From an uncultured Gammaproteobacteria bacterium (lineage in GTDB: Bacteria > Pseudomonadota > Gammaproteobacteria > Arenicellales > JAANXG01), in contig CALZGZ010000138.1 of NCBI GenBank assembly GCA_945787105.1, positions 1 to 35,602 of the forward strand: a stretch of DNA of 35,602 nucleotides. Reading direction: 5' to 3'. The notes under the pieces are model-generated. The model searched no databases and was not told the origin of the DNA. It worked only from the letters and a program-made list of their open reading frames with translations. Shown in pieces: positions 1 through 35,602 of this stretch (position 1 is the stretch's first letter; every line of letters starts with the position of its first letter). The position numbers were made by a program, and so were the translations under genes.

Positions 1-5
1 AATAG

Positions 6-36
6 AGCCTGTTGTCTCGTATTGAGCACAACGGCT
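6..36. other. Imperfect stem-loop at window start
   Basis: The arms AGCCTGTTGT and ACAACGGCT pair over nine positions with one bulged T, and CTC/GAG extends the stem inside. No T-tract follows on either strand, so a Rho-independent terminator is not supported. It may be an RNA structure belonging to a gene lying left of the window. Confidence 0.3.
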
Positions 37-113
37 TGCTAAAACATTAAAACGGTCGACGATCAGAGGAAGCCGTCAATGAATACAATTTTTCGCCCAA
101 GTCCGACAGACTG

Positions 114-402
114 CTAGCCCGGATATTGCACCAAGGATCCCGGGTGATGGCGACGAGGCTTGCCCCACGCACAGTTCCCCTTCTGTTCCCCTGCTGTGCG
201 GGGACAAGCGCTACGCTGGAGCGAAATGCATGGCCGTAACGATGGGTTGGGTGAGGCGTCAGTGCAGGCGTCGAGACCGAGCCGACGCCGGGATCGGCGC
301 ATACTCGCGCACAAAGTGTCACATCGGGCATCGATCGAATTCCGTACTTCAACCAAGATACTTGCTCTTGTTTTTGCCGCCTTGGTGCAATATCCGGGCT
401 AG
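114..402 (-). repeat. MITE-like element, copy 1 (289 bp, perfect TIRs)
   Basis: A 23-bp terminal inverted repeat is perfect: positions 114-136 (starting CTAGCCCGGATATTGCACCA) are the reverse complement of 380-402. The interior has no convincing gene. It contains one unit of the CTTGTCCCCGC motif (reverse strand, 198-208) next to a CCCC/GGGG hairpin core. Read on the minus strand it aligns along its length with the copies at 4276, 6606 and 23488. It lies in reverse orientation relative to the other three. It ends about 100 bp upstream of the EF-hand gene. A flanking target-site duplication is not clear. The likely origin is a non-autonomous transposable element mobilised in trans; no transposase is in the window. 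Confidence 0.8.
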
Positions 403-499
403 TGCGCGGCGCGGATTGCGTATCACACTCGGGAGTTGGGTATAGATCGACCGTTTCTGGCATATAATGCCATCATCCAAGGCCGAAATCGCAACTGTT

Positions 500-787
500 A
501 TGAGACATTCGATAGTTTTCTTGATCCTTTTACTACTGGTGAGCGGAGCACGCGCACAAGGTTTCGACACCAGGACCATGGAGTCGTTTGCAACCGGATT
601 ATTTGAACAGATGGACTTAGACCACGATGGATTTTTGACTGCTGAGGAATATGCACACGCCGGGGGCGGCGGGTTCCCGGTAGATTATGAGTTGCTCGAC
701 CTCAATGGAGATGGTGTGGTAGCCAAGTCGGAGTATCTGCTGGCGGTACGAAAATTTCATCCCCCCACTCACCAACAGGCAATTTGA
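500..787 (+). CDS. Secreted EF-hand calcium-binding protein
   Basis: A small exported protein with two canonical EF-hand loops, DLDHDGFLTAEE and DLNGDGVVAKSE. Both have acidic or Asn ligands at loop positions 1, 3 and 5, Gly at 6 and Glu at 12. The pair is therefore likely to bind Ca2+ in the periplasm or outside the cell. I chose the ATG at 500 because it gives a clean signal peptide (MRHSIVFLILLLLVSGARA, cleavage before QG). An in-frame ATG at 467 would add 11 polar residues ahead of it. The mature protein is only about 76 residues, essentially one EF-hand pair, with a Gly-rich linker between the loops. A MITE-like copy ends about 100 bp upstream. Function beyond calcium binding is unknown. 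It may be a separate unit from the GTPase genes that follow. Confidence 0.85.
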   Translation: MRHSIVFLILLLLVSGARAQGFDTRTMESFATGLFEQMDLDHDGFLTAEEYAHAGGGGFPVDYELLDLNGDGVVAKSEYLLAVRKFHPPTHQQAI

Positions 788-809
788 ACCCGCGCGTGCC
801 TACTCACCA

Positions 810-831
810 ATACGCTAGGAAGCAAGCGTAT
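810..831. other. Short stem-loop after the EF-hand gene
   Basis: ATACGCT and AGCGTAT form a 7-bp stem with an 8-nt loop, 23 nt after the EF-hand stop codon. No T-run follows. It could be a weak terminator or attenuator between the EF-hand gene and the GTPase pair. Confidence 0.25.
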
Positions 832-875
832 CGGCTCGATCTCGAGGAGCAATTTCAATAAATGGCGGCGGAGTC

Positions 876-944
876 ATGAATTACGGCCCCGTTATTTGCC
901 AGAGCCGGCCACACAGACTAGGCAACCTCCCCACCGTCGACTGA
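876..944 (+). CDS. Possible 22-codon leader ORF before the GTPase genes
   Basis: A GAGGAG Shine-Dalgarno-like sequence (844-849) precedes an ATG at 862 that opens a 5-codon ORF. Its stop overlaps the ATG at 876 (ATGA). The 876 frame runs 22 codons (starting MNYGPVICQS) and stops at 942-944, two bases before the ATG at 947 that opens the GTPase frame. The chain of touching short frames suggests translational coupling or a decayed upstream coding end. The peptide resembles nothing I know, and its expression is inferred only from this arrangement. Confidence 0.2.
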   Translation: MNYGPVICQSRPHRLGNLPTVD

Positions 945-946
945 TA

Positions 947-2656
947 ATGTCACCCTCGAAGGACGGCGCAGAACTGCTACACGGTTTTCTGCTACGCCTT
1001 CGCTCGCGATACCAGTGCACCGGCAACGGCTCCAGCGGCGAGATCGGCGAACCGGGGTTTTGTTTGGACCTGGCGATCAGCGCACTCAAGGACCTCATGG
1101 AACATAGGCCGGTGCCGTTGCACGTCACCGTATTGGGGCCAACACAGGCTGGCAAGAGCACGATTGTCAACTTGCTGTTGGGCGAAGAGGCGGCAAAGAC
1201 CAGCCCGCTCGCTGGGTTTACGCGCACGTTGCAGGGGTTTGCCGTAAATACTAGCGATACACAGCGACGCGAAGTTAGTGCGTTTTTCTCACCAACACCC
1301 AAAGAATTGGCGTCATTGCGTACTGTCGATGATCCGATTAATGCCTTAGCGAAAACCGGGTATGCCGTGTGGGACACCCCAGATTTTGACTCGTATTCGT
1401 CCCGAGAATATCGTACTTTGATCACGCAGGTCACCGCGTTATCCGATCTGATCATCCTCGTGGTCAGCAAGGAGAAATATTCCGATTGGACGGTGTGGAA
1501 GATCTTGGACTTGTTGTTTCCCTTGCGTCGCCCGCTGCTAATTTGTCTGAACAAAGCAAGTCAGGATCCACAACAACTACGGCTCGCTCTGCAAGGACGG
1601 GTTGACGAATCCCGTTATAACGCACGGCGCGTGCCGATCTGCGACTTACCCTACGTTGACGATGGAAGCCTCGACAGATTGTTGGATAACCCGGCTACAG
1701 ACAGGTTTCTAAGCGCGGTACGCAAGGCTCTACGCCCGATCGATGCGACGGCACGCCGTAAAGGCGCCAATGCCTTCCTCAATGAGCACTGGGAGGAATG
1801 GCTGCAACCGGTTCGGCTGGAACACGATGCAGCCGCGCGATGGCGAAATACCGTCGACGCTGCGGTCCGCGACGCGGTCGGCTGCTACCAGAAACAGTAT
1901 TTAGAGCATTCCCGTCACGACGCCACCTTCAATAGAGCCATGGTGCAGCTCTTGGAGCTACTCGAGATCCCGGCCCTCGCCAAACCTCTGGCGAGCACCA
2001 GACAGTTTCTGACTTGGCCGTTTCGTAGACTGTTCGCAAGCAAGACCGAGTCAGCGACCTCGCGAACCGAGGTCGAACTCAACGTCCTGGGGGAGATTTT
2101 CGAGCACTTATTGTTATTTTTGCGCCGCACGATTGGGGACGGTGTCGGCACCGAGGGACACCATGCCAACTGGTGGCGTGCCATGGCTAAGTTGTTCGAT
2201 GAGCGATCGAGCGCGGCGCGAAAGGAGTTTATCGACGCGGTCGGTCACTATCAGCGCGACTTCGAGTCGGAAATCGCGGTGACGGCGCGCACCCTCTACG
2301 ACAAACTGGCGCAAAGTCCCGCGACCCTAAATAGCTTGCGCGCAGCCCGCGTCACAGCGGATGCCGCCGGCGTAGCGCTGGCCTTTAAGACCGGCGTGAT
2401 CGGGGTCAATGAGTTGGTGCTGACGCCAGCGATGTTGTCATTGACCTCGTTCATAACCGAGAGCGCAGTCGGTAAGTACGTGAATTCAATCAAAGACGAG
2501 CTCAGAATCCGTCAACAACATCAGGTTAACACGCTAATTTCACGATTTTGTAACCGTGCGTTTTCCGGTCTACCCGGGCAGCTACGAGATGACCGGTTAT
2601 TCTTGGTCGAGCGGGAAGAATTACAGCGCATAGAACAACTAAGGCAAACATTGTGA
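947..2656 (+). CDS. Large dynamin-like/Era-like GTPase, first of a tandem pair
   Basis: A P-loop GTPase of 569 residues from the ATG at 947; an in-frame TTG at 896 would give 586. Counting from 896, the Walker A/G1 motif GPTQAGKS is at 81-88, a G3-like DTPDFD at 160-165 and a G4-like NKAS at 219-222. The long helical remainder has a hydrophobic stretch near residues 475-540 that may touch membrane. Size, an N-terminal G domain and a long helical tail fit bacterial dynamin-like or related membrane GTPases, but no family signature pins it down. G4 lacks the canonical Asp (NKxD). The stop overlaps the GTG start of the next gene (GTGA), so the two are almost certainly co-translated. Both proteins share a VVSxExYxD motif after G3, which indicates that they are paralogues. 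A 22-codon leader frame ends 2 bp upstream. Confidence 0.8.
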   Translation: MSPSKDGAELLHGFLLRLRSRYQCTGNGSSGEIGEPGFCLDLAISALKDLMEHRPVPLHVTVLGPTQAGKSTIVNLLLGEEAAKTSPLAGFTRTLQGFAVNTSDTQRREVSAFFSPTPKELASLRTVDDPINALAKTGYAVWDTPDFDSYSSREYRTLITQVTALSDLIILVVSKEKYSDWTVWKILDLLFPLRRPLLICLNKASQDPQQLRLALQGRVDESRYNARRVPICDLPYVDDGSLDRLLDNPATDRFLSAVRKALRPIDATARRKGANAFLNEHWEEWLQPVRLEHDAAARWRNTVDAAVRDAVGCYQKQYLEHSRHDATFNRAMVQLLELLEIPALAKPLASTRQFLTWPFRRLFASKTESATSRTEVELNVLGEIFEHLLLFLRRTIGDGVGTEGHHANWWRAMAKLFDERSSAARKEFIDAVGHYQRDFESEIAVTARTLYDKLAQSPATLNSLRAARVTADAAGVALAFKTGVIGVNELVLTPAMLSLTSFITESAVGKYVNSIKDELRIRQQHQVNTLISRFCNRAFSGLPGQLRDDRLFLVEREELQRIEQLRQTL

Positions 2657-4209
2657 GCAACGAGTTCCAACAAGCCTATGCGGCGCTTACACAATGGGTG
2701 GACACCGCGATGGACCAGGGCTGGCTCACGGAAACAGACCGTAAGTCGCTGTCTAAAATAGAACGGGCCACCGCAGACGACTTATTCGTGACCAGCGATA
2801 AAAGGCCTTTAGTGGTCGGCCTGTTCGGCGGTACCGGCGTCGGCAAGAGCAGCCTTTTAAACCGGTTGGCCGGACAAGTCATCGCCAAGGTCGGGGTCGA
2901 GCGCCCGACCTCCCGGGAGGTCACGCTGTACCTGCACGAGTCCCATGCGCTGGCCTCACTGCCCAAGGAGTTTCCGGTCAACAAGACCCGCGTTGCCCAC
3001 CACCAGGACAATTCAAAACGAGATGTGGTGTGGATCGATATGCCGGACATCGACAGTACCGAAACCGCCAACCGTAAACTGGTGTTCGCATGGTTGCCCT
3101 ATATTGATTGGGTGATCTATGTAGTTAGCCCCGAGCGCTATCGCGACGACGCCGGTTGGCAAATCGTTCGCCAACGCGGACATCGCCACCGGTGGCTGTT
3201 TGTAATGAATCAATGGGATATCGGTACAAAGGAACAGATCGCGGAGTTCGTCACCGATCTCGAACATGCCGGCTTCGATGACCCGCTGGTTCTGACAAGC
3301 AGTTGCGCAGGTGATGCGACACCAGATGAGTTTGAACATATCGCACAGACTATCCGCGCAGCCATTGATTCCCACGGACTGGCCGAACTCAAACGACTGG
3401 GGGTCTGGGCGAGGCTGCGCGACCTCGAGCAGCTGCGTGCCACGTTCAAGACGCGACTCGGGGATGACAAAACCTGGCGGCATTTCGTTCAAGCCCATCG
3501 TGTTCATGCGCAGCAGATATTGACCAAGCTCCGGGAGAGTATGCGATGGCCCATTGAGACCATCGCCAACCGTTTTCGGAATCGAGAACGCGGATGGTTC
3601 GGCATGCGAAAATCGGTCGCGCCAGATAGTATCGAGCTGTCCGATCTATCCGCGCAACTGTGGTCGGCTCAGTCACAACACTATGTGGATGACATCGTCA
3701 GCCAGGCTGCGATCGACACCGAGGTGCATGGTATCGCCACCAGCGCGGTGCAGCGATCGATAAAATTGAGCCTGGCACCGGCGGACGACACGATGATCGG
3801 CGCGGCAACGGCCGGCCTCGAGCGGGCGCTGTCCAAACCGGGCACCCCAGTTTTGCGGAGTGTGCGCTCATTCGCGCGTTTGTCAATGTATCTGCTGCCG
3901 TTTGCCGCCACTGCCTGGGCCGCGTATCACGTCGTGACCCGTTACCAGCAGGCGCTGGCCGACGGTGGCGATTTCCTGGGCATCGATTTCGCTATCCACA
4001 GTCTACTTTTGCTATTTCTTGCCTGGTTGGCGCCGTTTGTAATCTACCGGCTGCTGAGACCCTCGTTGCGCGCCAGCGCCCGGCGTGGCCTGGAATCCGG
4101 GGTAGTCGAGGCCATAGGGATACTAACGGCAAGGCTCGAACAGTCCTATCAGCAACTCGAGCGCGATAGAGCGGCATTGCTTGACTCTCTCGATGCACTC
4201 AGATCATGA
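2653..4209 (+). CDS. Membrane-anchored GTPase, second of a tandem pair
   Basis: A 518-residue GTPase starting with GTG inside the stop of the preceding gene. G1 is GGTGVGKS (59-66), followed by a Thr-containing switch I (ERPTSREVT). G3-like DMPDID is at 129-134 and G4 NQWD at 186-189, where both the Asn and Asp are kept. A TSS triplet further on resembles G5. Two transmembrane helices lie near 410-428 and 443-468, followed by a basic and then coiled-coil-like C-terminus rich in Gln, Leu and Arg. The protein is probably an inner-membrane GTPase working with its overlapping partner, as in bacterial dynamin-like pairs, where two unequal subunits assemble together. Membrane remodelling or stress repair is inference only. 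Unlike its partner it keeps a full G4, so it may be the main nucleotide-hydrolysing subunit. Confidence 0.82.
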   Translation: MSNEFQQAYAALTQWVDTAMDQGWLTETDRKSLSKIERATADDLFVTSDKRPLVVGLFGGTGVGKSSLLNRLAGQVIAKVGVERPTSREVTLYLHESHALASLPKEFPVNKTRVAHHQDNSKRDVVWIDMPDIDSTETANRKLVFAWLPYIDWVIYVVSPERYRDDAGWQIVRQRGHRHRWLFVMNQWDIGTKEQIAEFVTDLEHAGFDDPLVLTSSCAGDATPDEFEHIAQTIRAAIDSHGLAELKRLGVWARLRDLEQLRATFKTRLGDDKTWRHFVQAHRVHAQQILTKLRESMRWPIETIANRFRNRERGWFGMRKSVAPDSIELSDLSAQLWSAQSQHYVDDIVSQAAIDTEVHGIATSAVQRSIKLSLAPADDTMIGAATAGLERALSKPGTPVLRSVRSFARLSMYLLPFAATAWAAYHVVTRYQQALADGGDFLGIDFAIHSLLLLFLAWLAPFVIYRLLRPSLRASARRGLESGVVEAIGILTARLEQSYQQLERDRAALLDSLDALRS

Positions 4210-4233
4210 ATACCGCTGCAATCCAACGATCTG

Positions 4234-4248
4234 TGCACCCACGGTGCA
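4234..4248 (+). terminator. Possible weak terminator hairpin after the GTPase pair
   Basis: TGCACC-CAC-GGTGCA forms a perfect 6-bp stem with a 3-nt loop, 25 nt after the stop codon of the second GTPase. The following TTAACGGTTTCT is only moderately T-rich. A weak Rho-independent terminator is possible. Confidence 0.35.
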
Positions 4249-4275
4249 TTAACGGTTTCTAACACCAGCCCTAAT

Positions 4276-4520
4276 GTGGCCGATACATTTCACCAAAGCG
4301 GCGACAATTACAGCTAACACTTGGTTTAAATGAGGCATGCGATCAATCCCGGCGCGCCGTGTTGTCCCCGAGTAGGCGCCTATCCCGGCGCTGGCTCGGT
4401 CGCGAACGCCGGCGCTTGTCCCTGCCTTGTCCCCGCCTTGTCCCCGCACAGCAGGGGAACTGCGCGCAGGGTAAGTCCGGTCGCCACCGTCCAGGGTTCT
4501 TGGTGCACGATACGGGTTAG
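4276..4520 (+). repeat. MITE-like element, copy 2 (degenerate TIRs)
   Basis: This copy aligns with copy 1 read on its minus strand. The left end contains CACCAAAGCGGC where copy 1 has CACCAAGGCGGC. A shared middle block begins CGAGTAGGCGCCTATCCCGG. The right end is CTTGGTGCACGATACGGGTT followed by AG. The TIRs have diverged, so the copy is older than copies 1 and 3. It carries three tandem CTTGTCCC[CT]GC units at 4415-4447 and then the CCCC/GGGG hairpin core. The right end stops 8 bp before the rarA start codon, so this element forms the immediate 5' leader of rarA. Confidence 0.72.
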
Positions 4521-4528
4521 AATGGTTT

Positions 4529-5845
4529 ATGTTGGCTGACGACCAAGCATTACGCCCGCTCGCCGATCGGATGCGTCCGCGCAAGATAGACGAGTTCATG
4601 GGACAGGACCATCTGCTGGCTGAAGACAAACCGCTACGGCGGGCATTGGAGGGCGGTCTATTGCACTCGATGGTGTTTTGGGGTCCGCCGGGCAGTGGTA
4701 AGACCACACTCGCGCATCTACTCGCGCAGCGCGCCGACGCCCAGTTCCTGCGCATCTCGGCAGTGCTGTCGGGAGTGAAGGATATTCGCGCAGCGGTGCA
4801 AAGCGCCAAGCAGGCGCGTTGCGATCAGCATCGGCCCACGGTGTTATTCGTCGACGAAGCCCATCGCTTCAACAAGGCGCAGCAGGACGCGTTTCTGCCC
4901 CACGTCGAGGACGGCACCGTAACCTTCGTCGGCGCAACCACCGAAAATCCCTCGTTTGAACTGATCCCGGCCCTGTTGTCTCGTGTGCGGGTGTATGTAC
5001 TCAAGGCCCTGGACCGACCCGCAATACGAAAAGTCATCGACGTGGCGCTGACCGACCCGTCGCGGGGGCTGGGAGAACAAAAGATAACCATTGACGAACC
5101 CCTGCGCGACCAGATTGCCTTGGCGGCGGACGGCGACGCCCGCCGGGCACTGAACTTTCTCGAGATTGCCGCCGATCTTGCCGACAACACACATAACGGA
5201 TTGTTGGTTACCCCCAAGATCGTGCGCGAAGTGATTACCGGCGGTATGCGACGCTTCGACAAAGGCGGTGATGTGTTCTACGACCAGATATCCGCGCTGC
5301 ACAAGTCGGTTCGCGGGTCAGCGCCGGACGCGGCGTTGTATTGGTACGCGCGTATGCTCGACGGCGGCTGTGATCCAATCTATATCACGCGCCGTGTCGT
5401 GCGCATCGCGTCAGAGGATATCGGCAACGCCGACCCGCGTGCCCTGCACATATGCCTGGACGCCTGGGATGCCTACGAGCGGCTCGGCAGTCCCGAGGGC
5501 GAGCTCGCCATCGCGCAAGCCATTGTTTATCTCGCCTGCGCCGCCAAGAGTAACGCCGTTTACACCGCATTCAACGCCGCCGGCGCTGACGTGAAAACAT
5601 TGGGCTCCCTGGAGGTGCCCATGCAGCTGCGTAATGCGCCGACCAAGCTGATGAAACAGCTTGGTCACGGCCAACGCTATCGCTATGCCCACGACGAACC
5701 CGAAGGTTACGCGGCCGGCGAGAACTACTTTCCCGACGGCATGCCGCGGCAAACCTACTACCGGCCGGTCGATAGAGGTCTGGAACAGAAGATTTCCGCG
5801 AAACTTGCCCGACTGCGCGCGCTGGACAAGAAGACGAAACGCTAG
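4529..5845 (+). CDS. rarA: Replication-associated recombination protein A (MgsA/WRNIP1 family AAA ATPase)
   Basis: RarA acts at stalled replication forks; it is a tetrameric clamp-loader-like AAA+ ATPase. The sequence shows the family N-terminus (LRPLADRMRPxxxDEFMGQ), Walker A GPPGSGKT at 52-59, Walker B FVDEAHRF around 106-113 and a sensor-1 region GATTENPSFEL. The C-terminal half is typical, with the blocks DGGCDPIYITRRVVRIASED and NYFPDGM. The length of 438 residues is close to the usual 440-450. The ATG at 4529 is the only well-placed start, but it lacks a clear ribosome binding site. It lies 8 bp after the right end of a MITE-like copy, so the native leader has been replaced or displaced. 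The common neighbours lolA and serS are absent here. Confidence 0.96.
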   Translation: MLADDQALRPLADRMRPRKIDEFMGQDHLLAEDKPLRRALEGGLLHSMVFWGPPGSGKTTLAHLLAQRADAQFLRISAVLSGVKDIRAAVQSAKQARCDQHRPTVLFVDEAHRFNKAQQDAFLPHVEDGTVTFVGATTENPSFELIPALLSRVRVYVLKALDRPAIRKVIDVALTDPSRGLGEQKITIDEPLRDQIALAADGDARRALNFLEIAADLADNTHNGLLVTPKIVREVITGGMRRFDKGGDVFYDQISALHKSVRGSAPDAALYWYARMLDGGCDPIYITRRVVRIASEDIGNADPRALHICLDAWDAYERLGSPEGELAIAQAIVYLACAAKSNAVYTAFNAAGADVKTLGSLEVPMQLRNAPTKLMKQLGHGQRYRYAHDEPEGYAAGENYFPDGMPRQTYYRPVDRGLEQKISAKLARLRALDKKTKR

Positions 5846-5910
5846 GCGTGCCTGGATTCCGTCCTACAGAAAGCCTACAGTAAAGCCGTCCAAGTCACCG
5901 AGGGTCTGTC

Positions 5911-6432
5911 ATGACCATAGTCGTTCCTCGTTACGTAACCGGCGCCCTGGCGGGTATCGTTGCTCTTCTATCCAGTACTGCCATGGCTGGGCAGTTTGCG
6001 CAGACCCCCTATGAACCACAAAAGGTAGTTTTTGATTTCTATTTCAACGAGCCACAGGCAATCAATTCTGCGCTGTATTGGGTACGCGGGTTATTGAATC
6101 CGTTATCGGAACATCCCTATGACTACGCCCCGGAACAAAACAGCGTGGTGATTGTGCTACACGGCATGGAGATCGTGACCCTGGCCAAACACAATTATCA
6201 GAAATATCAACAGGCGGTGGAACGCATGCGTTACTACGCGGAACTCGGGGTCACCTTCAAGGTGTGCGGACTGGCATTGCCCGAGTATCACTATGCGCCG
6301 CATGATCTTTATGAGTTCGTCGAGGTCGTGCCGTCGGCGATCACCGAACTCGTCCATTGGCAGAGCAAGGGTCACGCACTGATCCGGCCCCAGATCATGG
6401 AAAAGATCTACGCCATTGATCAAATTCGCTGA
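5911..6432 (+). CDS. Periplasmic DsrE/DsrF-like family protein
   Basis: A 173-residue protein with a signal peptide (about 1-26, ending AMA before GQF) and a DsrE-like fold. It has a hydrophobic strand NSVVIVLHGMEI, then a helix, then FKVCGLAL with one conserved-type Cys at position 119, and the ending VVPSAITELVHWQSKGHALIRP, typical of secreted DsrE proteins. Cytoplasmic DsrE/TusD proteins relay sulfur through such a Cys. The role of the exported group is not established and may concern sulfur or redox chemistry in the periplasm. A GAGGG ribosome binding site lies just before the ATG. It follows rarA by 65 bp on the same strand, so co-transcription is possible, though the functions look unrelated. 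Confidence 0.85.
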   Translation: MTIVVPRYVTGALAGIVALLSSTAMAGQFAQTPYEPQKVVFDFYFNEPQAINSALYWVRGLLNPLSEHPYDYAPEQNSVVIVLHGMEIVTLAKHNYQKYQQAVERMRYYAELGVTFKVCGLALPEYHYAPHDLYEFVEVVPSAITELVHWQSKGHALIRPQIMEKIYAIDQIR

Positions 6433-6605
6433 CCGTTATCGTTCGCCGTGTCACCAGCAGAGCGGGACATCGCCGGGCGCGGCTGCCCTCGCGAGCGCAC
6501 TTTATCTTACAAAATTTAGGCCCACACCGTGGCGCTGATGCCGGGGTGGACTAATAAAAAAACGGCGGCTTCGGTATCCGCGAGACTCCCAATCGGATCA
6601 CCCCT

Positions 6606-6839
6606 AGCTAGCCCGCATTGCTCACCAGACGCCCCCCTATTCATGACTGTGCACCGACAAAGCCCGCAGCGTTTCTTCCAAGAAATGGCGACATTGTCAG
6701 CTGGCAAGAATAGAGGCGGGACGGTCCCGGCTCTGGCTGGTCCCCGCCTTGTCCCCGCCTTGTCCCCGCACAGCAGGGGGCTCAGGTGCATGAGCCCGGG
6801 GCCAGCATCCGAGATCCTGGTGAGCAATGCGGGCTAGCT
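6606..6839 (+). repeat. MITE-like element, copy 3 (234 bp, perfect TIRs)
   Basis: A 23-bp TIR is perfect: 6606-6628 (starting AGCTAGCCCGCATTGCTCAC) is the reverse complement of 6817-6839. The TIR sequence differs from that of copy 1 (GCATTGCTCACC against GGATATTGCACC), but each copy matches within itself. This suggests that pairing of the two ends is under selection or is maintained by gene conversion. The interior has two full CTTGTCCCCGC units (6748-6769) plus a partial one, and the CCCC/GGGG hairpin core. No coding region is convincing. It lies in the gap before the large GGDEF/EAL gene. Confidence 0.8.
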
Positions 6840-7074
6840 TGTATACGTTCCATATATCAACAGCTTAGCCTCGATTGCGGTATCACCCGGGGTGGTGAGA
6901 CGTATCAAAATTCGTTGCTTTATCTATACTTACCCGAGTGCATCGGAGGCGGTCCTAAAAAAAGTTTTCAAAATATTGGTCCCTCGAAAAAATGCATCGG
7001 TAACACCCGCGGACTACCGTGCGGACCACTGGCTGGACGGCATTCAAGCCCGGTAAAAAGAGGGGTTGTGAATT
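6840..7074 (+). promoter_or_regulatory. Leader of the large GGDEF/EAL gene
   Basis: No gene is visible. A TATACT hexamer (6925-6930) could be a -10 element, without a good -35. The octamer TGCATCGG occurs twice about 50 bp apart (near 6940 and 6992). An AGAGGGG ribosome binding site lies just before the TTG start at 7075. No known riboswitch motif was recognised. Confidence 0.3.
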
Positions 7075-10000
7075 TTGAGTGTAACCAATAGCGTGCTACG
7101 GACTCTGGTCGTTGCCGTCGGGACACTGATGTGCGTCGGGTGGACGTCGCTGCCTGCCGCCGACAAGTCCGGCCCCGATCTCAGTCACAAGAGGGTGTTG
7201 CTGCTGTTCTCCTACCACCCGACGTTCGTCAGCTCGGACACGATCCTGCAAGGCATACGGTCGGTGCTCGATAGACACAAATTGACCCTCGATATCGAGT
7301 ATATGGACAGCAAGCGTGTACTGGACGACGTGAGTAAGGACAACTTCTTGCGGTTACTCTCCCACAAGCTCGCCAAACGCCCGCCCTACGATCTGGTGAT
7401 GCTCTCGGACGACAATGCACTGAACTTTGCCCTGGACCATCAGGATCAACTGTTTCCGAAAGTCCCGATGGTGTTTCTCGCGGTGAATGATGTACACCGG
7501 GCCGGGCAGATGGATGATCATCCGTCGATTACCGGCGTCGTCGAGGCACTGTCTTATGAGCGCACCATCGACCTCATGCAGTCCTTGCAGCGGCCGCTGA
7601 AGAAAATCGTAGCAGTCGTCGATACGACCCCCAGTGGTGACGCCGATCGATCAACCTTCGATCACCTATCCCAGCTATATCCGGATATCGACTTTCAGGT
7701 CCTGTCTTTGGGAGACCTGAGTTGGGAACAACTCGCGCAGCAGTTGGCGCATATTGGACCCAACGCCGCGGTTCTCCGTCTGACCGCATTTCGCGACAAA
7801 GCGGGGAAGGTGTTGGGGAAACGACAGGCGCTGGTCCGGATGACGGAAAGTTCCACGGCGCCGGTCTATGTACTCCGGGAAAATGCATTGCACAGCGGCG
7901 CTCTGGGGGGCGTTGTCTTGAGCCACCGCGAGCAGGGCAGACAAGCGGCTCTGATGGTTGAGAAGGTGCTGCAGGGAGCGCCGGTCGCTTCTATCAAGGT
8001 GATGCGTCAAAGCCCCAATCGGCCAATGTTCGAGTACGCGGCCTTGAAACGCTTTGGTATTTCATCGGCCTCTCTTCCGGTGGATAGTGTCGTGGTCAAC
8101 ACACCGGCGAACTTTATGAAACGGCATGCCGGGCTCGTTGCGATCGTGCTTGCCGTCGTTGTTTTTCTCGTTGGTTTGAGTACCTACCTGATGTGGCAAA
8201 TCCGCGCTCGCAAACGTGCTGAGTCAACCCTGCAGGACAGCAAGATTAGATATCAAACTATTTTCCAGTCAGCGGGAGTATCCCTATGGGAGGAAGACTA
8301 TTCGCAGGTTCAGGCGGCACTCGATGACCTGAAAGCCCAGGGAGTAGAAGACATACGTGGCTACCTGGATGACCATCCGGAGTTTGTCCGCGATGCGCTG
8401 AATCGTATCGACATTCTCGACGTCAACGATGCCAGCCTGAAACTATTCGGTGCCAAGAATAAGGAGCAATTGCTGGGCTCTTTAGAAGAACTATTTGTTC
8501 CAGAATCGTTCACTGTATTTAAAGAGGAACTCATTGCCATTGCGGATGGAAAGACATGCTTCGAGGGCGAAGCAAGTCTTAAGACCTTGCAGGGACGGCG
8601 CATGAACATGCTAATGACATTGGTGGTCCGCGGGCAACAGGATGAGTTAGACAGGGCGCTTGTGAGTTTTATCGACATCACCCAACGCAAGCAGGTAGAG
8701 GAGGCGCTGCGCGAAAGCGAAGAGCACTTCCGCAACTTGATCGAAGGCTCGATCGAAGGAATTGTCATCGATCGACAACGCAAACCGATGTTCGTGAATC
8801 AGAGCTTTGCCGACATGCTCGGCTACGAGTCACCGGACGAGATCGTGACGATAGAGTCCATGGATGCCTGTGTCGCGCCCCACGAGCGTGAACGCCTCAG
8901 CCGCTACACCAATGCGCGCATGAAGGGGGAACCGGCCCCCAGTCAGTATGAATACGAAGCGCTGCGCAAGGACGGGTCGACGGTGATCTTGCAAAATCTC
9001 GTGAGGACGATTCATTGGCAGGGCGAGCCCGCCATCCAAAGCACGGTCATTGACATTAGCGACCGCAAGCAGGCGGAGGCGCGACTGCGCCGCAGCCAAG
9101 CCAGCCTCGCGGTAGCCCAACGTATCGCGCTTCTAGGCAGCTGGGACTGGAACCTGGTGACCAACGAGCTCGATTGGTCGGATGTGGTCTACCGCATGTT
9201 TGCTATCCAACCCGAGGGGTTCGCTGGGACTTATGAGGCGTTTCTAGATTTAGTCCATCCCGACGACCGGGAAATGGTAATGCACTCGGTCGATAAGGCT
9301 TTGTATCAGCAGCAACCCTACGACATTAAACATCGAATCACGCTACCGTCCGGGGAAGTACGGGTCGTGCATGAACGGGCAGAGGTTACCTTTGATGGGG
9401 CGGAAAAGCCCACCCGTATGCTCGGTACGGTACAGGATGTCACCGAACGCGAGCGGATGGAGGAGGCGCTGCGAAACAGCGAACAGCGTTTTCGTGATGT
9501 CGCCGATGCGGCCTCGGACTGGATCTGGGAGATGGGCCCCGATCTGCGCTTTACCTATTTCTCGGGCCGCATCGAACAGGTGACCGGCACCTCACCCACG
9601 TACCTGATTGGTAAAACCCGTGAGGAAGTGATGTCCGAGACGGTACACTCAGAGGCCGGGAGTAGGCACCTGGACGATCTCGAGGCGCGACGGCCGTTCC
9701 GCGACTTCGTGTACGAAGCGAAGCTGGAAAAGGGCACGCGATATCTAAAGATCAGCGGCAAACCGATCTTCGACACGGATGGCGTATTTCGGGGTTACCG
9801 CGGCACCGGAACCGACATCACCGCTCAGAAGCGGGCCGAGGCGGCGCTGGGAGCGAGCGAAAGGCGCTATCGTGTATTGTACGACGACAATCCTTCCATG
9901 TACTTCACCGTCAGTGCCGACGGCACAATATTGTCGGTCAATCCGTTCGGCGCCCAACAGTTGGGTTACACCGAGCAACAACTGACCGGCACGTCATTAC

Positions 10001-11538
10001 TCGCGCTGGTTCACAGCCACGACCGAAACAAGGTGAAGCGACACCTGGACAACGCGACTCAAGCACCAGGTCAGTTATATCGATGGGAGGCGCGCAGGAT
10101 ACGCGAGGACGGAAGCGTACTGTGGGCGCGAGAAACCGCTCGCGTGACCGAGGATGTGGACGGCAAACAGGTTATTTTGGTTGTCTGCGAGGATATTACC
10201 GAGGCCCACAAGCTGGCTGCAGAGATTTCCTACCAAGCAACCCATGACTCCTTGACCGGCTTGGTTAATCGACGCGAGTTCGAAAAACGGCTAACGCATA
10301 ACCTGCGAAGTGCGAGTGACGACCACTCGGAGCACGCCCTATGTTATCTCGATTTGGACCAGTTCAAGGTCATAAACGATATCTGCGGGCACATCGCGGG
10401 TGACGAACTGCTGCGGCGATTGGGGAAGCTGCTCAACGACAAGGTTAGAAAGCGAGACACCCTGGCGCGTTTGGGGGGCGATGAATTCGGCGTCTTATTG
10501 GAAGATTGCTCTCTAAAGCAGGCGGAACGTATCGCCGAAGACCTACAAAAGACGATTCGCGATTTCCGGTTTGTTTGGGACGAAAAAGTTTTCACTATCG
10601 GCGTTAGTATTGGTTTGGTTCTCATCGGTAGACCTGACGAGACAGTGACCAGCGTTCTGAGTATGGCTGACGCCGCATGTTATGCCGCCAAAGACGCGGG
10701 GCGTAACCGCATTCATGTCTATCACGAGTCCGATAGCGAACTTGCACGAAGACATGGGGAGATGCAACTGGTGTCGCGTATCAACCATGCGCTCGAGGAG
10801 AATCGATTTCATTTGGTCTACCAGCCCATTGTTCCGATCGTCAATGTGGGTGACAAACGTCAGCACTTTGAGTTGCTAATCCGGATGCAAGACGAAACCG
10901 GCGGCACGATATCACCGAACGTGTTTCTGGCGGCTGCCGAGCGCTACAATCTTTCTGTTGCGCTCGATCAATGGGTGATTTCCACTGCCTTTGCGTGGCT
11001 CACAGATCAAGCACAACACCTGGATAGCATTTATCTGTGCTCCATAAACCTGTCGGGACACTCCCTGGGAGATAAGAATTTTCTAGAGTTCGTCATCGGA
11101 CAACTCAGTGAAATGGCTATTCCTCCAGAGAAGATTTGTTTTGAAATTACAGAGACCGCGGCGATAGCTAACTTTGACAGCGCCATCCACCTCATCGGCA
11201 CCCTAAGAGCACGCGGCTGCCGTTTTGCGCTGGATGACTTTGGCAGCGGTTTATCCTCGTTCGCTTATCTCAAGAACTTGCCCGTTGACTTTCTAAAGAT
11301 CGACGGCATGTTCGTAAAGGATATTGTTGACGATCCGATCGCGTTGGCGATGGTGAGATCGATCAACGAAATCGGCCAGGTCATGGGGAAACAGACAATC
11401 GCCGAGTTTGTTGAAAATGACGCGATACTCGAGAAGCTGCGGGAAATTTCTATTGATTACGCTCAGGGATTCGGTGTTGGCCGGCCGCGGCCACTGTCGG
11501 AAATGATATCACCCCCCAAGCTCAGCGTCGCCGGTTAG
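7075..11538 (+). CDS. Multidomain receptor: ABC-substrate-binding sensor, PAS x5, GGDEF, EAL
   Basis: A 1487-residue inner-membrane c-di-GMP enzyme. Residues 1-30 form a signal or anchor. About 33-335 match the periplasmic ABC-type substrate-binding sensor domain (RVLLLFSYHPT, YDLVMLSDDNALNF, PMVFLAVNDV). A transmembrane helix spans about 353-374. Five PAS-like segments follow (about 395-545, 548-670, 675-800, 801-925, 928-1050). The GGDEF motif is intact at 1134-1138, with an inhibitory I-site RKRD five residues upstream. The EAL domain starts near 1245: the EAL motif reads ELL at 1266-1268, and the metal/catalytic blocks INLSG, FEITET, LDDFGSG, LKIDG and AEFVE are kept. Both synthesis and hydrolysis of c-di-GMP are thus possible; which one dominates cannot be told. 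The start is TTG with an AGAGGGG ribosome binding site. The likely signal is a small periplasmic ligand. Confidence 0.93.
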   Translation: MSVTNSVLRTLVVAVGTLMCVGWTSLPAADKSGPDLSHKRVLLLFSYHPTFVSSDTILQGIRSVLDRHKLTLDIEYMDSKRVLDDVSKDNFLRLLSHKLAKRPPYDLVMLSDDNALNFALDHQDQLFPKVPMVFLAVNDVHRAGQMDDHPSITGVVEALSYERTIDLMQSLQRPLKKIVAVVDTTPSGDADRSTFDHLSQLYPDIDFQVLSLGDLSWEQLAQQLAHIGPNAAVLRLTAFRDKAGKVLGKRQALVRMTESSTAPVYVLRENALHSGALGGVVLSHREQGRQAALMVEKVLQGAPVASIKVMRQSPNRPMFEYAALKRFGISSASLPVDSVVVNTPANFMKRHAGLVAIVLAVVVFLVGLSTYLMWQIRARKRAESTLQDSKIRYQTIFQSAGVSLWEEDYSQVQAALDDLKAQGVEDIRGYLDDHPEFVRDALNRIDILDVNDASLKLFGAKNKEQLLGSLEELFVPESFTVFKEELIAIADGKTCFEGEASLKTLQGRRMNMLMTLVVRGQQDELDRALVSFIDITQRKQVEEALRESEEHFRNLIEGSIEGIVIDRQRKPMFVNQSFADMLGYESPDEIVTIESMDACVAPHERERLSRYTNARMKGEPAPSQYEYEALRKDGSTVILQNLVRTIHWQGEPAIQSTVIDISDRKQAEARLRRSQASLAVAQRIALLGSWDWNLVTNELDWSDVVYRMFAIQPEGFAGTYEAFLDLVHPDDREMVMHSVDKALYQQQPYDIKHRITLPSGEVRVVHERAEVTFDGAEKPTRMLGTVQDVTERERMEEALRNSEQRFRDVADAASDWIWEMGPDLRFTYFSGRIEQVTGTSPTYLIGKTREEVMSETVHSEAGSRHLDDLEARRPFRDFVYEAKLEKGTRYLKISGKPIFDTDGVFRGYRGTGTDITAQKRAEAALGASERRYRVLYDDNPSMYFTVSADGTILSVNPFGAQQLGYTEQQLTGTSLLALVHSHDRNKVKRHLDNATQAPGQLYRWEARRIREDGSVLWARETARVTEDVDGKQVILVVCEDITEAHKLAAEISYQATHDSLTGLVNRREFEKRLTHNLRSASDDHSEHALCYLDLDQFKVINDICGHIAGDELLRRLGKLLNDKVRKRDTLARLGGDEFGVLLEDCSLKQAERIAEDLQKTIRDFRFVWDEKVFTIGVSIGLVLIGRPDETVTSVLSMADAACYAAKDAGRNRIHVYHESDSELARRHGEMQLVSRINHALEENRFHLVYQPIVPIVNVGDKRQHFELLIRMQDETGGTISPNVFLAAAERYNLSVALDQWVISTAFAWLTDQAQHLDSIYLCSINLSGHSLGDKNFLEFVIGQLSEMAIPPEKICFEITETAAIANFDSAIHLIGTLRARGCRFALDDFGSGLSSFAYLKNLPVDFLKIDGMFVKDIVDDPIALAMVRSINEIGQVMGKQTIAEFVENDAILEKLREISIDYAQGFGVGRPRPLSEMISPPKLSVAG

Positions 11539-11743
11539 TTATTAGCCGTATCCGTCGGTTCGCTTGGTTCGACAGCTGCGCGTGGTTACACCGCATTGGG
11601 CCGGTCCTGGACTGGTGATCATACGACCCATCACAATATGCTACCCACAGCGGCCCTTAACCCGTATATTGCGGCGACCTCGACACCAGACCACAATAGC
11701 CCCCGTGAACACTACAGAATCTTCGCTTGGAAAACGCCCCGCC

Positions 11744-12373
11744 ATGATCGATCTTTACACATGGAATACGCCCAACGGCCGTAAGGTCTCGATTATGCTG
11801 GAAGAGGTTGAGTTGTCCTATCGAGTCCTCCCCATCGACATCACAAAGGGCGGCCAGTTTGATTCGGGGTTCACCAACATAAGCCCCAACAATAAGATCC
11901 CGGCGATCGTGGATCACGACAACGGCATGACGTTGATGGAGTCTGGCGCAATCTTGATGTATCTCGCAGACAAAACAGGCCACTTGATGCCTGCGGCTGG
12001 CGAGACTTATTGGCGGGTTATTGAGTGGTTGATGTTCCAAATGGGCGGCGTCGGGCCGATGCTCGGACAAACCCATCATTTTATAAAATTCAATCCGGGA
12101 AAGAGTAAGTATGCTGAACAGCGCTTTCTCACCGAAAACAAACGAGTCTATGGGGTGCTGGATCGACGACTCGCGGAGCACCGATACTTGGTGGACGATT
12201 ATTCGATTGCCGATATCGCGACCTGGCCATGGATATCCCGATTCGAGTGGCAGACGATGGATCTCAATGACTATCCCAACCTGCGTCGCTGGTACGTCGA
12301 GATCGCGGAACGTCCTGCGGTGCAACGCGGTTTCCATGTCCCCCGCAAGGTCCAGGAAATACCCATGCCGTGA
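11744..12373 (+). CDS. yfcG: Glutathione S-transferase family protein, YfcG/YghU (Nu-class) type
   Basis: A 209-residue GST. The N-terminal thioredoxin-like domain begins MIDLYTWNTPNGRKVSIMLE and holds ISPNNKIPAIVDH and the glutathione-binding ESGAILMYLADKTG. The linker QMGGVGPMLGQTHHF and the C-terminal SIADIATWPWISR are strongly characteristic of YfcG/YghU. These enzymes have disulfide-bond reductase activity toward glutathione-dependent substrates rather than classical conjugation. The ATG at 11744 matches the family N-terminus; the in-frame GTG at 11705 would add 13 residues. No strong ribosome binding site is seen. It is first in a same-strand run of four metabolic genes, the last of which is a glutamate-cysteine-ligase relative. 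Confidence 0.93.
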   Translation: MIDLYTWNTPNGRKVSIMLEEVELSYRVLPIDITKGGQFDSGFTNISPNNKIPAIVDHDNGMTLMESGAILMYLADKTGHLMPAAGETYWRVIEWLMFQMGGVGPMLGQTHHFIKFNPGKSKYAEQRFLTENKRVYGVLDRRLAEHRYLVDDYSIADIATWPWISRFEWQTMDLNDYPNLRRWYVEIAERPAVQRGFHVPRKVQEIPMP

Positions 12374-12481
12374 CCTCGCCGAATCCGATCGTCAGCGTTG
12401 ATGCGTTGACTCAGACTCTCTTCCCCGTTCAGTCACCGCCACTGGTTGCCCGAGCCGATGTCGCCGGGCAACAAGTCTTGA

Positions 12482-13342
12482 GTGGAAAAGCCCATGCCTG
12501 ATGCGATGAACCTAGAATCCCAGATGAATCCCCGGGCCGCGGTGCCGGATTTTCAAACCTATCTCGATAATGCCGCGACGCGTAGTTTCGCGGTACGGCG
12601 GAGCCTCCCGTGTGTTCTCGATCTACGCTACGGGGATGGCCCATTACAGACTCTGGACGTGTTTCCCGCGCAGGGCAAGGACCTGCCCATACATGTCTTC
12701 ATACACGGCGGGTTCTGGCGCGGTCTTGACAAAGACATCTACAGCGAAATCGCGCAACCGATCGTCGCATCCGGGGCAATCGCGATACTCGTTAACTATG
12801 ATTTATGCCCAGCGGTCACCTTGGACGATATCGTGCAACAGATCCTGGCTTGCGTCGCCTGGATATACCGTCACGCGCCGCGCTACGGCGGTGATCCCGA
12901 TCGCATCAGCCTGTCTGGACACTCCGCCGGCGCCCACCTAGCCGCCACGACCTTGTATCACGACTGGGATGGCGAGGGATTGCCGATGGATCTGATCAAG
13001 GCGGTTGGTCTGATCAGCGGCATCTACGACCTCGCGTCGGTACCCCGTCTGTCGGTGAACGAGGAGATTCAGCTTACCCAAGGCATGGCGGTCCGCAACA
13101 GTGTGATGTCAGCGGAACCCCGAGTGCGTTGTCGCGCGTTGGTCACCGCAGGCGCCGAAGAACCACAACTCTGGTTGCAGCAGTCGTCGGATTACGCGCA
13201 ACGGCTCACGCGAGCGGGGCTAGCAACACGCTATCTCGAACTACCGCACGAACATCACTTCTCGATCACCGACCGGCTTGCGCAAGCCGACCATCCGCTG
13301 ACCAAGGCGATGATAGATATGATTGTCAGTCCGCAAGTGTGA
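12482..13342 (+). CDS. Alpha/beta hydrolase, arylformamidase (kynurenine formamidase)-like
   Basis: A 286-residue alpha/beta hydrolase. The oxyanion-hole motif HGGFW is followed by the nucleophile elbow GHSAGAH and by a late HEHHFSI block that should provide the catalytic His. HGGFW/GHSAGAH with DPDRISLSGHS is the pattern of the BNA7/KynB-like arylformamidase and carboxylesterase group, which hydrolyses N-formylkynurenine or related amides and esters. No other kynurenine-pathway gene is nearby, so the true substrate is open. Start codons at 12482 (GTG), 12494 and 12506 (ATG) are all possible; none has a clear ribosome binding site. An M20 amidohydrolase follows 188 bp downstream. Confidence 0.88.
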   Translation: MEKPMPDAMNLESQMNPRAAVPDFQTYLDNAATRSFAVRRSLPCVLDLRYGDGPLQTLDVFPAQGKDLPIHVFIHGGFWRGLDKDIYSEIAQPIVASGAIAILVNYDLCPAVTLDDIVQQILACVAWIYRHAPRYGGDPDRISLSGHSAGAHLAATTLYHDWDGEGLPMDLIKAVGLISGIYDLASVPRLSVNEEIQLTQGMAVRNSVMSAEPRVRCRALVTAGAEEPQLWLQQSSDYAQRLTRAGLATRYLELPHEHHFSITDRLAQADHPLTKAMIDMIVSPQV

Positions 13343-13530
13343 AGGTCACCGCGGGCAAGGCGAGTTGTCATTGACGGCTAACCCGCACCTTGCCGGTAAC
13401 AGGCGTGTTCATTGTGGCGATTCCGGTCGCTTGCATGGCGCCCTGCAGAGGGAATGTGCGGTTGCCCCCGCGTCAGTGCCGTTTACCGGTGGTTTGACGC
13501 CGATCAATTCGCCACACTGGTATTTGTGAG

Positions 13531-14724
13531 ATGCTTGTCTCGGAACCTGCGATGGCGACGATTCAACAAGCGGAGACGGTATACCCTCAAGCGGTTAAAC
13601 TCAGACGTAACTTCCACCGCCATCCGGAACTAGCGTTCGAAGAAGCACACACGGCGCAGGCCATCATCGCGGAACTCGAACGCCTCGGCGTCAACTACGA
13701 GTACAGTGGCACCGGCGGTGCGGTCATCGGGCGTCTGCGGACCGATTGTGCGTCGGCCCCTACGTTTGCGCTGCGCGCGGAAATGGATGCGTTGCCGGGG
13801 GCGGAAAATACCGATCTGCCGTTCGCCTCTACCTTCGAAGGCAAGATGCACGCATGCGGTCACGATGCCCACATGGCCATGGTGCTCGGCGCGGCTAACT
13901 TGTTAACGCAATCACCCCCGGAATGTAATGTGTTGTTCGTATTTCAACCCGCCGAGGAGCGCGGCGGTGGATCGCGTGTGGTAATCAATTCGGGCGTGCT
14001 AACGGGCGTCAACGCGATCTTCGGCGGGCATGTCACCCATCATTACCAAGTCGGCGAGATTATGGTGGCCGAGGGAGTGATCACGGCGCAGTCGGATCGA
14101 TTCCGGATTCAGGTCAAAGGCAGGGGCGGCCACGGTGCACGGCCCCATGAAGCCACCGATGCCGTGGTGACGACGGGTCTGCTCATCACCGCGATACAAA
14201 CCCTGGTATCGCGGGAAATCAACCCCGTGTATCCGTCGGTGGTGACGATTGGAACCATTCATGCCGGCAGTGCACCCAATGTCATCGCCGAGGAGGCTGT
14301 CCTGGAAGGCTCGATCCGCAGTACCCTGCCTGCGGTGCGCGTTCATTTGCACGAAGGCCTCAAGCGCATGGCGCGGGCGCTGGGGGAGCTGCATAACGCC
14401 AATATTGATATCACCATTAGCGAAGGGTACCCACCGGTCGTAAACACCCACCATGAGACCCGCGTCGCGTATCAAGCAGCCCGCACTGTGGTGGGGGAGA
14501 AAGGTCTCATGGCCATGGACCATCCGAGCATGGGCTCCGAGGACTTCTCATATTTTCTGCATGAGATCCCCGGTTGTTATGTACGCTTCGGAGCGCGTCC
14601 GCACGAACAAGAATACATCCCGCTCCACAGCCCCGCATTTGACGTTGACGAGCAAGCCCTGAAAGTGGGCGCCGCCTTCTTCGACGAAGTGGTGCGCGAA
14701 GCGACGCGACAACACCAGGCCTAA
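13531..14724 (+). CDS. M20 family metallo-amidohydrolase (hippurate hydrolase / aminoacylase-like)
   Basis: A 397-residue di-zinc hydrolase that cleaves N-acyl amino acids or similar amides. The metal and catalytic motifs are present: HACGHDAH at 107-114, the catalytic pair in FQPAEE, the dimerisation-domain block GRGGHGARPHEATDAV, and the late metal ligand in LHSPAFDVDE. MGSEDFSYF near the end is typical of the hippuricase/IAA-amino-acid hydrolase branch. Members include hippurate hydrolase, N-acetyldiaminopimelate deacetylase and IAA-amide hydrolases; the substrate cannot be fixed from sequence. A later ATG at 13552 is an alternative start. The downstream YbdK-like ligase starts 6 bp after the stop, suggesting co-transcription. 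Confidence 0.92.
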   Translation: MLVSEPAMATIQQAETVYPQAVKLRRNFHRHPELAFEEAHTAQAIIAELERLGVNYEYSGTGGAVIGRLRTDCASAPTFALRAEMDALPGAENTDLPFASTFEGKMHACGHDAHMAMVLGAANLLTQSPPECNVLFVFQPAEERGGGSRVVINSGVLTGVNAIFGGHVTHHYQVGEIMVAEGVITAQSDRFRIQVKGRGGHGARPHEATDAVVTTGLLITAIQTLVSREINPVYPSVVTIGTIHAGSAPNVIAEEAVLEGSIRSTLPAVRVHLHEGLKRMARALGELHNANIDITISEGYPPVVNTHHETRVAYQAARTVVGEKGLMAMDHPSMGSEDFSYFLHEIPGCYVRFGARPHEQEYIPLHSPAFDVDEQALKVGAAFFDEVVREATRQHQA

Positions 14725-14730
14725 CGGTCT

Positions 14731-15855
14731 ATGGAATTCACGCCTTCCAATCCTTCGTGGATAGGCATGGAGATGGAATTCCAACTGCTCGATGTCGAAA
14801 CCCTCGATCTCGTCGACGGCATTCTTCCATTGATGGACTTTTATCCCAACGATCCTCACATCAAGCCAGAGTTCAATCAGAATACGGTTGAGGTGTGCTC
14901 AAAGATATGTCGCAGTATCGACGAACTCGGTGCCCACATGCGGGCCTTGCTAAGGAATTTGCAGGACACCTGTAAGCAATTGGATATGCTGTTGTGCAGC
15001 GCAGGCACCCACCCGTTTGGGGAGCGGCTCGCTCTCATCACACCGATGCCTCGTTATCGGCAGTTGGAGAAATCGGCGGGCTATGTTGGGCATAATCAAA
15101 TTACCTTCGCCACCCATGTACATCTCGGTATGAAATCCGGTGACGAGGCTACTTCGCTGATGCACGAGCTGAAGGCGTTGTTGCCGTTGTTGATCGCGGT
15201 GTCGGCTAGCTCACCGTTCTGGCGCGGCTTTGACACCGGCTTCGCCGCCTACCGTCATCGCATCTTGGCAGCGACGCGAAGCTATGGCATCCCGCCTTCT
15301 TTCGACACCTGGGTTGATTTTTCCAGCTTCCTCGAGACCACGTCCCGGGCCGGGGTGTTCAGCACCATCAATGACATCCACTGGGACATTCGGCCACGAC
15401 CGCATCTGGGCACCCTCGAGATTAGGGTCATGGATGCACAACCCACCGTTACCCTGGCGTTGACTCTCGCTGGATTTCTGCGCGCCCTGGTGACCTATCT
15501 TCGCATCACGCCGCAGGCTCGCCGCCCGCCGTTATTCCCGCACGCCTTGCACTGGTGGATCGAGAAACACAACCACTTTCAAGCGTCGAAACAAGGCTTA
15601 GACGCAAAATATATCCACGATATACAGGGCACCTTGGTGCCGATGCGCGAGCTTTGTCAACGTGTTATGCGGGCCACCCAACCGATCGCCGACGAACTGC
15701 ACCAGGAATCATATTTTGATCGACTCCAAGACCACATCGACGATGGTCCGAGTTATGTGCATCAAAGGGAGGTTTACGAAAAGACCGGTTCGTTCAAGGC
15801 GATCGCCAGGCATCTGATCGCGCAGCTGGAAACGGACCTCAACGAAAGCAACTGA
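14731..15855 (+). CDS. Carboxylate-amine ligase of the glutamate-cysteine ligase type 2 (YbdK) family
   Basis: A 374-residue GCS2-family enzyme. WIGMEMEFQLLD is the family N-terminal metal/nucleotide block. EFNQNTVEVCS, CSAGTHPFG, FATHVHLGMKSGDEA and GTLEIRVMDAQPT follow in the expected order. GCS2 proteins join a carboxylate to an amine using ATP. E. coli YbdK has weak glutamate-cysteine ligase activity, while many relatives have unknown substrates. It follows the M20 amidohydrolase by 6 bp, pairing an amide-forming enzyme with an amide-cleaving one in the same transcript. With the GST upstream this suggests a glutathione-like thiol or acyl-amino-acid metabolism, which is inference. The ATG at 14731 sits right at the family start; no strong ribosome binding site is present, consistent with coupling. 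Confidence 0.9.
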   Translation: MEFTPSNPSWIGMEMEFQLLDVETLDLVDGILPLMDFYPNDPHIKPEFNQNTVEVCSKICRSIDELGAHMRALLRNLQDTCKQLDMLLCSAGTHPFGERLALITPMPRYRQLEKSAGYVGHNQITFATHVHLGMKSGDEATSLMHELKALLPLLIAVSASSPFWRGFDTGFAAYRHRILAATRSYGIPPSFDTWVDFSSFLETTSRAGVFSTINDIHWDIRPRPHLGTLEIRVMDAQPTVTLALTLAGFLRALVTYLRITPQARRPPLFPHALHWWIEKHNHFQASKQGLDAKYIHDIQGTLVPMRELCQRVMRATQPIADELHQESYFDRLQDHIDDGPSYVHQREVYEKTGSFKAIARHLIAQLETDLNESN

Positions 15856-15912
15856 TATCCGCGTCTTCAATTGTGAACGGTGGTCCCCAATGTGTTATTG
15901 GCAGCGTCACCC

Positions 15913-15935
15913 GTAGCCCGCATGGTGCGCCACGG
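15913..15935. repeat. Solo end resembling the MITE-like TIR
   Basis: GTAGCCCGCATGGTGCGCCA plus CGG matches the left TIR of copy 1 at about 17 of 23 positions, and the left end of copy 4 closely (both contain GCGCCACGGC). No clear right end was found, apart from a weak GGGGGCTAGC at 16386-16395. It may be a decayed copy or chance similarity. It lies just upstream of the DUF302 gene. Confidence 0.35.
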
Positions 15936-15947
15936 CAACGATGAGGT

Positions 15948-16376
15948 TTGCCGGCTCTATATTTCAACGCCGCATCGGCGTCCGAACCAGTCATGCTGCT
16001 CCCCCAGTCACAGGACCCATATCCCGAGGCAATGATGAAGTTGCAACGCGCCATCGAGGCGAATGGATATCGGTTCTCGCGCGTACAGCGGGTTGATTGT
16101 GGTCTGCGCACGCGTGGCTACAATATCCCTCCCTATCGGATCGTTTTTTTTGGTAAACCTGAACAAATTCGCTTTCTCAGCGTGGCACCGCCTGAATTGT
16201 TGCCCTTTTTGCCGCTAAAAATCATCATCTACCAACAAGGTGACAACGTCGTACTGCTCGCGGCCAATCCATCGATACTCGCCAGCTTCTATCGAGGAAA
16301 AGATGTCGCGGGTGTATTCGCAACCTGGGGCCGGGATATTCGCAAAATCCTCACCGATGCGTCACGCTCTGATTGA
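15948..16376 (+). CDS. DUF302 domain protein
   Basis: A protein of up to 142 residues belonging to the DUF302 family, small proteins of unknown role. The characteristic features are KLQRAIEANGYRFSRVQRVD near the start, then YRIVFFGKPEQ, LPFLPLKIIIYQQGDNVVLLAANP and a final helix. The start is uncertain. TTG at 15948 opens the longest frame, while ATG at 15993 (MLLPQSQDPYPEAMMK) starts close to the conserved domain. No signal peptide is evident. It stands alone between the YbdK-like ligase and the thioesterase, with about 90 bp before it that include a solo MITE-like end. Confidence 0.78.
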   Translation: MPALYFNAASASEPVMLLPQSQDPYPEAMMKLQRAIEANGYRFSRVQRVDCGLRTRGYNIPPYRIVFFGKPEQIRFLSVAPPELLPFLPLKIIIYQQGDNVVLLAANPSILASFYRGKDVAGVFATWGRDIRKILTDASRSD

Positions 16377-16440
16377 GCACCGCTACGGGGGCTAGCGTTT
16401 TGGGTTACAGTAAGGAACCTCAATTTACGGGGTTCACAAT

Positions 16441-16947
16441 GTGCGCTACAAGATAGAACGCAAACAACCCAATTCGAAGATGTGCCTGGTGTGCGGGCTC
16501 AAGAACGACTTGGGTCTAAAGGGTGGCTTTTACGAACTCGACAATAAGGAACTTCTTGCAGTCTTCACTCCGTTAGTACAGCACCAAAGTTATCCAGGCA
16601 GACTTCATGGTGGCATCGCATCAGCGATTCTCGATGAGACCATTGGACGGGTCATTATGATCGACAACGATACAGAGATTTGGGGAGTCACTGTCGAATT
16701 ATCGGTGCGCTTCAAAAAGCCCATATCCCTGACACAAGAGCTACGGGTATTCGCCCGTATCGTATCGGAGAATAAACGTTTCTTTGATGGCGAAGGCGAA
16801 TTATTACTGGAAGACGGCAGCGTCGCTGCACAGGGCAAAGGGAGATATCTCAAGCAATCCCTAAAACAGATCGCCGAGTTTGATCCCGTACAACAGGAAT
16901 GGCGAGTCGCACCGACGCCAGAGGATCCGGAATTCGTAGACATCTAG
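16441..16947 (+). CDS. PaaI-type hotdog-fold thioesterase
   Basis: A 168-residue single-hotdog protein. The catalytic block RLHGGIASAILDETIGRVI holds the HGG (56-58) and the downstream Asp/Glu typical of the PaaI acyl-CoA thioesterase clan. WGVTVELSVRFKKPISLTQELRV forms the next strand pair. A CLVCG (CxxCG) motif at 15-19 occurs in a subset of these proteins and could be a redox or metal pair. The likely reaction is hydrolysis of an acyl-CoA thioester; the substrate is unknown. The start is GTG at 16441. It opens a compact same-strand cluster (thioesterase, cupin, sulfotransferase, ankyrin) with gaps of 26 bp or less or overlaps. Confidence 0.88.
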   Translation: MRYKIERKQPNSKMCLVCGLKNDLGLKGGFYELDNKELLAVFTPLVQHQSYPGRLHGGIASAILDETIGRVIMIDNDTEIWGVTVELSVRFKKPISLTQELRVFARIVSENKRFFDGEGELLLEDGSVAAQGKGRYLKQSLKQIAEFDPVQQEWRVAPTPEDPEFVDI

Positions 16948-16973
16948 CCGACGCACGCATTAAGGCGGTTAAT

Positions 16974-17285
16974 ATGAAACCACTCAACTTTTTCCTCATC
17001 GGCGGGCTACCGCAACACGGTGAGCGCTTCGATCAGTTACTTAAATGCCGCAATATAGTAATAGAGAGGATTGTTAGCCCGGCCTTCAGTGAACCTGTCG
17101 CCTATGATCAAGAACAGGATGAATGGGTGTTACTCATGCAGGGCGACGCACGTATGGATCTGGACGGCGAATTGCTATCCTTGTCGGCAGGCGACAGCAT
17201 TTTTATACCCGCTCGCACACCACACCGCGTAGTTTGGACCTCGGATACACCGCCGTGTTTGTGGTTGGCGGTACATATCCATTAG
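16974..17285 (+). CDS. Small single-domain cupin
   Basis: A 103-residue beta-barrel protein. The cupin core is readable: DEWVLLMQGDARMDLDGELL, then SLSAGDSIFIPARTPHRVVW. The second motif is complete (PxxxPHR). The first lacks the usual HxH pair, with DEW in its place, as in many phosphopeptide-like small cupins, so metal binding may be partial. The start at 16974 has an AAGGCGG ribosome binding site at good distance; longer in-frame starts inside the thioesterase gene are less likely. It may be a small-molecule sensor or a sugar/isomerase-like enzyme. The sulfotransferase gene begins 17 bp after its stop. Confidence 0.85.
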   Translation: MKPLNFFLIGGLPQHGERFDQLLKCRNIVIERIVSPAFSEPVAYDQEQDEWVLLMQGDARMDLDGELLSLSAGDSIFIPARTPHRVVWTSDTPPCLWLAVHIH

Positions 17286-17302
17286 ACCGCGACGATTCGC
17301 AT

Positions 17303-18034
17303 ATGCCTGAAGCTGCTTACACATTACCGGACTTCTTGATAATCGGCGCGCCTAAATCCGCGACTTGGTGGCTCGCCAGCCGGATGAAGAAACATCCCCA
17401 GGTATTTCTGGCGCGAGGTGAGCACTCTGGAGAGGTCAAGTACTTTACAAAGTATTTTCACAAACCATTATCTTATTATTCAGACTTGTTCAAAGACGCC
17501 GGCAATCGAATCAAGGGGGAGAAATCCCCTCATTACTGCACCTTGTCGGAGAGCCGGATCCAGTCCATTCGCGATCTGATGCCGAAGGTCCGGTTGATAC
17601 TGATTTTGCGCGACCCCATTGAGCGGGCCTGGTCGGAGGCGCTGGTGGCGCTATTGCGCGATACGGGTAGGCAGTTCGAGCAGTTGGGCGAAGCTGAGCT
17701 AACGACCATGCTGAATAAGGTGCAAATGAAATATAGTACGGTAATTGACAACTGGTTGAAATTTTTCAGCGAAGATCAATTTCATATTTGCTTTTTCGAT
17801 GACATCAAGAACGATCCAGCGTCGTTATTGCGAAATGTCTTTCGGCATATTGGCGCCGAAGCACAATTGGATTACCAACAGCTCGGATTACAGGAGGTTA
17901 TCAATAGAGGAATGCAGATTCCGCTGCGACAACCATATCGTGGCTATCTCTATGAGACCTATGCGTCGGAGATTGATACTTTGCACCAAAGATTCGGCGC
18001 AAAGATTCTTCCCTGGGTCGTGAGCCATTCGTGA
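17303..18034 (+). CDS. PAPS-dependent sulfotransferase-like protein
   Basis: A 243-residue sulfotransferase-fold protein. The 5'-phosphosulfate loop is IIGAPKSATWWLASRM (Lys18 being the catalytic-type Lys). The 3'-phosphate motif is LILILRDPIERAWSEAL, with the expected Arg and Ser. The EKSPHYC segment between them is common in this family. Such enzymes move a sulfuryl group from PAPS to a hydroxyl or amine of a carbohydrate, lipid or peptide. At 243 residues it is shorter than many bacterial members (about 280-300) and ends soon after the GRMQIPLRQPYRG-like region. The ATG at 17303 starts right before the fold, whereas a longer frame from 17123 would lie inside the cupin gene. Its stop overlaps the next gene's GTG. 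Confidence 0.87.
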   Translation: MPEAAYTLPDFLIIGAPKSATWWLASRMKKHPQVFLARGEHSGEVKYFTKYFHKPLSYYSDLFKDAGNRIKGEKSPHYCTLSESRIQSIRDLMPKVRLILILRDPIERAWSEALVALLRDTGRQFEQLGEAELTTMLNKVQMKYSTVIDNWLKFFSEDQFHICFFDDIKNDPASLLRNVFRHIGAEAQLDYQQLGLQEVINRGMQIPLRQPYRGYLYETYASEIDTLHQRFGAKILPWVVSHS

Positions 18035-18849
18035 TAACCGTCCTTAAAAATTGGGCGCAACTTGCCTTAGAACGCGTTCTCGTCCGAGATCTCATTGCGA
18101 TGCGCAAATACCCGCCCCGAAACATCGCAATCTCCGTCGCGCTGATGTTGATCGGCGGATCGGCGGTCGCCGATCCGCAAATTGACCACTGGCGAGAGGC
18201 GATAAAAAACTCTGACGTCGCTGCGCTAAGACAATTGGCTGAAACCGGCATCGACGTCAACACCGGCGCGCGCTACGGTAAGACAGCATTGATGCTGGCA
18301 GCGGCCGAGGGTGATATTACGCTGGTGCGCCGTCTTATCGCGTTGGGCGCCGACGTGAATCAGGTCAATCGCTCAAGCGGCAACGCGCTGATGTACGCGG
18401 CCCAATACGGTCAGCGTCAAGCCGCCGAGCTTCTCATCCAACACGGCGCCAACATCAATCACCGCGCCGGTAAAGGGTGGAGTGCGCTGATGGTCGCAGT
18501 CCTCAAGGGGCGTACCACAATGGTGGATTTTCTGTTGGAGAATCGCGCCGATCCGAATATGCGGGACGTGCTGGGGTGGACACCCCTCATGCGCGCTGCC
18601 GGCGCCGGTAATCAAGCGATCGTCAACAGCTTGATCGTTCGACCGGACATAGATCTTAATGCCCGTAACCAGCATGGCCAGAACGCCCTGCACATCGCCG
18701 CGATTGCCGGCGCGACCGATATCGCGGCTGCGTTGCTTAACCGGGGAGTCGACGCGAAGGTTATGGACCATGATGGAAATACGCCTCTGGCCATCGCCGA
18801 ACACAAAGCTCACGCCCAGCTGGTTCGATTACTGAACCAGCGCCATTGA
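18031..18849 (+). CDS. Exported ankyrin-repeat protein
   Basis: Up to 272 residues with about seven ankyrin repeats from residue 50 to the end. Examples are GKTALMLAAAEGDITLVRRL, GWTPLMRAAGAGNQAIVNSL and GQNALHIAAIAGATDIAAAL. The GTG at 18031 overlaps the sulfotransferase stop (GTGA). An internal ATG at 18100 instead starts a clean signal peptide (MRKYPPRNIAISVALMLIGG, cleavage after AVA before DPQ). I favour export to the periplasm from the 18100 start, with 18031 possible through coupling. Ankyrin repeats bind proteins; the partner is unknown. It closes the thioesterase-cupin-sulfotransferase cluster. Confidence 0.87.
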   Translation: MITVLKNWAQLALERVLVRDLIAMRKYPPRNIAISVALMLIGGSAVADPQIDHWREAIKNSDVAALRQLAETGIDVNTGARYGKTALMLAAAEGDITLVRRLIALGADVNQVNRSSGNALMYAAQYGQRQAAELLIQHGANINHRAGKGWSALMVAVLKGRTTMVDFLLENRADPNMRDVLGWTPLMRAAGAGNQAIVNSLIVRPDIDLNARNQHGQNALHIAAIAGATDIAAALLNRGVDAKVMDHDGNTPLAIAEHKAHAQLVRLLNQRH

Positions 18850-18907
18850 AACTTGGTATGGTGCAACAAATCCTTGGCATGATTAACGCGCCAGGGGGTG
18901 CTGACCA

Positions 18908-19387
18908 CTGCAAAAGATACTGGCTACGATAATGTGTATAGGGTTTACCGCCTGCTCCGGGCCGGAAGGCGGAGACCGGCCCTATATCGAATTCATCGGC
19001 GGCGGGTTCATTTTCAATTACCGGCTCGCCGAGGCCGATTATGGATTTGTTGCTGGCGTAAAACGGCCCATCCCGGCCGGCACAGTCCTCGAGGCTGAAT
19101 TCGAAAATCCCGCGGATGGCGAATCAATCATCGTCCGGCAAACCGTCAAGTGGGGTCGCACCTCGTATATGTTTCGCACCCCACCGTTGCAAGGAATTCG
19201 AGCCAACCGCGACTACCACGTGGAACTGCGGCTGGTGAATCCTGCTGCCTCCCAAGTGATCGCACGTTACACCAGGACCTATCGCGCGGATGTCGATCAG
19301 GACATCTTACCCAACACTCCACCCGTCACCGGTCCTGGCTATCATCCATTGTCTGCGCACGACGCATCGAGAAGTGATCAACGATAG
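18908..19387 (+). CDS. Putative lipoprotein with probable CTG start
   Basis: From the ATG at 18932 the product would begin MCIGFTACSG, too short for a signal. Reading upstream in frame to the CTG at 18908 gives (M)QKILATIMCIGFTAC, a good lipoprotein signal with lipobox FTAC. A strong ribosome binding site AGGGGGTG (18893-18900) lies 7 bp before that CTG, whereas no such site precedes the ATG. A stop at 18902-18904 bars longer frames. The 159-residue product continues with beta-rich sequence (PYIEFIGGGFIFNYRLAEAD, VKWGRTSYMFRTPPLQG) of no family I recognise, possibly Ig-like. It likely anchors in the outer membrane facing the periplasm. Confidence 0.75.
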   Translation: MQKILATIMCIGFTACSGPEGGDRPYIEFIGGGFIFNYRLAEADYGFVAGVKRPIPAGTVLEAEFENPADGESIIVRQTVKWGRTSYMFRTPPLQGIRANRDYHVELRLVNPAASQVIARYTRTYRADVDQDILPNTPPVTGPGYHPLSAHDASRSDQR

Positions 19388-19656
19388 ACCCGCAATTGTT
19401 GGTTATATCAACCCCATAACACCGCCCGGATCGGTGCTGCGCAACGCTGATGGACTTCGCTGTTACCGGGTCGTAATCCTTGGTTCAACCATGCCGTCAC
19501 TCCCTTATCGCAACGATAAATTGCGGTTAAAACCGGTAAAGACTGCTCACGAGAAGAACCATCAACATCGCAGCCCGAGCTGTGCCGGGCCGTATCCTTG
19601 ACCGCCTCCGGCCATTGCTACATTCTTGTCTGATGCCTCCGCCAACGGTGAAAACC

Positions 19657-20067
19657 ATGAAATTGTACCGACTTTCCATCCTCGCCTGTGCCCTGTCTTT
19701 CAGTGTCAACGTCGCCGCAGAACCCATCGCCACGATGCTTCAGTTTTCACATGAGTTCGGCGCTTCGCCCGCCACACGGCTCAGCATGAGGCTGATTTCC
19801 ACCGACTTCGATAGCACGCCAGGTTTGGGCGTCGCGTTACCGCTGTATTCCAGCCACCGCAGTGCACCCGAGTGGTACCGGATGCATAGCGCGGAAAACC
19901 GGCGCTCATTCTGCGAGCGCAGCCCCAACGGCTGCCTGGCGTTTGGTTTGCTGCTGGGTGTGGGGATCGCTTATTTCGTGGTCGAGGCAGCAGACGATGC
20001 GGACGGTGACACGCGGATAAACTTTACATCCGGCTCTACTGGTGTGACCGTCAACGACACGCGATGA
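19657..20067 (+). CDS. Secreted hypothetical protein
   Basis: A 136-residue protein with a signal peptide MKLYRLSILACALSFSVNVA, probably cut after AAE or ANVAA. The mature part has beta-like FSHEFGASPATRLSMRLIS, two Cys (in FCERSPNGCLAF) that could form a disulfide, then a hydrophobic Gly-rich segment (FGLLLGVGIAYFVVEAA) that may be a membrane helix. It ends with an acidic Asp/Thr-rich tail. I recognise no family. The ATG at 19657 is chosen because it places the signal peptide at the N-terminus; a frame from 19582 would put 25 residues before it. Confidence 0.68.
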   Translation: MKLYRLSILACALSFSVNVAAEPIATMLQFSHEFGASPATRLSMRLISTDFDSTPGLGVALPLYSSHRSAPEWYRMHSAENRRSFCERSPNGCLAFGLLLGVGIAYFVVEAADDADGDTRINFTSGSTGVTVNDTR

Positions 20068-20447
20068 GCAACAATGGCGCTGCGTAATATCGATAAACGA
20101 GCCGGATGGCGTTGCAACCCGCCAGCGCCTTGTTGACGATTAGTGATAAATCTTTATCGTGTTCAATCGGTGCATAAAGCGACTTATCACTGAGGCGCGG
20201 AACTTGCCGCAAGTCAAGAAAGCTCGCCGCATCACTTTTTTGATCCCCATCCTACCGCTGCACACCGATTATCACCCGGTACTTGCAAGTAATTATTGGT
20301 CAAACGTCTATAATATAAAGAGATGTATCGTGATTTGATCGTGGTCAGCATCCCGCGCACGCTATGATGACTGGAGAACGGAACATTTTGTAGACAGTTT
20401 TGAGGGTATAACACTCTTTGTTTTAGTCTGTATACCTTCGCGCGCTG
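20068..20447 (+). promoter_or_regulatory. Intergenic leader of the HD-GYP gene
   Basis: No gene is seen. A perfect inverted repeat GATAAA-TC-TTTATC lies at 20145-20158. AGTGATAA (20142-20149) is repeated inverted as TTATCACT at 20184-20191. A TATAAT hexamer is at 20309-20314. GGTATA/TATACC arms at 20405-20410 and 20431-20436 could fold a hairpin just before the frame opens. No known c-di-GMP riboswitch fold is recognisable. Confidence 0.35.
20309..20314 (+). promoter_or_regulatory. Probable -10 element (TATAAT) before the HD-GYP gene
   Basis: A consensus TATAAT within CGTCTATAATATAAAG. The best -35 candidate, TTGCAA at 20283-20288, is 20 bp away, longer than ideal, so this is a tentative sigma-70 promoter. 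Confidence 0.35.
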
Positions 20448-21686
20448 TTGCTGGTTATCAATCCCGGCTCCGGGCATGACGCAAAGCACGTCAAGCCCGA
20501 TAAAACTGGGGACTCATCGACAAAAATGCCACCGACCACGGGTAATGACAACGTAACGACCGTCTTCTCGGATCCGAAATGGGTTGCGATGGAGGACGGT
20601 GCAACCTTATCGCACAAGCTTCACTCGCTCCATCAGACGTTACGCGAGCGATTCAGTATTATCGATCACATCTCGGTGGCCGTTTACGATCCACAGACCG
20701 ATGATCTCAGGACTTTTCTTGATACCAGCGCAAGCCAGGCGGCATTGCATGCGTATCATGCCAAACTGGCAGAGAGCGGTTCTCTCGATCGATTACGACG
20801 AACCCGTCAATCACGGGTCATTCATGATCTGCACGCATACACCCCTTTCAAAACCCACACGAAACGTCTCATCAGCTCAGGCTATCGATCGAGCTTTACA
20901 TATCCGATCGTCTTGAATGACGAATTCTTCGGATTTGTGTTTTTCAACTCGTTACGAATCCACGCTTTTTACCCCCATATCTGTGCCCAACTGGAACCCG
21001 TTGCCCGCCTGATAGGAATGATCGTCGTGTTCGAGCTACGCATGGTTCGCAACCTTGTTGGGGTCACGCGTACCACGCAGCAGATAGTAAGCCGACGTTA
21101 CTCCGAGACCGGTGCACATCTGGACAGAATGTCGCGTTATGCCTGGCTTATCACCAGCGAACTCGCCAAGTCGCGCTTTTTGAGCGACGAGTACGCACAG
21201 CACATTTTTATGTTTGCTCCGCTTCACGACGTGGGCAAGATCGTGGTGCCGGATCATATTTTGCTAAAGCCCGAGGCTTTGACAGACGAAGAGTTCGATA
21301 TCATGAAGACCCACACTACCAAAGGGCTGGAGATGGTGGACAATATGTTAAGCGAGCTTGGGCTATTTCATATGCCGTTCATTGATGTGTTGCGCAATAT
21401 CATCATTGCTCATCACGAGGCCGTGGATGGCAGCGGTTATCCGAACGGTCTACAGGGCGAAGAAATCCCATTGGAGGCGCGTATCGTCACTGTGGCCGAC
21501 GTTTTCGACGCGCTCACGAGTCAGCGGGCTTACAAGCCTGCTTGGTCTGTGGACAAGTCGATCCACAAGCTGCGGAGTCTCGTGGAGAATCGAAAACTCG
21601 ATCACGAGTGCGTGAATGCGCTGATCAAGACCCTAAATCAAGTATTGACCATCAAGCGGCGTTTTCCCGAGGAGAAATTTGGTTAG
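20448..21686 (+). CDS. GAF-like/HD-GYP c-di-GMP phosphodiesterase
   Basis: Up to 412 residues. The N-terminal half is a GAF-like sensor (DHISVAVYDPQTDDLRTFLD, YRSSFTYPIVLNDEFFGFVF). The C-terminal half is an HD-GYP domain, with numbering from 20448: HDVGK at 260-264, the HHE triad at 322-324 and GSGYP at 328-332, then VADVFDALTSQRAYK. All metal-binding blocks look intact, so it should hydrolyse c-di-GMP to pGpG or GMP, controlled by whatever the GAF-like part binds. No transmembrane segment is seen, so it is cytoplasmic. The start is uncertain: TTG 20448 opens the frame, while ATG 20526 (MPPTTGNDNV) would trim 26 poorly structured residues. It lies alone between the secreted hypothetical and a minus-strand gene. 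Confidence 0.93.
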   Translation: MLVINPGSGHDAKHVKPDKTGDSSTKMPPTTGNDNVTTVFSDPKWVAMEDGATLSHKLHSLHQTLRERFSIIDHISVAVYDPQTDDLRTFLDTSASQAALHAYHAKLAESGSLDRLRRTRQSRVIHDLHAYTPFKTHTKRLISSGYRSSFTYPIVLNDEFFGFVFFNSLRIHAFYPHICAQLEPVARLIGMIVVFELRMVRNLVGVTRTTQQIVSRRYSETGAHLDRMSRYAWLITSELAKSRFLSDEYAQHIFMFAPLHDVGKIVVPDHILLKPEALTDEEFDIMKTHTTKGLEMVDNMLSELGLFHMPFIDVLRNIIIAHHEAVDGSGYPNGLQGEEIPLEARIVTVADVFDALTSQRAYKPAWSVDKSIHKLRSLVENRKLDHECVNALIKTLNQVLTIKRRFPEEKFG

Positions 21687-21748
21687 ACTAATAATTGGGT
21701 TGCGGATATGACTTACCGAAGGAGGTAGCTCGAATTCTCACCGTCTGT

Positions 21749-22546
21749 CTATCCCGTTGCATGACGCTGCAGAAAATCAAGCACCGTTGTATTGAATGAT
21801 TCGTGCTGTTCTATGTTGGACAGATGGGCCGCATTACGAATTACTACCCGTTCCGATAACGCAATCTGGTCATGTATGGCATCGGCTGCGGCAACCGGTG
21901 TTGCCTGGTCGTGCTCGCCTACCACCACTAGCGTAGGGGTATCGATGCTGTTCAATCTGGGCAGGTAATTGAGACGCCTTATCGCCTCGCAACACCCGAC
22001 ATAACCGGCGACAGCGGTGGCAACAAACTGCCGCCGTATGGGTGCTACCGCCTGTGGATGGGTGCTGCGAAAGGCCTTCGTGAACCAGCGCTCCATGGTC
22101 GGATCTGCCAATGCGTCCATGCCGGACTCCCGGGCAATCTCAATGCGTTCCAGCCACACTCCTTGCATTTCATCCGCTACTACCGCCATGGTGTCACATA
22201 ACACCAGGGTCGACAGACGCTCGGGATAACGCAACGCGATACCCTGGCCGATCATGCCACCCATGGACAATCCCACCCAATGCACCCGTTCGATATCGAG
22301 CGCATCGAGTAACGCCACCGCATCATCGCCGAGTGTATCAAGGTCGTACACACCGTCCGGCGCCTCAGAATCACCATGGCCTCTGGTATCGTAACGCAGC
22401 ACTTGATATTCAGGGTTTAATTCTTCAATCTGTGGTTTCCACATCACGGTGCTGGAACCTAAGGAGTGACTCAGGACCACTACTGGGGCCTCATGCTTAC
22501 CAGAGATTTCATAGTTCATCTCGATATCGTTGACTGTCAGATACAT
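21749..22546 (-). CDS. pcaD: 3-oxoadipate enol-lactonase (PcaD-like alpha/beta hydrolase)
   Basis: A 265-residue alpha/beta hydrolase close to PcaD/CatD. It opens MYLTVNDIEMNYEISG and has LSHSLGSSTVMWKPQ as oxyanion-hole region. RYDTRGHGDSEAP and the nucleophile motif GLSMGGMIGQ follow. The acid Asp is in VVVGEHDQATP and the His in AAHLSNIE. PcaD hydrolyses 3-oxoadipate enol-lactone in the protocatechuate and catechol beta-ketoadipate pathway. No other pca gene is present here, so a related lactonase/esterase role is also possible. The ATG at 22546 is preceded by a GGGGG-type ribosome binding site. It is divergent from the Sel1-repeat gene across 86 bp. Confidence 0.87.
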   Translation of the reverse strand: MYLTVNDIEMNYEISGKHEAPVVVLSHSLGSSTVMWKPQIEELNPEYQVLRYDTRGHGDSEAPDGVYDLDTLGDDAVALLDALDIERVHWVGLSMGGMIGQGIALRYPERLSTLVLCDTMAVVADEMQGVWLERIEIARESGMDALADPTMERWFTKAFRSTHPQAVAPIRRQFVATAVAGYVGCCEAIRRLNYLPRLNSIDTPTLVVVGEHDQATPVAAADAIHDQIALSERVVIRNAAHLSNIEQHESFNTTVLDFLQRHATG

Positions 22547-22586
22547 GGCGGGCCCCCAGTTATCGGCGTTGATTAATATCTACGAG

Positions 22587-22608
22587 TCGTAATTGGATTA
22601 TAATACGA
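22587..22608. promoter_or_regulatory. Divergent promoter region with TATAAT and inverted arms
   Basis: Between pcaD-like (minus) and the Sel1 gene (plus) the sequence has TATAAT at 22599-22604, flanked by TCGTA (22587-22591) and TACGA (22604-22608) as an inverted pair. A good -35 is not obvious. This could be the promoter of the Sel1 gene overlapping an operator. Confidence 0.3.
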
Positions 22609-22632
22609 GCGCTGTGTCCTATCGTCATTGAG

Positions 22633-23274
22633 ATGCTGAAGCGTAAAGTATTCATTACTACCATTGTGAGCCTCGTGCCGCTGTCACTGGCGTCGGGTGT
22701 GGGCCCGAAATCAGAAGACAATGCGCCCATAAAAGATCAGCACGAGCTGTTGAAAGATATTGCGTCCGCCCCTTTTCCGTTACCTATATCACGGGTCATG
22801 GATGTCTTGGAACAGCAGATCAAATATATTGCCGACCGAGAGCGGCTCATCATCGCGTTTAGCCGAGGAGACTATGACGTCGCTTTACAAGGACTGCAAC
22901 GCTTCGCGGATCGTGGTGACGGCGCGGCACAGCTTTACATGGGCGTGATCTATGACCATGGCCATGGCGTTGTCCAGGATCACGTAACAGCCGTCTCCTG
23001 GTATCGCAAGTCGGCGGAACAGGGCGTTGTTGAAGCGCAGAACAATCTTGGTGTTCACTATACCAACGGACAGGGCGTTGCTGAAGAATATCTCCAAGCC
23101 TACAAATGGTTTTATCTTGCAGCGGCGCAGGGAAATTCACAAGCCGCAAGAAATCGCGATATGTTGGCTCAACGTATGTCTGCAGGCCAGATCGCCGCAG
23201 GCCGGCAACTCGCATTGAATTGGATCAAACAACATGGAAACGAGTCGCGTTACCATAAACAGTCCTCGCAATAA
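22633..23274 (+). CDS. Exported Sel1-repeat (TPR-like) protein
   Basis: A 213-residue protein with an N-terminal signal-like segment (MLKRKVFITTIVSLVPLSLA) and two clear Sel1-like repeats, roughly 97-132 (AAQLYMGVIYDHGHGVVQDH) and 133-168 (AQNNLGVHYTNGQGVAEEYL). A helical tail without further repeats follows. Sel1 repeats form an alpha-solenoid that binds other proteins. A periplasmic adaptor role is likely, but the partner is unknown. Nearby genes give no clue. A DVALQGLQRFADRGD helix before the first repeat may be a degenerate third repeat. Confidence 0.87.
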   Translation: MLKRKVFITTIVSLVPLSLASGVGPKSEDNAPIKDQHELLKDIASAPFPLPISRVMDVLEQQIKYIADRERLIIAFSRGDYDVALQGLQRFADRGDGAAQLYMGVIYDHGHGVVQDHVTAVSWYRKSAEQGVVEAQNNLGVHYTNGQGVAEEYLQAYKWFYLAAAQGNSQAARNRDMLAQRMSAGQIAAGRQLALNWIKQHGNESRYHKQSSQ

Positions 23275-23487
23275 GTAGTGATATAACCATCGCCACCCCA
23301 CGAGACGAGTGGGACCTGTTTAAAATTAGTTGTAATAACGAGATAATCGGGTATCTTGTCGATACAGCTTCTCGGGCGGATTCAGCGGATGACTTACCGC
23401 TGGTGTCAAGTATAGCCCTTTGCCAATGCCGAAGTTTGTTCGGCAAGCTGGCGGCGCGAGCGACAACCTGAGAGATTGCCATAACCA

Positions 23488-23639
23488 ACAGCCCACATAT
23501 CGCGCCACGGCGGCAAAAACAGGAGTTAATGTTGTTTGGATTAAAGAATTCGACCAATGCCCGGGGTGATGCTTTGCGCCCAAGTATGCGCCTGTCCGGT
23601 CGCCACCATCCGGGATCCTTGGAGCAACATGCGGACTAG
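23488..23639 (+). repeat. MITE-like element, copy 4 (short internal-deletion derivative, about 152 bp)
   Basis: The left end GCCCACATATCGCGCCACGG matches the copy 1 TIR at 16 of 23 positions. The following CGGCAAAAACAGGAGT block matches copy 1 read on its minus strand. The middle retains AAGTATGCGCC and then jumps to GTCCGGTCGCCACC, which copies 1 and 2 have near the right end. The CTTGTCCCCGC tandem repeats and the hairpin core are missing. The right end is GATCCTTGGAGCAACATGCG plus GACTAG (to 23639). It ends 12 bp before the HicA-like start codon. Confidence 0.7.
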
Positions 23640-23651
23640 CTTAATCGTCAA

Positions 23652-23921
23652 ATGAGTAGCAAGCACGAACGCACCCTGGCCTCCGTCTTTACCGAGCCTG
23701 TTAGCGGCAACATACACTGGCGGGATATCGAATCATTGTTAAATTGGCTAGGAGCCGATGTTCAGCCTGGTCACGGGGCACGTTTCCGCATCGTGCTGAA
23801 TGGTGTCGAGGGCACGCTACACCGTCCTCATCGCAGTAGCGCCGCCAGCAAACAAGATATCCGCCACCTGCGGGAATTTCTGTCAGCGGCAGGGGTCGGC
23901 AGTTCGTCGGGGAAACGGTAA
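23652..23921 (+). CDS. Orphan HicA-like toxin-family protein
   Basis: An 89-residue protein with the look of the HicA mRNA-interferase family. It opens SSKHERTLASVFTEPVSGNI, then has IHWRDIESLLNWLGADVQPG, FRIVLNGVEGTLHRPH with the His-rich strand, and a final helix QDIRHLREFLSAAGV. This longer HicA-like group is often annotated as a toxin, but unlike canonical HicA it is frequently alone. No HicB antitoxin is found on either strand; the next gene is a minus-strand FAH hydrolase. A toxic role is therefore unproven. The start codon is 12 bp after the end of MITE copy 4, so the element likely provides its 5' leader. No clear ribosome binding site is present. Confidence 0.72.
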   Translation: MSSKHERTLASVFTEPVSGNIHWRDIESLLNWLGADVQPGHGARFRIVLNGVEGTLHRPHRSSAASKQDIRHLREFLSAAGVGSSSGKR

Positions 23922-23971
23922 CCGCGTTGTCATCCCGCGGCATAGATCGACCGCCGCCCAAACACAACCCC

Positions 23972-24739
23972 TTATTCGTATGTATTGCTCAATATACCGA
24001 TACCCTCGATAGAGATTTCGATGGTGCTGCCTGGCTTCATGGAACCAACCCCAACATTAGTTCCACAGGCGATGACATCGCCAGGCACTAGGGACACATC
24101 CTGAGATATCATACTTACCAGGCGATAGGGAGAGAAAATCATATCGGAGACCGGATAGTCCTGACGCTTTGTACCGTTCAAGTGAGACTGCACTACAAGA
24201 CCTTCAGGTTCTAGGTCGGTAGCGATCACTGGACCGAATACACCGAAGGTGTCGAAGCTTTTAGCCCTCGTCCACTGGGTAAAAGTTCCGTCTTTGTGTA
24301 ACAGCTCCACGGCGGTGACGTCGTTAACACAGGTGTACCCGAATATATGCTCGCGCACGTCCACTTCCGGTACACGCCGGCATTCCTTACCGATTACCAC
24401 TCCCAGCTCACCTTCGAATATGACCTTGCCATCATAGGACCGCGGCCTGCGGATAGATGCATCGCCTGGCAAACACGATGTACTCGCTTTGATGAAATAC
24501 AGCGGCTCTTTCGGAATCGATAGACTTAGCTTCGAGGCCAGCATATTGAAGTTGTTCCACAGGCAGATAAATTTGCTCGGCTGTGTGGGAGTCAACAGCT
24601 TGACTGCAGCTATGTCTACCTGCTCGTTGGTAGGTGTCGGTCTGGAAAACATATTACCCTGATGCACGGTAATGAAGTCCCCCGACAGGATCCCAAACTT
24701 CATCTGTCCTGCGTGTTCAAATCGCATCCACAGTGCCAC
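23972..24739 (-). CDS. Fumarylacetoacetate hydrolase family protein
   Basis: A 255-residue FAH-fold enzyme. The catalytic and metal-binding segments are readable: FEGELGVVIGKECRRV with the Glu ligands, then YTCVNDVTAVELL with the Asp. WTRAKSFDTFGVFGPVIAT follows, then the late QDVSLVPGDVIACGTNVGVG. The family cleaves C-C bonds or hydrates and decarboxylates beta-diketo acids in aromatic-acid breakdown (as HpcE, acylpyruvase YcgM). The substrate cannot be assigned. The GTG start at 24739 has a GAGGA ribosome binding site 7 bp away; an ATG at 24727 is the alternative. It lies convergent with the HicA-like gene. Confidence 0.92.
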   Translation of the reverse strand: MALWMRFEHAGQMKFGILSGDFITVHQGNMFSRPTPTNEQVDIAAVKLLTPTQPSKFICLWNNFNMLASKLSLSIPKEPLYFIKASTSCLPGDASIRRPRSYDGKVIFEGELGVVIGKECRRVPEVDVREHIFGYTCVNDVTAVELLHKDGTFTQWTRAKSFDTFGVFGPVIATDLEPEGLVVQSHLNGTKRQDYPVSDMIFSPYRLVSMISQDVSLVPGDVIACGTNVGVGSMKPGSTIEISIEGIGILSNTYE

Positions 24740-25301
24740 TATGTTTCCTCGCTTACATAAGGGTCAAGCAGTGATCTACCGGGTATTCCACAACAGCTAC
24801 CTTCACCGTGGCGCAGACCACCAATGATAAAGTTACAGCCCATCATCAACAGATTGATGTTCTTTAAAATTACGGGAAAAGTCTATGCCCGTTCTAATTA
24901 ACGCGCCACGTGATCGGCGCTGGCTCGTCCTACGGCCTCACAAAAGCGACTTCGTCAACAAAGATTGTGCGAGTAGAGCTTGTTGTAGTCACTCATGAGT
25001 CCGGCAACAATTAATCACGGATAATCACACCACGGATTTGGTTCCCGGAAGTAGCAACACCGCAGATCACCAACACTATCGACACTGGGATGACGAATGC
25101 CATCGCATTCATCCCTTGTCATCACACCTCGATTCTTGATAACGCATCGCGCAAAACGACATTAACAAAAGTGCCACCCAGAGTCGTATCCGATTAGTGC
25201 CGGGTACCGCCGCTAAGCCCAGCCGTCGATGAGCGAAGCAGATTATTTGTTTTGCAGTCGCATAGAGTGTGCGTTGAGTGTGTCCCATCGCTGCTGAGTC
25301 A
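24740..25301. other. 562-bp intergenic stretch without a supported gene
   Basis: No coding frame with family resemblance or ribosome binding site is seen on either strand. It contains one clear hairpin at 25087-25115 (listed separately). Part of it must be the promoter of the minus-strand FAH gene. It may hold decayed coding remnants, but nothing is recognisable. Confidence 0.4.
25087..25115. other. Bulged 11-bp stem-loop
   Basis: GGGATGACGAATGC and GCATTCATCCC pair over 11 bp with a 3-nt bulge and a CATC loop. No T-tract follows on either strand, so a terminator for the minus-strand HIG1-like gene is only a weak possibility. Confidence 0.35.
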
Positions 25302-25499
25302 TTAGCCGACGAACAGGTATAAAACCAGTAGCGCAATTGCGACGGCCACAGCATGAAAAGCAACTCGTGCGAACATGAACTCATGGCTATGCTTACTATC
25401 GAACTGACCGCCTTTGCTCATCGAGATCAACCCCCATGCCAGGGAACCAACCGTTAAAGCAAGTGCAAGCAAGACCAAAACAATTAATGCTGTCCGCAT
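25302..25499 (-). CDS. HIG1-like twin-transmembrane protein
   Basis: A 65-residue membrane protein with helix 1 at about 2-26, a short polar loop and helix 2 at about 46-64. The loop reads SMSKGGQFDSKHSHEFMFAR, which follows the HIG1-type pattern (GLxSMxxGGxFNxKxxNKxMRxRV) of bacterial twin-transmembrane proteins. Eukaryotic HIG1 members modulate cytochrome c oxidase; the role of the short bacterial forms is uncertain. An excellent AGGAGG ribosome binding site (25509-25514 read on the minus strand) lies 9 bp before the ATG. It lies 206 bp downstream of the degenerate protease gene on the same strand. An overlapping minus-strand frame (25109-25384) is taken to be a shadow. Confidence 0.78.
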   Translation of the reverse strand: MRTALIVLVLLALALTVGSLAWGLISMSKGGQFDSKHSHEFMFARVAFHAVAVAIALLVLYLFVG

Positions 25500-25515
25500 G
25501 TTTTTGAGCCTCCTA

Positions 25516-25527
25516 TGTTGAACAACA
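25516..25527 (-). promoter_or_regulatory. Inverted repeat next to the HIG1-like ribosome binding site
   Basis: TGTTG-AA-CAACA is a perfect 12-bp inverted repeat directly upstream of the AGGAGG site. As RNA the loop is too tight for full pairing; as DNA it could be a small operator. Confidence 0.25.
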
Positions 25528-25705
25528 TCTACCTTCGCCAGGAATTTTACTTGATCCGGTCAAGATGTTCACTGTTGTCCGGAATCGGGATCTTTTGGCT
25601 GGTGAGTCGGGCGTGAAACTCCGTAATCAAATGGGATCCCCACCTAATACTATGGGGCACCCGCGGATGCGCCGTCGATAACACCGAAAGCGCAGTCTGC
25701 AGTTA

Positions 25706-26728
25706 TCAATCTTGATGCGGGGGATGAATTCGCAGCCAATTGTATCGGTCCATACTGTGCACGACGATATCGCGGGTGGTTGCACCCTTTAGGATGGTCA
25801 TGGATACCGGCACTCCTGCGTCACCCAATGCCCAAACCTGACGGTAGAAATCTTCCATCGAGGCGATCTGTTGATCGGCGACCGTCAATATAATGTCACC
25901 AGTTTCGATTCCGGCTTGTGCCGCCGGGCCCTCATCGGCGACACGGGCAACACGCAACCGGCCGGCTGTTTCCTCACTGTAGATACCGAGCCAAGGTCGC
26001 GACGGCACGGACTTGCGGCCCTGGGAAAGAAGCTCGTCGATAATGGGTGTCAATGCCTCGATCGGTACGAACATATTGCCTGGTAGGCGGGACTCCGGCA
26101 CGGCGTCTGGCACCACCAAAGAGCCGATGCCAATTAGTTCCCCCGCGGAATTAATGAGTGCAGCACCACCAAACAGCGGATGTGGAGGAGAAGTAAATAT
26201 GGCGTTTTCCAATAAATATTCCCAATAACCCGCAAACACCCGTCGCGAGACTACCCGCACCGGCCGCACATGGGCCAGCCCTCCATAACTTGCGACCAAC
26301 CCGGGCTCTCGAACGTCAACGGCTTTAGAGTTTCCCAGCGGCATGGGGGAAACGCCAAGTGGTTTTTCACCGCGTATCAAACCGAAACCACTATCGTGAT
26401 CGTATGCTAAGATTCGCGCCGGAACGACGTCACCGCCGGGGAGCACAACGCTGACCGCACGCGCTTCGAGAATCAAATAACCGATGGTCACGATAAGACC
26501 ATCGGTGTCAATGACAACTCCCGAGCCTTCGCGCTCTGCGCCCAGCGACTTCGCGGTGCGGGCGTCATCCCGCACGTCGACGTGTAACCCCACCACCGCA
26601 GCCATGACGTCCCCAAACAGGGGCTCTTTCGCCGCCACCGTGACTGGCAACCACAGCCAAAACAAGATCACGCCTGCGCGAAAACTGTTGAATATCGTCA
26701 CAGATACTCTCTCCGCGATGAGTTTCAT
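25706..26728 (-). CDS. Degenerate DegP-like S1C protease (pseudo-protease) with PDZ domain
   Basis: A 340-residue exported protein with a DegP/HtrA layout: signal or anchor about 10-33, trypsin-like domain about 40-235, PDZ domain about 242-330. The block GSGVVIDTDGLIVTIGYLIL is homologous to the catalytic His region (normally TNxHV), but Tyr84 stands where the His should be. The Asp region YDHDSGFGLI keeps Asp112. The Ser region PLFGGAALIN has Phe186 in place of the catalytic Ser (normally GNSGGP). The PDZ part (LGIYSEE, GPAAQAGIETGDIILTVADQ) looks normal. Proteolysis is not expected; it may act as a periplasmic chaperone, scaffold or peptide binder. The frame is open throughout, so this is a maintained gene rather than a decaying one. 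Confidence 0.87.
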   Translation of the reverse strand: MKLIAERVSVTIFNSFRAGVILFWLWLPVTVAAKEPLFGDVMAAVVGLHVDVRDDARTAKSLGAEREGSGVVIDTDGLIVTIGYLILEARAVSVVLPGGDVVPARILAYDHDSGFGLIRGEKPLGVSPMPLGNSKAVDVREPGLVASYGGLAHVRPVRVVSRRVFAGYWEYLLENAIFTSPPHPLFGGAALINSAGELIGIGSLVVPDAVPESRLPGNMFVPIEALTPIIDELLSQGRKSVPSRPWLGIYSEETAGRLRVARVADEGPAAQAGIETGDIILTVADQQIASMEDFYRQVWALGDAGVPVSMTILKGATTRDIVVHSMDRYNWLRIHPPHQD

Positions 26729-27071
26729 TCAGAAATCAACCAGTTATGGGGTGCGACGCCAAAAGTTCCGTTGCTCGTGGTAGCGAATTGTTTTGCGCAT
26801 AGTACCAGTATGAGTGCCGAGAATGTGTGTTCGGCGTGAACTCGTTAATAAACAATGTGGCACTCGCCAACCATGATGCCGTCAATCCGGCCCAAAAACA
26901 GCCAGATTAATTGATCTACATCAGCCTTTGCAGTGGCGAAAACCGGGCTTTCGCCTAAGATTTAAAGAACACGAGAGCAGTCGACGAAATTAGCGGCTGT
27001 GAGTTTGAGCGTTAACAGCAACCGAACCCACGCGAATTCTTTTCAGAAACCGCCGGGCGTTTGCGGTTCGC
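26729..27071. promoter_or_regulatory. Divergent intergenic region between pseudo-protease and heme-c GGDEF/EAL gene
   Basis: A 343-bp region between two divergently oriented genes. It carries an FNR/Anr-like palindrome at 26911-26924 (separate entry) and a TAAGAT at 26956-26961 that could be a -10 for the plus-strand gene. No coding frame is convincing. Confidence 0.5.
26911..26924 (+). promoter_or_regulatory. FNR/Anr-like binding site
   Basis: TTGATCTACATCAG matches the consensus TTGAT-N4-ATCAA at 9 of 10 specified positions. It lies about 150 bp upstream of the heme-c GGDEF/EAL start codon and about 190 bp from the pseudo-protease start. Anaerobic or low-oxygen control of one or both genes is inferred. 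The spacing to the nearest -10-like sequence (TAAGAT at 26956) is larger than for a standard class II site. Confidence 0.5.
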
Positions 27072-29174
27072 GTGCAGTTGGCGTCGCAGAACGAGGCAGC
27101 TCGATTGTCTTTGCTTACTACGGACAATAACCGCAACCACAGTCTCAATAGGTTGGTGTTTTTTATGTTCGGCGCCACATTCTTGGTGACGGTGGTGCTG
27201 CTCGTACTGGCCTCGGCCTACCTGAAGAACGTGGCGGTGCAAGACCTGGCTGCGGACCATGGGCGCGAGGTCGCTCAACTGGCATTTCATAACATCTACC
27301 TGGTCATGGGCCAAGGTGGTACCAAAAAGGATATGGATGCGGCGATTGCAGAGCTCAAAGCGTTGATCGACGAGGGAAGTATACGCATCATTGCTAACGA
27401 TCCTGGGGAGTATACATACCCCAACGACAAAACCCCGCGTAAAACCGATATAGACCCCGCCGTGTTTCAGGTCTTCTTGACCGGTACCGAGCAGTTCTCC
27501 ATCGAAGAACACGCTATTCGCTATCTCTATCCGATTAAGATCGGTGACCACTGTGTGTCCTGTCACACGTCGGCTTTACCCGGAGACATCAATGGCATCG
27601 TTGAGGTAATTCAACCCATAGAAAAGTTAAAAGTGCCAGTCGGTGTCACCCTAAAGCTGCTCGTAGGATTCAGCGTGTTTTTATTCATCATTCTGATGGT
27701 AACGATACATGCGAATCTGCGCTTATTTATCATCGCCCCTTTGACTAAGCTGGTGGGAGTCATCAAAACGGTGGTTCGTGACACTGACTTGAGCCAGCGG
27801 ATCAACCCCGACAGCAAGATCCAGGAGGTGAATGAACTATCCGGGTCGTTCAATGAACTCTTGAGCTCCATCGAGAGCTACAATCTCAGAGTAAATAGAC
27901 TCACGCATAACGATCCGTTGACGAGGCTTTATAACCGCCGTAAGTTCGAAGACTGCATCAAAGCAGAGATCGAATACTTTAAACAAAGTAAAGAGTCATT
28001 CTCTATCATCTTTCTCAATATCGATCGCTTTCATCACATCAACGACGCTAATGGCCATCCATTTGGTGACATAGTGCTCAAAAAGGTCACGATGATACTG
28101 ATGAACCATACTCGGGACAGCGGCATCGTCGCGCGTACCGGTGGGGATGAGTTCGGCGTGGTCCTACCGCGAACCCCTGTGGAAGAGGCCGAAGCGCTGG
28201 CAGAGCGCTTGCGCCGCGATCTATCGCTGACCGAGATCGATAGCCAAAGGGGCCCTATTTCACTATCCGGCAGCTTCGGCGTGGTCACGTACCCAGATGA
28301 TGGGCATAGCCTGGCGGAACTGACGGTGGCGGGCGACGTGGCAGTACACAAGGCCAAGGAGGCCGGCAGAAACCGCGTCGTTACCGTCGACCCCGCTGAG
28401 GTCCGTAGCGCAAGCGAACGCTTCGGCCGCAAGGCTTGGGTCCAGAAAGCCATACGCGAAGGGCGCATGACACTCTTCACGCAACCTATCATCGCGGTAA
28501 ACTCAAAACGCCTGTTCGGTTATGAGGTGCTCACCCGGGTCCGCGACGGTGACGAGCTGTTGAGCGCGAATACCTTTATCGCTGACCTGGAACGGCACGG
28601 GATTGAAGAGTTCGACCAGTTTGTCATCGAGAGTGCGCTCAAGTACAAACAACAGAATCCTTCCTTGAGGGGGGTGAAGCTTTTTGTCAACCTGTCTGCC
28701 GCCAGCATACAAAACCAACAGTTCATGCTCGGACTCCCCGATATACTGAACGCCCAGGGCATTCCCAGTGGCGAATTGGTTGTTGAGATCACCGAACGGG
28801 AGGCTCTGCGTCACCTATCCGGCCTATCCACATTGATGCGTAAGCTCAAGAACAGGGGAATTCTCTTCGCTCTCGATGACTTTGGCAGCGGTTTCAATTC
28901 CTTTCTTTACCTGCGGCATTTCCCCGTGGACTACGTGAAGATCGAGGGGAGTTTTGTTCAGAATATGGTGGCAAACGGCCGTGACCGCCAACTCGTCAAG
29001 CACATCCAGCTGGTAACAAAGGCGCTGGGCGTCAAGGCAATCGCCGAGTGGGTGGAGGACGAGAACATTCATCAACTGGTGGCGAAATTCGGAATCAGCC
29101 TGGCGCAAGGCTACTATTATGGCGACCCGACCGAGTGTCATGAACCGGATGTATTGCGATCCAATATCGCCTGA
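27072..29174 (+). CDS. Heme-c sensor (DUF3365/Tll0287-like), HAMP, GGDEF, EAL protein
   Basis: A 700-residue inner-membrane c-di-GMP protein. TM1 is at about 26-51. A periplasmic sensor follows with a single heme c motif CVSCH at 161-165, in the sequence IGDHCVSCHT typical of the Tll0287-like/DUF3365 domain. TM2 is at about 196-220, then a HAMP linker to about 275, GGDEF at 357-361 (intact; the I-site Asp is missing, Gly in its place) and an EAL domain. The EAL motif is EVL at 485-487, with FVNLSA, VVEITER, LDDFGSG, VKIEG and AEWVE kept. Both enzyme activities are possible. A covalent periplasmic heme suggests sensing of redox state or a diatomic gas. The GTG start at 27072 lacks a clear ribosome binding site. 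Confidence 0.93.
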   Translation: MQLASQNEAARLSLLTTDNNRNHSLNRLVFFMFGATFLVTVVLLVLASAYLKNVAVQDLAADHGREVAQLAFHNIYLVMGQGGTKKDMDAAIAELKALIDEGSIRIIANDPGEYTYPNDKTPRKTDIDPAVFQVFLTGTEQFSIEEHAIRYLYPIKIGDHCVSCHTSALPGDINGIVEVIQPIEKLKVPVGVTLKLLVGFSVFLFIILMVTIHANLRLFIIAPLTKLVGVIKTVVRDTDLSQRINPDSKIQEVNELSGSFNELLSSIESYNLRVNRLTHNDPLTRLYNRRKFEDCIKAEIEYFKQSKESFSIIFLNIDRFHHINDANGHPFGDIVLKKVTMILMNHTRDSGIVARTGGDEFGVVLPRTPVEEAEALAERLRRDLSLTEIDSQRGPISLSGSFGVVTYPDDGHSLAELTVAGDVAVHKAKEAGRNRVVTVDPAEVRSASERFGRKAWVQKAIREGRMTLFTQPIIAVNSKRLFGYEVLTRVRDGDELLSANTFIADLERHGIEEFDQFVIESALKYKQQNPSLRGVKLFVNLSAASIQNQQFMLGLPDILNAQGIPSGELVVEITEREALRHLSGLSTLMRKLKNRGILFALDDFGSGFNSFLYLRHFPVDYVKIEGSFVQNMVANGRDRQLVKHIQLVTKALGVKAIAEWVEDENIHQLVAKFGISLAQGYYYGDPTECHEPDVLRSNIA

Positions 29175-29624
29175 ACTATTTTTCTATACCTCCCCCACGA
29201 ACAAACCGCCTATCCACTGCGGTCACCGAGATCCAATAATTGAGTCAATACGCCGTTGCGGCGCGACCCTAATTTGAACCATCACCTGGCCCACGATCAT
29301 AACCAGCTCGCCCAATTTCACTGGCCGTCTGATCCGAGCACATGTGCACTATAAAGATACCGCTGCGATTTTTTTCGCGCACCGAGGTAACGACACTAGC
29401 GTGCTGGCATGTTGACGAGTTACAACAGCTCCGGGGCCGATTTATCGTCGATGCCCTGGGCCACGAATTACCACAAATGAAACTAACGCTGATCAGGTCA
29501 GTCCGAATATGTAATGGCACTTTGATTCGGGAATATACACCCCATATGTATCGACATGTGAATCCATCCATTCACTGAAAAAGAGCAGTTTGCACAAAAT
29601 ACTTAATGCCACCTCGGTAATCTT
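29175..29624. other. 450-bp intergenic stretch without a supported gene
   Basis: Short open frames exist on both strands but none has a ribosome binding site, family resemblance or codon pattern like the neighbours. I see no repeat or strong hairpin. It holds the end of the GGDEF/EAL transcript and the promoter of the LRAT-like gene. Confidence 0.4.
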
Positions 29625-30095
29625 ATGTATGACCAAATCAGCCCAGGCGCGGTGATTGAGGTTTGTTATCCGATCTTCAAGCATTACGCCATTGTCTCCG
29701 ATCGATCCGTAGATGGTCGTCCGACACTTATATCGCTTTCCAGACGAACCAACGCAGTGACCGAAGAACCTTGGGGACAAGTGACACAGGGACGACGCAT
29801 CAATATCAGTGCGATACAAGGTCAACTACCGGGAGACATCGTGGTCGCAAACGCGCGAGCGTGCATCAAAGCCAATGATTTGAGATGGAACCTGTTGACT
29901 TTCAATTGCGAGCATTTCGTGCGTTTAGTCCATGACCTTCCGGTGGAAAGCACCCAAGTTCAAAGCGCCGCGAAGGGGGCCATCATCGGCGCCTTGAGTA
30001 CTTTATTGCTTCCGCAGGTTACCTTGACCAGGGTTGTGGTGTTTGCCGGCACCGGGGTCATTACCGGCTTGCGCCATCACATACAGAGAAGTTGA
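29625..30095 (+). CDS. LRAT-like (NlpC/P60 superfamily) papain-fold protein
   Basis: A 156-residue protein with the two signature blocks of lecithin:retinol-acyltransferase-type domains: FKHYAIVSD with His20, and FNCEHFVR with the nucleophile Cys95 in the NCEHF motif. The second His seen in vertebrate LRAT is not visible in the strand that follows (TLISLSRR), so the triad is variant. LPGDIVVANARA resembles the conserved loop before NCEHF. Two hydrophobic stretches near the C-terminus (AIIGALSTLLLP, VVVFAGTGVITGL) may anchor it to membrane. Bacterial LRAT-like proteins are thought to act as acyltransferases or thiol hydrolases on lipids; the substrate is unknown. It is convergent with the HELGH protein gene, 34 bp apart. 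Confidence 0.83.
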   Translation: MYDQISPGAVIEVCYPIFKHYAIVSDRSVDGRPTLISLSRRTNAVTEEPWGQVTQGRRINISAIQGQLPGDIVVANARACIKANDLRWNLLTFNCEHFVRLVHDLPVESTQVQSAAKGAIIGALSTLLLPQVTLTRVVVFAGTGVITGLRHHIQRS

Positions 30096-30129
30096 CACAC
30101 ATCCCGAGCAGGGGATGATCTGACAACAT

Positions 30130-30837
30130 TCAATAGGTCCATGCCCATGCCACCCCGATGCCCTTGGTCAACACCGATAGCTGGGGGACCCAGTTAGGCG
30201 TGGTCGTTCCTAACAAGCGCCAACCGTCCAACAGGGCGGGTACGGCCACGGCTAGCGCAAGGTGATCATTGGAGATACCCGTGGCCTCCGACATGCCCTC
30301 AATATCACCTTGAGAATGATTCTTGAGAAAAGTCAGGTAGGCGGCGGTAACCCCTAGGTGACTCAAGATCACCCCGGCAGCCGTGTTCATCGCCGCCAAG
30401 TCAGCTTTACTTTTCTCGAGGTAATGAAAAGCGATCTCGGAAGCAAGCCACTGTACTTGAAATCCGGCCGATGCAACCAGCAGCCTGTTCTTATCCGACA
30501 GATTGGCTTCCGGATAAACGATGGATAAACCGTCAAACTCGAAGTCTACTCCCCTTATTGTCGCCACTGATATGTGACCCAACTCGTGTGCGAACAAACC
30601 CCCCAGAAACCCAAATAGCACACTTTTCTTGTCTCTATGCAGTTCGTCAAACGACCAATTGTCTGCCGCGCTTAATGTAGGCAGTAGGCAGACTAACGCC
30701 GACACCATCCGTAGAAGTACCCACCCAATACCAGGCAATTTCACAATACGCGGCTCACAACAATGGGAAACATTCAGTTGATAATAATTAGCCGTCCGAC
30801 GATGGTTGACTCTAGGTTCCAAGAATTTGATCGACAT
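30130..30837 (-). CDS. Membrane protein with HELGH metalloprotease-like motif
   Basis: A protein of up to 235 residues with HELGH at 84-88 (numbered from the start at 30837), preceded by a hydrophobic stretch FGFLGGLFA, as in site-2-protease-like or other membrane zinc peptidases. No second conserved metal motif (such as NPDG of M50) is seen, so peptidase activity is uncertain. The first 43 residues are polar and basic. An internal ATG at 30708 instead begins a signal-like MVSALVCLLPTLSAAD, which I find more convincing as the true N-terminus. Further hydrophobic helices follow (GVILSHLGVTAAYLTFL, LALAVAVPALLDGW). The family is unknown to me. It is convergent with the LRAT-like gene and divergent from the next membrane protein. 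Confidence 0.68.
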   Translation of the reverse strand: MSIKFLEPRVNHRRTANYYQLNVSHCCEPRIVKLPGIGWVLLRMVSALVCLLPTLSAADNWSFDELHRDKKSVLFGFLGGLFAHELGHISVATIRGVDFEFDGLSIVYPEANLSDKNRLLVASAGFQVQWLASEIAFHYLEKSKADLAAMNTAAGVILSHLGVTAAYLTFLKNHSQGDIEGMSEATGISNDHLALAVAVPALLDGWRLLGTTTPNWVPQLSVLTKGIGVAWAWTY

Positions 30838-31016
30838 CCCGAAAACTAAACGACTACTCGACGATAAAGGTAATTTACAATAATTCGGAAGCGGGGCGGT
30901 TCCTAATCAGCGATGGTTTGGTGCTTACCTTGTTCGAGTCGCGTGTATAACGCTTAATTTCTTTTACTGAAGCTGAACTTTATGCAGCTGAATCGTTTCA
31001 CCTAACATCCACTGCT

Positions 31017-31634
31017 ATGACTCGTCCGAAGACAATTTCTTTGTGGCTAAAGATCCCTTATACCCTGTATGTGTGCGTATTGGTACCGGTCTATTGGGTC
31101 GAGTTGGGTCCACACAACTTTCTCTGGGGCTGTGATATCGCATTGTTGACAACGTTGATGGCTCTATGGTTTGAGAGCCGACTCATCGCCAGCACGATGG
31201 CAGTAGCAATGATCATTCCGGAGCTGGTTTGGAACCTTGGTTTCTTTTCACGACTCGCGGCCGGTTATGACGTCATCGGATTGAACCTAACGGGATATAT
31301 GTTCTCCGATGAAATAGCCCGGCTGGTCCGCGGCCTATCGTTGTTTCATGTGTTTCTAGTTTGGGTACTTATCTGGCTTGTATACCGTCTCGGCTATGAT
31401 CGGCGCGCCCTGTGGGCACAGACGCTCATCACGTGGCTAGTGCTACCGGTCAGTTATTGGGTCACCGATCCGTCAGCAAACATAAACTTTGTGTTCGGTC
31501 TCGGCAGCACACAACAGATCTGGTTGCCGGGACCACTTTGGGTGGGGTTGTTGATGGTGCTGTTCCCGCTGCTTGTCTACCTGCCAACACATTTAGTGCT
31601 AACAAGGATATTCTCACCAAACCCGGACCCGTAG
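31017..31634 (+). CDS. Multi-pass membrane protein of unknown function
   Basis: A 205-residue integral membrane protein with about six hydrophobic helices, starting with IPYTLYVCVLVPVYW. The loops contain LGPHNFLWGCDIALL, RRALWAQTLITWLVLPVSYW and VTDPSANINFVFGLG. The pattern is like a family of hypothetical bacterial membrane proteins that I recognise only by its general look (HNFLWGCDIALL, NINFVFG), with no assigned role. The ATG at 31017 has no strong ribosome binding site. It precedes the CPA2 antiporter by about 150 bp on the same strand. A shared transcript is possible but not shown. Confidence 0.72.
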   Translation: MTRPKTISLWLKIPYTLYVCVLVPVYWVELGPHNFLWGCDIALLTTLMALWFESRLIASTMAVAMIIPELVWNLGFFSRLAAGYDVIGLNLTGYMFSDEIARLVRGLSLFHVFLVWVLIWLVYRLGYDRRALWAQTLITWLVLPVSYWVTDPSANINFVFGLGSTQQIWLPGPLWVGLLMVLFPLLVYLPTHLVLTRIFSPNPDP

Positions 31635-31786
31635 AGCGTAAATACAGATTCGATCCGCTTCATCACCACCATTGCGGGATCCGGTCCGTGTACTTGTTCC
31701 GCGGGAGTCTTCACTGTGTCACTTCCCGTCCCCATACACACAATCCACCAAGCCTTGTATAGACACTTACGGTAGGATCCATTCCT

Positions 31787-33589
31787 ATGTCCGTATTTGC
31801 CGAAGCCGCTATATTCCTTGCCGCCGCTGTCATTGCGGTCCCCTTGTTTCGACGCCTGGGGCTAGGATCGGTATTGGGATATCTCACTGCCGGTGTTGTC
31901 ATCGGTCCATGGGGAATGCAGCTGGTAATCGAAGTCGACAATATTCTTCATTTCGCCGAATTCGGCGTGGTCTTGCTGCTGTTTATCATCGGTCTCGAGC
32001 TGCAACCCGCGCGCCTTTGGGTCATGCGTAAATCCGTTTTTGGCCTGGGCGCGCTTCAGGTCGGCGTGTCCGTACTGGTACTGGCGGCGGCCGCTTACGC
32101 AATGGGTGTACCGGTACGTACAGCGCTGATCGTGGCGTTCGCGTTGTCGTTGTCCTCGACAGCGTTCGCGTTGCAGATGTTGGCGGAGAAGAATCAACTC
32201 AATACGCGCCACGGGCGCGCGGCATTTTCTATCTTGTTGTTTCAAGACATGGCGGTAATCCCGCTGCTCGCGCTGATGCCGTTGATTGGAACCGGAGGTG
32301 AGGCATCCGGGGCGTCCACTCTGTGGGCGGCGGCCAAAGCGCTCCTGGCGATCACCGCAGTAATTGTCGGTGGACATTTTTTGTTGCATCACGTGCTGCG
32401 GATCATTGCCGCTACCGGGGTGCCTGAGGTGTTTACCGCCGTCGCCTTGCTCATCGTAGTGGGCACCGCGCTGATCATGGAGGCGGTAGGCCTATCAATG
32501 GGTCTAGGCGCGTTTTTGGCTGGGGTATTGGTCGCGGACTCGGAGTATCGGCATGCTCTGGAGGCAGACATCGAACCGCTGAAGGGATTGATGCTCGGCT
32601 TGTTCTTCATTGCGGTGGGTATGTCCGTCAATGTCGGACTGATCGGTAGTCAATACGTCTTAGTCATCGCGCTGGTGGCGGGGTTACTGTTAGCGAAGTT
32701 CACGATCCTTCTCGCGCTGGCAAAATTGAGCCGCCTGAAGACCCAGTCCGCTTTCTCACTGGCATCGATCATCCCCCAGGGCGGTGAATTCGCATTTGTG
32801 ATCTTCACTGTCGCGGTCGGGGCGGGTCTAATGGCCGCGCAATTATCCGAACTTTTAATTCTTGTGGTAACGTTGTCGATGGCGGCGACACCATTGATCT
32901 TCGCGCTCAACGAGCGTGTGCACGCCGCAGTCAGGCCATCACAAACCAGGGAGTACGAACAGCCCGCGGTACCGGAAAACAAGGTTATCATCGCCGGTTT
33001 TGGACGTTTTGGTCAGATCGTTGCGCGCATCCTGCGCGCCAAGAAGATTGGCTTTACCGCACTGGAGATAAACCCGGAACAGGTAGATTTTGTCAAGCGA
33101 TATGGGAACAAGATCTACTACGGCGATGCGTCGCGAATCGAGTTGCTACGTGCGGCAAAGGCGGATAAAGCTAAGATCCTGGTGTTGGCAATCGATGATA
33201 TCGACGCGTCACTACGCACCGCGAAGATGGTAACGCAGTATTTTCCGCACTTGAAAATCTTCGCCCGGGCGCGTAATCGGAAACACGCTTATCAACTCAT
33301 GGATCTGGGGATTGCCATGATTTGGCGGGAGACGCTGCTTTCCAGTTTGGATATGACCAAGAGCATACTCATGGGGTTAGGCCTGCCAAAACCAGAGAGC
33401 GAGCATGCGATCGAAACATTCAGGGCACACGACGAGAAGCGCTTACTGGAACACCACGATATCCACAATGACGAGCAAAAAATGATTTATCTGGCGCAGA
33501 AAGCAGCGACAGAGTTGGAACAGTTGTTCGAAGAAGATGCCGCACAGGAGGGCAGGGAGTCGATAGGCCACAAAACAAATATAGAATAA
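31787..33589 (+). CDS. CPA2 family cation:proton antiporter with TrkA-N domain (KefB/KefC-like)
   Basis: A 600-residue transporter. Residues 1 to about 385 form 12 or so helices of a Na+/H+ exchanger-like domain with family blocks GLGSVLGYLTAGVVIGPWG, LLLFIIGLELQPARLW, SLSSTAFALQMLAEK and MGLGAFLAGVLVADSEYRH. A Rossmann TrkA-N/KTN domain follows from 399, with GFGRFG (404-409) and the acidic Glu after strand 2 (ALEINPEQ). KefB/KefC are K+ efflux systems gated by glutathione and its adducts and need an ancillary flavoprotein (KefF/KefG), which is not seen here. K+ specificity is therefore inferred. A GGAT-type ribosome binding site precedes the ATG. Confidence 0.93.
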   Translation: MSVFAEAAIFLAAAVIAVPLFRRLGLGSVLGYLTAGVVIGPWGMQLVIEVDNILHFAEFGVVLLLFIIGLELQPARLWVMRKSVFGLGALQVGVSVLVLAAAAYAMGVPVRTALIVAFALSLSSTAFALQMLAEKNQLNTRHGRAAFSILLFQDMAVIPLLALMPLIGTGGEASGASTLWAAAKALLAITAVIVGGHFLLHHVLRIIAATGVPEVFTAVALLIVVGTALIMEAVGLSMGLGAFLAGVLVADSEYRHALEADIEPLKGLMLGLFFIAVGMSVNVGLIGSQYVLVIALVAGLLLAKFTILLALAKLSRLKTQSAFSLASIIPQGGEFAFVIFTVAVGAGLMAAQLSELLILVVTLSMAATPLIFALNERVHAAVRPSQTREYEQPAVPENKVIIAGFGRFGQIVARILRAKKIGFTALEINPEQVDFVKRYGNKIYYGDASRIELLRAAKADKAKILVLAIDDIDASLRTAKMVTQYFPHLKIFARARNRKHAYQLMDLGIAMIWRETLLSSLDMTKSILMGLGLPKPESEHAIETFRAHDEKRLLEHHDIHNDEQKMIYLAQKAATELEQLFEEDAAQEGRESIGHKTNIE

Positions 33590-33661
33590 GAATCCTTTGG
33601 GCATATATTTGGTTCACCCAATTGACACGGCGAACTCCCGTCCTCTTCGAAAGTGATTGAT

Positions 33662-33994
33662 TCAGCCTGTGAGGCGACGTCGAAGAAATCTAAATCTCTT
33701 TGTATCTTTCCAGTCTAAGTGCACTCCGCCCACAACAAAGATGAGATAGCCGATCCCATACACTAAACCAGTGACCAAAATCAGGCCCAGTAGCAGCGGC
33801 CCAACTGGAATGGATAACTCATACAAGACGCCTCGTAACGCGAAGCATGCCAGCCCAATCACTACATAAACTCGTACCAGATTGTCAATCATGTCAACAC
33901 TCGCGGGATCATTCACCATATCGCAGCTCTGTTTTCTAGTGCTCCGTTTGCGCTGCAAACTCGATATTAGTTGCGCCGACATCAGGTCGGTCAA
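33662..33994 (-). CDS. Small two-helix membrane protein
   Basis: Up to 110 residues from a TTG at 33994; ATG starts at 33982 and 33919 are alternatives. The last (MVNDPASVDMIDNLVRV) begins just before the first helix and follows an AGAG sequence. Two hydrophobic helices are clear: VRVYVVIGLACFALRGVLY and PLLLGLILVTGLVYGIGYLI. A basic, Arg-rich C-terminus (DTKRFRFLRRRLTG) should face the cytoplasm. I recognise no family. An FNR-like site lies 64 bp upstream of the longest start, suggesting control by oxygen. Confidence 0.65.
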   Translation of the reverse strand: MTDLMSAQLISSLQRKRSTRKQSCDMVNDPASVDMIDNLVRVYVVIGLACFALRGVLYELSIPVGPLLLGLILVTGLVYGIGYLIFVVGGVHLDWKDTKRFRFLRRRLTG

Positions 33995-34258
33995 ACTCTA
34001 GGGTGCCGACACATATTTAGTTAGGCCGAGGTTTACGGTAAAGAATCTAGCGTGTTATTGATCCAGATCATGGCAACGTTATTTCGTGTTTTCTTACGTT
34101 TGTGCTTGATAATACCCAGCTATTAACTTTGTCAATACGTAATGGTTTTGTCGAGGTGGCCTGTAACCCGCAGCGAGCACCGCGTGTGGTATTGATCTCG
34201 GCGTACCGGTGACGAGTATAAGCCGATATGTCAGCGACCAACGTGAGACGATAAAGAC
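33995..34258. other. Intergenic region between thiC and the small membrane protein
   Basis: No gene is seen. It holds an FNR-like palindrome at 34058-34071 and the end of the thiC transcript; no clear terminator hairpin with T-run was found after the thiC stop. Confidence 0.45.
34058..34071 (-). promoter_or_regulatory. FNR/Anr-like binding site
   Basis: TTGATCCAGATCAT matches TTGAT-N4-ATCAA at 9 of 10 specified positions. It is 64 bp upstream of the longest start of the minus-strand small membrane protein, a usual distance for an activating site. It lies downstream of thiC and is unlikely to act on it. Confidence 0.5.

Positions 34259-35602
<1,344 letters not shown>

Follow-up and report, generated by a model that had tools for sequence, protein, structure and literature searches.

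Canonical GTP-hydrolysing dynamin-like proteins carry the GTP-binding motifs GxxxxGKS, T, DxxG and (N/T)KxD, and the G3 motif of the mitofusins likewise has the form DxxG. Bacterial dynamin-like proteins combine a GTPase domain of the dynamin type with a helical neck and a trunk whose tip, a paddle or transmembrane helices, binds lipid, and they are usually, though not universally, paired with a second such gene in an operon. Only a few pairs of bacterial dynamin-like proteins have been studied, and such pairs are informative on the way in which the mitofusins work. The protein Cj-DLP1 of Campylobacter jejuni contains an N-terminal assembly domain that has been described as Campylobacter-specific, and its complex with Cj-DLP2 was reported to be cytosolic. 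In Streptomyces, according to excerpts of two papers (PMC8748795, PMC5827413), DynB has two transmembrane segments and has DynA as its partner.

The window, i.e. the complete stretch of 35,602 nucleotides that was analyzed, contains two long open reading frames on the plus strand, called at 947-2656 and 2653-4209 and termed G1 and G2. With a probability of roughly 0.7, these encode two divergent dynamin-like GTPases of a heterotypic pair, which would act as an inner-membrane tethering or remodelling heterocomplex, like DynA/DynB and Cj-DLP1/2. The features of the locus are the following:

467-787, plus strand: EF-hand protein with, by eye, a signal-peptide-like N-terminus (Pfam EF-hand_7, 8.5e-10; possible alternative ATG start at 500)
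947-2656, plus strand: G1, first putative dynamin-like GTPase, predicted to be soluble or peripheral (569 aa from the ATG)
1136-1159, plus strand: P-loop of G1, GPTQAGKS, residues 64-71 (motif alignment)
1370-1393, plus strand: altered G3 of G1, WDTPDFDS, residues 142-149 (motif alignment)
1550-1561, plus strand: divergent G4 of G1, NKAS, residues 202-205 (motif alignment)
2318-2461, plus strand: conserved hydrophobic helical hairpin of G1, residues 458-505 (predicted model and hydropathy)
2653-2656, plus strand: GTGA stop/start overlap of G1 and G2, with presumed translational coupling
2653-4209, plus strand: G2, second putative dynamin-like GTPase, with a predicted membrane-anchor hairpin (518 aa, GTG start)
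2827-2850, plus strand: P-loop of G2, GGTGVGKS, residues 59-66 (motif alignment)
3031-3057, plus strand: altered G3 of G2, WIDMPDIDS, residues 127-135 (motif alignment)
3208-3219, plus strand: altered G4 of G2, NQWD, residues 186-189 (motif alignment)
3847-4053, plus strand: putative membrane-anchor helical hairpin of G2, residues 399-467 (predicted model and hydropathy)

The gene architecture can be read directly from the DNA. The GTGA overlap between two GTPase genes, put forward in the original prediction, is present at 2653-2656. Of 77 homologous pairs with adjacent genes (the window pair counted in, with start codons picked by a script rule), 72 retain a stop/start overlap; given this number, the overlap is more than chance. 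That the two proteins are paralogous, as was also claimed, was borne out by a profile-profile comparison (E 4.5e-18, probability 99%, 162 columns of the G domain). The control, in which a further dynamin-like GTPase from this genome was compared with the pair (E 0.12 and 0.0016), is weaker because this third protein was a single sequence. A scan for promoters and terminators yielded nothing above shuffled sequences.

The co-inheritance of the two genes was likewise observed directly. In a wider set of 80 related loci, many of them from Methylococcales, G1 adjoins G2 in 76 (some loci being cut by contig ends), so that the check on conservation of the two-gene neighbourhood gave a strong result; the other four (L050, L056, L071 and L113) have a G2 without an adjacent G1, and the genome G004 has an additional solitary G2-like gene. 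Records of the culturable methanotrophs Methylococcus, Methylomonas and Methylotuvimicrobium are among these loci. The trees of G1 and G2 are strongly correlated (r 0.96), and 40 of the 44 supported splits of the G1 tree recur in that of G2. Within a class sample of 369 genomes, 26 have both genes and two have one, which in each case is cut by a contig end. Both genes are adjacent in 24 of the 26 and reside on one contig in the other two, about 2.5 and 10 kb apart; by eye, the genes that lie between G1 and G2 differ between G355 and G450, bar one peroxiredoxin-like ORF. The G1 and G2 genes thus are one unit. Among the matches listed for a phylum sample, 1 of 299 was found at E 1e-10, namely the window's own genome, a result that is weak because most rows are unlisted and the make-up of the sample is unspecified. 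None of the best literature matches listed was recognisably about the pair.

The predicted folds speak for a dynamin-like nature. Both AlphaFold monomers consist of a GTPase head and a long helical stalk (G1: mean pLDDT 85.1, pTM 0.81; G2: pLDDT 83.8, pTM 0.71), and a neck bundle of N-terminal, post-G-domain and C-terminal helices is seen in the models. Foldseek retrieved for G1 the Nostoc BDLP on top (2j68, 6.9e-8, and 2j69), followed by Drp1, the Cj-DLP pair, LeoA and Fzo1, and for G2 the Cj-DLP chain 5oxf_C (3.8e-10). In VIA-align, the best match of G1 was Fzo1 (9kfd_B, Z 19.0, rmsd 5.7 over 315 residues, model span 1-569), whereas the best non-dynamin GTPases attain Z 16.0 with about 165 residues aligned. 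For G2 it was Mfn1 (5yew_B, Z 16.6, rmsd 3.4 over 278 residues, span 1-518), tied with Fzo1 and EHD4, where the best non-dynamin GTPase has Z 14.9 over 163 residues. The margin in Z over generic GTPases is about 3 for G1 and only about 1.7 for G2, and the argument for the fold rests on the longer aligned length. The TM-scores of the Foldseek matches listed are low (0.20-0.38, query-normalised) and the global rmsd is large, presumably a result of differences in the bending of long stalks. With stalk helices in both predicted folds and alignments to mitofusins that run from N- to C-terminus, as would be expected of a common neck, the proposed assignment of G1 and G2 to the dynamin-like proteins is supported.

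At the level of sequence profiles the assignment has to be weighed against an improbable alternative, in which G1 and G2 are a pair of Era/EngA-like GTPases (TrmE-Era superfamily) with helical extensions and a role at the ribosome or RNA instead of at membranes. The generic Pfam model MMR_HSR1 is over its cut-off in both window proteins and matches 66/66 G2 and 54/55 G1 homologues, i.e. as many as or more than Dynamin_N, which at E<=1e-3 matches 66/66 and 40/55 and scores above its cut-off of 27 bits in G2 (28.5) and below it in G1 (19.9). Moreover, the matches in profile searches of the PDB were mostly to the P-loop and spread over many GTPases and ATPases, with the P-loops of EngA/Era or YlqF as best matches and no full-length dynamin among the matches listed. 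However, the scores against the specific families are far too low: G1 reaches 30.1 bits with EngA (TIGR03594, cut-off 306.7) and 28.9 with Era (TIGR00436, cut-off 116.25), and the best such model for G2, PRK00089, gives 26.1 bits against a cut-off of 237. In fact, none of the non-dynamin family models of NCBIfam (Era, EngA and similar) was at its cut-off for G1 or G2, so that the comparison with other GTPase families turned out in favour of the original prediction. The Pfam matches of G1 and G2 include no RNA-binding domain over cut-off, the whole-chain structural matches of both are mitofusins, and G2 carries a strongly hydrophobic helix, all of which argue against the Era/EngA assignment.

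The hydrophobic segments would fit a division of labour between a soluble and a membrane-anchored protein. Long helices and hydrophobic hairpins occur in both proteins according to models and hydropathy. The hydrophobic patch claimed for G1 is indeed there (474-492, KD19 1.48; 490-508, KD19 1.41), and the hairpin to which it belongs, presumably at the tip of the stalk judging by the order of the helices, is proposed to contact the membrane or the partner. Of the two C-terminal transmembrane helices claimed for G2, one is strong (446-464, KD19 2.28) and the other only marginal (410-428, KD19 1.25). After residue 200, 36 of 66 G2 homologues have two hydropathy segments, 27 have one and 3 have none, as counted with a simple cut at KD19 1.6, below which the first helix of the window G2 falls. 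G1 looks soluble and G2 is predicted to be membrane-anchored.

The motifs, read directly from the alignments, set the pair apart. The P-loop and the threonine are present in both proteins, and the glycine of the DxxG in G3 is replaced by aspartate (DxPD) in all 55 G1 and 66 G2 homologues aligned. More specifically, every position of WDTPDFDS in G1 is invariant (55/55) except for the third (T 53, S 2), and G2 has D-x-P-D-x-D-S in 66/66. The G4 motifs are altered in different ways. In G1 (NKxx) N and K are invariant in 55/55 and the fourth position is D in 9/55, in agreement with the divergent NKAS noticed earlier; in G2 (N[Q/H/K]xD) N and D are invariant in 66/66 and the second position is Q in 57, H in 8 and K in 1. 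The 'full G1-G4' ascribed to G2 in the original prediction does not hold, its G3 being DMPD instead of DxxG and its G4 NQWD instead of NKxD. The changed G3 of G1 (DTPD) had been missed. A divergent relative, L145, has NKSD and NKCD as G4 and DxPD as G3 nonetheless. Since neither G1 nor G2 has the canonical G3 and G4, they represent a divergent variant and not canonical GTP-hydrolysing dynamin-like proteins, and with G3 devoid of its glycine and both G4 altered ordinary GTP turnover is not to be assumed.

Going one step beyond the main reading, the pair could tentatively be seen as a distinct gammaproteobacterial subfamily of heterotypic dynamins, with DxPD in both partners, a different half of G4 lost in each (G1 keeps N-K, G2 keeps N..D) and a turnover that would depend on a head-to-head G1:G2 dimer, i.e. 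an obligate, split-motif, mitofusin-like machine; we regard this extension as rather unlikely.

For the heterotypic pair as such we infer GTP binding, heteromer formation, membrane topology and tethering or remodelling, as follows. G2 would be anchored in the inner membrane via the helical hairpin late in its stalk, and G1 would be cytosolic, with its conserved hydrophobic hairpin contacting the membrane or G2. The overlapping genes may be co-translated, which would lead to matched amounts. The heads of both proteins would bind GTP and pair across or along the membrane, and turnover stimulated by assembly could then result in tethering, bending or fusion of inner-membrane patches. Candidate processes that the pair may serve in the cell are membrane repair, division and envelope stress. 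With two short proteins (569 and 518 aa), an apparent soluble/anchored division of labour and an invariant change in switch II, the system would offer a direct way to examine which role the switch II glycine plays in dynamins and if an active site can be shared between two partners.

The EF-hand protein encoded upstream, once suggested as a possible extra component, is probably none: it is clade-restricted, preceding G1 in 7/12 own-family loci and 4/80 wider loci (counted over about 1.5 kb upstream in the former and over varying amounts in the others), and it has a signal-peptide-like N-terminus, whereas the GTPase heads are expected to be cytoplasmic. DUF2959 is found in 28/80 loci, always upstream and on the same strand, and occurs in 14/27 pair-bearing genomes versus 31/342 others (Fisher p 1.4e-7, uncorrected for phylogeny), an association that we consider a lead. 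As a third component it was rejected, since the window's own genome lacks it and only one (G347) of the 14 pair-bearing genomes that have it carries it near the pair. It is named in the available part of one paper. A divergent lipoprotein gene on the opposite strand accompanies the pair in 39/80 loci; the two examples scanned are weakly DUF6694-like (E 0.006, below cut-off).

A role of G1 and G2 in anti-phage defence, as a Leo-type pair or as a dynamin-based pair of another kind, is very improbable. The PADLOC models, for which no curated cut-off is given, match weakly: LeoA at 7.3e-6 in G1 (residues 57-82) and 4.6e-6 in G2 (28-90), with 23-24 bits over these short N-terminal stretches, and LeoBC at 2.9e-4 in G1 (59-212, 18.1 bits). 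Nevertheless, a tblastn search of 72,556 plasmid records with the two window proteins gave no match at 1e-5, no relative was confirmed in viral contigs, the two gene trees agree closely, and the genes that surround the pair, both in the window and in many loci of Methylococcales, are of the housekeeping type. The least probable reading, that the pair builds intracytoplasmic membranes in methane oxidisers, draws on the many Methylococcales loci and on the frequent proximity there of DUF2959, PabB, an amino-acid kinase and a hydantoinase-like gene, a neighbourhood presumably linked to one-carbon cofactor synthesis, but as a general role it is largely refuted by the lack of association with AMO/pMMO in the class sample (2/27 G2-positive genomes versus 8/342 others of the 369, Fisher p 0.16) and by the lack of AMO/pMMO in the genome that contains the window, while a use restricted to the Methylococcales lineage is possible.

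The preferred reading, a heterotypic dynamin-like pair, can finally be set against the known systems. L154 and L155, the two further dynamin-like GTPases encoded in this genome, match Dynamin_N with about 60 bits each but carry canonical DTPG and NKVD, and no second dynamin ORF was found in 3.6 kb around each. LeoA/LeoBC are likewise bacterial and dynamin-like, with the weak PADLOC similarity and a Foldseek match of G1 to 4aur, but G2 scores 10.5 bits with NCBIfam DLP_LeoA_gen (cut-off 325), and G1 has no entry among the matches listed; the available part of one paper (PMC6344628) has a Pseudomonas gene annotated as LeoA orthologue. The mitofusins Mfn1 and Fzo1 give the best whole-chain structural alignments and share a membrane anchor late in the chain, but the identity is 11-16% for the top matches listed, and they are eukaryotic and lack an overlapping operon. 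Cj-DLP1/Cj-DLP2 (5oxf, 5owv) resemble the pair in having genes side by side and of unequal size and in being the top Foldseek match for G2 and within the first five for G1, whereas the best 60 matches of the PDB profile searches include no Cj-DLP chain and their complex is reported as cytosolic in contrast to the predicted anchoring of G2. DynA/DynB, as far as the excerpts describe them, are two interacting dynamin-like proteins of which one (DynB) is anchored, as proposed for G1 and G2, although their work at the sporulation septum could presumably not be shared as such by these bacteria. Because they are co-inherited and have an odd switch change in common, G1 and G2 appear to be a little-studied, divergent version of an already known two-part membrane machine.

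The proteins encoded by the overlapping genes G1 and G2 appear to resemble a heterotypic dynamin-like pair: in those features that can be tested on predicted folds their architecture matches that of such a pair, which supports the main reading of the original prediction. Because the catalytic motifs are non-canonical, we have classified them as a putative divergent variant. The proposed gene pair at 947-4209 with a GTGA stop/start overlap was recovered as listed below, and AAGG is located eight bases 5' of the GTG start of G2.

Genes and overlap at the G1/G2 locus of the window
467-787: EF-hand ORF, upstream of G1/G2
947-2656, plus strand: G1, 569 aa
2653-2656, plus strand: GTGA overlap of G1 and G2
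2653-4209, plus strand: G2, 518 aa, GTG start
4529-5845: MgsA/RarA-type ATPase gene, downstream of G1/G2

Further downstream, the 1487-aa ORF at 7075-11538 seems, by eye, to join a sensor region and multiple PAS-like repeats to GGDEF and EAL. Copies of a 23-base palindrome-like repeat, TTGTCCCCGCACAGCAGGGGAAC, at 185-207 (minus) and 4438-4460 (plus) bracket the EF-hand/GTPase block in opposite orientations, with a weaker copy at 6764-6782 (plus). The repeat occurs 127 times in the 4.8 Mb genome with at most one mismatch (62 forward, 65 reverse; reversed-pattern control 0) and thus seems to be an abundant REP-like interspersed element.

The neighbourhood conservation check proved favourable to a conserved gene pair. 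Among the best 80 of 98 relatives of G2 in the genome collection (loci L039-L118), G1 adjoins G2 in 76, five of them with a partial G1 because of contig ends. G2 stands without adjacent G1 in L050, L056, L071 and L113 (0.8-6 kb of upstream DNA examined); in L056 a G1-like C-terminal fragment lies ~4 kb upstream. The stop/start overlap is found in 72 of 77 adjacent pairs, the window included, and measures 20 bases in 48. Trees of G1 and G2 for 72 pairs agree and have 52 of 69 splits in common, supported G1 splits being found in the G2 tree in 40 of 44 cases (39/45 in the reverse direction), with three pairs of conflicting supported splits and a patristic r of 0.96 (maximum of 500 shuffles 0.22).

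Among 100 relatives, matches to both proteins were found in 12 of 13 own-family genomes and in none of the 87 genomes from other families of the order. At E 1e-10, a 369-genome sample of the class had G2 in 27 members, spread across 14 families, G1 in 27 and both in 26. The genome with G1 alone (G462) has a contig that stops six bases past the match, and in the one with G2 alone (G403) the match lies at base 7 of the contig. Two genomes just above the threshold were left out of this count: G293 (1.4e-10; 58% complete), where the matching C-terminal stretch is probably a true fragment, and G269 (1.5e-10; locus L147), rejected as carrying a different GTPase. In family f156 (G355, G450) G1 and G2 lie ~2.5 and ~10 kb apart and are both retained, the intervening genes mostly differing between the two genomes.

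The paralogy of the two GTPases was borne out by an alignment of G1 with G2 (E 4.5e-18), with a common region around the G3 motif (WxDxPDxDS ... VVSxExYxD). For the motif analysis 55 G1 and 66 G2 homologues were picked from 80 and 81 candidates; sequences >88% identical were mostly removed, one near-identical G1 was restored by hand, five G1 fragments were excluded and two apparent G1 rows, which were really G2, were taken out. Both sets conserve the P-loop and the switch I threonine, except that one G1 row, probably because of a frameshift, deviates across the P-loop. G3 reads WD[T/S]PDFDS in 55/55 G1 and W-x-D-[M/L]-P-D-x-D-S in 66/66 G2 homologues, so that the DxxG glycine is replaced by aspartate throughout. 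G4 of G1 is NKxx, with D at the fourth position in 9/55; that of G2 is N[Q/H/K]xD (Q 57, H 8, K 1 of 66). The second protein was therefore wrongly credited with a full set of G1 to G4 motifs. When another 33 loci were scanned less strictly, the family P-loop turned up in 30, each time followed by DxPD; the remaining three are two C-terminal fragments and L147, with DxPG. The divergent relative L145 combines DxPD with NKxD-type G4 in both genes, and the G4 losses may thus postdate the G3 change. The G3 change common to G1 and G2 suggests that switch II in this family would operate unlike that of textbook GTPases. The G4 changes of G1 and G2 are complementary, and we hypothesize that the two heads may complement each other.

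Two other dynamin-like GTPases of the window's genome (L154:1327-3300 and L155:1312-3288, contigs C351 and C361; 657 and 658 aa) retain the canonical DTPG and NKVD. They adjoin genes resembling MutM and YggT by eye, and within 3.6 kb around each no second dynamin ORF was found. One genome of the same genus (G004) carries an additional G2-like gene on its own (L162:5905-7554), with G3 altered to DTAD and NHWD as G4; it adjoins a gene resembling an ArsA-type ATPase by eye.

Among the same 80 loci, many from Methylococcales carry upstream of the pair PabB (22 loci), an amino-acid-kinase-like gene (25) and DUF2959, a family of unknown function (28). Across the class DUF2959 occurs in 14/27 G2-positive genomes versus 31/342 others; it is statistically associated with the pair, not required. 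A small conserved lipoprotein-like ORF, weakly DUF6694-like, lies on the opposite strand upstream of G1 in 39 of the 80 loci; two examples scanned gave no Pfam family above cut-off. The EF-hand protein, once considered a possible component, did not hold up as such, its gene being present at 7/12 own-family and 4/80 wider loci; judging by equal scores, the latter four probably come from genomes already counted among the seven. AMO/pMMO showed no association with the pair in the class sample (2/27 versus 8/342 genomes, p 0.16). The window's G1 and G2 proteins had no match in plasmid records. Viral contigs yielded 237 and 24 stretches fitting the search patterns, none of which was confirmed as a relative.

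Good AlphaFold2 monomer models based on the two alignments (G1: pLDDT 85.1, pTM 0.81; G2: 83.8, 0.71) predict for G1 an N-terminal helix, the GTPase domain and then long helices, with a hairpin at 458-505 (low-confidence turn 483-485). Apart from the G domain, conservation in 20-residue blocks peaks across residues 461-500 (0.79, 0.76), followed by 321-340 (0.74). The G2 model has a G1-like plan, with a hydrophobic hairpin (399-467) and a 44-residue C-terminal helix. Hydropathy segments (KD19 >= 1.6, beyond residue 200) number two in 36/66 G2 homologues, one in 27 and none in 3; for G1 none in 28/55, one in 17 and two in 10. Since these counts are mixed and only the second helix of the hairpin passes in the window's G2, a two-helix membrane anchor is likely but not certain. 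G2 would then serve as the membrane anchor and G1 as its mobile partner.

Foldseek placed the G1 model closest to the Nostoc dynamin-like protein BDLP (2j68) and the G2 model closest to the Campylobacter jejuni pair Cj-DLP (5oxf_C). With VIA-align, G1 matched the mitofusin Fzo1 (Z 19.0, 315 residues, rmsd 5.7) and G2 matched Mfn1 (Z 16.6 across 278 residues at rmsd 3.4; Fzo1 and EHD4 scored equally), by modest Z margins and with low TM-scores, versus Z 14-16 across about 150-180 residues for generic GTPases. Streptomyces DynB is reported to use two transmembrane segments as anchor and to have DynA as partner (PMC8748795, PMC5827413); by analogy, the proposed anchored G2 and its mobile partner G1 may be likened to this pair.
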